A stretch of DNA of 64,000 bases, taken from Hypholoma sublateritium FD-334 SS-4. Its lineage: Eukaryota; Basidiomycota; Agaricomycetes; Agaricales; Strophariaceae. Positions within the stretch are counted from its first letter, which is position 1. The number at the start of each line of letters is the position of its first letter. Below are positions 1 to 64,000 of this stretch, piece by piece. The stretch is taken from contig KN817668.1 in the NCBI GenBank assembly GCA_000827495.1, positions 2,829 through 66,828 of the forward strand, in the 5' to 3' direction. Position numbers and translations under genes: made by a program. Below the pieces are notes generated by a model. It searched no databases, was not told the DNA's origin, and was given only the letters and a program-made list of their open reading frames with translations.

Positions 1-1604
1 CAGAGAATGGTAGAGAATTACCATATATTCTTGATGGGTGTATGTATACCATATACCTATAAATAATACACATGGTATTGGTGTACCATAATTTGCATGC
101 GGTGCACCAAATATAATCAGTATGAACCTGGACAATGATATTCGCGCGATGGCAAAATAATTCTACAGTACCATATTTCTCAGATGACGAGATACGGTTC
201 GTCCCGACTATAAAGCTGTTGATCAATGCAGCATACCACAGTGCGCGCAGATCGAACGGGAGTGCGGGCGGCGGCTTGGTTGTGTGATGCCATTCCTCGT
301 AGAGCGGGGGCACAGGTGCGCGTCAAACAAGGGCGTCAGTGGTGGCGCACCTGCATGCTTCGATATACGGGGCGCGGCGGGAAGCCCTATGTGGGCGTGC
401 GCGCGTATACGGTTCCAGCAGACCATACTGCTATTAATAACCGTATGGTTAATTAAAACCGTACTGCTGTGATACCGGAACCTGCGCAACTATAAATTCA
501 GTGATCCTGTACAACGTATAGCGAGCGTANATCAGAGAGGACACGGGCGACGACTAGCCTGTGCACCCCCATATTCGACATCGCCTCATGCGTATCTGCC
601 TGAGGCGTGCGCGCACTGATGAACGCGGTAGGGTAGAAGCGGACGGCACCACGCGCCCATTATACGGGACCGCCGACCGCGCATGCACAGTGTGCGGTTC
701 GGGCCACACGGTAAATAGCCGAATNCATTCTATTAATACTAATATGGTTTTTAAGGACCATGTTCTTAAAAACTATATTGCGTTGATGATGAGATACGGT
801 CTGTTATGGTCCTGCAGGACTATATTCGACAAATGATCATAAAGAACCATATTCTTCTATTAATGGAAANATGGTTTGTAAGGACCATATTGCGTTGATG
901 ATGAGATATAGTCCTGCGGGACCATATTCGACAAATGATTCGTTCAGACCGTACCCTATTGAGGCCGACATATGGTTCTCAACGATGGTATTACGCCGAT
1001 CACGACATATGGTATTGCCCGACTATTTTCCCTTGACAATGACGTGTGGTCCCCCCTGATTACATACCTACTAACAATGCCAGTGGCTCTGAACAGTGGA
1101 CGGTACGTGGTGTATCAAGGCAATGACGACCTCGATAGCCACAATGCCCGTCTCTTAGTATGTCATGGCCATATCAATCACCGTAAGGCAATGACAAAAT
1201 GAGAATATCATATAGCAGTGTGCTACCTACAGTATACTACGGACAGCTAACTGCAGCCAAGCCACTTAGCTGCGGTTAAGCTAAGCACCTAAGCTATGTC
1301 AGGCGTGGTTTAACGGCAGTGGGCGGTGCGACTTGATCAGTGATGCACTGTTCGATTTGATGCGACTAACTGATTGTACATATACCTGAAATTCGGTGTA
1401 TGTTGGTCAGCGAATCAAAGGTCCAGCAAAGTTCCCCAGAAGAACTTGGTCGAAACGGAAAAAAAACATGTCTTTTTGGGGAGATTTTTTAAGTTCAATC
1501 AACGCTTGTGTGTGGAGCTTCGTGATTAAAATTAAATCCATATAGCTCGTAGAATAGTAAAAACCTGGTAAAAACACCCCTAACATTTTGTGGAAATTAA
1601 GCGC
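1..1604. other. Gene-free left edge with degenerate repeats
   Basis: I see no convincing gene here. The first 1 kb is rich in short variants of accatat/atatggt in both orientations and contains single unresolved bases (N), as expected of a collapsed or mutated repeat. No open frame longer than about 90 codons resembles a known protein. The part from about 1200 to 1600 is plain AT-rich DNA leading into the promoter of the first DUF7918 gene. Confidence 0.6.
743..939. repeat. Imperfect tandem duplication, units 743-836 and 871-939
   Basis: Two units share the order atggttt, taaggaccat, attgcgttgatgatgagata, tcctgc, ggac, tattcgacaaatgat, with small gaps between them. A weaker match (gatgacgagatacggt) lies near 184. 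This is direct sequence similarity. The origin is unknown and no coding potential is visible. Confidence 0.65.
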
Positions 1605-1623
1605 GTGACAAGTCGCGACTTGT
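1605..1623. promoter_or_regulatory. Palindromic GTGACAAGTCGCGACTTGT motif
   Basis: Bases 1608-1623 form a perfect 16-bp palindrome, about 160 bp upstream of the first DUF7918 start codon. A related sequence, GTGACAGGTCGCGAC, lies upstream of the second copy. A binding site for a dimeric regulator is an inference from symmetry and position. Confidence 0.4.
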
Positions 1624-1781
1624 AACTAACGTGGTTCAGTCACACCGTTTCGGATTGACTGCCACCGTTACCGTTTTGTCGAGTTCCAGTGTTTCCAGTG
1701 TTCCCACCTCTAGGCTCTTCCGAGTCGCCAACCGCGCCTACTGCGCTCTTCTATTGAACAAGCTGCCTCAGCTTCTGAGCT

Positions 1782-2815
1782 ATGCCGACCGTCGGACACC
1801 TTTCAGCGTGGATACAAGTCAACGGGGTTCGATTACCCGAGTACGCGACAGAAATCAGCGGAAGTGGGACAAAGGCCTCATGCTGGGTTCCCTCCGAGGC
1901 TGGAAAGGTGCGTTTATAGGGTTTCAAAGGGCCGCATTAATTGATTGTTGGACCTAGAATTTTGAGATATGCTACGAGGACTCCCTACTGGCCTTTGGCA
2001 CAACGACGAAAATCTATGTGGATGGCGTTCTCTTGCCAGGCGGCAGGGTGGTCCATCCCATGCAACATCGGCCCCAAGGGTTCACGACGCACCGAGGGAT
2101 TCGTATTGCGTCTGACTCATATAGGCCGTATGTGTTCTCAGATTGTGAGCTTATAGGCAAGTGCTTTTCAGTTCATCTTCCAGCCAGTAACCAGATGGAA
2201 CCCAGAGGATGAGGAATTTGTCTCAACTACATCTCCTCACGTTGGGGAGATCCTCTGCGTGATTAACGAAGCCAAAATCAAGGGCTATATCAAGCGGCCT
2301 CATACCGCAAAGCCCTACGATCTTCCACCATTGAAAATTCAAGAGCGAGAAAAGAAGGGGATCGTGCATGGCACTCAGTGAGTTATGATCTGCTTCTAGG
2401 CTTTTGGATCGTCATGCTTACCGTTTGCACGCAACAGGCTGGGTTCTGCTATCGACAGGTGGTCGAAAAAGAAAACGCGAGAGGTTTCGAATATCCGGCA
2501 TTTGGTGACATTTGAATTCAAGTACCGACCACTGAGTAAGTCCCCAGTAATTTCAGCTGCTTGTGTTGTGATTCAATTATCTTGAACGTAGACGTATTGA
2601 AGGCGGACGGCGTCGTACCGACCGGGCCCCTAGGAAGAAGAGTTTCATCTCGTCTGCTCCATAATAAATCTGAAGTGATTGATCTTACCGTTCAAGAGGA
2701 GAATGGTAGTTCTCACTCGCAACCTTCGACTCTGAGCGGTCGCCCTGTGAAGCGGGAACCAAAGAGAGAAAGGTCCATGACGCTTGCTGATCAATTCGTC
2801 GACCTCACGGTGTAA
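1782..2815 (+). CDS. DUF7918 family protein, copy A
   Basis: The spliced model has five exons (1782-1907, 1958-2156, 2206-2377, 2438-2535, 2592-2815) and encodes 272 aa. The N-terminal core (HLSAWIQVNGVRLPEY, then ASCWVPSEAGK) and the later VTFEFKYRPL followed by a VLKADGVVP-like segment match the fungal DUF7918 domain as I remember it; the function is unknown. Intron 2 begins GCAAGT, a non-canonical GC donor needed to keep the frame, and copy B shares it. The last exon holds an internal SEVIDLTVQEE, a VKRE site and the terminal VDLTV, which resemble SUMO-interacting and SUMO-acceptor motifs. It forms a tandem pair with copy B. There is no signal peptide or membrane segment; a nuclear role is an inference. 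The start is the only ATG giving the family N-terminus. Confidence 0.8.
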
Positions 2816-3193
2816 TGCTCTACGAAATTGCACTGCGCCGAGATTTTTTGAAGTTCGAAGTTCGGATTTCGTCATGAGCCGCATACGGTACAGGTGAGGC
2901 TCTCTTTTTTTTAACGCTAAGAATACTTATAGATACAATGCAGATATATGTTGCACGATATTTATTCGACATTTCCCCAAACCTACCCTTACGGTTTGAG
3001 CAAGTGAAACTGAATATACGACATAAATAACTCGCGTCACTCTCACAGAAGCCTGAGATCTGGTGTCGCGTTGTGGGATATATAATATACAGTATAATGT
3101 TTTAATATGGTCTCAACGTGAGTGAATATCATCATACTTCACCACGGCAGTCGAGTAAACCCCTAAGAATCGTCACAAAAGTAATTAAGGATT
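2816..3193. other. Intergenic spacer between DUF7918 copies A and B
   Basis: The spacer is AT-rich and includes a run of T and several ATATA stretches. It serves as the 3' region of copy A and the distal promoter of copy B. I see no gene. Confidence 0.6.
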
Positions 3194-3208
3194 GTGACAG
3201 GTCGCGAC
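3194..3208 (+). promoter_or_regulatory. GTGACAGGTCGCGAC motif upstream of copy B
   Basis: This differs at one base from the motif at 1605-1619 upstream of copy A. It is followed directly by TCGCGACATGTC, which gives partial inverted symmetry. It lies about 335 bp before the copy B start codon. A regulatory role is an inference. Confidence 0.35.
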
Positions 3209-3541
3209 TCGCGACATGTCAGTCACGCAATTATTTGGTGTGCAATTGGTGTGCGAGGCTTACCTTCCGCCTTGCTTCCGCCCGCCTTCCTGCTCCACAC
3301 TACCTCCAGTCTGACGGGGTCAGCTCATAGTTGATCGCACATACCGTCATTTTCGATCCTACTTGGCGTCTGCGGTCAAGTGCAGCCAAAGTTCAACGAG
3401 TCCAACATACTAGTCGCAACATAGGCAAGCCAAGTGGTTCTTGATTCAAATTAGAGCTCTCAAGTTTCCAGACGGTACTCTGCGAAATTGACCCCTTAAA
3501 CTTCCTTGACTTTACCAACCACTTTACGCTACACAAGTTCA

Positions 3542-4581
3542 ATGCCAGCAGCCGGACATATCTCCGCGTGGGTCCAAGTAAATGGAATTCGACTACCGGA
3601 GTACGGAACGACCGTCAGCGCAGATGGAACTGAAGTGTCCTGCTGGATCCCGTCGGAGGCGGGTAAGGTGGGTGCCATTCTACCCCCGGCTCACTGTCCC
3701 AGTACTCACGGGACAGCGATACCAGAACTTCGAGATATGCTACCAAGATTCGTTAAGGGCATTCGCGACGGGCACGAAACTATACATCGACGGCGTGCGC
3801 ATGCGAGGGAAATTCCTGTACCCCCACAGCATGACCGAGCGCCGGCGCAGCGAACACGCAACGCACCGCGGGATCACGGTCTCGCCGTCCGAGTACAAGC
3901 CGTATGTGTTCGCGAACTGCGAGCTGATAGGCGAGTCGGCTCACAGCGCGCGTTGTCTGATTTTGTGTAAAGCGATGTGCTGACGGCGCTGTGGTTTCTC
4001 GTTAGAGGACGAGGACTTCCTGTCGACTATGTCCCCACATGTCGGCGAGATTGTGTGCGCAGTAGCTGAGCTGAGGCTACGGGAGTTTGCCCCCCCGCCG
4101 ACCGCCACCTATGAATTCCCGCCACTGAGGGTCCAGGAGCGCGCTAAGAAAGGCATCGTACACGGGACGCAGTGAGTTCCTCTCGGCCTGCTGTATCTTT
4201 AGAGCTCTTCTCATACCAGAAATGGGACAGGCTAGGGAGTGCTGTCAAGATGTCGAGGTCTAGAAGAAGGCGGGAGACGGACACCATCCAGCAACTTGTG
4301 AAATTCAAGTTCGTGTACCGTCCCCTTAGTAAGTCGGCGATGTCTTCCATTTGAATTGACCAGTTGTCGAACTGACTACCTATATTGCAGATGTACTCAT
4401 AGCGGACGGCATTGCTCCAGCTTCCGCATCAGATGTTGGCGTTTTGGCCTATCTGCCTCACGATAACTCGGAAGTCATTTATTTCCGTGACGAAGAGGAA
4501 GTCGGCCTCGCCATGAAGCGTGAACCAAAGAGGGAGAGATCTATGACGTTCGACAATTATAGCATCGATCTCACAGTATAA
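3542..4581 (+). CDS. DUF7918 family protein, copy B
   Basis: Five exons (3542-3667, 3726-3930, 4006-4171, 4231-4328, 4391-4581) encode 261 aa, with the same intron positions and phases as copy A. The N-terminus (HISAWVQVNGIRLPEY, SCWIPSEAGK) and the FVYRPL plus VLIADGIAP segment identify the DUF7918 family. The second intron again starts with GC (GCGAGT), and exon 3 reads on in frame only with this donor. The protein ends in MKREPKRERSM and a terminal SIDLTV, a SUMO-interacting-like motif; the internal VIDLT of copy A has become VIYFRDEEE. A and B lack the extra AELE exon of the other copies and so form their own subgroup. Function is unknown. Confidence 0.8.
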
Positions 4582-4980
4582 TTGAAGACGCGTTTTAGAC
4601 GGCTAGGAAGGAGTTCCGGCCGTCCTATTTTGAATGTAGGCTGATGTATGCAGGCTGTAGGAACCTGCTTGGAGGGAAATATTTTGTAATATTGGGCTCT
4701 TGAATTTGACTCGAATCTGACTATTTTTTGTCTTTGAATACGCGTAAACCTGAGGGTTTCCGAATGTAAGTGTTGGACAGTGACTAGCCTTGAATGGATC
4801 CCATTCTTTATCCCACACATTTGACGGGACGGGTTTTGGGTTACAGGGGCTTTGATACCAAAAATAAATGACGTCAAGCACATTCAGATTTTCAGCTTCC
4901 GGCCCGGCGCCTCGTCGTGGAGGTGCGCCAGTGACGATGATGAGCTCCATGCCTCCATCATTTGGCGTCCACCCTATCCT

Positions 4981-4988
4981 CTATATAG
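4981..4988 (+). promoter_or_regulatory. TATA-like box of the DUF4112 gene
   Basis: CTATATAG lies about 92 bp before the ATG at 5080, in a pyrimidine-rich leader typical of highly expressed fungal genes. The assignment rests on position and sequence only. Confidence 0.4.
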
Positions 4989-5079
4989 CCTTATCGCTGT
5001 CACCATTATTACTTAGCTCCTTCACATACTCACTCACGGTCGAGTTTACCTCTCATCGCAATCCCTAGACGAAATCACC

Positions 5080-5985
5080 ATGGATTCTATTCTGCAGAAG
5101 ACAGGGAAAAAGCTGTTCGAAAAGCATCTCGAGAAATATGCGCCTGAAGACCCGCTGTACGAGTTCTACACAGACGATAAAGGGAGAGAGAAACGGCGCA
5201 AGGTACGATATCCGACGCTCACACCTACTGCGCACATTAACCCCATTCCGCAGCGCGACCTCCCGCCGGGCCTTTCCAAGCGCGACGCGCGCATTTTGCG
5301 ATCCGTAAAGCGCCGTGCGCACTACCTCGACAAGGGAATCTCTCTCTGCGGCCTGCGCGTCGGCTGGACGTTCTTCATCGGGCTCATCCCGCTTGCAGGC
5401 GACGTCGCCGACGCACTGCTCAACTACCTCCTCGTCGTGCGCCCCGCGCGACGCGCAGACATCCCCGGGTGGCTCCTCCGCCGCATGCTGCTCAACAACG
5501 CGGTGAGCGCGGGCGTCGGCACGATCCCCATAGCGGGCGACGTTGCGCTCGCGATGTTCAAGGCGAACTCGCGCAACGCCGCGCTGCTCGAGGAGTTCCT
5601 GCGTATCCGCGGCGCGGAGTTCATCAAGGCCGCCGGCGCGGACGCGGTGCACCCTGAGGACGCGAGTGGGCGCGGTTGGTTCGGCGGCGGTGGAAAGAAG
5701 AAGGGCAAGAGCGCTGGCGCGGCGCCGCTCCCCGCGGCAGATCTCGAGCAGGTGAAGCCCGGCGCAGGGATGAGCGGCGACGAGATGCAGCGGGCGCTCC
5801 CCTCTGGCTCTAAAAAAAAGACGGCGCAGGCCAATATTGAGGTGGCGCCTACTGCAGGTGAGGCGTCGAAGAAGGGATCACCGCAGTCCGGGGCGTCGTT
5901 TGGCTTCTTTGGGCGCAAGAAGAGCACGGCCACGAAGTCTACTACGAAAGGCAGGTTCGTGGAGAATGTCGACTCGGAAGCTTGA
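5080..5985 (+). CDS. DUF4112 domain protein
   Basis: A single uninterrupted frame of 301 aa. Residues about 75-180 match DUF4112: RRAHYLDKG, GLRVGWTFFIGLIPLAGD, then NNAVSAGVGTIPIAGDVALA and ANSRNAALLEEFLRIRG. The two hydrophobic, glycine-rich stretches each end in a GD, as is usual in this family, and probably associate with or cross a membrane. The C-terminal 100 residues are low-complexity, with Lys, Gly, Ser and Ala and a WFGGGGKKKG patch. No enzymatic role is established for the family. Codon use is strongly GC-rich compared with the neighbouring DUF7918 genes, as in the other conserved genes of the window. The ATG sits in a good context (aatcaccATGG). Confidence 0.9.
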   Translation: MDSILQKTGKKLFEKHLEKYAPEDPLYEFYTDDKGREKRRKVRYPTLTPTAHINPIPQRDLPPGLSKRDARILRSVKRRAHYLDKGISLCGLRVGWTFFIGLIPLAGDVADALLNYLLVVRPARRADIPGWLLRRMLLNNAVSAGVGTIPIAGDVALAMFKANSRNAALLEEFLRIRGAEFIKAAGADAVHPEDASGRGWFGGGGKKKGKSAGAAPLPAADLEQVKPGAGMSGDEMQRALPSGSKKKTAQANIEVAPTAGEASKKGSPQSGASFGFFGRKKSTATKSTTKGRFVENVDSEA

Positions 5986-6410
5986 AGCGCTATGGTACAT
6001 CCCTTGCACCTTTCACCATCCTTCCGTTTGTTTCTGCCCCCGACATGAACGAACGGTTTCTTTCATTTGCACTCACATACCTCTACTTGACACTTGTAGT
6101 ACAGAATCTTACTTTATACCCGACACTGTAAAAACGTACAATAATACAGCAGCACTAATTTATACAACACAATATTTCCAAACTCCCCCTCCCGCAGAAC
6201 GCCGCTAATATTTGATAGAAATGATTTAATCGGTCTGGACAGTAGATTTTGGTTGTTATCTGCGGTGTGCGCAATGCCAAAATCCAACGCAGTGTACACT
6301 TGTCACTGCGGGCCGCGGGCGTTCTAGGCTTCTAGCCTCTTGGAATCCGAACTTAGATTCTTAGAAGGTTCAAGGAAATGAAAGGCAAATGAAAGGAGAA
6401 AAAGATATCT
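5986..6410. other. 3' region of DUF4112 gene and spacer
   Basis: AT-rich spacer with no gene seen. It contains the probable 3' UTR of the DUF4112 gene and, at its right end, the T-rich Pol III termination zone of the minus-strand tRNA-like gene. Confidence 0.5.
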
Positions 6411-6482
6411 TCCCACCGCGAGAGTTGAACTCGCATCTTCAGGAGCATGTACCAGACGCTCTACGAATTGAGCTAGGCAGGG
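6411..6482 (-). tRNA. tRNA-Met(CAT)-like gene, possibly decayed
   Basis: Read on the minus strand, 72 nt fold into a cloverleaf: D-stem GCTC/GAGC, T-stem GCGAG/CTCGC with loop TTCAACT, and acceptor CCCTGCC/GGTGGGA with a first-pair mismatch. The anticodon arm is TCTGG/CCTGA with one mismatch and an 8-nt loop holding CAT, close to elongator tRNA-Met of related fungi (from memory). The oversized loop and two mismatches suggest a tRNA pseudogene or a weakly functional copy. A run of T lies just downstream. Confidence 0.55.
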
Positions 6483-6831
6483 AAATGTTCGAAGAAGGAA
6501 GACAGCATGCCATCTGCATCATTCAGCCTTCAAAGGTTCAAGCTCAAGCTTTGCATACACTCAAGATCAACTCAAGATATACCTCTATTATATTGCTATA
6601 ATCTTGTGCAACCCCGCTTCCTTACATCACAGCAGTATGCGATTATCGCTCTTTCATTATCGGGTAAAATAAAGCCCTCTTCAACGCATCCACTTTCCCA
6701 AATCTTGTCCAAATTCCAAGACTGGAATGTCCGACGAAGTTGGAAGTTTGAGTGTATAAAATTAATAGGAGGATTTAAGAGATAAAAGTCGAATGGGTAA
6801 TTGGCTAGTGTCGACATCTGCTTATTATATA

Positions 6832-8159
6832 CTACAAGACTACTGGATGTTGCTCCACGAGAAGTGGAGGTTTCGAAGGGAGTACTATGTCAATACAGTC
6901 CTTAGCTTCTCTAAATTCGTGCAAGCCTTGTGCCTTGTCCTCTGATGTAGCGGACCTTTTCCCCGAGCCAAGCGGCACTACAAATTCCTTTGTCTCGAGG
7001 TTATTGTTGCCCGCTCTACTGCAAATATTAGTGCCGAGCAGATCCGTCGACGTGGTCGGCGTCCACGCCTCCCCGCTGGCGATGCGGTACATAATCAAAA
7101 GCGGCGCGATGATCTGCAGCGCCCATGCGCCTGGCCTCAGCTAAATCTGGCCCTGTCATAAATAGCACACGACACGCACCTGGACCTCACCGAGCATGTG
7201 TACGAACGTGTGCTGTATGGGGCGATTCAGCGCGTACGGGACGAGGAAGCACAGAGAAGCCGCAGAGTAGATCAGCGCGGACTCGACACAAATCACTGTA
7301 ACGCCGAGGTACTGACGCCCGTAGCGTGCGCCGAGCGCGCTCGTTATGCGGCGGCGCAGATACCAAAAGCGTGCATTGATAAAGGCGGAGATCACTAGCT
7401 TGCTGGTGAGCGAGAGCCAGTAGAACGGAGCGCCCAAGTTGAATGGTTTTATTGACTTGGGATCTTCTGGTGAGAGTTGTATAAGCCACAGTATACCCAA
7501 AACTAGACGGAAGCATCAGTATGGATAGACAAAGAATAGGGGGTGTCCTCACTAATTGATCCTAGGTATGAAAGGACAGGAAAGACCATGACAAGCCAGA
7601 CAGGATATCTGCAAGATTTGTATATTACCATAATCCGCCATACCTGAGGAAGGAAGACATATTTTAACGCTCCTGTGGCACCGTCAAGAGCAGTATCTTG
7701 ACATGAACCTACCATAATACCGTCTGATATCAGGCTAGCGAGAACGTAGGCAACGCTCACAATTTCGGCAGGAAGCATGGTGATTTCCAGCTCTTCAAAA
7801 GCCGCTGCGTAGATCAACTGGCATAAATCAATTCAATCGCGTTATAAAGAGAATATATAATTACCAGGGCCTCCGGGGAATAATCGTGCGTCGACGAAGC
7901 TCAGCTCAGTCATTTTGGCACTTGCGCCGACAATCAACGACGCAAGGAGAAACATCACAAAAATCAGAACTAGGAACGTGAGTCTCTGCTTGAAATTGGT
8001 TTTGTTCATCGTGTTGCACAGTTGTTTGAAGGAGAGGATGGAGAGACTGAACACAATGCCATAGGTAGCGGCGGTGAGGACCATCCCGGCGAGCCATGCG
8101 CGCTCATTGGCAATGGTGGTACTGTCTTCATCTGGGCGCCAAGTAGGGTTTACAATCAT
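6832..8159 (-). CDS. Seven-transmembrane protein, Agaricomycete family
   Basis: Five exons (8159-7865, 7804-7713, 7643-7553, 7502-7180, 7113-6832) give 360 aa in one frame. Hydrophobic segments in order include AGMVLTAATYGIVFSL, FLVLIFVMFLLASLIVGAS, SVAYVLASLISDGIMV, VWLVMVFPVLSYLG, FYWLSLTSKLVISAFINARF, LIYSAASLCFLVPYAL and IIAPLLIIMYRIASGEAW, that is seven. The order, with WRIMVIYKSCR after helix 3 and a soluble tail after IASGEAW, matches a GPCR-like membrane protein family common in mushrooms and without known ligand. Intron 1 uses the second of two possible acceptors to hold the frame. A start further upstream is possible; the ATG at 8159 gives the usual short extracellular N-terminus. 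Confidence 0.8.
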
Positions 8160-9180
8160 TGGTGAATGAAAGAGTTCATTGGAGCGAGCTCCCGGTGGCA
8201 ACTTTAAATACAAGTGAGTGGTTCCACAGTCATAGTAGAAAATAGCCATCAAGTCTTTGATCAACTTGACCGATTTTAAATGGAGTAAAACCGGGCGCCA
8301 TTTTCCAAAATTAGGTATATAAGAGCGTCTCGTAGACTGGAGACAAGTGCAACTTGATATCTGCTGGAGCGATGAACAAATGATGAATCTAATACCGTAC
8401 AACACTCCCGAGAAGAACTTTGAAGTTGTTGTTTCTGGAATCCGGATGCCAGCTGGAGGCCAGAAAATCGTTTGAGATGATCAAGTTCAACACAGCCCTT
8501 GCAGCTCGTCCTGATCGTCGACTATGGCGCCAGGTCCTTCTTAATCTGCTGAGCACTGTAGTAAATATGTCCGGGATGTTACAACATGGTTCTCCACTTA
8601 ACAGGAACTTGGAACGGCTACATACGACATGGGTTGGCGGTTGGTTGGCTAAGGGACCCTACGATGGCTCTGCGATAAACACTTGATTTCCACTCAACTT
8701 CCGCTGATCATACACCGTCAATCTGTGTACGGGGTAAAAGAAGTTTTCTTCAGACTCCTAAGTAAACAGATGTCAGTCAATCGGGGTGCAACTGTGCTCT
8801 GACTCTCCATATGCATAGGCCGGGGTCCGAGTCCTGGCAATATCAAAGTCCAATTTGAGTTTGAAATACCAAGAGCAATTATGCTACTTATTTCGAGCGA
8901 TACAGTGGACTGCCCGTTGCTTTTCCGAGTCTTAATAGATGGTTTAGGTGAAATTCTAGTATAACCAGACTCGTGGACTCTGCAAATCACAGCTGGGTAA
9001 TTTAACGACAGAACATTCTGCTATGGCGTGGCGTGAATGGGCGTTGGACAGTGGCATATGGACAAGCCACAATGCTGAACAGAGCAACCGTCCGGCGTCG
9101 ACGGCGGTGCCGCGTGCGCACTACGGCATTGACTCGGATGATTGAAGTAATAAGATAGTAAAAAAGACGAAAAGTTATTA
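8160..9180. other. Intergenic region
   Basis: This is the upstream region of the 7TM gene. Short open frames on both strands (for example 8420-8686 and 8718-8990) show no recognisable domain, and I treat them as chance. Confidence 0.55.
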
Positions 9181-9284
9181 GCCCACCGCGAGGGTCGAAC
9201 TCGCAGCCTTCAGATTCCTGATTGGAATGATGGTACACCGCCTATGTAAGAGTCTGACGCTCTATCCGATTGAGCTAGGCGGGC
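9181..9284 (-). tRNA. tRNA-Lys(CTT) with 31-nt intron
   Basis: The minus strand reads acceptor GCCCGCC paired with GGTGGGC, D-stem GCTC/GAGC, anticodon stem TCAGA/TCTGA, loop CT-CTT-AA, and T-stem GCGAG/CTCGC with loop TTCGACC. A 31-nt intron follows position 37, the standard nuclear site, and the mature tRNA is 73 nt. Anticodon CTT decodes Lys AAG. A CTTTTC stretch just downstream can terminate Pol III. A near-identical gene lies about 290 bp to the right. Confidence 0.9.
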
Positions 9285-9577
9285 CATGTTTCCTGCCTGA
9301 GAGGCGGCGTCGACAGTTTCATCATCCGATCTATCGAGCACTACAGATATCCCCGTTTTCTTAACTTCCTGCTTCCCCATATCATAAGGTGTACCCAGTA
9401 TCAGGATTCAGGCAAACGCAAACCTCTCCAACCCATCTATAATCTGGTTTGAGAACCAGAAGAAAAAGTGCGGATCATCGGACTCGCGGCGCGGCGGCGT
9501 AAAGTTTAAACCATACGTCCCGCTCCCCCGATCGCGGTGCGCAAAAGCGGTAAAAAGAACGGATGGTTAACGTATTA

Positions 9578-9683
9578 GCCCACCGCGAGGGTCGAACTCG
9601 CAGCCTTCAGATATCAGAAGCTTTGGTTGATCCCGCCACTCCGTATAAGAGTCTGACGCTCTATCCGATTGAGCTAGGCAGGC
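9578..9683 (-). tRNA. tRNA-Lys(CTT) with 33-nt intron, second copy
   Basis: The exons are identical to the gene at 9181-9284 except for one acceptor base (GCCTGCC instead of GCCCGCC), which gives a wobble pair. The intron is 33 nt, follows position 37, and is largely different in sequence from that of the other copy. The mature length is 73 nt. TTTTT lies about 25 nt downstream. Confidence 0.88.
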
Positions 9684-9996
9684 GGTGGAGGAGGGTGGTC
9701 GGGCGCGTCCACCTCTCGGCGCTGAGGCCTATTCGCCGAGACGTAGGCGACAGTGCACTCATGGGGAGTGAAGAGAGAGCAACTCCGAAGGAGGTGACTC
9801 AGGTGACTGCTTCTATAGGATTTCTTGCGATGAAGTGTAACCTGGCGGGGTGCTGAAAGGCTGCTTTCGGCTCGTCCACGAAGAATTGATGGCGATATGA
9901 TGATGTAAACGTGTTGCCGGGTTATATAAGTGAAATATCCAAGGAAGAAATAAAGGTATCGTGGACGAAAGTAAAGGAGAAATGAATGCGAAACGA

Positions 9997-10707
9997 TCAT
10001 GTTCCCGGATCGTGGAGGACAGCTAGCAAATACCGATCGTCTAGGGGTAAATCATAAGCGTTTGTCGGTTCGTTTCAGCAGCGAATGGCGTACCGGGCGA
10101 GATCATAATTTCGTGTTTCTTAGTCCGTATCCGCATGAACCGCACCTCGTCCTGTTCCCGAGTCAGATACGTCCAGGCGCTCAGCACAGCAAATACACAC
10201 CAGATCCGACTCGTCGCCAGCGTCCCCCAGCCCGTCGTCGCCCTGGATCTCCTCAAGGCCAGCCTGAACCGTCTCGACGATGCGAGCAACGACCGCGGCA
10301 TAGCGCTTTCCTTGCTCGCCGTCGAACACGATTCCGGAGTGGCGGATCATGCGTGGGTGGGGCCCGCGTGTGATGAGCAGGTAGCCGAGCACGGCGCGGT
10401 GAGAGGTCATGATGGCGAGCGTCTGCTCGAGCTCGGGGGGCATCGCCACGTTAGAGGTAGGCACTGGCTGCGTCGCGGCGGCGGGAGGCGCAACGGCAGC
10501 CAGCGGGGCGAAGGGTGTCCGCGCGGACGAAGAGGCGTCCTGCGTTGTTGACCTGTGTGCCTGTTCAGATATCTCAGGATCATAGGAGATTGTGGGATGA
10601 CTGTGCCACGGACCATAGTATTCGGCGCTCTTGTGGCTTTCCGTTGGCAGATCCAAATTAATGGAGGCTACCGTCCGTCGTGGTTTGAGTTCAAGAATCA
10701 AGTTCAC
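9997..10707 (-). CDS. Dynein light chain roadblock/LC7 family protein
   Basis: Three exons (10707-10201, 10151-10094, 10040-9997). The LC7 domain spans most of the C-terminal half: LEQTLAIMTSHRAVLGYLL, IRHSGIVFDGEQGKRYAAVV, RIVETVQAGLEE, VRFMRIRTKKHEIMISP and the last exon DDRYLLAVLHDPGT. This is the complete roadblock fold of about 100 residues, a homodimeric subunit that binds dynein intermediate chain. The last 53-nt intron is open in frame after its donor, so an unspliced reading would lose the final beta strand. The N-terminal ~90 residues are Pro/Ala/Ser-rich and variable. The true start is uncertain: the first ATG (10707) or the internal MPPELEQ start near 10440. It shares a 109-bp promoter with COQ9. 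Confidence 0.85.
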
Positions 10708-10816
10708 GGAGAGCTACTCGCTGTCGTCACGCACAGCCCATTACGTAATACGCGCGCATTTATCAATTGAACAGCGTTCGCCAATTTCTCTCCCAACTCC
10801 CCCTACCACGGCATTA
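10708..10816. promoter_or_regulatory. Bidirectional promoter, roadblock gene and COQ9
   Basis: Only 109 bp separate the start codons of two divergently transcribed conserved genes, so the space must hold both core promoters and leaders. I see no clear TATA box. The limits depend on the roadblock start chosen. Confidence 0.5.
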
Positions 10817-11699
10817 ATGGCCTCGCAGTCGAGGTACATCTCGAGCCTTCTGTATTTTATATTTCCTCAACTAATACATTAGCCAGCTCACGTCTCCTCA
10901 AACTCGCGCTACCCCTCGTCAAGACCCATGGCTTCACGCGCGAAGCTCTGTCGCGATCCGTGCTCACATTGCCTTCGAATGAGCAGCACGCAGAACCGCT
11001 GTCAGACTCTGCCATAACCGCTCTCTTTGGAAGGGGAGATTTTGCGCGACGAACCCTGATTGACGCTTGGCTAGAGGACGGATTAGCGCACATGGCCTCA
11101 GAGAGCTCGGACGCGAACGGCGGTGCTACGCCAGCAAAGAAGGCGACTATAAGAGATGTTCTACGAGCGAGGCTGAAATACAATGAGCCTGTTCTAGCTC
11201 ATCTTCCTGATGTGAGTTATTGCTGCATTTTCTTCGTACTCGCCTGATAAATTGCGAATAGGCCTTTGGCTTAATGGCCTCCTCGGGTTTCCACGTCGTT
11301 GACCCATTACCAGTGCTAGAGCACGCGGCGAGAATTGCGGACAGGGCTTGTTATACCACAGGCGACAGATCTCTCCAGGTGCGCTTTCTCAAAATGCGCC
11401 GTGTCACCGAGTTTATGTCCCGTTACAGCTGGAGTGGTATGCCAAGCGCGCCTCCGTAGCAGCTGTATACGCTGCTGCTGGTACGTCACTCGGGCACTTT
11501 GGCTTCTTCATATCACTAATCACGACCTTCAGAATTGCATCAATTAACTTCCCCACACACTACATACGCATTCCTTGACTCCCTGCTTGATTCTACATCA
11601 AACATCAAGGCTACACTTGGCGAAGTCGGCCTCTACTCAGAATACGTTTTCAAGAGCTGGAAAGGAATCATCAAGAGCTCCGGGATCTTGCCGCTATAA
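10817..11699 (+). CDS. COQ9: Ubiquinone biosynthesis protein COQ9
   Basis: Five exons (10817-10833, 10887-11211, 11262-11378, 11429-11480, 11533-11699) encode 225 aa. COQ9 is a mitochondrial lipid-binding protein that supports the Coq7 hydroxylase in coenzyme Q synthesis. Diagnostic segments in order are LLKLALPLVKTHGFTREALS, ALFGRGDFARRTLIDAWLED, HVVDPLPVLEHAARIADRAC, LEWYAKRASVAAVYAAAE and the C-terminal TYAFLDSLLDS with WKGIIKSSGILPL. The first exon is only 17 nt; the next AG acceptor (after CCAG) is needed for frame. No long mitochondrial presequence is visible, so either the short N-terminus is atypical or a further upstream exon exists. It is transcribed divergently from the dynein light chain gene. 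Confidence 0.9.
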
Positions 11700-11922
11700 A
11701 GGTCAGCGATTTGTATGTGATTGTATTAATTCTGATTCGTACATCTGTATCATAGACTAGGTTAATGATAATATGGCGTATTTCCCTGTTGTGTGGCCAA
11801 ATCGTGCAAACCTGCATTCATCCGGATTTTTTCAATCAACCATAGCTGTTCACGATCTGTTGCCCTGGTATCGATGCATTCACCTCATCACTCAAACAGG
11901 ACAGCTATCTACATTTGCCTGC

Positions 11923-12312
11923 TCAAAGGTCCTCAGCTCCAGAAAGGATATCCTCCTCCGCAACATTCTCGTCCGCCGACTCCTCGCACCCGCAGTCCGA
12001 GTCATCTCCCGCGACATGGTGGCGGCACCCACGTGGTGTAGGCGCGCCCTTCACAGTGAGGCCGTACACATACGACCCATGGCGCGCTGCGTACTCAACG
12101 GCCTTGGTGACATAACTCTGTCCCGGGATGCTCGCCCAGTTCCCGCGGCGCCGCGCGTGGCACTTGTTGCGCAGGAATCGAATGAAGCGGAACTTTCGGC
12201 GGCGCGACGGGAAGGTGATGAACTGGCGCGTCGCGAAGCCGCCGGCGCTGCGCGCGTCGAAGAGCGCGAGGGTGTATGGCTGGAAACGCCCGAGGAGGTC
12301 GCTGCTGGACAT
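11923..12312 (-). CDS. Small basic/acidic family protein, copy 1
   Basis: A single coding exon of 129 aa that I do not recognise as any named family. The N-terminal 90 residues are basic: LLGRFQPYTLALFDARSAG, RQFITFPSRRRK, FIRFLRNKCHARRRGNW and YAARHGSYVYGLTVK. The last 35 are acidic, ending EEDILSGAEDL. Four paralogues lie in this window. A likely 5'-leader intron (12388-12314, donor GTAAGT, acceptor TTCAG) ends one base before the ATG, as in other copies. There is no signal peptide or membrane segment. It lies between COQ9 and the DUF7918 pair at 12.9 kb. Confidence 0.7.
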   Translation of the reverse strand: MSSSDLLGRFQPYTLALFDARSAGGFATRQFITFPSRRRKFRFIRFLRNKCHARRRGNWASIPGQSYVTKAVEYAARHGSYVYGLTVKGAPTPRGCRHHVAGDDSDCGCEESADENVAEEDILSGAEDL

Positions 12313-12878
12313 TCTGAATTGCTTTGTGCTGGGCTGCGCTGGGGAGTTAGCTTGCGCGCCGTGAACCCGTGTGCGGCTGGTGACTTACCGGTACAAGATG
12401 CCTATGGGTGGTGTCGACTCTGTCTGCTGCGTCTGAGACGTGAGTGGGCGGCTTTTATTCACTCTGGCAGCACGCGTGTCGTTTGAAATGTGGCGTCCCT
12501 GGGGGTTAAATTTTCGCACTCAAGAATTGGATGCAGTATTCAACCTTTCAGCATTTGGCATTTGTATTTAGGACATACTGCACTGTGTCCTGTGTAGGCT
12601 CTCAATGACAACTCAACGGACGTGTAACGGAGCAGGCGGCATACTGGGGAGTGGCACAACCTTGGAGCGATGACACGTGAATTTACGGATATTTTCAACG
12701 GAAGTATATTACTAGTCCCAACACCTGGCTTATCACCCTATCAACATTCGCTGTCGTTCTACCCTTCTTCGTCTCTGACATACTTGTGTTTGACAGCAAG
12801 TGTCACCCTACTGTATCTCTCGGCGGCTTTTCATCCGTTCGTGAATTTTATTCGACGACAAGCAACTGCTTCATTACC
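12313..12878. other. Spacer with the 5' leader intron of copy 1
   Basis: The left part holds the probable leader intron (12314-12388) of the minus-strand small-protein gene. The rest is the upstream region of the plus-strand DUF7918 copy C. No other gene is seen. Confidence 0.5.
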
Positions 12879-14077
12879 ATGGCAGATGTGACCGAGAAAC
12901 ATATGGTTTGCAACAACTTCGAGGCGTGGATCAGCATTGACAACACGGCGCTGACGCAGTACGGCGAGGAGCACAGCGTGGCGGGGGATGAAGCGAGCTG
13001 CTGGATAGCATCCCAGACTGATCAGGTGAGCGCACCCCCTTTCCGTCTGTTTTGTCGCTACCCTGTGATGGTCTGTAGGGGTTCTCTGTTTCGTACAATA
13101 AGAAAGCGGTGGATGAGTTCGACTACCTCGCCAGGGTCTACCTGGATGGCATTCTAGTGCAGAGTACCATATACGTAGGCGCTTCGGCGTACCTCCCGCA
13201 TACGGCATCCTCCATCCGGATATCGAAAACGGAATGCAGGGGCTTCGTCTTTGGCGCCATTCAGCTCTCAGGTTCGTGCTTAATATTGTTGCGCATGAAT
13301 GTTTCTAGCTGACACGCACCAGAGGACGATACCCACCTGGAAAATGGACCCCAGGATGTGGGTGAGATCAGGATCGCCATCATCAAAGCGAAAGCGGAGA
13401 GCACGCCGAAGATATACGGCAATCCAGTGCTTCCCATCCCAAATGCAGCCATTGTCCATGAGCGCGCGAAGATGGGGCTGGGCCACCACGTCAAGTGCGC
13501 CCTCTCTCCTCGGCGCTGTCACTGCCGTCTGACCTTGTTCGATACAGATACCAGAACGTGATCCCTCCCGCACAAGACAAAGCGCACCGCTATTTCTTCA
13601 AGAAAGAGCTGCTCGGCACAGTCGCCACGTTCGTCTTCAAGTACCGCCCGCTCGGTGAGTACCTGCGCGATGACCGTCCCATCCACGACTTTATTCGACA
13701 CGGTCACAGCACTGCTCCAAGCTAACGGGATCGCGCCGCGTACGCCGCAAACCCCGGACAAGGGCGTCGAGGTCGTCGAGATTCCGATTAGTCCGCTGCC
13801 GGTAGACAGCCCTCCTCAATCACCCAAAGCGAAGGTCGATGTAAGTCATGAAGAGGATGCAGATACCGCCGCTATCCTCGCCAGGGAGAGGGTGCTACTT
13901 GTGAGTAGAATGTATTTAGGGCTCGTGGTCACCCACTTACGAGCACGATAGGCTGAATTGGAGCAAATTCGTATGACGAAGCGCGCCGCTGGTATATCGA
14001 AAGATCGACGGTTGAAAAAAAAGCTGAAGCAAAATAGCGGACATTTCTTTCCTGGGGAAATTGTCGACTTAACATGA
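12879..14077 (+). CDS. DUF7918 family protein, copy C
   Basis: Six exons (12879-13025, 13079-13271, 13323-13494, 13548-13654, 13710-13900, 13952-14077) encode 311 aa. The family landmarks are all present: FEAWISIDNTALTQY, ASCWIASQTDQ, GFSVSYNKKAVDEF with YLDGI, IVHERAKMGLGH, FVFKYRPL and LLQANGIAP. A VEVVEIPISP stretch follows, then the AELEQIRMTKRAA helix encoded by the sixth exon, and the C-terminus EIVDLT. The psi-K-x-E site of other copies is lost here (LKQN). All introns are GT-AG, including the one that is GC-AG in copies A and B. It forms a tandem pair with copy D, 548 bp downstream. Confidence 0.82.
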
Positions 14078-14625
14078 TGATATCATTTCAAGCACATTTT
14101 CATTCAAGATCCTTGCCGCGGTTTTTTCCACTAAGAACACTGATTTTAATTTACCTGAGGGTATTTTCTTGCCAATTTGTTGTTGAACTGGAATTAAACG
14201 TGGGGAACGAGCGGAAGTTGGAAGGGACACCTACTAATATTATTCTGTATGAAATACTATATTGATCACACTTTACGTACTAGAGGAATTGCCGCCACTG
14301 GCGGCATAATCCTTGCTTGATGATCACAGAGGAGTGGAAAGTGAGATTTCTTAAAGGCGAAACCTCGGGGAAAAGCTAGGCACGAATTATGAACCTGCAA
14401 CAAACCTTGTCAAGCAAGGAAAAATGCCAGCTAGAGAGCCATGTGGCGCTAGTGGGTGAGTCCACTTCTTACCACCATCATCACATAAATCATCGTGATC
14501 GGCAATTTTCCGTGCCACTACCATTTAGACCTCTCACTGCACCTACTTCTGAATATCGAAGTTGGGTGGACCCTCGCACATAACAAGGCATCTCCGTCTT
14601 CGCTCCCTCAATCTTATCCACCCAC
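14078..14625. other. Spacer between DUF7918 copies C and D
   Basis: AT-rich spacer with no gene seen. It contains the promoter of copy D, with a pyrimidine-rich leader just before the ATG at 14626. Confidence 0.5.
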
Positions 14626-15925
14626 ATGGCGAAGCATAACGTCGAAAACCCGCACTTAACCTGCAACATCTTCGAAGCGTGGGTCAGCGTCGGCGACAAA
14701 GCTCTCACACAGTATGCCCCAAAGCGCCGTGAGCTAGATGATGACTTTGAAGCAAGCTGCTGGATTGCTTCGGATAGCGATCAAGTCAGTCACACCCAAT
14801 ATGCCTACCCCCCCTTCTGACATGACATGACGCTGCCCCCTTCTTGGTCGCTTCATCATTTATAGCCATTCTCAATTTTTTATCAGAAGAAAGCAATTGA
14901 CAACATCGATTATCAGATTGACATCAATTTGGACGGTATTAACGTACTTTGCAGGCTAAAGACACATAAGTCAAGGAGTAGAAACGCCGTAATGTGTATA
15001 TCGACAGTCAGGACATCCAGTGAAGAGGTCAGAAACTTCACGTTTGGTTCCATAGACACGACGGGTACGTTTTAATCCCATTACACCGTGATTGTTCGTC
15101 ACAGGCAAGGTTTAGACGAAGATGCTAGCATTGCCCACAACGGTCATGACGTCGGGGAGATCGTAGTCTCTGTCAAAAAAGTGAAAATAGACCGGGAAAC
15201 GAAACAACGAAACACTAAATCATACGACTGGCGGTCTATCAAGGTGGACGAGCGCTCCAGCAAAGGCTTAACACATCAAATAAGGTGCGTAATGTTCTGA
15301 ATCCACTGTAAATCTCCACAGATGGGCCCTCAGACTGGGTAATACCATAGCCTCAAAGGCAGGCGAAGCTTCGTCGAGCTACATAGCTACACCGTATGGG
15401 GGCGGCGAAACATTGAGATTCAGGTACCGCCCACTCGGTGAGTGCCTTATAGACTGATGGCCCCTTTGTTATCTCAGGTTATCTCTCTGATTGTTTCTAG
15501 CCTTTTTGCAGGCGAACGGGATTTCTCCACGACCCTCGCTTCCTGCTGCTGCGGAACCCGAGTACATCGAGATACCAGATAGCCCCGAGCCACCGAGCGA
15601 GCTCGCTGATGACGAAGGCAGTCAAACCGCCGATATGGACGCAAGGGAAAAGGCGCTGCTCGTACGGAAATATAGCTTTTAGCCTCGATCGATTTTATAA
15701 CAGCGATTTTGGGACAGGCTGAACTTGAAAGACTTCAAAAAGAAAGGGCGGTATTGGTTTGTTGACTCTTCTGCAGATTTGGTGGACAGTCTCGCTTAGA
15801 TTAATCTTCAGGCTGAACTGGAACAGATTCGACTGGCAAAGCGCGCGGCGGCCCTCGCAAAGGACAAGCGGCCAAACAAGAGGGCTAAAACTGAAGTCAA
15901 ATCTGAAGTCAAGGCGGAACTTTGA
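14626..15925 (+). CDS. DUF7918 family protein, copy D
   Basis: Seven exons (14626-14784, 14866-15064, 15116-15284, 15322-15437, 15501-15661, 15718-15756, 15812-15925) encode 318 aa. Landmarks: FEAWVSVGDKALTQY, ASCWIASDSDQ, FSIFYQKKAIDNIDY, VDERSSKGLTHQIR, LRFRYRPL and LQANGISPRPS. A 39-nt exon (AELERLQKERAVL) repeats the start of the next exon (AELEQIRLAKRAA), giving a longer predicted coiled coil. The tail has two psi-K-x-E sites (VKSE, VKAE), but the protein ends EL and lacks the terminal VIDLT motif of its relatives. Intron 2 skips an earlier AG that would give an immediate stop. Function is unknown. Confidence 0.78.
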
Positions 15926-17325
15926 AGGTATTATACATTTATTATACTAGGAGATGGCACGGAAACTTTGACATAGAATCAACAGAAATACCAACTCCCC
16001 GAATGTCAGCTATGACGCACCTGCTCAACTTGGGTGAATCGCGCCACTTGCACAGGACAAGTGCAAGATGTATATCCCACGTGTATCGGGACAATATGCG
16101 TGAACCACCCCCTCTATCGCGCTCTTTCAATTATCTTTTAGGCAAGCTTCTGGGAACAGTGATATGACAGGATACTCCAGTACTCCAGTAGCGAGATTAT
16201 TTGTCTGCTTTCCTCCTGGTAGTCATTCAGTGAACAACTATAAATGTGACGGGTCGCGATACTAATTTATTCATTATATATTTGTTAAATATCTACCGTC
16301 CGGATTGACACATAAGTACATCACCCTTTACTTTAACCCAGTTGTCCGTCCACATGCGCAGTGGAGTTCCCTAGGCCGCTTCAATTGATTCTGTTACAAC
16401 GTCGCATTCAATTCCAAGCGGTGAACAAGCAGCGAAAGTAGGGAAGTGCTTGGTCTACGACGACTACAGAAGCGTAGATCAGGATTCCATATTCCATATT
16501 CAATGCTCGGCGTCGACGACAAATCTTGAACAAATCTAGCCCAGGTTACCAGAACTAGGGTCAAGACGGGCGTGCCGAATTTCAGACTCGTCGACCGGTT
16601 TCTTACTTTGTGAACCACCGACATCGCTACTGTGATGTTCAGGTCCTAAACCTTGATCTACCACTGATATATCCTAGGCCACGGTGTTCGTGAAGATTGA
16701 ACTACCGTCCGTCAAATGCAAGGAGCAAGGACGGTAAAGGCGAGTGCACTAGGTCCCCTTCCCTCAGGTTGCCACCAGTGTGTCTGAAGCGAGCTTGAGG
16801 TGACGTTGTGCCGTTAGTTTTAAGATGCAGTGGAACTCATGTTGTACAACGGAAATCCTATTTTCCAGTAACTCCGGCGTCGCAAAAGAGGAAGGTCGAG
16901 AGACACCCGAGACGGAGACATTTGGCCTACTAGGCCGGCGATTTGTAGTCGAGCCATGGCAAAGAAAACTGCGGAGGTAGTTCGAAGCAACGAGAGCACG
17001 CCGCTGCCGTGTACGTTCTCCAGCACAAGCAGCGAGAAACGGGGAGGCTATATCAAGCTGTTGTGCTCCATATATGCGCATTGAGACTGACCCTCCAGCA
17101 CCAGCGCCAGGTCAGTGATTGGAGATCGGTCAGATGTGACTTTGGCGAACGTTTAAGCGCCCGAGATACTTCCTCGGCAAGGGCTGCAACAAGGCATGAC
17201 GCGGAGTGCACGGCGGTCTAGACGAAGGGTGCACGACACCGTCACCTCTCATAGCCTCTCCACTGACACAGCGCAACTGCACTCTGACAAATTTTTGCAG
17301 CCAGCTATATTGGTACATTGGGTGC
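15926..17325. other. Gene-poor spacer
   Basis: About 1.4 kb without a recognisable gene. Minus-strand open frames at 16394-16624 and 16764-17081 lack domain-like composition. A GTGACGGGTCGCGA motif lies at 16246-16259. The far right end could carry an alternative last exon of the VTC1-like gene. Confidence 0.5.
16246..16259 (+). promoter_or_regulatory. GTGACGGGTCGCGA motif
   Basis: A one-base variant of the motif upstream of the DUF7918 copies A and B, here 320 bp downstream of copy D. Its role is unknown. Confidence 0.25.
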
Positions 17326-17459
17326 CTATGAAAAAGAGAGGGGTTCCTGCGACGCATGGCCCGGTGCCGAGCCATTCCCAAAGCGCGCATTCGATAGCAG
17401 ATACACAAGCGTGTCGGCGTTCGGGATAGGGATGCCCTTCGCCTGCCTGTACACATACG

Positions 17460-18415
17460 TCAGTCGACGGTAAATTTCATTTTCAGAAAAAGCGTACATT
17501 TCGCGTACTGCACACGTGCGCGGGAAATGGACAGACGATCAGCGGAGGTACTTTGGTCAGGGCGGGGATGAACGTTCGCACCTCGGATGATAAAATTGGC
17601 GAGGACGGCGACGAAGAGCGCTGCGCTCAAGAGGAGGGGGCCGGCAAGGGCGTCTACGCGCCGGTCAACGAAAAGCGATTGAAAAGGGTAAGAAAAGGGC
17701 GCACCAAAGTGCCCTGGGTCACGCCGCCGGATCATGGTAATGCGGTGTTGGTACAGGCAGTAGCCGTATATCTGCAAAAGAGTTCAGACACATTGTCCGT
17801 TGGTAGAATAGAAATGCACACGCACCAAGACGGCGATGCTGATCACGGCGTAGACGTATGCGAAGCGTCGCGCTACCTCGTCTTTCGAGGCGTTGAACAG
17901 GCCAAGTGACAGCGCGCCCATGAGCACGGAGATGCTCAGCCACGATATCCAAGCTGAAAAACCCGTAAGCGTCCCGCCGCCGACCGCAAAAATTGCAAAG
18001 GGGACAACGCACTGCGCTCGTTCGCGAACCAGACCTTCCCCTCGACCTTGATCGATGTCGGAATCTTCTTTGGCACGCGTACGTTCGGGGGAAGCGACGT
18101 GATTGAGTGGTAGTCGCGCACGGTCGGAGTGCGGTGCTCGGCGTCCTCCTGCGTCTCTGGGATGGCGTCCGCGCGCAGGTGGCGCGCGGGGCGCTGGACG
18201 TGGGGCAGCGAAGCGAGCGCGGATGGGGAGAAGGGCGAGAGGATGGCGTGCCACGATCGGCGCAGGAGCGAGTCGTGCGCGGTATTATCGGGCGCGCGCA
18301 GCTGGGCGTTGGGGATCGGGGCGGCGTCGGCCATGGCGTTCAGGTCAAGGCGCAGGGCGGCGCTCGCGGAGCGCAGGCGGTTGAAGCGGAGTTCGAAATT
18401 GCACACCATTGTCAT
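17460..18415 (-). CDS. VTC1-like DUF202 membrane protein
   Basis: Four exons (18415-18013, 17953-17826, 17771-17705, 17653-17460) encode about 263 aa. The DUF202 module is clear: KVWFANERTWISWLSISVLM, then SLGLFNASKDEVARRFAYVY, GYCLYQHRITMIRRRDPGHF and FVAVLANFIIR, giving three membrane helices. Such proteins are small subunits of the vacuolar transporter chaperone complex, which makes polyphosphate. The ~130-residue N-terminus is longer than in yeast Vtc1 and includes RDYHSITSLPPNVRVPKKIP. The end is uncertain: direct reading stops at 17460, but a good GTGCGA...GTGCAG intron after FIIR would continue with VREMYAF and stop at 17326. It shares a 152-bp divergent promoter with the DnaJ gene. 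Confidence 0.83.
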
Positions 18416-18567
18416 GTGCTGCGATCTATGTTTGTCTAGAACGTTGTGACATCATGTGGAATCCTCTCGAGCATTCTAGCTGCTGCACAGCGGCCACGAT
18501 AAATACACCCTCCTCCTCCTTTGACGGCTAACTTTTACTTTCCATACCCATACACGCCACAAAAACC
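18416..18567. promoter_or_regulatory. Bidirectional promoter, VTC1-like gene and Sis1-type DnaJ
   Basis: 152 bp separate two divergent start codons. An ATAAATA box lies about 65 bp before the DnaJ start. GAA/TTC trinucleotides at 18439, 18459 and 18474 are in 5-bp register, as in heat-shock elements, but they are gapped, so HSF binding is only a suggestion. Confidence 0.5.
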
Positions 18568-19918
18568 ATGGGGAAAGACTATTACAAGCTGCTCGGCATA
18601 GCCAAGAGCGCCACGGAGGAGGAAATCAAGAAGGCATACAAGAAGATGGTGTGTTAGGAGCCTTGTTCCCGTTTCACTCCCGCTGACCCTTCCCCACAGG
18701 CGCTAAAATGGCACCCCGACCGCAATAAAAACTCAGAGGAGGCCACGAAGAAGTTCAAAGAGGTGCGCACGTTGCTATTTAACTTATCTCACCGTACTGA
18801 CCCGCACTTATTTCATTCCGCAGATATCCGAGGCCTTCGAAGTGCTGAGCGATAGCAATAAACGAGCGGTATACGACCAGTTCGGCGAGGAGGGCCTAAA
18901 GGGCGGCGGCGGCGGCGGTGGCGCCCCGCCTGGCGCAAGCGGCTTCTCCGGATTCCCGGGCGCGACCTCAAGCGGCCCCGGCGGGACGACGTTTACGTTC
19001 ACCTCAGGCGGCCCAGGCGCAAGCTTCAGCTCCAGCGGCTTCGCCCCCACGGACCCACAGAAAATATTCGAGTGCGTGTACCCTTCTAACACCTACCTTT
19101 TATATCACTGACAGCTTTACAGACAGATGTTTGGCTCGGGCTTATTCGGCGGGATGGGCGGAATGGGCGGCGGGCGGCGCGGCGGTATGGGTGGGATGAG
19201 CGGGATGTTCGGCGGCGACGACGACGACATGTCCGGGTTCTCTTCCTTCACCTCGGGGGGCATGCCCGGCGGCATGCCGCGCCCCTCCGCGCAGCGCGCC
19301 GGCTCAGGATTCACCAACGGGCGCCGCGCCCCCTCCCCCGCGCGGCCCGATGCGCGCGCAGCGTCCGAAATCACGCGCCCACTCAAGGTCGCGCTCGAGG
19401 ACCTCGCGGCTGGCGCGGTGAAGCGCCTGAAAGTCGGGCGGCGCCTGCTCGACGGGGGCACGGAAGACAAGGTGCTCGAGATCACGGTGCACCCCGGGTG
19501 GAAGAGCGGCACGAAGGTGCGCTTCCCGCACGCGGGGAACGAGCAGCCGGGCGGCGCGGCGCAGGACCTGGTGTTCGTCGTCGAGGAGAAGCCGCACGCC
19601 GTCTTCACGCGCGACGGGAACGACCTCAAGGCGAGCGTCAAGCTCTCGCTCGTCGAGGCGCTGTGCGGGCCGTCGCCCGACGCCGGGCGCCTGTTGAAGA
19701 CGCTTGAGCTGCTTGATGGGCGCAAGCTACAGATTCCAGTGCCGCTCGGGACGGTGAAGCCCGGCCAGACAATGACAATCCCGGGCGAAGGTATGCCCGT
19801 GCGCAAGGACGGCCAGGTGCAGAGCAAGGGCGACCTGATCGTCACCTGGGAGGTTGTGTTTCCCGAGCGGCTCGCGCCAGCGCAGAAGGAGGGGCTGCGC
19901 CGGGTGCTCGCGGCATAG
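18568..19918 (+). CDS. Type II DnaJ/Hsp40 chaperone, Sis1-like
   Basis: Four exons (18568-18648, 18700-18762, 18824-19071, 19123-19918) encode 395 aa. The J-domain occupies residues 1-70 ([23 protein letters not shown] at 32-34, [19 protein letters not shown]) and stimulates Hsp70 ATPase. A Gly/Phe-rich region and a long Gly/Met-rich repeat ([18 protein letters not shown]) follow. There is no Cys-rich zinc domain, hence type II. The C-terminal peptide-binding domains include [19 protein letters not shown] and [20 protein letters not shown]. It corresponds to Sis1/DNAJB1-class chaperones of cytosol and nucleus. The frame at the third junction (IFE-QMFG) fixes that intron. Introns 1 and 2 sit at the same codons as in the aberrant DnaJ gene at 34.7 kb. 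Confidence 0.93.
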
Positions 19919-20353
19919 GCACGCCTTCTCATCCATTGACATTGTACCACCATTCCACGATTCCGCCAATATCGCCTCCCGTTTCCTCGTTTTCTGCTCT
20001 TATGTCGACGATAGAGATACCCATTTCACTGTAATGTATCGATGCGCACTGTATTGCTATCATCCACACACATGTTAATTTACACGGCATATTGCAATTT
20101 ATTGTCTTTTGACAGACCTATCTGACATCTGAAATTTGTGGTGTATGTATTATGTATACAATTATTTTTGAAGAAGTGCTGTCTATCCGACGAGTATATA
20201 TATGTACTAGAAATTATTGAGTAGTCCCCATCATACAATTCCCAAACGTCCCAAGACAAATAGTATTGTATCAGTTCCTCATTGAGCATTGAAATAGGTG
20301 AATAGAGGACAAGAAAGCCAATCATCCGGGCGAAGGAGTAGCGCCGTGAGGAG
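19919..20353. other. Convergent 3' spacer
   Basis: AT-rich region between the DnaJ gene and the minus-strand DUF7918 copy E. It holds both 3' ends, and no gene is seen. Confidence 0.55.
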
Positions 20354-21527
20354 CTATATTGTAAGGTCAATGACCTCCCCGGGCACGAAGTGGCGGTTTG
20401 CTTCTGCTTTTACTTTCTTCTTCGGAAGCCCGTTGCTTTGCTTTGCACGCTTCCTATTACGCACGGATTCCAGCTGGGCCTAGAGAGACCGACCGTCAGT
20501 TGGGGTCTTCCCCCCACATACTTGTACTGCAGTAGAGACGGCATACGCACGAGTAATTCCCTTTCCTTTTCGTCGTCGGAATCGAGATTGATTATTCCTT
20601 TTCCCTCTTCCGTGGGTATTACGTCGTTTTCGTCGTCCTCCGACTGAGACCGCATACGCGGCGCTATATTGGTGGCTTGGAGGACATCTGTCGCTGTGGT
20701 CAGATTGGGTATCCTTGAGGGTCATAGAACCGACTAACCGAGCGGCCGATATCTGAAAAGGAAGGTAACTGGCTTGCCCTGCACCTCGTATTGGCAACAA
20801 GTGCGCTTCACTGCAGCCTGTTGAGCCGGACCGTACCTAGAGAAGATTTAGTGTCAAGTATAGTGTTATCCTATGTAAATTTCCGTGCTCACTTCACTCG
20901 GTGTGCCAGCCCTTTTTTGAATCGTTCGTGCACTTTCCCTAAGTTTTCAACGTCGTGCTCAAAACCTTCAGGTAAAAATTCGCCACGCTTTCCTCGCGTC
21001 ATAACAACCCTAATATAACCGATTTTACGCAAGAGGGGATTTTCGAGACATGAATCATCGTCTACAGGTAGTTAATGCATTCACAAGCCGACCTGACGCC
21101 CAGAGACAAAAAGCGCTCTCACCTGTTATTTCCGGCGGCGCAAAAATCAAGTTTTTGGTTTCATAATCAGAAATCCAGATCGTTGAAATCGTCTGCGTGC
21201 TTGTTACCGTCTTGTGGAATACAGAGTTCACCACTGCCTGCCCGTCCAGATATACCATTGCTCGGTAGTCGCTGTCGTCTTTCTCTTTTCTGATATTGAT
21301 AGAGAACGACTACCAGCCACATGGTTGAGAAGATTAAGCTAGTTGCCGTGCTCGACAGAAGAAGGGCGTACCTTATTTGCCGTAGACGCAATCCAGCATC
21401 TCGCATTTGGCCCTGCCACCGCATCTCCCTCCTCGTACTGCACGACGTACTGGGCGCATGGCACGCCGTCCACGGAAATCCACGCTGAAAATCCGTCGCC
21501 ATTTAGCATATCATTGGGAGTTTCCAT
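20354..21527 (-). CDS. DUF7918 family protein, copy E
   Basis: Six exons (21527-21372, 21309-21123, 21061-20893, 20836-20739, 20693-20551, 20479-20354) encode 292 aa. Landmarks: FSAWISVDGVPCAQY, RCWIASTANK, SFSINIRKEKDD with MVYLDGQ, KVHERFKKGLAHRVK, VTFLFRYRPL and DVLQATNIAPR. The fifth exon has IINLDSDDE, a SUMO-interacting-like hydrophobic-acidic motif. The last exon runs AQLESVRNRKRAK, KKKVKAE and ends GEVIDLTI: a basic stretch, a psi-K-x-E site and a second such motif. All introns are GT-AG. Exon lengths match copy F almost exactly, as expected of a recent tandem duplication. Confidence 0.85.
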
Positions 21528-22234
21528 GCCTATGAAATTAGCTTGAGCGATGTTCTGAAGTCGGCGGAGAGTTGCAGAAAATGTTGTATAAGAGCGTTCT
21601 GAGCGGTGGAAGCGTAGCCAAGTGAATGTTTTCTTTATGATCCCTTTAGAAGCAAGCAAATTGGAAATCTTGAATCGAATAGGTTTAAGAGGTCTTATTT
21701 CAAAATTTGCATTGCCAGTATCCTTGGTCGATTTTTTTTTCGTTCGAGCAATGTCCGATAACCTTTGCGACAAGCGTGAGACACGAGCCCCGATATCAAG
21801 TAGTTTTCGTTGATCTCGTTTTATGCTCGTTTTGCGGGATTTCTTGCGAAGTTGACAGTAGGCGCAAGGAACTTGAAATGCTTATGAAAGGCTAACGCAA
21901 ATCATAGTTTTGATTCTTTATATGCCGAAAAATCGTCACGCGCTGCAATAAATAAATCAAGCAAAGTTAAACATGGCATTTTACAATTTATCACTTTTCG
22001 AGTTGCGTGTATGGGAACCGATTTATTTACTATTCATAAACGTTTTGCAGAGTACAGAGGAAACGAATGTCAAAGATTATGGTAGTAGTATACCCTGGCG
22101 CTTGTTATGTAATTACTAATAAGCAAATCAATGGGCAGGGTGTCAGAAAGCAAATAAAGCTTTCGTAGTAATTAAGATAACTCATAGTAGCATATAGTAA
22201 TATACCTTCGTGCGGTGTAATTGATTATACGGTG
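21528..22234. other. Spacer between copies E and F
   Basis: Upstream region of the minus-strand copy E, AT-rich. TATAAGAGCG near 21587 is in the wrong orientation to serve copy E. A frame at 21339-21773 merely extends copy E exon 1. No separate gene is seen. Confidence 0.5.
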
Positions 22235-22357
22235 GGGTCGATAACCTTAGACTCCGGGCATGAAATAGCAAACAGGTTCCGCTTTCACCCCCTTCGGTGC
22301 CCGTCGTCTTGCTTCGTGTGCTTCCTTTTAAGTAATATGCACGGACTCAAGTTGGGC
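22235..22357 (-). pseudogene. Relic of a DUF7918 last exon
   Basis: On the minus strand this reads like the last exon of copy F directly upstream of it: a CTAG acceptor, AQLESV, then a stop, then KGVKAEP and YFMPG, and then loss of the frame before the VIDLT end. The homologous real exon is 22462-22587. It is either the remnant of a third gene in this array or a duplicated terminal exon. It is seen by direct alignment; no other exons of the relic were found in the AT-rich DNA that follows. Confidence 0.65.
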
Positions 22358-22461
22358 CTAGATGCAAATAGACGGTAAGCAAGGAGACTCTCAGTTGGAA
22401 GTTCGATGAAAAAAAACGCACAAAAAGTCCACTTGGCATATGCTGTAATTCTGCTGAAAAA

Positions 22462-23597
22462 TCAGAGGGTGAGGTCGATGACCTCTCCTGGCATGAAATG
22501 GCGGACGGGTTCCGTTTTCACCTTCTTCTTTAGGCGCCCGTCGTCCTGCTTCGCGCGTTTCTTATTACGCACGGACTCCAGCTGGGCCTAGAGAGACAAA
22601 CCATTAGTTGGGGTCTAACCCCACATGTGGTAGAGATACGCACGAGCAATTCCTTTTCCTTTTCGTCATCGGAATCCACATTTATTATTTCTTCTTCTTC
22701 CTTAACTACAGTTCCTACATTGTTTTCCTCGCCCTCTGACAGAGACCGCGTGCGTGGCGCTATTTCAGAGGCCTGGAGCATATCTGTAACTGTTGTCAAA
22801 TTCAATGGCTTTGGAGGGACCGGGCCGACTGACCGAGTGGCCGATATCTGAAAAGAAAGGTAACTGGTTTGCCATGCACGTCGAATGCACAAAATTTACG
22901 ATTATTCTCAGACCGTTCAACCGGACCATACCTGTGAGAAGAATTTAGCATTTTTCTATCAGGTTGTCAGCGGTGCTCACTTGACTCGGTGGGACAGTCC
23001 TTTTTTGGACCGCTCGTGTACTTTCCCTGTATCTACAATGTTGTAGCCATGATGTCCAGCTGCCCGACCACGATATGTTCCTCGTGTTAGAACAACCCTG
23101 ATGCTTCCGATGTTCTGCAAGGCAGGATTTTCCAGGTACGAATCGTCGTCTACAAATAATGAGTACATTCATATGTGGACCTGACGCCCAGACAACGCAT
23201 TCTCACCTGTCAGCTCTAGCGGTGCAAAAAGAAAGTTTTTCGCTTCATAATCAGAAACCCAGGTTTTCGAGATTGTCACGGTTGCTGGGGTATTATGGAC
23301 TGCAAGGTTTCTCACTCGCTGCTCGTCCAGATACACTGTTGCTTTGTAGGCATTGCTGTCTTGCCCTTTTTTGATGTTTATCGAGAAGGCCTGTCGGCCG
23401 CACGATTGAGCAAGCCGCTGTTCGACAGAACCAGTACGCACCTTATCTGCCGTAGATGCAATCCAGCAACTGGCCTTCGGGCCTGCCACCGCATCCCGCT
23501 CCTCGTACTGCACGCTATACTGGGTGCATGGAACACCGTCCACGACAATCCACGCCTCAAATCCATCGCAACTGAGCACACCATTGGGAGCTTCCAT
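22462..23597 (-). CDS. DUF7918 family protein, copy F
   Basis: Six exons (23597-23442, 23390-23207, 23149-22981, 22931-22834, 22789-22644, 22587-22462) encode 292 aa. Landmarks: FEAWIVVDGVPCTQY, ASCWIASTADK, AFSINIKKGQDS with VYLDEQ, KVHERSKKGLSHRVK, VTFLFRYRPL and DMLQASEIAPR. The tail carries EEEIINVDSDDE, then AQLESVRNKKRAK, KKKVKTE and the terminal GEVIDLTL. These match SUMO-interacting (IINVDSDDE, VIDLT) and SUMO-acceptor (VKTE) consensus patterns. It is the closest paralogue of copy E, arranged in tandem on the same strand with a relic exon between them. Start and introns are fixed by comparison of the six copies. Confidence 0.86.
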
Positions 23598-24363
23598 GAG
23601 TAATACGTTGTATTCAAGTTCAACTGGTAAAATGGCTGGGATAGTGCGACAGATAGAAAGCCGTGTATAAGAGTGTTTTGGGCGATGAAAGCGCGGCCGG
23701 GGGAATGTTTCCTTTAGGACCTCTCTATAGGCAAGGGGATTGACAATCCACTGTTGAGGAATTCCAAGCTGAAAGCGAAAGCAGCTTGAAAGGTTTTGAC
23801 AGGTTTATGAAAGGCTATTCAATTTCAGGTAAAGAGGTCCAAGGATGGTTATTACTGTGACCTGTCACAGTGTGTAATAAAATCGTCACGTGCGGTATGT
23901 ACTAAATTAAACCACGTGTTTACCATTGCCAAGTGTTTACCAAATGCAATTGATGAATTTATTCTTTGGCATTTGCTTGACCTGCTCGGGAGCGACGGGT
24001 TTGCAACGGGTAGCAGCAGACCAGACATTATAAAAACACGCCCTGCAAACGCGTTTAGTCGATGTGCCAAATTCTGTCCTCGATCTTGCCTAAATCCAAA
24101 AAAAATCCAACATAATAATAACTTAAATAAGGCAGAATGCTTCAACTTGCAGCCTTCATGTTCTAGAGAGGTATAGCGAAAGTGCATAAATTTGACGTAG
24201 AGTACTGTAGAGGTACATGAGCTACTTATAGTATGTACGACGTACGTGCTTCCCGAAAGAAAAAAATCATTCTCCGCGCTCTGCAATATGATTGATGTGT
24301 TACTGCAGATCTCGATTGCATAGTAGTAGTGCAGCATTTATGTAAAGTAAGTCCCGCTTCTAA
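23598..24363. other. Spacer upstream of copy F
   Basis: No gene is seen. It contains an 18-nt inverted repeat at 23856-23873 related to the motif near the DUF7918 copies A and B. The part at 23900-24300 is AT-rich. Confidence 0.5.
23856..23873. promoter_or_regulatory. Inverted repeat ACTGTGAC-CT-GTCACAGT
   Basis: Perfect 8-bp arms around a 2-bp centre, containing GACCTGTCAC, the reverse of GTGACAGGTC found upstream of DUF7918 copy B. It lies about 260 bp upstream of the copy F start codon. Regulatory function is an inference. Confidence 0.35.
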
Positions 24364-24750
24364 TTACAGATTGTCATCGCCAGACAGAATTTCCTCCTCT
24401 GCAACATCGTCATCTTCCGAGCCATCCGAGTCGTCACCGGAGCTCCCTTCAGGAGCCCTGCCAGTGCGATCGCGTACGGGCGCTTTCTGGGCGATAATAT
24501 CGTAGACATAGCAGCCATGACGGGTAGCGTATTCGATCGCTCTGATAAATGGAATACTTCCCGGGATACAAGACCAGTTTCCCCGTCGCTTTCCGCTGCA
24601 CATGCGGCGGAGGAATAGCATGAACATGCATTTTCTGCGCAGAGTAGGGAAAGTGATGAGCTGGCGACTGCCGACGCTAGTTCCGCCACGACTTCGAGAG
24701 TCGATCATTGTGAGGGTGTAAGGCTGGAAGTAGACGGTAAGCTCAGGCAT
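24364..24750 (-). CDS. Small basic/acidic family protein, copy 2
   Basis: 128 aa in one coding exon. Core: YFQPYTLTMIDSRSRGG, RQLITFPTLRRK, LFLRRMCSGKRRGNW, AIEYATRHGCYVYD. The acidic tail ends EEEILSGDDNL. It is a paralogue of the proteins at 11923, 25459, 26987 and 31552, of no recognised family. A leader intron (24807-24755, GTAAGT to TTCTAG) ends four bases before the ATG. The open frame extends upstream of this ATG only through intron sequence, so the start at 24750 is preferred. Confidence 0.7.
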   Translation of the reverse strand: MPELTVYFQPYTLTMIDSRSRGGTSVGSRQLITFPTLRRKCMFMLFLRRMCSGKRRGNWSCIPGSIPFIRAIEYATRHGCYVYDIIAQKAPVRDRTGRAPEGSSGDDSDGSEDDDVAEEEILSGDDNL

Positions 24751-24807
24751 TGTCCTAGAAGATAGGAAATAATCTTTAGCTATTTTATAACAGGCACATA
24801 AACTTAC

Positions 24808-25313
24808 AGTTGAACCCCTCGTCTGGAGAGAATTTATCCTCTGCGTCAAATTACATTCTACTTATTCATGTCCAGTTAATTGAAGCTGTCATCGACCATG
24901 TAACGTTCGTGAGTGAGTTTAAAATCTAGTTCCATATTTGCAGTAGTGAACGGAATGAAGTTTCCATCATAAACTGCGAGAAATATGGCAGTTGAGCTCT
25001 AAGGACAAGTGGAAAGGATAAATATTGCGTAGCTTTATCACGAAGTCATGGTTGATTTGCGGAATTGTCCCTGCGGAGAGAGCACACGTCTTATGCAGGT
25101 ATTCCATGTCTGCTTCAATCATACTAGCCGCCACAAAATCACAGGTACTCTATCTTCTGAGTGAGCGACATTGTACGCCGGACGTCTATAATGAGCTGTC
25201 CACAAATTTCCGAGACCACTGTCGTCCTTCAGCGAAAAGTCATTGTTTTGACTTTCCGAGCATTGTTGGCGAGCGTCAAAGAGAGAGGACGCCGATCTCC
25301 ACAGGCTAAGAGG
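24808..25313. other. Divergent spacer between small-protein copies 2 and 3
   Basis: Shared upstream region of two divergently oriented small-family genes. Short frames at 25025-25309 and 25161-25400 look spurious. No other gene is seen. Confidence 0.45.
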
Positions 25314-25320
25314 TATAAAA
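25314..25320 (+). promoter_or_regulatory. TATAAAA box of small-protein copy 3
   Basis: TATAAAA lies 139 bp before the ATG at 25459. TATAAG lies in a similar place, about 120 bp before copy 4 at 26987. The assignment rests on position and sequence. Confidence 0.45.
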
Positions 25321-25458
25321 AGACTGTCGTTGCTGTGAAAGAAATGTCAGAACACCTGCACTACCCAACCGTACCTGAACCGTACGCACATGCTTGTTAG
25401 CACATCATCTTCTGACAACTGACTCACAATCATAGTACGGATCTAGAGCCAGCGAAAC

Positions 25459-25833
25459 ATGTCCGATCTCGCAGCCCGCTTCCAGCCTTACATCCTCTCC
25501 ATCCTCGACTCGCATAGCTCCGGGCGCTTCGCCTCGAGGCAGCTCGTCACATTTGCCTCGCGGCACCGCAAAAACGACTTCATCCTGTTCTTGCGCGTCA
25601 AATGCAATGCTCGACGCCGTGGTGACTGGGCCACCGTTCCCGGAAGTCGCATGATGAACAAGGCCCTCGAGTACGCCGAGCGCCATGGGTCATACGTGTT
25701 CAACCTCCCACTCAAATATCACCCCTCTGCACGTCGATGCATTGCAAGCGATGACTGTGACGTGAGCTGTGCGGGATCTGACGAAGAGGATGTCGTTGAG
25801 GTAGATATCCGCGGTGACGGTGAGGATTTTTGA
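25459..25833 (+). CDS. Small basic/acidic family protein, copy 3
   Basis: 124 aa in one coding exon. Core: LAARFQPYILSILDSHSSG, RQLVTFASRHRK, LFLRVKCNARRRGDW, ALEYAERHGSYVFNLPLK. The acidic tail contains EEDVVEVDIRGDGED. It is a family member of unknown function; the core Cys, RRRG-W and YA-RHGSYV positions are shared with copies 1 and 4. A leader intron is possible before the ATG (TCATAG acceptor 23 bases upstream) but is less clear than in copies 1, 2 and 4. Confidence 0.7.
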   Translation: MSDLAARFQPYILSILDSHSSGRFASRQLVTFASRHRKNDFILFLRVKCNARRRGDWATVPGSRMMNKALEYAERHGSYVFNLPLKYHPSARRCIASDDCDVSCAGSDEEDVVEVDIRGDGEDF

Positions 25834-26933
25834 GGCTGGGTCTGTGTGGGCAGTTGTTTCGTTACATGGCCGTTCTCAAGCCTGGATAAAAGAGTTCCCT
25901 CATAAAAGCTTATATTTTTAGAAAAGTCTCTTGATTTATAAATTCCCGAATATTATATCCAACGTATATAAGTACTATACATTATTATATACTGTGCCGC
26001 TATCGATAAGTCAATGGATGATAAAAAATATTCGGCCACAGCTGGATGCTGAGCGTTCCAATAGAGTAGAAATACTACGTAAAATTGGCCAATACTTCAA
26101 AAAATTCGATGCCGATGTATATTCTGTCATGCGTACTTGGACCATGCACGAGGATAACAAATTTGGAAATATTAGGCGCAAGACGGCCGTAGCAGCGACC
26201 AAGCAGCGCATGTGGCCTCGGAGCCCCGGGTCTGTGGCTCATCGTTGATACATCTCTAATTTTGTTATCGATAGAGTAACTCAGATTTACCATACGTTGT
26301 CAACGTCAAGCTTTAATCCCGCAGTCATTTCTCTCGATAAAGCGCGGTGCAAACGGGAACATGCACGACGCTACAAAGCTTACCCTGATATCGCACTAAG
26401 ATAGGAAGGAACGTGTCTAATTTTAGCCAATCGCTCATCGGGAAGAGAGGCTGGAGAGGCTCGAGGCCTCCTTTATGATTGAAGCGTACGAAAAAATCTT
26501 TTGAAATAAGACGCTCTTGATCGACAGGATTCCAAGTCTCCCGGGAGCCCCACCATTTTCCCTACAAGCAATCCGCTGACCTGATCGCTGATCGGTACGT
26601 GGGGAGTGTCCACTTGAACTAGAAATTGCTGCTGACGTGACGAAGCGTCGTGCAAGCTGTGGTGAGTAGCACGGAGCATCGATTAATTCTTGTTATCACA
26701 GCAGTATCTGATGATTAACATTGGATGTCGACCGTGAAGGCGGGTCTTTGTCGAGCACAAACTGAATACTGCTTGAACAATGTCAAGAATTAGAAGGCGT
26801 CAATGGCGAACAGGGCAGCGCCGTCCTTCCCATGCAAGTGTAGGCTGTCATTCCAGGTCGTATAAGAAGGCGATATTGCTCATACAAAAAACCAGAACCG
26901 ATCTTCGACAGTCTTCGACCCAGTTGATTTTTC
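25834..26933. other. Spacer between small-protein copies 3 and 4
   Basis: No recognisable gene. It is AT-rich around 25920-26060. Frames at 25931-26248 and 26473-26679 show no domain features. Confidence 0.5.
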
Positions 26934-26986
26934 GTAAGTGCCCCGGAACTGCGATCTCAAGCCGACCGCTAACGAGTGTTTAGAAA

Positions 26987-27364
26987 ATGTCTGATTTTGC
27001 CGGCCGATTCCAGCCATATACGCTCTCCATCCTCGATTCTCACAGTTTGGGTGGATTTTCAAGCCGCTACCTCGTCACCTTCCCCACCCGCCGCAGACGT
27101 AGCAGGTTCCGCCGCTTCCTGCGCCGCAAGTGCCGCGCCAGGCGCCGTGGAAACTGGGCGATCATCCCTGGGGCGAGCTTCTTCGGTCGCGCGGTCGATT
27201 ACGCCGCGCGCCACGGGTCGTACGTCTACAGCCTCCCGGTAAAGAGGACACCCAGCCACCGTAGATGGGTACAGGGCGAGGTTGACTCGGAGGGAGAGGA
27301 GTTTGCGCAGTCGGATGATGAGAACGTGCCCGAGACCGACTTGCTCTCCGAGGACGAAAACTAG
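26987..27364 (+). CDS. Small basic/acidic family protein, copy 4
   Basis: 125 aa, one coding exon. Core: FAGRFQPYTLSILDSHSLGG, RYLVTFPTRRRRSRFRRFLR, CRARRRGNW, AVDYAARHGSYVYSLPVK. The acidic tail is DDENVPETDLLSEDEN. It is the most basic member: the segment about residues 30-55 is dominated by Arg, so nucleic-acid binding is possible but unproven. A 50-nt leader intron (26934-26983, GTAAGT to TTTAG) ends three bases before the ATG. The nearest relative by eye is copy 3. Confidence 0.72.
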   Translation: MSDFAGRFQPYTLSILDSHSLGGFSSRYLVTFPTRRRRSRFRRFLRRKCRARRRGNWAIIPGASFFGRAVDYAARHGSYVYSLPVKRTPSHRRWVQGEVDSEGEEFAQSDDENVPETDLLSEDEN

Positions 27365-28745
27365 AAGCTGAGGTCCGGGGGTATGGAAATAGCGGCTGCC
27401 AAGAAATGAATTGAGTTGTAGATTCGCGAAGATCATACTAACAGGTGTAGCACGCATTTATCAAAGACCTTGCTTCCCAAAAAGCAGAAAATAGTTTTGT
27501 TGGCATATCTTCGTCATTGGGACTAGTCTTCTTGAAAACACCAACCACTCGATGAGATGTTGTAGAATGATCGATACGTTGAACTAAGGCAGGGCAGACG
27601 AAAGACTCGTGATAATGTTACAGCGTAGTGGGTGTTGGCCTGCATGGGCGGGACCGTTCATGATCGGTACTGCAATGTCCACTACATGGTTGTTCAACGT
27701 TCACCTGACAAGCGCCTTCAGAAATAATGTTATACTTGAGGCAGCCAGCAATTCTAGTTCCGGCGATCAGTAGTTATGCCCAAAACGAGGACCTCCCGAA
27801 GTTCAGACGAGAGCTTTTGGCCTCCGGTAGTGCCTTCAGGCTTTCTATTGCTGCCGCATGTGGCAGGGTGACAAACTGTTATGTGCCGACGAGCTCAATA
27901 TAAGCTTTGTATAGAACGGAAACAAATGTGTTGCCGGCTTGTCCGTTGGGTTTCCACCAAATGAGGAGAGTCAAGGCGCTGGATATGAATTGGCCCCAGG
28001 TGAGAACTCAGGTGGATTACACAGGTGCAGGTAAGTGGCACCAAAGAGAAGATGCCGTTCGAATGCGACGATCCTTTGAATGAGCCTGTGACCACGCCTA
28101 GCTTGGAATATGTGCCGCTTGCGATGTTCGTTTCAGGATGACTACTCTCATGCAGCAACATCATGCCCAGAGAAAAAGCAAGCTATTCAGTACATGGATC
28201 GAGGCAAAGGACCTTGAGTTCCAGCAGGAGCGTCCGCAGAACACTTGTGCAAAGGCAGGTGACCATGGTCCGATTCTGTGTGGGGGTCAAGGTGCTTTCG
28301 GCGCAGATCTATCAGGATGGTTGAACGAGTTTGGAGCATGATTTTGGGCTATGTCACTGTAAAACGTCACATCGTGAGCACGGCCCAAATATATGCAGGG
28401 AGCCCGGAGAAGACATGCACGGGTAGTGCAATGCGACAGCTATGACCTGTCACAGGTACTGGAATCTGTTTTTACACTTGGATGGGCTGAACAACGTTAG
28501 GGGCATCGGTTAATAGCAAAAACATTGGGTCAGGCGACCTAAAAGCACTCATCGGGATATACAGCACGAATTGCCAGTGTAAGAGGGAGGAGAGTGATGA
28601 GTCGCACCTCAACATTTTGCGCTTGCCGAGTGCGACGGAGTCTGAAATCCGGCTGTCACGTGCATCAACAAACCGGTACATGTGAAATGGTTTGCCGGCG
28701 CTCGACGCCCAGCGCTGTCCTGACCACCACCTCTTCCGCCAAGCA
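27365..28745. other. Gene-free spacer
   Basis: About 1.4 kb with no recognisable gene. It includes an ACCTGTCACAGGT palindrome at 28445-28457 and the promoter of the tail-anchored protein gene. Confidence 0.5.
28445..28457. promoter_or_regulatory. Palindrome ACCTGTCACAGGT
   Basis: Perfect 6-bp arms around a central C, overlapping the same GACCTGTCAC core seen at 23859. It lies 290 bp upstream of the ATG at 28746. Its role is unknown. Confidence 0.3.
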
Positions 28746-30284
28746 ATGCCTACGGCGACGACGACCACCGTGGCGAAGAACTCATTTGTGCCCCAACTCC
28801 CACTCAAAGTCAGTGCGCTCTCAGTACACCCGGTTGCAGCGTCATCGTCCATGCAAACATCGCCAACGGCACAGACATCTACTAATGCCACTTTACGTTC
28901 TTTGTACAACCGTGCAGGGCGGGCCTTCGTTCTTCGCGACATTCCGCTCACCTATTCGCTGATACAAGCTGCCTTTGCGTTGCTTTCGCCACCGCGCACT
29001 GTTCCGGATCCACTTGGGGACCATCGTCGAAAATGGGACATTCTTAGAATCACCTTCGAGTCAACGGTCTATGCATCACCCCCCCCTTCCACCGAAACAT
29101 TGCCAGAATCGCTACGGACCATACTATCTGAATCTGCGCAGGCCGTCTCGATGTCAATATACACCCGGTCTCTATCATTATTCACGCCATCGAACGAAAA
29201 TTCGGCTCCAAAGGCAACTCTAAACGCCGCATACCTCCCTTCTCAGGTCCTCACCACGCTGGTATATAGCAGCATCAAGCTAGATTCTGCCGACGTCGGA
29301 CGGGTCATGATAGAAGACTGGCTAGCACGCAGGGAACCACAATATTCACCGGGGGAAGAGGGGTATGCGAAGATCTTGGATCTGTATTGTATACACATCC
29401 TGCCTAGGCTTGAGCAATGGGACTACGCAGCGGAGTTCCTAGAATACGAAAACGAACTGCCTGAACGCAAACGAGAGGTATAGATCTTCCTTTGAAAGTT
29501 AGGCTGGTTACTGATGATCGTATAGCACCTCAAAAATTCGTTGAGCAACATGTACACTCAGGCTATGACGGCGTCTCACCGACCACAGCAATCAGCGGAA
29601 ACATTATCGGCATCGGTATCTTCTCGGCCATACTCGCCGGCTCCATCTTCTTCCTCCTCGTCCTCTTCCCTTTCCACAACGTCAACGCACACTGTCGTGC
29701 CAGGCAATCGATCTTCGCATTCCCCGTCTACTCTTAGTAGCCTCAGCCACATCGTGCCGTCCCCTGCCTCCGTCTCCTCGGACGAAACGTTGACACCACG
29801 TGCAACACACGCTACACTCGCTCCAGCAACGACCACCTCACGATCGCGCTCTAAGCCACGGACTGTGTCCTCTTCTGCTAGCTCTGCATACTCCTCTCTC
29901 CCCCGCGCGCAGCTCGCACACCAAGTGTCGGCAACGCACGCGAATCCCCCCGGCATTTACGCGCTGATCCGCGGGGCGCTCACGCCGTACCTCACGCGCC
30001 CGAAGCTCGTGACCTTCTTCCTTCTGTTCGTGCTCGTGCCGCTCGTTTCGCTCGCACTGCGCATACGCCGGCGGCGGCGACAAGCACTCGGTATGAGTGA
30101 CCTGGGGATGGGCGTCACGGCCGCGACGGCCACCGCCGCCGCCGTTTCGGCGAGCAATGCGGACCTGGTTCGGCGGCGGCTGCAGGTAGCGGGCTCAGAG
30201 GGTAGCATTGTGAGGAAGGCGTGGGAGGAGATGGTGCGCGTTGTGGGCGATACGGTCAGGATGGCAGGGAGCGGCCTTGTGTGA
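28746..30284 (+). CDS. Tail-anchored protein, possibly peroxin-like
   Basis: Two exons (28746-29477, 29526-30284) encode 496 aa. Residues about 50-245 are helical with alternating hydrophobic positions (LRSLYNRAGRAFVLRDIPL, YAKILDLYCIHILPRLEQW, YAAEFLEYENELPERKRE), like TPR-type or alpha-solenoid proteins. A long Ser/Thr-rich linker follows. One membrane helix lies near residue 415 (LVTFFLLFVLVPLVSLAL), followed by RIRRRRR. The architecture of a soluble helical domain, disordered linker and basic-flanked C-terminal anchor recalls PEX26/Pex15-type peroxisomal anchors, but I recognise no diagnostic motif; this is a suggestion only. The first in-frame ATG that gives an orderly N-terminus is 28746. 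Confidence 0.72.
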
Positions 30285-30788
30285 GATGCGGCGCTGCTAT
30301 CCTTGAATCTCAGGGTTATAGGTGACTGAAGACGATGCTACTTGATTATTTGGTATCTCAGCTCGCCGACCACATGCGTCGATCTTTCTGGATCCAGAGG
30401 GATTGTAGCCTCTTTCTCCACGTCCCCTTCTTGCTCGCGTCGTATATCTGGATCGCATGTATATTTCTTGTATACCTATTGCATAATGATAAATTGAAAC
30501 GGATGACCACCGTCGCGTATGTATCGTAGTAGTAAATGCTCGATGACGTCTGCGATTGCGATGAGTGCACGTGAGTCTTTTCCGAGGCGCGAGTCAACCG
30601 AGATTGAGAAGGCGATTTGGTACTTAATGGCAACCCATCCGAAAGAAGTGTTCTGACCATGCCCATAGCCACTTGATACCACACTTGAACACTTGACATA
30701 TAGACTGGAACTTGTATCGCGATCCACTGTACGTCTCTTTGACTCCGGCATCCTGATCCGCTAATTGATTCAATTTTCGCCGCCAAGA
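30285..30788. other. Spacer between tail-anchored gene and 30.8 kb gene
   Basis: This is the 3' region of the tail-anchored gene and the promoter of the next gene. Antisense frames at 30358-30795 and 30476-30751 have no domain-like composition. Confidence 0.5.
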
Positions 30789-31367
30789 ATGCCATTCGCC
30801 ACCGACGAATCCTGGCCCAGAGGTCTGATCGATATCTTCAAGGTCTGCAGCGACAAAAGCCGACCTTTGGAGAACCACCTCTACGGGGCGTACAACAGGC
30901 TCCTCCACTACTGCTTCGGCGATACGTTCTCTTTTTTCGTGACACCGCAGCACCCTATAGATGACGACGGCTCCAAGCACACGATCGACTTCATCGTCTT
31001 CTTGATCGTCTTCAATGGCGAGGGGCTCCCCGTCCTCATTGCCGCGATCAAGGAAGAGATTTGGTTGAATTATGCGAGTCGCCGCCTGGAAGCCGACCAG
31101 CAGCTCCGGCGCCGCTACGAGGCGCTGCTCAGCGATTGCCCTCTCCCCCGGCTCTGGGGCTTGAGCTTCCTGGGGACGTCAGTCCGGTTTTATCAGGGCA
31201 ACTCCACGAACAAGATGATCTCGCCACCGTACATGGGGCGTCCTGTGGAGTACATGCTTCCGTCATCGTTTTTGGAAGGGGAGTGGGATGTGGATATTCT
31301 TTCACAGCAGGGGTTCGACCGGATGAAGCAGATTATGGCAGATATCACTGCAGGCGCGGCCCAGTAG
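30789..31367 (+). CDS. Uncharacterised protein of a fungal family
   Basis: A single exon of 192 aa. The segment PLENHLYGAYNRLLHYCFGD, then DFIVFLIVFNGEGLPVLIAA and RRRYEALLSDCPLPRLWGLS, resembles an Agaricomycete hypothetical family that I remember with an E-x-K motif after the PVF strand, suggestive of a PD-(D/E)XK nuclease-like fold. Here that position reads AAIKEE, so a catalytic Glu would be missing. This comparison is from memory and is tentative. No signal peptide or membrane helix is seen. The ATG at 30789 is the first in the frame. Confidence 0.65.
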   Translation: MPFATDESWPRGLIDIFKVCSDKSRPLENHLYGAYNRLLHYCFGDTFSFFVTPQHPIDDDGSKHTIDFIVFLIVFNGEGLPVLIAAIKEEIWLNYASRRLEADQQLRRRYEALLSDCPLPRLWGLSFLGTSVRFYQGNSTNKMISPPYMGRPVEYMLPSSFLEGEWDVDILSQQGFDRMKQIMADITAGAAQ

Positions 31368-31551
31368 GGGCATACGCCGTTACAGTCATTATTTCTGTAC
31401 ATATTTTACAAGCCCAGAAGTGCAGGGATGGTTGGGCGCTGCGGGATACAATGGTTATTTTTGTACTCCATGCAAAATCTCCAATAAGTACAATCCGTGT
31501 GTGAAGCATGCAAAACTAAATTTACTCGACACTTGAAAAACATCTATTTCC

Positions 31552-31950
31552 TCAATAGATCTGAAATATCTCCTTCGATAACAGACCCACATCCGACTCC
31601 CAGCCGCCCGAATTCTCTCCGTCGTCATTGTCCTCCCTGCCCACGTGTCTCCGGCCCACGTTTTCTCTTACTACCGGTGTCTTCTTTACGGTCAAGTCGT
31701 ACACGCGGCACTGGTGGAACGCGGCATATTCCAGAGCCTTCGCGAAGCTCTCGTCACCGGGCACCGCAGCCCACTCGCCCTGCCGGCGCGCCTGGCAGAA
31801 GTCGCGCAGGAAGAGCACGAAGTGCATCTTTCGGCTCTGGCTCGGGAATGAGATCAACTGGTGCAGTCTGAAGGAGGTGTCGGCGGGCCCCCGCGAAACA
31901 AGGATCGGTAGCGTGTATGGTTGGAAGCGCACTGGGGGTAGAGCGGTCAT
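31552..31950 (-). CDS. Small basic/acidic family protein, copy 5 (divergent)
   Basis: 132 aa, one coding exon, and the most divergent member. Retained positions: VRFQPYTLPILVSRG, HQLISFPSQSRK, LFLRDFCQARRQGEW, ALEYAAFHQCRVYDLTVKK. Compared with the others, RRRG-W becomes RRQGEW and RHGSYVY becomes FHQCRVY. The acidic tail (EDNDDGENSGGWESD) is extended and ends KEIFQIY, without the DILSG element. The start at 31950 aligns with the other copies. I see no leader intron here. Confidence 0.65.
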   Translation of the reverse strand: MTALPPVRFQPYTLPILVSRGPADTSFRLHQLISFPSQSRKMHFVLFLRDFCQARRQGEWAAVPGDESFAKALEYAAFHQCRVYDLTVKKTPVVRENVGRRHVGREDNDDGENSGGWESDVGLLSKEIFQIY

Positions 31951-34732
31951 GGGCCTTTGTTTCACGCAACGATTGGGACGTTGAAGACCTGGGGTAGTGT
32001 CTGATAGAGACTGCGCAACTTGATCATTCCGGCGATTTATCCTTTTTTTTCTTCCTTACTGGTGTCATTAAAAGGTTCCAATTCTAGATTCAGGTGAGCC
32101 GCGACAGTATGTTGTTTGAAGGATGAATGTAGCAGTATTCCATTTGGCAATGCCATAATTTGGCGACAGGAGAAATAATACCTTCATGTCGAATTGGAAA
32201 GAAAATTTGTGTCTCATTCTTCGCGTCCTCGATGTAATGACTTACCAGGATATAGATCTTTTTATTCCAGTTTTCCATTACTGGGCACTAGTGAGCGCTC
32301 GCACTTGTGCCGAGATGCCGTGGGCGCTTAAGAGTACTTGGAAGCAGTGCCGGCCATTCGTTGATAGTTCCTCCATTAGCACCAGTGACACGTTATTGGG
32401 GGAAATTTTAGTTTCAATGCCGCAGGAGACGTTTTATTTATAATACAGTGCCATGAAATGTCATTTCTTCCTATTCATATATACTTCAATGCCTTGCTTT
32501 GAAGCTGGCAGTAAGACGTAACTGGGACCAAATCGCTGCTTCACGTTTAACAACAGAAAGTGGTAAATAAGGTATTTCTAGTACTATAAACTATGTATGC
32601 GGGATATAGATATCACAATATTGACTTGAAGCTGATTTGTGTTGATGCCAACAAAAGGTTTAGCACCGAACATGTAGGATCCTCGCCCGGCCGCTGCCAC
32701 TGTTGTGAGTACTCGCGGTTGCAGAACAAGGGTCAAAAACGATCTAAATTCGATCAATTTGTGATATCAGTAAGTAAGCATGGCAAAATGTTGAAAATGA
32801 AATATCCTACTAACCGGTGTCTTTGAATCCAAGAGTGACAGGGATGATCGTAAGCGAGGGCTGTAAATCTGTGCACAAGATGGCGCTGTAAATTATTGAT
32901 ATTTCTTATCAAATCAAAAGAGAGCACCGCCCTATACATTTTTACAGAGATTACTAGTTCGGCGAACCATCATGCATTTCTAAGACATGGTATTTAAAGT
33001 ATTTCACAGAATGGCTTCTGAGATAAAACACTACCATCTATCTCCACGCAAGGCAGACACACCGGCAGTGAGACTTTTACTATGAGTTTGATAAAGTTCT
33101 GATACTACTTATGGTGAAAGCACTCAGTTCCTCTTACTTGTGACACCTACTAAGTAGTATGTAGCCTCGCAAAAAAAATGGGAAACAGATCCCATGAATT
33201 TCTATGATCTTATTTTCGTAAAGCTTAATTGTTTTTGGGTAAGACCGACAGTTTATGGTCAGGGCCCTTATCGTGCTTTGATTAAAAAATGATCGTTTCC
33301 GTTATGTATCGTCTACTCCATTGCAGAAGCCCTAATGCCCGTACTCAGACCTCAGGCCTCAGGATTGACTAAGGATTGGCTTGGAGCCACTATAAGCGAA
33401 TAATATCCGTAAGACTCATAATTGCATTCAAACCGTTGGCTTGAGCAGTTGTTTCGTTCCTCATACATGATAATGGCTGTTTTGCCTTGTGAAATCGAGA
33501 GGTCTGCAGTGTCGAATGCAAGTTACGAATTTTTGAAAACGTGATGATCCTCCGCAATACTTACCCGCAGTCTTATGAGGCCTTATGCAGCTCCCAAGGT
33601 CCGATATTCGTATAAGCGCACGCGGAAATGTACATATTATGGGATGTCGAAACAGTCGGCCGAGGTTAAGTAGGGTCCCAAGCTTCAGGTTTCCAGGCTG
33701 CCTCGGGGCGTAGGACTCGATGCCGGGAGGAAGGGTTCAACATTTCCCGAAACTTACCGACAGCATTTTAGTCACCAAACGCAGATTATTTTCAAGCCGG
33801 TTGCGTGCCCAGCTCTACTAGTAACTATAATCTCCATAATCTAGTATTCGATTGTCGCTCTGGAGCACTCCTCAAGGCCTCAGAGCCGTGCTCCAGGGAG
33901 CACGTCGAGTTTGAAGCCGCCCACCGCTGCGATCGCTTTTGTGATGCCCGTTGGATTCATTATAGGCTCTGATCAGGAGTCTTGCAGGAGTCGGTACTTA
34001 CTTATAGGGATATTGAAATTAATTACCACAAGTTTATGCTTTCGGTTGGCCATGGTTGGCTTTCGGTCGGCGATATGATAGGGTCTGAGTAGTAAGTACA
34101 CGAAGCGTGATTTTATTTTAGATTTTCCAATGCCAATTGGCGCGCATTGTGCCGAATATAAGCCGAAAAAAAATAGCCATGATCCGGATTCGGACCTGCT
34201 TTCCTACGACCGACGGAGGACGCGGCCACTGCCGGTGGCCGAGCCAAGACCGAGCAACCACCGAGTACTACGAGTTTTCTTCAGCTTGACCCAGCACCAT
34301 CTGTTTCCTCTGTCATCTGACATGTGTATACAGTCGCAATATTCTACATCGGGGTTCTTGTCCGTGTTTACTACGCAATCTAGCACCACACCGAAGAAGA
34401 ACCTGTCACTGGCATGTAATCACATAGCGTGCCGTCCTCGAGGAGACGCACCCGAGGTCCAATGAAGGGAGAGCAGAAAGGTAATCGAACTCATGGCCAT
34501 AAAACGAGATTCCTTATCAGAGACAGATCGCGGCCTCAAAGGGCCTCGTGCTTTACAGATCGCTGCGCTGCCGTACAAGACGCGTCTTTTTGCCTCGTTG
34601 CGACACAAACACTGGGTACAAAAGCCCTATGTTGGCAATATGGCGGCATGAACGTTCTTTCCTCCGTCCAAAAAATATTCCTACCTTTCAAAGGTCTTTC
34701 CTTTTACCTGCACACTACTTCGTATCGAAGCA
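31951..34732. other. 2.8-kb gene-free region
   Basis: I see no gene, tRNA or clear repeat. Frames in the area (for example 32186-32443 and 34130-34465) are short, AT-rich and without domain features. A GGCCACTGCCGGTGGCC palindrome lies at 34225-34241. Confidence 0.5.
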
Positions 34733-36207
34733 ATGGAGGCCCATAAAGTTCTGGGAGTGGCTATGGATGCTTCAGAAGAGCAGGTTCGGAGAGCGTACAA
34801 GGCCATGGTGAGTTGCTTACTATCTTGCTTCGCCGCTCACTCATGAGTACAATTAATCTTTAATTACTTTCTGCAGGCAATGAAATGGCACCCGGATCGC
34901 CAACCTGAAGACGCAGATGACGCCACGCTGAATTCTGTCGAAGTACGTAATTACACTATAACGACGGCTCGTTGGCTAATTTGGTATTCATGTATAGATC
35001 AGCAAACCTAGCAAATCGATAGCGAAAACCTTGCGTCGGAAGAACGGAGCACCGCACGACGCACCGACACCTTCTCTAGCACCGATGATTTCTACATCGC
35101 CCCTTGTCGAGTCTCCCCAATCGTCCCCTCAAGCATCGCCTGCCAGTACGACGAGTTCACTACCTAAATCCCACAGCTTTGACTCCAACAGCAGTGGCAG
35201 CCAAACTTCTGGCCGATCCGATACGAATCCACCGTCTTTTGCGTCTTTCACATGTTCAGAAGCTTCATCAGCTTCATCTCCGCCCTTATCTGCCACAAAT
35301 AGCCAACATCGTGGACCTCTCTGCCGCAGCCAGTCATCTTCGGGTTCTTCCTTTTTACTCTTTGGACCCTTATCAACGGAAGGCCCTGCTGGCTCAGGAC
35401 CGTCCAACACACCTATGGGAATTCCCAGCAGATTAAAGAAGCAATCGAGACCTCCCTCCACGAGATCGCACCGCAGCGACTTCACTCCAACCAAGTCGTC
35501 GCCTCAGCGAAACGTCATCCCGGGAGACACCGAATGCACTGACTGCGTGGTCGAGACCCTCCGCCCCGGCCGTGCCATTCTTTCTGGAGCCGGGGGCGAC
35601 TCTCCCAAGAAATGGGTCCACGTGTTAGACATGACCCTGGAAGAACTTTTTCATGGGAAGCTCTTTCATTTTCGTATTCTCCGATATACCCGGGTCGGGA
35701 AGAAGAAGATATACAATGTCGACATACATATTCCCCCTGGGTCGCGCACCGGAACTGAGGTCCTTATTCCTAATATTGGCCATGAGCGCAAAGACGGCAC
35801 GCGGCAAGATATCGCTTTCCTGGTCAAGGAACAGGAGCACCCTCGCTTCAAACGCGTCCAGGACGACTTGATTATGGAAGTCTATCTTCCTTGGCTCGAC
35901 GCTCTCGCCACTGCGCCCGCAGACGTTTCCCTGCGCAGTGTAGACGACGCGGACTACAAATTTGCCATCAGCTACTGTTCGGACCAGCAACTCAGTGGTA
36001 CAACCGTGCTACTTAACGCTGGGATGCCCCGTCGAGGCGAACCGGATAAAAGAGGGAAAATCATTGTTCGGTGAGGCATCTTCCTTCTTTTGTGACGTTA
36101 CACATACTCAATCAATTACTTTCCACAGATGGGAAGTTTCGCCACCGACGTCGTCGAGCTGGGGCACGCTCAAGGCGAATCTTGGGCTCAAAAGCCGTAC
36201 CCTCTAG
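34733..36207 (+). CDS. DnaJ-like protein with truncated J-domain
   Basis: Four exons (34733-34807, 34877-34942, 34998-36070, 36129-36207) encode 430 aa. The N-terminus has J-domain helices I-II (HKVLGVAMDASEEQVRRAYK, HPD at residues 30-32), but the sequence then turns into ISKPSKSIAKTLRRKNG, so helices III-IV and the YDQFGE segment are absent. The Gly/Phe region is replaced by about 150 Ser/Pro/Thr-rich residues. The C-terminal substrate-binding domain is intact: MTLEELFHGKLFHFRILRYT, YNVDIHIPPGSRTGTEVLIP, LVKEQEHPRFKRVQDDLIME and KRGKIIVRWEVSPP. Introns 1 and 2 are at the same positions as in the Sis1-type gene at 18.6 kb, which supports duplication from such a gene followed by divergence. 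Hsp70 stimulation may be weakened. Confidence 0.85.
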
Positions 36208-38090
36208 TTTCAATCACGCAGCACCGTTGAACGAGAATACGACACCGCATGTATCAATAGCATGGATCGCCAGGCCCGATGGGCTCATACATATGCTTAC
36301 CTATATGTACCACCATCAAAATCTTTAATGTATTTATTAGCCCTTTTTGCGCCCAAAAAAGACATGCTTATGTCCGCTTCCTTTCAGACCAGCGTGGACC
36401 TCGTACTCGGTCGCATCTCGTCCACACATGTTTCGCAGGGACAGTGTCTGGTCATCGCGAAGATGGCGGCCTCGCGCTAATATTACGGTTGCTTGGTCAG
36501 GTGGCTAGGCCCAGTCGGTGATGTCGAAAAATACGTAGCGTACATTTCTGCGTAATTATTTCATCCGCCAAGATCGCGAAATATCAGTGGATTTATGGGT
36601 TGGACAGAAAGCACTACACACATAAAAACACTTCCGCTTCATGCAGTCCTGTAGCGGGTTTCAGTTGCAGCTTCTGAGTCGGCTGTGCGGCTCATGCTGG
36701 CGAAGTCTAACGACACTGCTCTAACATCATTTCGTTTGCATCGGTCGACGATTATTGAAATGGCTGGGCATTCTTCAAACTTGAACAAATCTCCGCAGCG
36801 GACGCGCATTCGACCCTGCGAAAGATTTCTTAGACATTACATAACTGAAATTCCGTGTACACCGATTATATTCAAGTCAGGCAGACTCCTTCAAAAAATT
36901 CCACTCACGTCTAAAATATTTCCGGAAGCGGCGTTCAAGCACGGCCAATGAGATATTATGTTGATATACACGAGCGTATGACCCGAATTTTACAATCACT
37001 TATATTGGATGTAAGTACTCAGTGCGAGGTAAATGGACGTATCGTATGGAATTTTTTTTTCTTTAATAGACCGCAGAAATATGCAGAAAGGTTGCATCAA
37101 GTACAGGGTTGTCGTAGGCTGTCGAGCCGCGACGCACTGGCAAATGCAATCACAAAGCTTGGATTATCATTTGTTCTATAATTAGATATGTTATTATTAG
37201 ACAGTAGATTAGCCGGGCGCTCGGGTCTGCTCTGAATCGGCGCGCTGATCGCCAACCACCAACGCCAACGCTCCGCGAACTTTGATTATTAAGGTTAAGC
37301 TCATTGTGTTTGGACATTCCTGATCTCTCTGAAAGGTATGGATAAGATGTCTGGTTCTTCCAACGATGATGGAAATTCTTCCGAACTTAATTGTGTACAA
37401 TATCGATGCATATTTGGTTAGATGTTCGTCCATACCCCGCAGTGTTTCTCCCATATAGGATGGGATGAAACGATCATCATCATTGCCAAGTGGGCGCATA
37501 AGATAACGGAGGTCCTTGTTCGCTCTATTTCATGCTTCTTTGGGAATAAGCAATCGCCGACTCCCGTCTCCCTCGGTGGTTAATGTTATTGTTCTAATTG
37601 ATTCGGAATTTGCTTCGACCGGAAGATACCTAGGAGGCTGCTGCTGTGCTGACCGGATATATCATAGTACGGTGGCATTTAGGGCGAACAATTCCGCCTC
37701 CGCATTGCATCTGCCCGAAATAGTACGCGCGCCCAACTTACAGTTACACCCATGATTGTCGGCCAAGCCGCAGAACTGTTTGTGCACTTCGGCGCTTAGA
37801 GCGGAATTGGCGGGAAATTAGAATTGCAAATCTGAAATTCGACGCTCTCTGGGTGCTCCCGTAGTAGCCACTGCTGTGTTTCTTGGGAATGATGTGCGTG
37901 TATACAGATTTTTATGCACCTTGTAACCGTCATTTTGGAAGCAAAGATGATGAGCACTCGATGTGACAGATCTCAATGGACTAGTAGGCAGTGCGGCCTC
38001 CGAGACTTTCATCAATACATAGTCTAAAAATAAACATGTCATCGGGTGAGAATCAGTAACCAGCGCTCCAACTTGCTCCAACTCACAAGC
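36208..38090. other. Gene-free spacer
   Basis: About 1.9 kb of mostly AT-rich DNA without recognisable genes. Frames at 36685-36951 and 37209-37499 lack domain features. Confidence 0.5.
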
Positions 38091-38100
38091 TATATAAAAG
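38091..38100 (+). promoter_or_regulatory. TATATAAAAG box of the GMC oxidoreductase gene
   Basis: A strong TATA consensus 145 bp before the ATG at 38245, as often seen for regulated secreted-enzyme genes of mushrooms. Confidence 0.5.
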
Positions 38101-38244
38101 ACATATCTCCTAGATGTAGCCGCGCAAGTCTCCCCAGAACTGTGCGTATCTATCCGCCATCCGAATACCACAATGGCCGTGCTGACATATCTCTATAACC
38201 TGATACTTATATATTCAGGTCATTCGTAAGTTGCGTCAATCAAA

Positions 38245-40467
38245 ATGCGCCTGGGGTGGAATATTTGCCTCACAGCAGTTTGGGCTACTGTATGGTAAGA
38301 CCAGAATATATCGCATCCGTTTTCTTAGCTGATTTTTTGCACCATTTCTAGGCCATCGTTCTTTGTACGAGCCATTGATGACTCTTGCGCGCCTGCACAC
38401 AAAACCGACAAGTACGACTACATAGTCGTTGGCTCAGGTCCCGGCGGTGGCCCGCTTGCCGCGCGTCTTGCCATAGCTGGCTTTTCTGTTCTCCTTCTCG
38501 AGGCCGGTGGGGACCACAGCACCGATCTCACGGTTGAGATACCTCTTCTACAAACCCAAGCATCGGAGTATATCCCGCAGTCATGGCAATTCTTCGTCTC
38601 CCATTACGCCAACGAAACGCAGGCCATGTTGGATTCAAAATTCACGTGGAGGCAGCCTAACGGCACGTTCTGGGTCGGGCCCAATCCCCCAGCGGGGAGT
38701 ACGCCTTTAGGGATTTATTATCCCAGAGCTGGAACCCTTGGTGGATGTGCAGAGCATAACGCACTCGTGGCATCGTACCCTCACGCGAGCGACTGGAACA
38801 TCATTGCGGAAATTACTGGAGACCACTCATGGGACGCGGCCAACATGCGACAGTACTGGGAGAAGCTCGAAAGCAATCAATATATTCCTGAGGGAACTCC
38901 AGCAGCATCGGGGCATGGATATAAAGGGTGGCTCAATGTTTCCCTTCCAGATATCAATCTCGTCCCTGAGGACCCGAAGTGGATCAGTCTTACGGAAGGC
39001 GCGGCGTCTGTTCTTGGAAAGTCGTTCTTGCCGAGCCCAGAACCCGTGACCGGTGCGACCCTATCCAAAGTCTTCACGCTTGACTTAAACAACGACTCTC
39101 CGGGACATGACCTCGAGACAGGAATATTCCAAATCCCCCTATCCGTTAACGTTGCTCCCCGGACCCGCGCCAGCCCGAGAGATTTCCTCGTCCACACCGC
39201 CAAGGCAAAGAATGCTGACGGGACGAAGAAGTACAAGCTCGACATCCAGCTCAACACCGTAGTTACTCGTGTCGTCTTCGACAACTCCTCTTCTACGCCT
39301 CGTGCCACTGGCGTGGAATATACAACGGGATGCGACCTCTATAGCGCTTCCCCTGCCTCAACATCCGCGACTATAACGGGTAGCGGCGTCTACTCAGCGA
39401 CGCGAGAAGTGATCCTCGCGGGTGGTGTCTACAACACGCCCCAACTTCTCAAACTCTCAGGAATCGGAGCCAGCACCGAGCTCACGCCGCTCAACATCCC
39501 CGTGATCCGGGAGTCCCCAGGAGTAGGAACGAACATGCAAGACAGATACGAAGTGAGTGTGGTTGGCTTCGCTCCCGACAATTTCGCCATTTTGCACGAG
39601 TGCACTTTCCTTCACAACCCCGTTCTCGACGGCAATCTCCCCTCCGAAGATCCTTGCCTTCAGCAATGGCAGGCGAATAGCACAAACCGTGGAATATACG
39701 GGACCAACGCTGTTGCGTTCGGCGTCGTCCACAAGACCAGCGTCTCAGCGCCAACGGAAGCGGATATGTTCATCGTAGGTTACCCGGCTAACTTCCATGG
39801 CTACTTCCCCGGTTACTCGATGGCCGCTGACCTCGAGCACTGGTCTTGGCTCGTCTTGAAGGCTCACAGTCGAAACAACGCTGGCACGGTCACTCTGAAA
39901 TCTACCAACCCTTTCGATATGCCCAAAGTCGAGTTCCACAGCTTCGCACGAGGCGGTGACCTTGATGTAGAAGCTGTCTACGAAGGCATTCAGCTCGTGC
40001 GCCAGATGTTTGCCGACTCTCCGGACCTCAATGGGACGTTCACCGAAGTCATTCCAGGGCCCCAGGTCCAAACGCAGGCTGAGATAGAGCAATTCGTGAG
40101 AGACGAGGCGTGGGGCCACCACGCCAGCTGTACAGTCCCCATCGGCGCTCTTGGCGATCCTAATGCGCCACTTGACTCGAAATTCAGAGTCCAGGGAGTG
40201 GACGGTCTCCGCGTTGTGGACGCTAGTGTCTTCCCCAAGATTCCGGGATTCTACATCGTCGGCGCAGTCTATATGCTTTCCGAGAAGGCAGCCGACGTCA
40301 TTATACAGGATGCTCTGGGGGTCGTTTCATCGCCACTCAGCATGATCAACGTTGTGGTGCCTTGGTTTGCCACCCTGCTCAAGGATACCACGCCGAGTGT
40401 CCTGGCAGCGTACGCTTTTGGTACTATTTCGTTTTATTACTTCATCTTCTATCGTTTGCGTAAGTAA
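38245..40467 (+). CDS. GMC oxidoreductase with C-terminal membrane segment
   Basis: Two exons (38245-38294, 38352-40467) encode 721 aa. A signal peptide (ICLTAVWATVWPSFFV) leads into the FAD-binding GMC domain: YDYIVVGSGPGGGPLAARLA and VLLLEAGG, then PRAGTLGGCAEHNALVASYP and the second GMC signature ILAGGVYNTPQLLKLSGIG. The C-terminal domain has the catalytic His in WGHHASCTVPIG, but the usual Asn/His partner near the end is replaced in PKIPGFYIVGAVYMLSEKAA. These flavoenzymes oxidise sugars, alcohols or aryl alcohols; cellobiose-dehydrogenase-like flavodomains look similar. Unusually, a hydrophobic helix (VLAAYAFGTISFYYFIFY) ends the protein, suggesting membrane tethering. Confidence 0.9.
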
Positions 40468-40931
40468 TATAGTTAACGTATTGACTAATATATATAAATG
40501 TGATACGCACGAATAATTTATGAACTTTTTCGTGGATGTTCTTATTGGCGTATGAAGACACTGTTCGTTGTTACTAGATAACCACGCACAAATTACACTA
40601 GATCATGATACAGAACACACTGTTACATTCGAGAATAAAATCCGTAGATGGAACCGGTCGTTGCAAATCAGTATCAAATACTTATCGTGGAGTAATTGTA
40701 AGGAGCGAGTGGTTGGCGAGTGGCGCGTCCGACAAGCGCTGAACCAGATCAGGAGATATTCCCACGTTGTATAGCACTTCATGTTTCTTGGTGGACTAGT
40801 AGTAGTACTTCTGTTTGATTTTGTGATTTATTTTGGATACAAAGGATGTTCGATACGCCTACCGTGAGCGTGAGCGTCGTCCAAACTTGTCGTACTCATA
40901 TTCTTGTTAACAGCAAGATTTTTGTGGAAAT
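40468..40931. other. 3' region of GMC gene
   Basis: AT-rich spacer between the GMC gene and the MITE-like element. No gene is seen. Confidence 0.5.
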
Positions 40932-41767
40932 TAGAGAGTTTGTGCTAGCGACGGGACACCTCCGGCCCGGCGAAATACCCACGTCGTCGCTTTTTTCCCG
41001 TGTGCAAACGCCAAAGCCACGTCGTGGCTTGATCTCTAATAATGACCTTTTATTCACTCTGCGCCGGTGAAAAATTAACTAGATGCTTGGATCCAGTCGT
41101 ATTACTTCAGACGANGTCGCNATCACCACCAGTAGTTCCATTTATTTCTATTTCACAGTAGATTAAGGAATCCGTACCTTTTCCGGAACACTAGTATGCA
41201 GGACTAAACTTTCCATACAGCAGATAAAACCTCAATTATTTGACTGGAAAGAAGTGCATATTTCTTGTCGAATCTCTTGAGTGCTATGGCAACTTTTGTG
41301 AGCGTTGGCGCAGCTAGTTCTCCTCACTGTCTATTTTAGGCAATTTTAGATACCAAATCAGTAAATGGCTTCTGCGCAGAAAACCACGAACAACAATTTC
41401 AGCTGTGCTGTACTTTCACTGCTAATGTATAGGTATCTTTACTTCNTTCCGGAGCTTTTCAGAGTGTAAATATCCTAACTATGTGCTCACAATGCNCTCA
41501 AAGTTCAAATTGCCTATCAATAACTCATAGTGATGATGTTAAAGAAGATGTGGTACTGATTCTAAGATCAGGCTCTATTCCTTCAAATCGGACCTGAGTG
41601 GTCTATATACTGAGTGATGTCGTCCCATACAATGCCATAAATTTTATAGAAAACTCGTCGATCCTACGTGTCGGTGTTTTTGATTGCAAAGCCACGACGT
41701 GGCTACGCTGTTTGCACACAGCAAATAAACGGCCCGGCGGTTCTGTGTCGCTTGCACAAACTCTCTA
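40932..41767. mobile_element. MITE-like element with long inverted repeats and TA target site
   Basis: The ends are imperfect inverted repeats of about 90-100 bp: left arm 40932-41035, right arm 41677-41767. Both read inward from TAGAGAGTTTGTG through GCGAC, GGCCCGGCG-like and GTGTGCAAACGCC-like sequence to AGCCACGTCGTGGCTT. Both are bordered by TA, which fits Tc1/mariner-type TA duplication. The inside is AT-rich, carries several N positions and has no transposase, so the element is non-autonomous. The shared inner block AGCCACGTCGTGGCT is itself palindromic. Confidence 0.65.
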
Positions 41768-42425
41768 TTGTTCGCTTTATGATGCAATGATTATCGACAA
41801 CGATGATGATCATGCTTTAGCGTATTTTGGGCTCCAAGCGTCAGATACGAGCTCCAGTCGCATCATACCGCACTTGTATGGCACAGGAAATCTCGCATAC
41901 ATCAACAGCCTGGGTGCCGAGGAAGGATCTGAGTTTCCGAACTCGTTCTCCGGTGGTCCAACTCAGGTGGGGACAGAATGTGTTCGCTGCGATCAATTAT
42001 CAGATAGCCTAGCAGAATACGATGGCGTCTTTTACGGCGCGCCTGGGCCGTAAATGGGGTTGTTGACAAGCTAAGTATGTTTAGGAACGAGCAGAAAAGA
42101 GCGACGTAACTGATGCGATTGATGGATCCATCCGACCTTTACTTACGTAAATGTCATGCATCAGATGTTAAGGAGGCTCTTACGAGTATTTTGTCCTCCG
42201 AAACTCTCCCGAGTTTTTGGGACCAAGGCTACAGAAAAATCAATTAACGGCGTTGATGTTAATACACATTGCCGGGAAAGCAAGAAATGATCCGGTTGCT
42301 TCAAATCTGTTTGAAACTAACTATAGACATCCTCCCGCCATATATATTCAAGTTATATTACCAATGTTCTCCACAGCTTCGTGACATACGCACTGCCCAA
42401 TTCCGACAGAAGCTACCCTCATAAC
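41768..42425. other. Upstream region of receptor-like gene 1
   Basis: A frame at 41598-42053 begins inside the MITE-like element and has no recognisable domain, so I do not call it. The rest is the AT-rich promoter of receptor-like gene 1. Confidence 0.45.
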
Positions 42426-44056
42426 ATGACTATCACTGTTATTGTCGACGATAGCGATCCTGCAATAGAATATAGTGGACCCTGGACGACACTGCAACCA
42501 TCAAGCCTTAATCTTAACGGCATAGCCCACAGCATAGGCAATACGTTACACGGTACCAATGACACCACTGTCCAGCTCGGTGCTGTTCCCAGTTTTCTTT
42601 ACAATTTCTCTGGTATCATCCAATTTTTTTTCAGAAAATAAATAGCTCTAAATTCAACAATCACCCAGGTTCCTCCGTCTCCGTCTTTCTTTTGGTGGTG
42701 CCAGACGTCGTGAACGGGTTATCTTTGCCGTATCCCTGGGATTGCATCGTCGACGGAAATGTGACTGTTCCACTTGCTTTGCAGCACATAGAAGAGCCCG
42801 CTACAATCAAGATATGCGATGCAAGCGACTTACAGGATGGACCACATCAATTAGATTTCTCATTTTCACGGGGGATTTCAGATAGTATAGGTTATCTTGA
42901 CTACATTGCATATACTCCCACAGCATCTACAACGCCGCGGATCTATGGTTACACTGAAATATCTTTCGATGATCCCATGATACGATACAGCTCGGTGCTA
43001 ACAGAAGGAACGTTCACGCCAGATAAAACTTTTGGGATAAGTATATTTGTGCCCAATACTACAGCTCAGCTCAACTTCACTGGTTTGTGTCACTGCAGGT
43101 TTTTCTCTTTTCCAGGCTGGTGTACTAACACAAAAGAAATAGGATCTTCATTGACATGGATAGGATTTTTGGGTCCCGGAAGTAATGCAACGGCTACATA
43201 CTCCATTGATGAACAACCCCCAATTGAATTTGAACTCCCAACCTCTGTACAGTTGACCGCACTAAATAACGCAACCCTATTGTTGGAACCTGGTCAAATC
43301 TACTTTGAAACACCCTCACTTGATCCTGAAGAACATCAATTTACAATTTGGTATAATGGAGGTCTCAGCACAGAACAAAATGTGCCGTTGTACATACAAA
43401 GTATCGTTATAGGTAATGGAACAGTCCCCGCTTCCATCACAAATGGAACGGTCTCTGCCTCCGGCACGACGGTGACAACAGCATCCACTGCACTTCCCTC
43501 GACTCCAACGACTCCCGTGACATCCCAAACAAAGTCATTTCTCGTTCGCACTCGCCCAATTATCGCAGGTACCCTTTCCGGCGTCGCCCTCATGTTCATT
43601 ATCATATCCGCATTCATCTGCCACCGAAGGAGGCGCCGCCATAAGCTACGACATCCACTTACTCTGGCCTCCCAGCCGTTTATTTCCCACCCGAATACAT
43701 TGCTTGCACGACTGCTAACTAGCCCAGGTGTGTCCGCACAGGAGATCAAAGGGCGACGCAGATTAATTCCACAAGCACGCGAGGCTAGCAGAATTCCACC
43801 CTCGAAGCTCACGGCGCACCACGAAAGCACAGAAGCGCCTGTTCCTCCCAGGCCCGAGCCCGAGCCGGCGTCGGTGTCGGCGCCTGAAGTTAATGATACT
43901 GTAGAAGCAAACGATGCAGACACTCCGGCGCCTGTTGGGCCAGTCGAAATAATCGGGATCCAGGAGGAAGACAGCGGGCTACGGATGGTGGAAAATGTGG
44001 GGGCGGAAGGCGAACGATTTATCCACGTGTTACCTCCCGTATATAGCGCAGTCTAG
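42426..44056 (+). CDS. Single-pass receptor-like membrane protein 1
   Basis: Three exons (42426-42612, 42669-43082, 43143-44056) encode 504 aa. The N-terminus ITVIVDDSDPAIEYSGPW starts the first of two jelly-roll-like repeats typical of a large mushroom family; the second includes YGYTEISFDD and SSLTWIGF. The ectodomain has several N-x-S/T sequons, and a Ser/Thr stalk precedes the membrane helix IIAGTLSGVALMFIIISAFI and HRRRRR. The tail contains EIKGRRRLIPQ, IPPSKL, EEDSGLRMVE and the end LPPVYSAV, a PPxY motif. There is no N-terminal signal peptide, so the helix may act as signal-anchor. Ligand and function are unknown. The second intron is also open in frame. It is more diverged than copies 2 and 3. 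Confidence 0.78.
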
Positions 44057-45515
44057 AGTCTAGACCAAGGAGTCAAATGCGTGACGAGTAGCCTCCCTTG
44101 GAATTGCCTCGCACTATTAGAGCAGGTGGGGGCCTAAATGGATGCGCGGGAGAGCGAATGAAGAGCGCGTCTGAGGGCGAACACATGGGCACTGCACGGG
44201 GAAAGGGAAGACGCAGCAAAATCGACCCCGCGAACCTCGCCCTCGCGGCACTGCTGGTAGATGGCGGGGTGTTCTCTTTAATATTGGAGCACCACTTCGA
44301 CCAACTCCGGAATTCACGGCGCAGAGATCGGGGTGCAGCCTCGTTCCGGGTATTCGCTGCTTTGAAAACAATGTAGCCAGCCTAAGAGCGAATATTGTAG
44401 CAGGATTCAGTTTGTATGCCAATCAGCAGAGTGCAGATGCATGAGGTATTTACAACAAAAAACGGGCCAAACCTCAAGCCTTCAATATGACACGCAAAGG
44501 ACGCGATGCAGGTGACGAGTATCGATATGGATGGGTTGCGAGTGCACTGCTTACACTCTGGAATAGCGAGATATCTGTTATTGGCTGATGACGAGAGTTT
44601 ACGTCAGTTTCGGAATTCAAAGTCGTCAGACGGAGCCAACGAGCGCGCTTTCCTGAAACGTATGAGCTTCGAGGGAATCGTACATGTGAGACCGGGCCGA
44701 AGAGTTTAGATGACGATAACCAGGACGGAAGAGCGGGTGCAAGTGGCGAGGGGCTGACTGGACGGCGAGGATAAGCCACGCAAATACAAGACGAGGATGA
44801 GAAAAGGGGAAAGGAGCGGGGAGGAGGGCAAGGACAAGCCACAGGCCAAGAACGAGGAGCAGGACGAGGCGTGAGATGATGCAGAGAACTAGACGCAAAG
44901 CGCACGAGCGATTCGGACTAGGCGCGATATTGGGCGGAGGACGAGGTGCAAGGACGAACTTCGAAGACGAGACAAGGTGCGAAAGTGGGCAATAACGGGG
45001 GCACGCACGGTTCCAGGTTCAGCGCGACGGCTAACGGTGGCCCAAGCTGCCAACGTAGAGATTGTCGACGCGGTGGGAGGTTGGGTGTGCGCGGAATCGC
45101 CGCGGATCCACTAGTCTCCTTCACAGACCAAATAAACAGATGACAGTCGATCTGTTATTATAGGATCCACATCCAGCGCGCTGGATGGTTCAGGAAATTT
45201 TGATGCTGCGGTCTTTTCCGAACATTGGGTCGCCGACAGCTTAGTCACTATGCGTGGTACGCACACGCTACTTACACTTAAGCGCTACTTATGACCTGGC
45301 TCCTACTTCTGCGCGCGACTAACGCAAAAAGTGGACTGCATTGGATCGGGCCCGCATTCACACCGACGCGATGGGGGTGTTATTCATTTTTAGCTCCGGT
45401 GTGAATTTATTAATTTATTCAGATTGAAATTCAAGAATAGCTTGCCAGGCGCGGTCCGCGTGGAAGGGCGCGGAACGTCTGATTCTAATTGTCAGATACT
45501 TAGGTACAACTTCTT
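44057..45515. repeat. Duplicated spacer segment, left copy (44330-45110)
   Basis: This stretch is homologous to 48260-49080. Shared pieces include GCGATGCAGGTGACGA, TTACACTCTGGAATAG, TCTGTTATTGG and GGCGCGATATTGGGCGGAGG, in the same order. It follows receptor-like gene 1 as the right copy follows gene 2, so it belongs to the duplicated unit. Parts look like a decayed minus-strand gene, but I cannot name it. No intact gene is seen. Confidence 0.6.
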
Positions 45516-45940
45516 GAGTATTGATACAATCACGCTCTCACGACGGTGGCAGATTGTGATCCAGGCGTTGTAACTGCCAGATGCGAGCAAGATGCGAGGA
45601 GTCGCCGAGGACAAACTTGCACTGGCCTGCTTTGGTTATAGGCGCCGCAAATAAAAAACGCGATTCGGTTGAAGTGTAAGTAGTCTGAGCTCAAATAGAA
45701 ATCAATAATGATTGTAATTGTAAATACTCGCCCATCCAAGGACCACCCTTACAGGGCAACACAGTAGGAGATGCTTTGAACTTTAGTTGATCTCAACACT
45801 TTCAAATCAAACCTATTTCATCTGATTTGAACTAACCATATGAAGATTCCTGTAACTATATACATATATCCTTTTACTTCAACGGCTTACAGCTTTGCTT
45901 TCCATTCCCAACAGTTCGCCATCTTCCCTTCCACATAAAA
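45516..45940 (+). promoter_or_regulatory. Promoter region of receptor-like gene 2
   Basis: It matches 49275-49756 upstream of gene 3, beginning with AGTATTGATACAATCACG and including GGTGGCAGATTG and GATCCAG. The two genes therefore share a duplicated promoter. Exact elements are not resolved. Confidence 0.45.
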
Positions 45941-47530
45941 ATGACTATCACTGTCATCGTCGACGACAATGACCCTGCGATAGTGTACGGTGGAGCCTGG
46001 ACCGCACTGCACCCTTCGGCCCTCGGTATCAGTGGTATAAATCAAACCATAGGAAACACACTACACAACACTTCTATTGGAGAGACTGGCCAGGAATCAT
46101 TTTTCTCTTATAATTTCACGGGTACGTTTTTCGAACACACCTTCCGAGAGTTATACGCATGTTTCAGAGTAGGAAATATGATCTCTGTCTCAGCCATGAT
46201 GATGGCACCTTCGGAACTATTGGGAGGACTGCCGTACGCCTGGAAATGTACCGTTGACCAGCAACCTACCAATCCAATTCTATTATCAGCAGTGGACATG
46301 CCCGCTACGATCAAGCTTTGCCAAGCAACAGACTTGCCGGATGGACCACATCTATTTAATTTCTCATTCGTCATTCCAGAGGGGTCTGATATTAGAGGTT
46401 CAGTGTTTTTTGATTATATTGAATACCATCCTTCTGCATCAGGAACACCTCGGACGTATGGATTCACCGCAGTTTCCTTCGACGATCCAAGCCTGTCCTA
46501 TTTCGGCAGTGGACCTCTAGAAGGCTGGAATATTGAAAGCACAGACGATAATACCAGTGGGTTTTTGGCATCTGTGTTGAACCCGAACTCTACTGCGAGT
46601 GTTACACTTGAATTCAATGGTTTGTGTCGATCAAAATATAACCTTAATGACGGACGTATTAACAACACGGCTCGAGCAGGTACTTCCTTAACTTGGATAG
46701 GCTTCGCCGACCCTGGGTTCAGTGTTTCTAGTACCTACTCCATTGACAGTCAGCCCGAAATTCAATTCAATATTCCGCCTCTCGATAACGCGTTTTTGCT
46801 ACCTGGTCGAGTCTTGTTCGAAACATCTCCCCTCAATAGCAACGTAACACATACAATAACGGCTCAATACGCTGCTTCTACTCTATTACACCAACTATCA
46901 GTCCAGAGCATCGTCATTGGAAATGGAATAGTTCCTGCGAATTTAAGTGTGGCCGCGACGACCACAACTTCGTCGAGACAGGAAACTGGCACTTCACATG
47001 TACAACCTAATACATCGTCAACAAGGCCCGCGCACCACCCACCTGTCCCTGTCATTGTAGGCATTGTTGCGGGTGTCTCTGTCGTAGCTTTCATTGTTGT
47101 ATCGGCAATCATCTGGAAAAGACACCGTCAACGCCGAGTCCAGCATCCACCTTTTGTCCAGCCATTCAGCTCGCAGCCAGCATCATTCATCGCACGACTG
47201 CTGACGTACCCAAGCGCGGCCGCGTTCGACATCAAAGGTCGCCGCAGATTGCTCCCTCCAATCGAAGAGCCCGCGCACCCTGGAATTATTCCTCCGTCAA
47301 AGCTCGCGACGCGCCGCGTCAGCGCAGCTGCGGCTGATACTACCGACCCGACGCCAGTGCCTACCCAAGGGGCCGATGGCGATAACGAAGCGAACAACGC
47401 AGACAGTCCACCTGTCAGGCGGGCCAGGATGAGGCAGGAGGAGGATAGTGGACTACGGATGGTGGAGCAGCTGGAAGCAGACGAGGAGAGCAGTGTCGTC
47501 GTTATGCCTCCTGCGTACACTGCCGAATAG
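45941..47530 (+). CDS. Single-pass receptor-like membrane protein 2
   Basis: Modelled with three exons (45941-46121, 46173-46619, 46680-47530) as 492 aa. The two introns (51 and 60 nt) are multiples of three without stops, so the unspliced frame is open for 529 aa. Splicing is preferred because copies 1 and 3 have introns at the same sites. Repeat 1 begins ITVIVDDNDPAIVYGGAW; repeat 2 has YGFTAVSFDD and TSLTWIGFADPG. The stalk is followed by the helix VIVGIVAGVSVVAFIVVSAI and KRHRQRR. The tail has FDIKGRRRLLPPIEEPAHPG, EEDSGLRMVE and the C-terminal MPPAYTAE (PPxY). Many N-glycosylation sequons lie before the helix, but there is no signal peptide. Role unknown. Confidence 0.8.
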   Translation: MTITVIVDDNDPAIVYGGAWTALHPSALGISGINQTIGNTLHNTSIGETGQESFFSYNFTGTFFEHTFRELYACFRVGNMISVSAMMMAPSELLGGLPYAWKCTVDQQPTNPILLSAVDMPATIKLCQATDLPDGPHLFNFSFVIPEGSDIRGSVFFDYIEYHPSASGTPRTYGFTAVSFDDPSLSYFGSGPLEGWNIESTDDNTSGFLASVLNPNSTASVTLEFNGLCRSKYNLNDGRINNTARAGTSLTWIGFADPGFSVSSTYSIDSQPEIQFNIPPLDNAFLLPGRVLFETSPLNSNVTHTITAQYAASTLLHQLSVQSIVIGNGIVPANLSVAATTTTSSRQETGTSHVQPNTSSTRPAHHPPVPVIVGIVAGVSVVAFIVVSAIIWKRHRQRRVQHPPFVQPFSSQPASFIARLLTYPSAAAFDIKGRRRLLPPIEEPAHPGIIPPSKLATRRVSAAAADTTDPTPVPTQGADGDNEANNADSPPVRRARMRQEEDSGLRMVEQLEADEESSVVVMPPAYTAE

Positions 47531-49274
47531 TTCCGGTCTGTTCAAGTCGAGTCGCGCTGAGGCACGCGGCTGTTTACAATACTCCGGCTGTCATAACGCG
47601 TCTATATGCCTATACTTCTACCTACAAAATCATTCAAGATCATCGGAGGTGATGAATTTTTGACTGCCTGCTGTAAATGACTTTGTTATGCATCATATTC
47701 ATTCTTATAAAGTCTGTCTTACCGATATATGTGAGATCCTGACTCCTGAGGGGTCAAAAGTTTGGACAGTGCTTCATTCCAAGTTAGAGCCCGAGACGAA
47801 GATATATTGCACCAAGCGCATTCACTGCGTATGTGACGCAGTACATAAAAGTGGCATCTGACATGGAAGATAATCTGAGGTCGGGGCGTGGGCAGTTCCA
47901 GATTCAGCATCAGCAATGTCAGGGAATGCTACAGGGGCTACCCAGCACTATGCAGATGGGGACCCATGCTATGACACTATGGGACACTATGCGGGCGCTA
48001 TACAGCACTGCATAGCTTCCCACAGTGCCATAGCATGGGTCCCAAAATCAGGCATTGCTGATGAGAGCGGTGGGTGGTGGCATGTGCCGACGTAGAAATA
48101 TACCGACACGGTTGAGCTGATACAGCGAAACCGCGCACGGGTGTAGAGTAGATCCAACACGTCCACGTATCAGAAGTGCACGCAAGAAGACCAGGTTTAT
48201 TCGAGTGCGAACTTGCGAAAAGGGAAGATAATCCAGCTATTTTTGCCTCGGGCCTTCGTGCGGTCGATGCCAAACTGCTTTGAAAATGTCGTCTCCAGCC
48301 TAAGCGCAAAGATTGCAGCAGAATCCAAATTTAATGTCAATCAGCTTGAGCACAGATACATGAGACACTTACGAAAAAACAGTAGGCCAGACCTCGCACC
48401 TTCAAGATAAAATACATAACAAACGCGATGCAGGTGACGAATATTGACTGAGCAAATGGGTAACGAGTGCGCCGCTTACACTCTGGAATAGAAAGACACT
48501 GGATAAAAGTTCTGTTATTGGTTGATTGTGTCAGAACTCAGCAGCCACGGGTTCCGGAGAATTCAAATTCGCCAGACGGCGCAAACGAGTGCGCTTCCCT
48601 GAAACATATGAGCTTCGAGACAATCATACGAGTGGGAAGAACCAGGACAGAAGAACGGGGCTCAAGTACCGAAGGGAAAGCTTGACAGAAGGGATAAGTC
48701 ACGCAAAGACAGGACGAGGATGAGGAAAAGGCAAAGGAGCGGGGACGAAGGAAAGAACAAGCCACAGAACGAGAACGAGGAACAGGAGGAGCCCACGAGG
48801 CGTGAGACGATGCGGAGGACTAAACGCGAGGCGTACGAAGCCCAGAGTACTGGGCACAATTTGGACTAGGCGCGATATTGGGCGGAGGAGGACCGGAGGT
48901 GCAAGGACGAACTTCGAAGACCGGCGCAAGAGGACAAGGCGCGAAAGCGAGCAGGAATGGGGTCACGCGTGGGTCCTGATCAGCGCGATGGGTAACGGTG
49001 GCCCCAACATAGAGATTGTCGATGCAGTCACGGTGATTATCGACGCGCGGGTTGTGCGCGGGAGGGCTGTGGCAGTCACCAGTGTGCGCGCGCTGGGTTG
49101 AAACCCATTTGGATAGGGCCGGTGATTGCCGCATCATGCACCGAGATGCCTGCCGCAGTGCGTACTTCGCCACTCCCTCTCCTTGCCAGCCGCCAGCTGC
49201 ACTGATCCGAGGTATTTCGAACAAAGATTCCCATTTTCGATAACTACAGAACAACTTCAACGAGGTAGTGCCAA
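47531..49274. repeat. Duplicated spacer segment, right copy (48260-49080)
   Basis: Homologous to 44330-45110 after receptor-like gene 1, with point changes and small indels. The left part (47531-48250) contains a hairpin at 47958-48043 that is not obviously present in the left copy. No intact gene is seen on either strand. Confidence 0.6.
47958..48043. repeat. Fold-back inverted repeat
   Basis: Arms 47959-47983 and 48019-48043 share GGGACCCATGCTATG, then ACACTATGGG on the left and GCACTGTGGG on the right in inverted orientation, around a 35-nt loop that itself holds CACTATGC/GCATAG pieces. It may be a small MITE or a structured RNA; no coding potential. Confidence 0.6.
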
Positions 49275-49756
49275 CTTCTTTAGTATTGATACAATCACGT
49301 CCTCACTGGGCGGCGATGGTGGCAGATTGCGATCCAGATGTTGTAACTGGCAGATGAAGTCGCCGAGGACAAACTTTTCTCTCCCAGGCATGCACTGGCC
49401 TGCATTGGATATAGGTGCCGCAAATGAAAATGACCTACTACGCGATTCAATTAAAATTTAGTTTGAGCTCAAACGGAAAAACGTTATGACTGTCATTGTA
49501 AATACTCGTGTACTCAAGAGTCAAGACCCTTACAGGGAGACAGATCTTACCACCAACACTTGTCCGCGAGGCATAGTATGAGATGCTTTGAACTTTGGTT
49601 GCCTTCAACGCTTTCAGATCTATCTGATCTGATTTTAACTAACTCCAGACTTCCTGTAACGATATATATTGTCTACGGTTTTAACCAAGTTTTAACGGCT
49701 CACATATTTGCTTGTCATCCTCAACATATCGGCGCCATCTTCCCTTCCATATAAAC
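49275..49756 (+). promoter_or_regulatory. Promoter region of receptor-like gene 3
   Basis: A duplicate of the region upstream of gene 2 (45516-45940), including AGTATTGATACAATCACG near its start and the CTTCCCTTCCA leader directly before the ATG. Confidence 0.45.
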
Positions 49757-51398
49757 ATGACTGTCACTGTGATTGTCGACGACAACGACCCTGCGATAGT
49801 GTACGGTGGAGCATGGACCGCACTGCACCCTTCAGCTCTCGGTATCAAGGGTATTAACCAAACCGTAGGAAACACACTACACAACACATCTATTGGAGAT
49901 ACTACTAGCCAGGAATCATTTTTCTCTTTCAATTTCAATGGTAAAATTTCACCCTCATTATCCGGGTATGCCCTTATTGAAGCATGACAGGAACTATGGT
50001 CTCTGTTTTTGCCATGGTGATGTCAACCAATGGCATGGAACATACTGGAGCGCCGTATCCCTGGCAATGTGTCATTGATCAGCAACCTACACAGCCAATT
50101 TTAATAACAGGGGTAGACATCCCTACTACAATTCAACTATGTCAAGCAGCGGAGTTGCAGGATGGATCACATCTACTCAATTTCACATTCACTATTCCAA
50201 CGGGGTCTGGGAATATCAGTTCAGTGTTTTTTGACTACATTGAATACCTTCCTTCTGCATCTGCGACACCTCGGATGTTTGAGTTCACTGCAATTTCCTC
50301 TGATGATCCTGACTATGTGGGTTTTGGAGAAGCAGGCCTCGAAGGCCCCGAAGGCCCGGTCATTGGGTTCTTGAACTGGGGCTGGTCTACAATCCCAAGC
50401 TTAAACGACGGTACCACGGGGCTCTCGATATCTGAGCTACAGCCAAACAATAGTGCTAGTATTGTCGTGGATTTCACTGGTTTGTTGCACTCTATTTTTT
50501 ATTATTGAAGAACATAATAACGACACAACCCGACTCATCAGGTACCTCCCTAACTTGGGTAGGCTTTACATACCCTGGATATAGTGTGTCTGGTACATAC
50601 TCCATCGACAGTCAGGCCCAATCTCAAATCCGAATCCGAATCCCCCCAGCCAATAACCAATTTTTGCAACCTGGCCGAGTTTATTTTCAAACACCTCTCC
50701 TCGATATAGGCGACCATAAAGTATCGTCTGAATACACTAGTTCCACTGTGTCACACCAGATGTCTATCCAGAAATTTATCATTGGAAATGGAACAGTTCC
50801 CGCAGATTTAAGCGTAGCCACGACGGCCACAACTCCATCGATTCCGCCTTCCGGTACTTCGTCTATGCAGACGACTGCACCATCAACGAGGCCCGCTCTC
50901 CACCGACCTGTCCCTGTCATTGTAGGCGTTATCGCGGGTGTCTCTGTTGTAGCCTTCATCATTGTATCAGCAATCGTCTGGAAAAGATACCGTCTACGCC
51001 GAGCCCAGCATCCACCTTTCGTCCAGCCATTCAGCTCGCAGCCAGCATCATTCATTGCGCGACTGCTGACGTACCCAAGCATGACCACGCTAGACATCAA
51101 AGGGCGTCGCAGACTGTTCCGTCCAATTGAAGAGCCCGCACATCCTGGAATTATTCCCCCGTCGAAGCTAGCGGCGCGGCGGGTCAGCACAGCTCTGGCC
51201 GATTCTCCCCACCCTACGCCAGAGCCTACCCCTGTGGCCGACGTTGATAACGAAGGGGAAAACGTAGAAAATCAGCCTTCCAGGCGGGCCAGGACAAGGG
51301 GAATCCAGGAGGAAGATAGCGGCCTGCGAATGGAGCAGCTGGAAGCAGATGGGGAGAGCAGTATCGTCGTTATGCCTCCTGCTTACACTGCTGACTAG
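49757..51398 (+). CDS. Single-pass receptor-like membrane protein 3
   Basis: Three exons (49757-49940, 49991-50479, 50542-51398) encode 509 aa. It is the closest relative of protein 2: VTVIVDDNDPAIVYGGAW, TSLTWVGFTYPG, the helix VIVGVIAGVSVVAFIIVSAI, KRYRLRR, LDIKGRRRLFRPIEEPAHPG, EEDSGLRMEQ and the terminal MPPAYTAD with its PPxY. Here the second intron contains a stop, so splicing is obligatory, which confirms the intron positions for the array. There is no signal peptide; sequons are present before the helix. The cytoplasmic half is nearly identical to protein 2 while the ectodomain has diverged more. Confidence 0.82.
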
Positions 51399-52913
51399 CT
51401 ATAATCTGTTCAAGACCAGTTGCGCCGACGCGCATTGTGTTTTACATATTCCGGGCGTATGAAGCACCAATGATAACATTTGTATGAGCCCCATATTGAC
51501 TTACAGGAGACGGAGAGGTGATCCAGGTGCCTGATGCGAATTCTTTTATTATACTTTATAATTATTATAATTATAAAATTTGGCGCACCAAGATGTGGGA
51601 TATTAAAGAGGCCAACACAGAAAAAGAGCTCTGGTTTTTTTCGAGGGAATGGGGACTTCATGGGGATGACTCTGCACGCTCCCACGCAAATGAGGGTAAT
51701 GTTAACATATCGGCCTCAAACAGCTTCAAACGCGTGAAATATCGCGAGGAAGATGTGTATAAGATGCGACACAAGGGATGGCGGTGTGGGGGAGTTCGGC
51801 GTGTCGATTTGGAAGAAGGGGATCCGCAATAGGGCCTATGAAGTAGGCCAGAGGCTGAAATATTGTTCCTAATGAGCAAGTTTGGCGTACTAGTAGGAGA
51901 GGCGAGTTTCCCCTCGGAAACGGGAAATGCTTCTCACTGAAGTTGAAGACAGTCGCAAGCTACATTCTGGCAGTGGAAGCAGTATAGGAGAACATCATCA
52001 AGTCGAGAGACACGCGCACGAGCTGTGTTGTATAAAGATGCCCTTTTTAGCCGAAGAAAGGAGACCGCATGGTTGGTGTCTCACTGCTTCGCAGGGGATA
52101 CTGTAATTGAACGTGCGCGTGAGCGTCGAGAGCGGGGTTGTTCCAATGCACTTAGAGGTAGTAGGTTGATACGGTTGACGTTGGGTAGTTGACGTGGACG
52201 AACGCGGCGTAGTAATACAGAGCGGGCCGGGCCATCTCACAGAGATTCGCAATTCATTTTCAACCTCCGATCCGCGATTCTTCCTGCCTCTCGCGCCCAC
52301 CTCGCGCCCAACTTGCGCCGAAGTGATCGCCTCCAACGCAGCTTTCAATACATCCATTAGCTTGTTTTGACGGGTGGGCAGACGAGCGCCTTTGCGGCTA
52401 CCGTTGTGTCGGCACTTGGACATACATGCTACCTGGACCGTCTGGAAGGTGGCCCCATTTAATTGCTGACTCGGAGGCCTGCTGTCAATAGCTCGCTAAC
52501 ACACTCTTTTACGCTTATGATTACCTGGTCCGACCACCGTTACTTAGCACTGACGCACTGAAATCTGGTATCTCACACGAACACAGCTCCTCAAAAAGAA
52601 ATGCGCACAGACATGCGTTTCGGGTTTTAGATGTAACAGAAACGGCCGTTATCTCAGGTGTGTGCAACGAGGCTGTTCTTATTTCAAATAACGTGCCACT
52701 TTCTCAGCGCTGAACTGAATATTAGTGATGTTGCCTGATGCCACAGAGACGCAGTGCTTTTAGAACTAATACTGAGTCATCAGATTTTGAAGCCCATTAC
52801 ATCTGACAAATTACTGACAATATTTATACCCTACCTTTGTCGCTTGTAACGACCTCTTAAATCATTGTCATCCCTTTCCCAACATATATCATCCTCCGAG
52901 CTCATCTGGAAAG
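51399..52913. other. Spacer between receptor-like genes 3 and 4
   Basis: No convincing gene. A minus-strand frame at 51998-52423 (141 codons, MSKCRHNGSRKGARLPTRQN at its start) is the longest but has no recognised domain. AT-rich runs lie at 51540-51580, and a TATTTATA box at about 52820 precedes gene 4. Confidence 0.45.
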
Positions 52914-53483
52914 ATGGACATCACTGTGATCGTCGACGACAATGATCTAAATATCCATCGTTCTGCACCTTCGATAGCACCGCACATACTCCCCGCTTTA
53001 TATCCAAGCCCGCAACCAACTTCATCATCTGAAGGCCAAACAATGCACCGCTTGCCTGCACCCGTCCCTATTATTGCAGGCTTACATACGGGCGGCTTCG
53101 CCGTGGTTTTTATTATCGCATGGGCCGCGGCAACTTTATGGAGAAGACGACGTTGGAGACAAACACAACTTCTGGGTACCGTCCACCCATTCAGCTCCGA
53201 TCCAACGAGGTTATTTGGGCAGTTGTCAAGCTTCCAGGAAGTGACGATGATTGATACGAAAGGGCGTCGCCGATTGCTGCCGCCAGTCGAGGGGCCTGCT
53301 CATGGGATGATTCCGCCGTCGAAGTTGACGCTATACCGGCATCCAGCGCTCAACTCACTAACCAGGACGGTCAGGACGGTCAGGACGATGGGCACGCGGG
53401 AGGAGGATAGCAGGCTACAGATGATGGGAGAACCTCAGATGAATGTTATTAGGGTGCTGCCCCCAGCGTATACTGTTGTCTAA
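52914..53483 (+). CDS. Truncated receptor-like protein 4 without ectodomains
   Basis: A single exon of 189 aa. It begins with the family start DITVIVDDND but jumps after 14 residues to a short Ser/Pro stalk, then the membrane helix IIAGLHTGGFAVVFIIAWAA and RRRRWR. The tail keeps IDTKGRRRLLPPVEGPAHG, IPPSKL, EEDSRLQMM and the end LPPAYTVV (PPxY). Both ectodomain repeats and both introns are absent, so it is a deletion derivative of an array member. The frame, helix and tail are intact, so it may still be expressed as a signalling-tail-only protein, or be an early pseudogene. Confidence 0.65.
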   Translation: MDITVIVDDNDLNIHRSAPSIAPHILPALYPSPQPTSSSEGQTMHRLPAPVPIIAGLHTGGFAVVFIIAWAAATLWRRRRWRQTQLLGTVHPFSSDPTRLFGQLSSFQEVTMIDTKGRRRLLPPVEGPAHGMIPPSKLTLYRHPALNSLTRTVRTVRTMGTREEDSRLQMMGEPQMNVIRVLPPAYTVV

Positions 53484-53539
53484 TAAAATTACCCGCTATA
53501 TGACTCGGACCATTGCTGTCCTTTGAGCGCAGTGGTACC
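53484..53539. other. 3' end of receptor-like gene 4
   Basis: Short spacer with nothing further seen. Confidence 0.4.
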
Positions 53540-54374
53540 TATAACACCCGTCGGTGACCGAAAATCGTGCCCAGAGGATGGTCCCCCCAGAATCCTGGAC
53601 CATGGTGGTCTGAACGACCAGGCGATGCTGGGCGACGTCCATAAATGTGAGGGGACTGTAGTCGAGCACAGTACCAGGTCTCAGGATATAGAAGTCCGCG
53701 ACGGAGGCGGAGTACTAGTAATCAGAAGTGGCATAGGTACCGAGAAATTACCATGCACAAGCGAATAGAACGGGATATGCACGTTTTGAAGGTCCGGAAT
53801 AAATGCTTGGGAAATAGACGGTAAAACTCAAGTGGCCCAGAAGATCATCGGCTGGCGCAAACCGCGTTAGAGTGCATTTCGAATGATTTAACGAGACACC
53901 ACTCACGCAGATCCCGGCTTTGGCAACGCCGTCCTAAGGATGTTATGGATTGTTGAATAATCCCGTAGTCAATCTACGGTATACGCGTTAGACTTGAGCG
54001 AGTAATGAGGCGATACAAAGATACTTACGCCTTTATTGATGTTTGAAGGCTTGATATCTCTGCTTTCAATACCAGGATGTGGTATCATCTTCTGAGAAAA
54101 ATAGAAGAAATCGAGTGCAAATGCTGTCAGGTTGGCTTCAAGGGCAGCTAGTAGCATCCGCGCCAGCTCAAAAAATCTGTCATCGACGTCGAAATCGACA
54201 CCTTGCAGCAATCGCCATTGCTCGAGTGATCCACAGCTTAGAAAGCGCCNTGAAGTGCTCCGAATAAGACAGCACACACACACGGGTAACGTCCAGCCAT
54301 CTCGGAAGGAATACCGTACTTCCATCCAGTTGCTCGCTATCTAGGGAGACAAGGACGTCCATTAAACGCCTCAA
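53540..54374 (-). other. Gene-like minus-strand segments, possibly a decayed gene
   Basis: Minus-strand frames contain protein-like pieces in order: VFLPRWLDVTRVCVLSY (54.3 kb), RFFELARMLLAALEANLTAF (54.15 kb), LTRFAPADDLLGHLSFTVYF (53.85 kb) and DFYILRPGTVLDYSPLTFMD (53.68 kb). The W-LDVTRVC piece recalls F-box protein helices, but weakly. I could not join them into one model: stops and frame changes intervene and an N lies at 54250. It may be a multi-exon gene with uncertain splices or a pseudogene. Confidence 0.3.
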
Positions 54375-57043
54375 GGCCGCCTACAAAGCGCAATGTCAGC
54401 AATAATGAAAACCTGCTGAAATACGCGACGAACGTCAAATGGCAATGTAACTATTCGCAAGGCGCGGTCGGGGCGGAGCTGCTGCGTAGGTGCTGGCGAA
54501 GGCGGCTTCGCGCTCCGCGGCCGATTGATAAGATGCCATGGAATTATCGTTTTCTATTCATTCTTTGACATAACTCCTTTTCTGGCTTTGGCATGCTCGG
54601 CCTCCGAAGATCACTTCCCGAGAAGAGACACGAGTGGATTGTGATGTGAACGCGCGAAAATCCCCGGGCACGCACCGAGCGCAGGTAAGGTCTAATAGGG
54701 CACAACGTGAAGAAATCAGTCGTCTTCTACCCATTCTTTGGGTGGCGGGATGGATATCGGAGATCATACGAGCGTCCAAAATGCCATATCTTCAACGGTT
54801 AATGGAACTGTCGCAGCAAAAATGATTGCTCGTGGTCAAGGCTGCGGCGTCAGAAGGGTAGAGGGCGTTTTCAAGGACGACGACGCCGCCTGAGGGAGTG
54901 CTGGGTGCCCAAGTCCCGTTGGCGTCAATAATAACGACACGTCACGATGCGAGGTAGCCAGCTGTCAGGCGTGGAAGGACACAGGACCACGGAGTTGATG
55001 AATGAACGTCGAAAACCAAGATGGGCTCGGTGGGCGCCGACGACGGGGCAGCAGCACCACGATCCGGCTAGCTCTATCCCACAATTATGCCAGCGCCGAC
55101 TGCAGTCCCGGAGGCCCGCAATACAGCACGCGGCGGTCGTGCGCGGACACTTCCTACACCAAACGCGGCGGAATAGGTGCTGTCGAAAATTTCCAGCAAA
55201 TTCTATTTTGAGTGCCACGGCATTTTGATAGCAGGACTGCGAGCGGTGCTCGTTTTATTTCGATGACGTCGCTGGCTGCTGGCTGCACCGGGTATGTACG
55301 CGCGCCGCATGGGGTCCTTGCATCGACGTTGGTGGGCCGCTCGGCTGTCTGTTCGCGCGGAGGCTGTGAGAGGCGGTGTAGGAGAAGGCGCCGGTCAGGG
55401 CGAACAGGCCGACAGTCAGGACGGGTAGCGTGCGGGTGATGGCGGCGCAGGCGGGCGACGATGGTCAGAGCACCGAGGAGAGCCCTGAGCCTAGGCAGTT
55501 GGTTCTGGATGGGCGGAGGGCGTTTCGTTTGTTATTGGTTGTTATTTAGGTGGGCGGATATGTATTTGTTGGTCTGAGGTGAGCGGTGTGAATATATGCG
55601 CTGGGATTATAGATGCAAGCCCGCTGCGTACCGCGCAGTCGTTGGTGGGCTCTGCAGTGTCGCGGAGTTGAAATGTATATTGGTGTATGTACCGCCAGCG
55701 GGAAAGCTACGAGATCTATGAATATGCGAATTTAAGCGCGCTAGGAGTAGAGATCTCAGTACCTGGTCAGAGCTCTGAGATGCTGGTTTTACAAGCGTCT
55801 ATGCGTGTCATCGACGTGCGATCTCTGCCCTTCAGCAACGGACCACGGTGCGGCTTTGACATAGTTTGCGCGTATCTGATCATCGAAAACGGACGGCGTT
55901 TTTCCTGAGATGATGCCAGCGAGCGCTAAAGCGCTAATCCACAACAACAGTTAACATACACCGAACAGATGGACAAAATCGTTGCACTCACCGATCAATA
56001 TGGGACAACTAGGCGGTCTCGACTTCGTCCGACTCTCTTACGTCCAAGTGTGCCTTGAATTTATTTCCTGTCGCGATCCTCTGAGTAGGCTCGCGAGTAA
56101 CGGTGTGCTCAGGCGACGGGAACGATACAGTCGCCATGTTCTGTCTTTCCAGAATGAATTCGAAATGTGCTAACGCAGCCAGAAAGTTGGGAACGAAGTT
56201 TCTGTTCGAAGCCGTGACATGTCAAAATACGGCTGCGTTGCTCTTCGTCGTCCGGGATGATGTGTATCAGGTCATGCCTGTTTTAAACCGTCAGAACGGT
56301 GAGTAAATGCGCGCTAAAACACTACGGCACGCACCAGCAGACGATGTGCTACGTGTGATCAATGGGGACACAGGATCCGTTGCATGTGCGCCTTGGTAAC
56401 GACCAAGCGGTATCTGGTGTGCGTAAGCGCAGTCAAACTATTGCTATCGTCGTGCGGGCGCTTAGGTGTGACATCTGTCCCATGACTGCCTGCCAGGGTT
56501 TGCTGAGGCTCCGTCAAGGCTCCGCTGGGCACAGCTGGTGATTCTTGGGTGATTCTGTGCAATGCTGTAGAGCCAAAGTTGCCCAATCTGGGTGCAAAGC
56601 AACACCATCAGCCATGGAGCAGCATGAGGCATGCCGCTGTACTTGCCCCTTGGACCAATAGGATTTTACAAGGGAGAATGGCCTCCGTCGCCGTCGGTGG
56701 TTGGTAGCGCGCGACAGAGTCGAGGACGCAGACAAGCTGTGATGGACCCCGGTGCTGTGTCGCCGTCACGGGGTGGCCGGGGGGCCCGTGCGGTGGTGAA
56801 TTGTTGTGGTTGTTGCTACACCGCCAACGCTCGAGCCACCTTTGGACTCGCCCTTCGCCGCGACCCGCTCGCATCGTTTCCCGGTGTCTGGACAACCTAC
56901 ACCCTTTCTTCGTATTCTATTTCTTCCGCCGCCGCCGCCGCCAGCGCCATCGCCTCCGCCAGCAGCACCGCACCGCCCCACGCCACACCACGCCAGCCCC
57001 GCTTTGCCGCACGTACAGCCCGTCTCTTCTTCTCTCCCATTGC
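54375..57043. other. Intergenic region upstream of the ataxin-2 homologue
   Basis: No recognisable gene. GC-rich stretches around 55260-55460 give open frames on several strands, one with a membrane-helix-like TRTLPVLTVGLFALTGAF on the minus strand, but no complete model. The last 400 bp form the GC-rich promoter and leader of the ataxin-2 homologue. Confidence 0.45.
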
Positions 57044-57248
57044 ATGGCGACTGCAGCACGCCAGAACAAGGGCCCGCGCAAGGGCCCCGCCGACCCGGCC
57101 CCGACACGGTGAGCAGCGCCTGTCGGTTGCGCACGCCCGCCAGCTGATCACACGTATCGCCCGCAGGACCGCCGCCGCGAACAGCCGTGGCCCCGCGTGG
57201 GGCTCCGCCGCCCGCGCTTCGCCCACATTCCAGCCGCCTCGCGGCGCC

Positions 57249-57279
<31 letters not shown>

Positions 57280-60200
57280 CGCTCCCGCACGCAGCCCAGG
57301 GCCAGGGCCAGGGCTTCCCGCCGCTTGCTGCGCAGGCAGGCTCCGCGCCCCAGCAGCAACAGCAGCAGCCGCAGAACGGGGGCGCACCGCGCTCCCGCGT
57401 GCTCCAGGCGCTCTCTGGACTCACCGTACGTCCGCTTCGTCACTCTGGCCCGCTGCGATCTTCCTGTCGGGGCGCCTCTTATTTTCTCGCATAATCTGTG
57501 GCCCTATCCGCCGCTATCATTCATCGCTTTTGTCTGCAAATCCTCCATTGGGATTGCGGGTTCATCTCGTCGTGCGGCGGTCGCTAACGTGCGTTCTCGT
57601 TTAGGGCACCACGGTAACCCTGATCACCAAGTCCGGGCAGCGCCTCGAGGGCGTTGTCGGGTCCGTCTCCTCGCCAGCCGCGACTTCTCCCACTTCTCCT
57701 TCCGACAGCGAGGGCATCACATTGAAGGACGTCAAGGATCTTACCGCCGCTGGCGCGCCGCTCCGTGAAACCTTCGTGCCAGCAACCAACATCGAGAACT
57801 ACACCTCCGGTCCCGCCGACGCCAGGCCCCCCGTTGGGCCCACGGATAGTGAGTTCCATTCCCTCACTTTCCGCCGACAGCTAGACCGCGGGGCCAGTCA
57901 CTTTATGGTTTGCCTCGCGGCCGTACTATCCCACTTGCTTAATTTTTCTGTGGTGGTTATTTTGGTTGTTCGCCGTGGACAGCCGCAGTCGTCTATTTAA
58001 AACGGCTATTGATATTCCTTTCGCGTTGTTTCTCATTCATGCCGGAGATGTTTCCTACTTGCCTTGTGGGCGCACCCGTGCCCATTTATTTCTTTTGGAT
58101 GGCTAGCATCTTAGATGTCAGGGCGCGACACGTTGGGAGGCAGGACTAACGTGTACGCACGCTCTAGAATTCGTCATATACGCCCACAATGACCTACAAA
58201 GGCATTACGCCTTATGAGGTGCATGAGTTTCTGTGTCCAACTTTGCCGCTGTCTGCGCCGTTTTATCTATTTCTTTCTTTCTTTCTACGGTGGATATTTT
58301 GGTTGTTCGACCTATCGCGCCTTGTTTTACTTTATGGGCGGCAGTTATTTTTGTTATTAAGCTACGCACAGCGCCAAATCCCATGGTTACGACCACTGAC
58401 TCTTTTCCTTCACAGCATTCCGCACCGACACCGACATCAGCACCACAACGCGCCGCACGGTCCCTCGCGAGCGCGACCTACAAGCATGGGTCCCCTCCAC
58501 CGACGCCCCCGTGGCACACGCGCTCGGCAGCACGCTCGACGACGAGACCTTCGGGCCCCCTGTGGGCGGGGCCGTAGGTGCCAACGGGAACGGCACGCCG
58601 GCGTGGGACCAGTTCTCCGCGAACGAGCAGCTGTTCGGCGTGAAGGCGAGCTTCGACGAGGACGTGTACACGACGAAGCTCGACCGAAGCGCGCCGGACT
58701 TCAAGGAGAAGGAGAAGCGCGCGGCGAAGCTCGCGAGCGAGATCGTCAGCGGGATCACGACCAACGCGCACGTCGCGGAGGAACGCGGCGTCGTCGACGA
58801 CAGTGGCATGAACGAAGAGGACAAGTGCGTTCCATGTCTAGCCGAGATATCGGCGTTTTCTGACCGCGATCTGCTAGATACGGCGCCGTCGTCCGCGGGC
58901 AGAACGCGTACGTTCCGCCGGGCGCGCGCCGCCCGGGCTTCCCGCCCACCTCTTCTTCCCCTGGGCCCGCGCAAGAGTTCCCTGCGAGCATCGCCACGTC
59001 CGCGACCAACCCCGCGCCGAGCCCCACGCACGCAAACGGCGACAAGGAGAAGCCCGGCGCCGTGCCCAAGCTCGCGGTCAACGGGCCCGACGGCGTGGCG
59101 CTCGCCGCCCCGGGCGCCAGCCCCGCGTCGAGCAAGGCGGCGTCGCCCGCGCCGAACGGCCAGGGCGCGAAGCCGCCTGCGGACCCGCTGCCTGCGTTCC
59201 GCGACTTCGTGAAGGACGAGAAGCAGCGCCTGACGCAGAAGCGCCAGGCGCTCGTGAAGAGCGACATGGACAAGCGCATGGCGGACCTCGTCAAGTTCAG
59301 CCAGAGCTTCAAGGTGCGTTGGGCGCTTTTCCTTCGTGGTATTATGTGCGTACTGAGTGTATTTGTGCAGCTCAATAAGCCCATTCCGGACGACCTTGTG
59401 CCGATCCTGGCGAAGGACGAGGGGCGTCAGCGCCAGATCATGGAAAAGGCCAAGCTCGACGCGTCCTCTGCGGAGGCGCGCTCGATCGGCCCGTCCACCC
59501 CGACCCAGGCAAGCCGCGGCCTCGCCAAAGTCGCCGCCGCCGCCGCGCACAAGGGCGCCGCAACAGGCGCCACCAAGGCCCCCGCAGGCGGCCCCGGCGG
59601 CGCCGGGGGCAAGCCACCGTCGCAGGCGCTCGCCGGGAAGGGCGGTGCGGGCGCAGCGGCTGCAGCTGCCGCCACGAAGCCCATGCCCACCGTCAAGCCC
59701 GCGGCCTCCGCGGCGTCACCCGCGCCGGCGCCGGGCGCGCAGAAGAAAATCAACATGGTCATCCAGTCGATCCCGCCCTTCCGCGGCGGGAGTGCAGGCT
59801 CCGCGACGAGGGCCGCCGCGTCCGGTGGTGCGCCGGCCGCGCGCCAGGGGTCGAACGGCGCGAGCCCTGCGCCGCTGAACCTCAACACGGCCGCGGCGGC
59901 GAGCCGCAGCCCGCAGGCGACGCCGATGTCGCCGAACACGCTCGCGGCGAAGCAGCTGAACGCGCACGCGTCGTCGTTCCGCCCGAACCCCAAGGCAAAT
60001 GCCTTCACTCCTGTAATATCCGGTCTCCTTTTGCTGACGGTTGCGAGCGTGCTCTGACCCTTTTTCGCGCACGCTGTGCGGTCCTGCAGGTTACCCCGTC
60101 GCCCAAGAATGGCCCGTCGCCCGCCGCGCCCGCCCCCGCGGCCGCTGCCAGCGCGCATGCGTCTCACTCGGCGTCGCCTAAGCCCAAGAGCGGCGACTCG

Positions 60201-61235
60201 GTACGTGATATTTCCACATGTGCAGCGATCGATGGTGCTCATGTGCGGCGTTGCAGACACCCGCTACCCCCAATCCCTTCTTCGGCACACGTATCATCAA
60301 GAAAAGTACGCCTGTACATGTCAAGGACGATTTTAATCCGTTCAAGCACAACAAAGTTGTCGACGCGTCGCAAGTTGGTGCGTGCAGCTGTCCCGGATCT
60401 CGGGTGTCCGTGCCCTGCTGACTCGATCGGGGCAACAGCTGCTCTGTGGCCTTATAGCGGCAAGCGATACGCGCAGATGTTCCCGCCCAGCCAGCACCAG
60501 CCGGCGCAGCATGGCGCCCCGATTATGGTGCCCATTCCTCCTCCCGTGCCCCCGCCGACCTACGAAGAAGACTCCGCCACACAGGCCGCACAGCAGCAGC
60601 ACCGCGGCTACGTGTACGCATACCCCCCATATGCATACCCTCCTCAAGTAAGCCGCGCAGTTGTTCTCTTCCTGAACTGCGATCGATCCATGATCACAGC
60701 ACATGATGCCCGGTATGCCTCCCCCGGGGCCTCCAGGTCCGTACATGCAAGGTCCGTACATGCAGATGCCTTACCCGCCTGGCATGGCGCCCCCAAATGG
60801 TGCGTGCCCCCACCCTCGTGGCGCCTGTGCGCGCGGCTAATCCTCGAATAGCGATGTACTCGCCCGGGATGGGTCAGATGCCACGTACGTGCCCCCGCCT
60901 CGTTGCGCCGACCGCGAGGGTGCGCTGCTGACGATCCCTTTACCCGCAGCTCCGCAGGCGTACATGCAGCCGCCGCCCGGCGCGTACCCGCCCCCGCCCA
61001 ACGGCGGCCCTCGCCCGTCGATGCCGCCGACGCCGATCCCGGCCCACGCGCATCCATACTATCATCAGAGCCCGCAAAGTACGCCGGTGTCTTCTATTCC
61101 GTACGGTAATATGATGTTCACAATCCTGCAGTGCAGCACGCCTACCCGATGATGATGCCCCCGCCCAACATCCCGCCGCCGCACGGCTACGAGGGCGGGC
61201 CCGCACCGCCCGTCCCGATGGGCGGCCACGCTTAG
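57044..61235 (+). CDS. Ataxin-2/Pbp1 homologue (PAB1-binding protein)
   Basis: Thirteen exons (57044-57108, 57167-57425, 57605-57848, 58416-58824, 58878-59313, 59371-60012, 60090-60200, 60257-60377, 60439-60647, 60700-60799, 60852-60884, 60950-61078, 61132-61235) encode 953 aa. Two polyQ tracts (residues about 50-59 and 84-89) precede the Lsm-type SM domain (GTTVTLITKSGQRLEGVVGS, LKDVKDLTAAGAPLRETF). The LsmAD domain follows near 260-330 (FGVKASFDEDVYTTKLDRS). A PAM2-like poly(A)-binding motif is at about 671-685 (FRPNPKANAFTP), and the C-terminus is Pro/Tyr/Met-rich. The family acts in mRNA stability, stress granules and TORC1 control with poly(A)-binding protein. Intron 3 is unusually long (567 nt). 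Frames agree at all twelve junctions. Confidence 0.92.
57249..57278 (+). repeat. CAG/CAA polyglutamine tract in the ataxin-2 homologue
   Basis: Seven CAG codons, one CAA and two CAG give Q10. A second tract at 57351-57368 gives Q6. CAG runs are prone to length change; the CAA interruptions would stabilise them. Confidence 0.85.
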
Positions 61236-61682
61236 TGGCGGACCCGCTGCTGGCTGAGTCGTGCTGTGGCGATAGCGGTGTTCTTTCTTGTCGTGGCCTG
61301 CGTTGTGGAGGGTGTTTCCGGTTTCTCTCTTTCCCCTACTTTCTATCTCCGTCTTCCCCATTGTTGTCGTCGTCGCCTACGTATCTCTCGCTGTTGCTTT
61401 GGATCCACACCGTCTCCGCCCGTCTCCGTCGTGTAGCTTGCTCTCCCTTTCTGTTGTTGTCGTCTCTGTCGCGGATTGTGCACTACTACGTTGACTACGT
61501 GCGGGTTTGTACCAGTAGCTCCTGTGCTGATTACGACGACAATGATGATACCGACATGACAGGCTGGCCGCCCGCGGACGTGCATGAGCAATGCTTATGA
61601 TACATAAAACACAAAAAAAGTAGTCTAAAACGTAAAGTAAATTATATATCCAGGATGGAAAAATATGGATGCCGGAAAGCCG
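61236..61682. other. Convergent 3' region, ataxin-2 homologue and Bub1-type kinase
   Basis: T/C-rich 3' UTR of the ataxin-2 homologue. The two genes converge and their 3' ends probably lie within 450 bp. No other gene is seen. Confidence 0.55.
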
Positions 61683-64000
61683 TCAGTCGGAAGACGATTT
61701 CAAAGCGTACATCTCGACTTTCTTGAGGAGACCTTTCAGCGAGCCGCTTGACCTGGTGCAATTTGCCTTCAACCACTGCTCCATCTCCTCTCTGATCTCC
61801 TGCATCGCGTCGCAGACCGGCAATTCGCCCCCGGGGCGGATCATACAAGGGTTGAGCAGGACATCAAATAGCCGCTGCCACAATCCCGTTTGCCAGTACC
61901 GCTTGAGCGGCGTCGCAATCTTGTACCGCTGCACCCCGTCCTCGTCGGTGTAGCGCGCGACCGAGCTCGCTTCGATGTACTTCGCGAACAGCATGCAGTA
62001 GACAACGCCGGCAAGGCCGAAGTAGTCCGTCTGATACGTCCATGGGCGGCTCTCGCGCACCTCGAAGCAGTCGCGGTCGTCCGTTGCCCAGTCAGCGACG
62101 AACTGCTGCCCGGGCGGGAAGAGCCGCATATCGATTGTCCGGCCGAAGTCGATGACCTTGAGGCCTTTGTAGCTCCAGCCGCCCGCGCCTGAGGGGTCGT
62201 ACATGTTAATCCAGCCCGCGGGCCCGCCGGGGACGTCCTCGAGGCGCAGGAGCAGGTTGTCGATCTTGAGGTCGCCGTGGATGAAGCCGATCGAGTGCAT
62301 CGCCTCGAGCAGGCGGAGCAGCTCAACCGTGAAGAATACGACGAGCAGCTCGTCGAGGGGGCCACTAGTCGTGCCGACCCCTGCGACGGCCGCATTGTTG
62401 ACGGTGTTCAGGAGCATGCCTTGAGGGCAGAGATCGAGAACGAGGTGGCTTTCGTCGGCGAAAGCATATAGTGCATGTGGAAGGATAACGGACCGCCGGA
62501 GCGCGTGCGGAAGTGCCGTGTGCAGACGTCGGAGCACGCTGTACTCCCAAACGTTGCGAGGTTTGACGACCTTCAGGGCCACCAAAGAGACGGATTCTTC
62601 GTCTTCGTCCTCGTCATCATCATCCTCCTCGTCATCATTGCTCTCTGCCGCCGTGCGTTCGCCGACATCGCGAGCCTTAAATACGCAGCCAAAACCACCT
62701 TCCCCTAGCTTCTCGGTCACCTGGAACCGGTGGCCCTGGAGCGTCAGCAGGAAAGAACCGCGATTCATGCCGCCTGAATTACTGCTCCCGCTTGTTTTCC
62801 TGCCCTTCTTCGTGAACCGCTCCAGCTCGCCGAGCATATTACATTGGTCCTTACGGACATCGTAAAAGTGCTTGTCCGGCGGTATGCGCGACATGAGGGC
62901 AGAAATAATCGCAGGATCGAATGGGTTGCAGGGGTTGCTCGGGCGGAATTTAGAGCTCAGCGTCAGCGTGTCGAGGAGGCTCAGAGAACCTGTGCGTTCC
63001 TCTATGACGACAGAATCTGGCGTCGGCTGTGGGGGCATCTGGTCCGAAGACAAACGGAGCGGCTCCAGCATTTCCTCCTGCTGGTCGTCCTCCTCGTATT
63101 GCTCTTCACCAGTTTCACGGAGCTCCTCGGCGAGACGGATGGCAGCTTCCTTGGCCTCATATTCAGCGCGCTCGACGGTGGTTGGAAGGTCACCATACCG
63201 CATGCTTGGGGTGCCACCAAATCTCGTACTGCTGGTATACTCAAATGTACGCTCCGTGATAGGTGTCATGACATTGAACTGGCCGAATCTGCCGCCCATT
63301 GGCACCTCTTCCTGATAGGATATGCCTTCTTCATATTCTTCCGGCAGGTGTTCGAGCGGTAATTGTGATACGTATTCCTCGGCATGGGATTCTTCTTCCT
63401 CGTAATATTGTTCTTGCTCTTGCTCTTCTTGCTCTACGAGTTCACGACCGACTTCGTGTTGTTGCTGGTCAATTTCCTCATCGTCGTCCTCGATTTCGAT
63501 GGCAGCGCTGATGGCAACGACCGGGCCGAGAGGAACCAGCACGCGACTGGGTTGGGGGACAGGATGCGACTCGACATCGGTAAAGGGCGTGAATACTGGC
63601 ACAGCGTCCTTGAAGGGCGTGAATGTGGGTGTTTTATTCATGGGAGGTGCAAATACAGCACTCGGAGTCTTCGGTGTGAACATATTATGGACTTCGGTTT
63701 CCGGCGGGCGACTAAATACCTTGAAAGGCGTCCTTGCATTCTCGTCCTTGAACGGTGTGAAAGCAGAAGGTCGAGGATTCTCTGGGTCGAAAACTAGAGC
63801 GTCGTGGTGAGATTTGGCGCGTTCGTGGGTGGGAGCGGGCTTCGCCTTAGGCATAGGCTGACCGTGGTCGTCTGTAAACACATCCCGCAGCGGCGCGAGT
63901 GGTACGGCTTTGCTAGCTGGAGTGAATACCCGCGCGAAAACGGGCTCGCTCGGCTTCTCCTGAAGTTTCCAAGGCGTCTTTTCAGACGCATTTTCGCCCA
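61683..64000 (-). CDS. BUB1: Bub1-type spindle checkpoint kinase, N-terminus off the window
   Basis: A continuous minus-strand frame runs from the right edge to the stop at 61683, at least 770 codons in one exon. The kinase domain holds LGEGGFGCVFKARD (Gly loop), VALKVVKP (Lys), WEYSVLRRLH (helix C Glu), HGDLKIDNLLL (catalytic loop) and VIDFGRTIDMRLFPPG. The segment PWTYQTDYFGLAGVVYCMLF is characteristic of Bub1 C-lobes. Upstream are acidic EQEEQEQEQYYEEEE stretches and, near the edge, repeated FTPFKD-type motifs. An IPPDKHFYDVRKDQ-like region precedes the kinase. Bub1 phosphorylates histone H2A at kinetochores and recruits checkpoint factors. The TPR and KEN-box part must lie beyond 64000. 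Confidence 0.92.
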   Translation of the reverse strand, partial: GENASEKTPWKLQEKPSEPVFARVFTPASKAVPLAPLRDVFTDDHGQPMPKAKPAPTHERAKSHHDALVFDPENPRPSAFTPFKDENARTPFKVFSRPPETEVHNMFTPKTPSAVFAPPMNKTPTFTPFKDAVPVFTPFTDVESHPVPQPSRVLVPLGPVVAISAAIEIEDDDEEIDQQQHEVGRELVEQEEQEQEQYYEEEESHAEEYVSQLPLEHLPEEYEEGISYQEEVPMGGRFGQFNVMTPITERTFEYTSSTRFGGTPSMRYGDLPTTVERAEYEAKEAAIRLAEELRETGEEQYEEDDQQEEMLEPLRLSSDQMPPQPTPDSVVIEERTGSLSLLDTLTLSSKFRPSNPCNPFDPAIISALMSRIPPDKHFYDVRKDQCNMLGELERFTKKGRKTSGSSNSGGMNRGSFLLTLQGHRFQVTEKLGEGGFGCVFKARDVGERTAAESNDDEEDDDDEDEDEESVSLVALKVVKPRNVWEYSVLRRLHTALPHALRRSVILPHALYAFADESHLVLDLCPQGMLLNTVNNAAVAGVGTTSGPLDELLVVFFTVELLRLLEAMHSIGFIHGDLKIDNLLLRLEDVPGGPAGWINMYDPSGAGGWSYKGLKVIDFGRTIDMRLFPPGQQFVADWATDDRDCFEVRESRPWTYQTDYFGLAGVVYCMLFAKYIEASSVARYTDEDGVQRYKIATPLKRYWQTGLWQRLFDVLLNPCMIRPGGELPVCDAMQEIREEMEQWLKANCTRSSGSLKGLLKKVEMYALKSSSD

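Follow-up and report, generated by a model that had tools for sequence, protein, structure and literature searches.

SUMO-interacting motifs and SUMO acceptor sites

The SIM of the PIAS proteins is a short hydrophobic core followed by a long acidic and serine-rich stretch, while the sites known as synergy-control motifs consist of a psi-K-x-E sequence with a proline nearby. The core of the PIAS1 SIM is VIDLT, reported to bind SUMO2 with a KD of 16 µM (PMC3901395), and a PIAS1 SIM mutant in print changes VIDLT to AADLT (PMC4907222). The general SIM consensus, hhXh with I, V or L at the hydrophobic positions, is described as degenerate, and many matches to it are non-functional (PMC8616421). The acceptor consensus is given as [IVL]KxE (PMC3395311). 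Several proteins combine a SIM with an acceptor consensus on the same polypeptide and are modified in a SIM-dependent manner in cis, including TDG, DAXX, USP25, BLM, yeast Srs2 and, in cells, Yen1. In one account of these substrates, SIMs that recruit SUMO-charged Ubc9 can boost modification of the chain in which they lie, and cis SIM-dependence is defined by lower modification upon SIM mutation (PMC12751080).

The DUF7918 proteins discussed here resemble each of these systems and differ from each. Their C-terminal tails share the VIDLT core, the hhXh pattern and the acidic flank of the PIAS1-type SIM, but the core is usually formed by the last residues of the chain and the acid lies mostly before it. 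Like the cis substrates they combine an acceptor consensus with a SIM-like motif, a likeness of sequence only. The difference is that DUF7918 packs the two into a single compact module at the C-terminus and is a multi-copy family of fungi. The likeness to synergy-control sites consists of a proline directly after the glutamate at 90 of 376 tail psi-K-x-E sites, although DUF7918 is without known transcription-factor function. A literature search turned up no article that mentions DUF7918 by name, in keeping with the original prediction (most subscription journals lay outside its scope), and among the articles listed on SUMO in basidiomycetes, Agaricomycetes, Coprinopsis and mushrooms (12 of 29 in one case), judged by title and abstract opening, none dealt with DUF7918. 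Motifs of these kinds are already known; within the literature covered, the novelty is their occurrence in DUF7918. We consider it likely, with a probability of roughly 0.7, that DUF7918 proteins combine a beta-sandwich head with a flexible C-terminal SUMO module whose terminal motif binds SUMO and aids modification of a nearby lysine. Such a module would give a mushroom family without an assigned function its first testable pathway and a link to SUMO signalling.

DUF7918 genes in the Hypholoma window

The window, a 64,000-nucleotide stretch of the Hypholoma sublateritium FD-334 SS-4 genome, holds six DUF7918 copies, named A to F. Genes E and F are both intact and have six exons each; their layout is as follows (an asterisk marks the stop).

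20354..21527, minus strand: copy E, DUF7918; exons 21527-21372, 21309-21123, 21061-20893, 20836-20739, 20687-20551 and 20479-20354; 290 aa; exact splicing recovers protein HYPSUDRAFT_427402
20569..20595, minus strand: proximal acid-flanked SIM-like site of E, IINLDSDDE
20354..20422, minus strand: tail of E, KKKVKAEANRHFVPGEVIDLTI*, read from the spliced gene
22462..23597, minus strand: copy F, DUF7918; exons 23597-23442, 23390-23207, 23149-22981, 22931-22834, 22783-22644 and 22587-22462; 290 aa; exact splicing recovers protein HYPSUDRAFT_48921 at 100% identity
22662..22688, minus strand: proximal acid-flanked SIM-like site of F, IINVDSDDE
22462..22530, minus strand: tail of F, KKKVKTEPVRHFMPGEVIDLTL*, with basic stretch, psi-K-x-E and terminal SIM-like VIDLT

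The spliced genes bear out the description of E and F on which the original prediction was built, namely a lysine-rich stretch, VKAE or VKTE and a final GEVIDLT(I/L), with both proteins ending in KKKVK[A/T]E...PGEVIDLT[I/L]. The upstream IIN(L/V)DSDDE that it had also assigned to them is present in the translated exons. In E and F, GE precedes the terminal VIDL core and DSDDE follows the proximal one. The Pfam profile PF25534 matches F with 73 bits (E 4.7e-20) and E with 61.6 bits (E 1.5e-16) against a cut-off of 27, and in both proteins the match stops at residue 214, ahead of the tail. In an AlphaFold2 model the domain is all-beta and predicted with confidence, residues 239-264 form a helix, and the tail has a pLDDT of about 70-74. 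Comparison of the DUF7918 head with solved structures gave no significant fold match, with the beta-sandwich group of RhoGDI, TEAD-YBD and UNC119 considered as a candidate for a shared fold.

The remaining copies were modelled by hand, and all four are also matched by PF25534 (45.7-57.9 bits against the same cut-off).

1782..2815, plus strand: copy A, DUF7918; 5 exons, 272 aa
2675-2689, plus strand: additional VIDLT of copy A
2747-2815, plus strand: tail of copy A, VKREPKRERSMTLADQFVDLTV*
3542..4581, plus strand: copy B, DUF7918; 5 exons, 261 aa
4513-4581, plus strand: tail of copy B, MKREPKRERSMTFDNYSIDLTV*
12879..14077, plus strand: copy C, DUF7918; 6 exons, 311 aa
14015-14077, plus strand: tail of copy C, KKKLKQNSGHFFPGEIVDLT*; SIM-like motif present, psi-K-x-E gone
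14626..15925, plus strand: copy D, DUF7918; 7 exons, 320 aa
15878-15925, plus strand: tail of copy D, KRAKTEVKSEVKAEL*; psi-K-x-E present, SIM-like motif gone

The motifs predicted for these copies can all be read in the models. Copy A has VKRE with two VIDLT-like motifs, VIDLT itself and a terminal FVDLTV*, copy B has both MKRE and SIDLTV*, copy C keeps EIVDLT* at its chain end, and copy D has VKSE and VKAE with no VIDLT. What the earlier description did not contain is that copy C carries LKQN in place of psi-K-x-E. C and D therefore form a natural experiment, in which C would be expected to bind SUMO without being modified in its tail and D to do the reverse.

Conservation of the tail across the family

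Homologue searches yielded 222 distinct proteins among the matches listed, one search contributing the best 120 of 182. Nineteen of the 222 were dropped before counting, either for want of a full domain end or because the tail was shorter than 25 aa, which left 203 usable homologues. The named organisms among the matches listed are all mushroom-forming fungi, from orders that include the Agaricales, Boletales and Polyporales. Among these listed matches the strict motif [VI][VIL]DLT falls within the final 12 residues in 151 of the 203 (shuffle mean 0.01) and lies exactly at the chain end in 118 (shuffle mean 0.00), and psi-K-x-E is found in the tails of 192 (shuffle mean 39.4). These database fractions may be inflated because the queries carried tails. 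Chance origin of the tail motifs is excluded at the family level. A lack of C-terminal enrichment across DUF7918 homologues had been named in advance as one observation that would speak against a SUMO reading; the motifs proved to be enriched, and that reading passed.

For the tree, copies A to D were added to the 203 homologues, and 12 of the resulting 207 failed a rule of 150 profile positions. The 195 rows that remain include 153 with a relaxed terminal motif, 145 with the strict one and 185 with psi-K-x-E. Records P0155, P0183, P0206 and P0207 are partial and end in the middle of the motif, yet were scored as lacking a terminal SIM. Clustering at 60% domain identity gives 91 groups. If a motif is credited to a cluster when at least half of its members carry it, 80 clusters have the SIM, 83 have [VI]KxE and 77 have psi-K-x-E and SIM together. 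A mycenoid clade (Mycena and relatives) departs from the rest in having a terminal SIM in 0 of 21 rows, with two or three psi-K-x-E sites in 19 of the 21. The loss of opposite halves in C and D, along with this SIM-less clade, indicates that the two motifs are separable and that any action in cis is not universal.

The arrangement of the two motifs is regular. In all 148 tails having both, the acceptor comes first and the terminal SIM after it, and the spacing between them is 11-16 residues in 110 of 155. Two acceptor-plus-SIM units are found within one protein in 18 of the 195 tails, and the window itself contains a decayed copy of one tail exon.

22231..22362, minus strand: degenerate tandem copy of the F tail exon, just downstream of F, detected by blastn (76% over 136 columns) and tblastn, with an internal stop and gaps

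Together with the repeated units elsewhere, this degenerate copy makes exon-level duplication a plausible route by which the repeats arose. What the gene models and alignments establish is the anatomy of the module, together with the order of its parts, the extent to which it is conserved and the fact that it has been duplicated.

The acceptor site and the terminal motif

In the tail site the lysine seldom gives way to another residue. The 195 tails contain 330 [VI]KxE, 4 [VI]RxE, 8 [VI]KxD and 15 [VI]ExK, although their overall composition is 1856 K and 1430 R, a K:R ratio of 1.3. The same four patterns occur 50, 18, 35 and 25 times in the domain, a far weaker bias than in the tails. In a 105-row alignment the lysine of psi-K-x-E and the glutamate at +2 are near-invariant columns. 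As a predicted modification site, the tail sequence fits the SUMO acceptor consensus, including its specificity for K and E.

Among 230 DLT occurrences, position -2 is V or I in 205, position -1 is I, L or V in 226 and position -3 is acidic in 189. Of the strict motifs, 204 in number, 180 carry an acid no more than 3 residues ahead of their core. Two strict VIDLT-type copies are present in 50 of 195 tails, so the motif is kept away from the chain end too. When the region ahead of the final 20 residues was scanned for acid-flanked hhXh sites, 40 of 195 tails had such a site, against 4.4 in shuffles; since the scan imposes the hhXh pattern itself, it is the enrichment and not the pattern that counts as evidence. 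The cores found in this way vary (IINVDSDDE, VIEIENDTEE, VLDLTGDSEE and VIVLSDDDDE are examples), and the scan does not establish homology of their positions. With its hydrophobic core and acidic or phosphorylatable flank, the tail has the sequence features expected of a SIM and is a candidate for one. A sequence search of the PDB with tail peptides gave no match, the queries being too short for this to mean much.

Alternative readings of the tail

The basic stretch could have a simpler role. The sequences KKKVK and KRVK are similar to classical nuclear localization signals (NLSs), and four or more K/R surround the last acceptor in 128 of 185 tails. The lysines might then serve nuclear import, with psi-K-x-E arising by chance where basic clusters lie beside acidic linkers. 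That only 128 of the 185 have a dense basic cluster implies that a nuclear signal is not universal, and an NLS should tolerate arginine, yet [VI]KxE outnumbers [VI]RxE so heavily at a nearly even K:R ratio. Near-invariance of the lysine and of the glutamate at +2, and the gap between 39 positives in shuffles and 192 in the real tails, also disagree with it, and VIDLT is left without explanation. We regard this account as unlikely. The converse proposal keeps the terminal motif and gives it another reader, so that VIDLT would be an end-of-chain signal (a C-degron, a PDZ ligand or the target of some other carboxylate reader) or a CtBP PxDLS or WDR5-type motif. Its attraction is that 118 of 160 motif tails stop right at the threonine, where the free carboxylate might also bear on SUMO binding. 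Against an end-of-chain signal, the distance to the chain end exceeds 8 residues for 77 of the 230 DLT occurrences, and E and F have an additional residue after the threonine. CtBP ligands follow the pattern PxDL[ST], with the proline first; P[VILMPE]DL[STVAG] and the WDR5-like [ED][ED][VIL]D[VIL][TV] each occur 0 times in the 195 tails. The enrichment upstream of acid-flanked hhXh sites spelled with other letters likewise tells against any such signal, which we find improbable. The evidence from sequence and evolution therefore supports a putative SUMO role for the tails over NLS-only, CtBP-type, WDR5-type and end-of-chain signals.

Within a SUMO role, the tail may be a non-covalent SUMO reader only, with psi-K-x-E unused, or the reverse. 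Copy C with a SIM and no psi-K-x-E, copy D with the opposite and the 21-row mycenoid clade without SIM all favour a division of this kind, but both motifs occur together in at least half of members in 77 of 91 clusters. Substitution rates also speak for the tail as a whole, as omega between E and the copy on C221 is 0.09 in the tail, 0.36 in the domain and 0.68 in the linker, a weak test given 26 tail codons with 4 differences; in comparison with F, dS in the tail is saturated. A single-function tail is possible though doubtful in our view, and it overlaps with the reading we prefer, so that the odds of the two are not meant to sum to 1. It is also true that the family members are all homologous and their counts not independent, which raises the question of whether the motif is functionless and has persisted through recent shared ancestry alone. 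In 1500 random motif-bearing pairs with domains about 30-40% identical, however, the linker is 27-29% identical and the octapeptide 71%, a figure conditioned on the motif being present, and on the 195-row tree the SIM requires at least 18 changes and psi-K-x-E at least 9. Such passive inheritance seems highly improbable. In comparisons among E, F and the copy on C221, omega of the head was 0.36-0.38, which gives no sign of positive selection.

A proposed mechanism

From the N-terminal side, the proposed SUMO module runs from a proximal acid-flanked SIM-like site, present in some members, through a helix, a basic stretch and one or more psi-K-x-E sites to the terminal VIDLT-type SIM. The terminal VIDLT would add a strand to the SIM groove of SUMO. 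This contact could hold SUMO-charged Ubc9 and so direct modification in cis to a lysine that in most tails lies 11-16 residues upstream; alternatively, it could dock the protein on sumoylated nuclear partners. Recruitment of Ubc9 in cis, alongside docking on sumoylated partners, is the mechanism that appears most likely for the tail. Head and tail may jointly carry the ligand of the head into SUMO-rich nuclear assemblies. A broader and rather speculative scenario, which we would not expect to hold in full, is that these proteins are mushroom nuclear adaptors whose diverging heads each take a different ligand while a near-constant SUMO tail delivers it to SUMO-rich bodies, a counterpart of animal PML-type assemblies with a possible part in genome defence or self-recognition.

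Genome census and candidate SUMO machinery

A census of the H. sublateritium genome yielded 13 DUF7918 loci: copies A to F, single loci on contigs C37 and C221, and further ones on C111 (three) and C109 (two). Twelve were found via domain exons and one (C109:116129) by its tail exon only; the census does not count a further match at C1:410693, which has an E value of 0.004 and contains one stop. A DLT-type tail is present at 10 of the 13 loci, two others end in the diverged VIELII* and TIDLLLDA*, and D has none. Of the partners expected for a SUMO module, the genome has one SP-RING match. A candidate SUMO-like gene on C101 ends in VGGR*, as read by eye from exons in different frames, and a PF11976 match on C5 was rejected as SUMO, being a ubiquitin fusion.

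The genome was also scanned for terminal motifs in which (V/I/M)ID(L/F)T runs into TRR either directly or across one additional hydrophobic residue. This gave 17 matches against 8 for a reversed control, with TGG rather than a stop in two of the 17. DUF7918 accounts for 7 of the 17, and nine of the ten others have at most 48 in-frame open codons upstream, where short last exons are possible. The sole non-DUF7918 match on a long frame is a homologue of GEN1/Yen1, whose yeast member has a SIM described as affecting its own sumoylation in cells but not in vitro (PMC12751080); here, a 500-residue frame ends in SDIIDLT*.

Tail Changes and Gene Structure

The module at the C-terminal tail, which pairs a putative SUMO acceptor (psi-K-x-E) with a VIDLT-type SIM-like motif, has lost opposite halves in the adjacent DUF7918 paralogues C (12879-14077) and D (14626-15925). 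Copy C retains the VIDLT-type motif and has lost psi-K-x-E, whereas copy D retains psi-K-x-E and has lost VIDLT. A degenerate tandem copy of the copy F tail exon lies directly downstream of that gene, and in the hand-built models of copies A and B, intron 2 carries a GC-AG splice pair in both.

22231-22362 (-), degenerate tandem copy of the copy F tail exon
2157-2205, copy A intron 2, GC-AG
3931-4005, copy B intron 2, GC-AG

Neighbouring Genes

Interspersed with and adjoining the DUF7918 copies are ORFs of a second tandem family, proteins of ~125 aa with acidic C-tails and the pattern RFQPYTLSILDSHS...FLRxKCxARRRGNWA...YAxRHGxYVY, for which no Pfam match was found (three of the five ORFs searched). 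Copy E is adjoined by a gene with a DnaJ C-terminal domain.

11923-12312 (-), ~125-aa family ORF
24364-24849 (-), ~125-aa family ORF
25459-25833 (+), ~125-aa family ORF
26987-27364 (+), ~125-aa family ORF
31552-31965 (-), ~125-aa family ORF
19127-19918 (+), gene with DnaJ C-terminal domain

Homologues and Other Proteins

Elsewhere in the same genome, a GEN1/Yen1 homologue (L035, G000 C237:17594) ends in SDIIDLT* and also contains PVIEITDDSESD. Among DUF7918 homologues, domain end branches are short in the mycenoid clade, which lacks the terminal SIM, falling below the set's median of 0.23 in all 21 rows (e.g., P0018, P0019, P0023, and P0040); many SIM-bearing rows differ.
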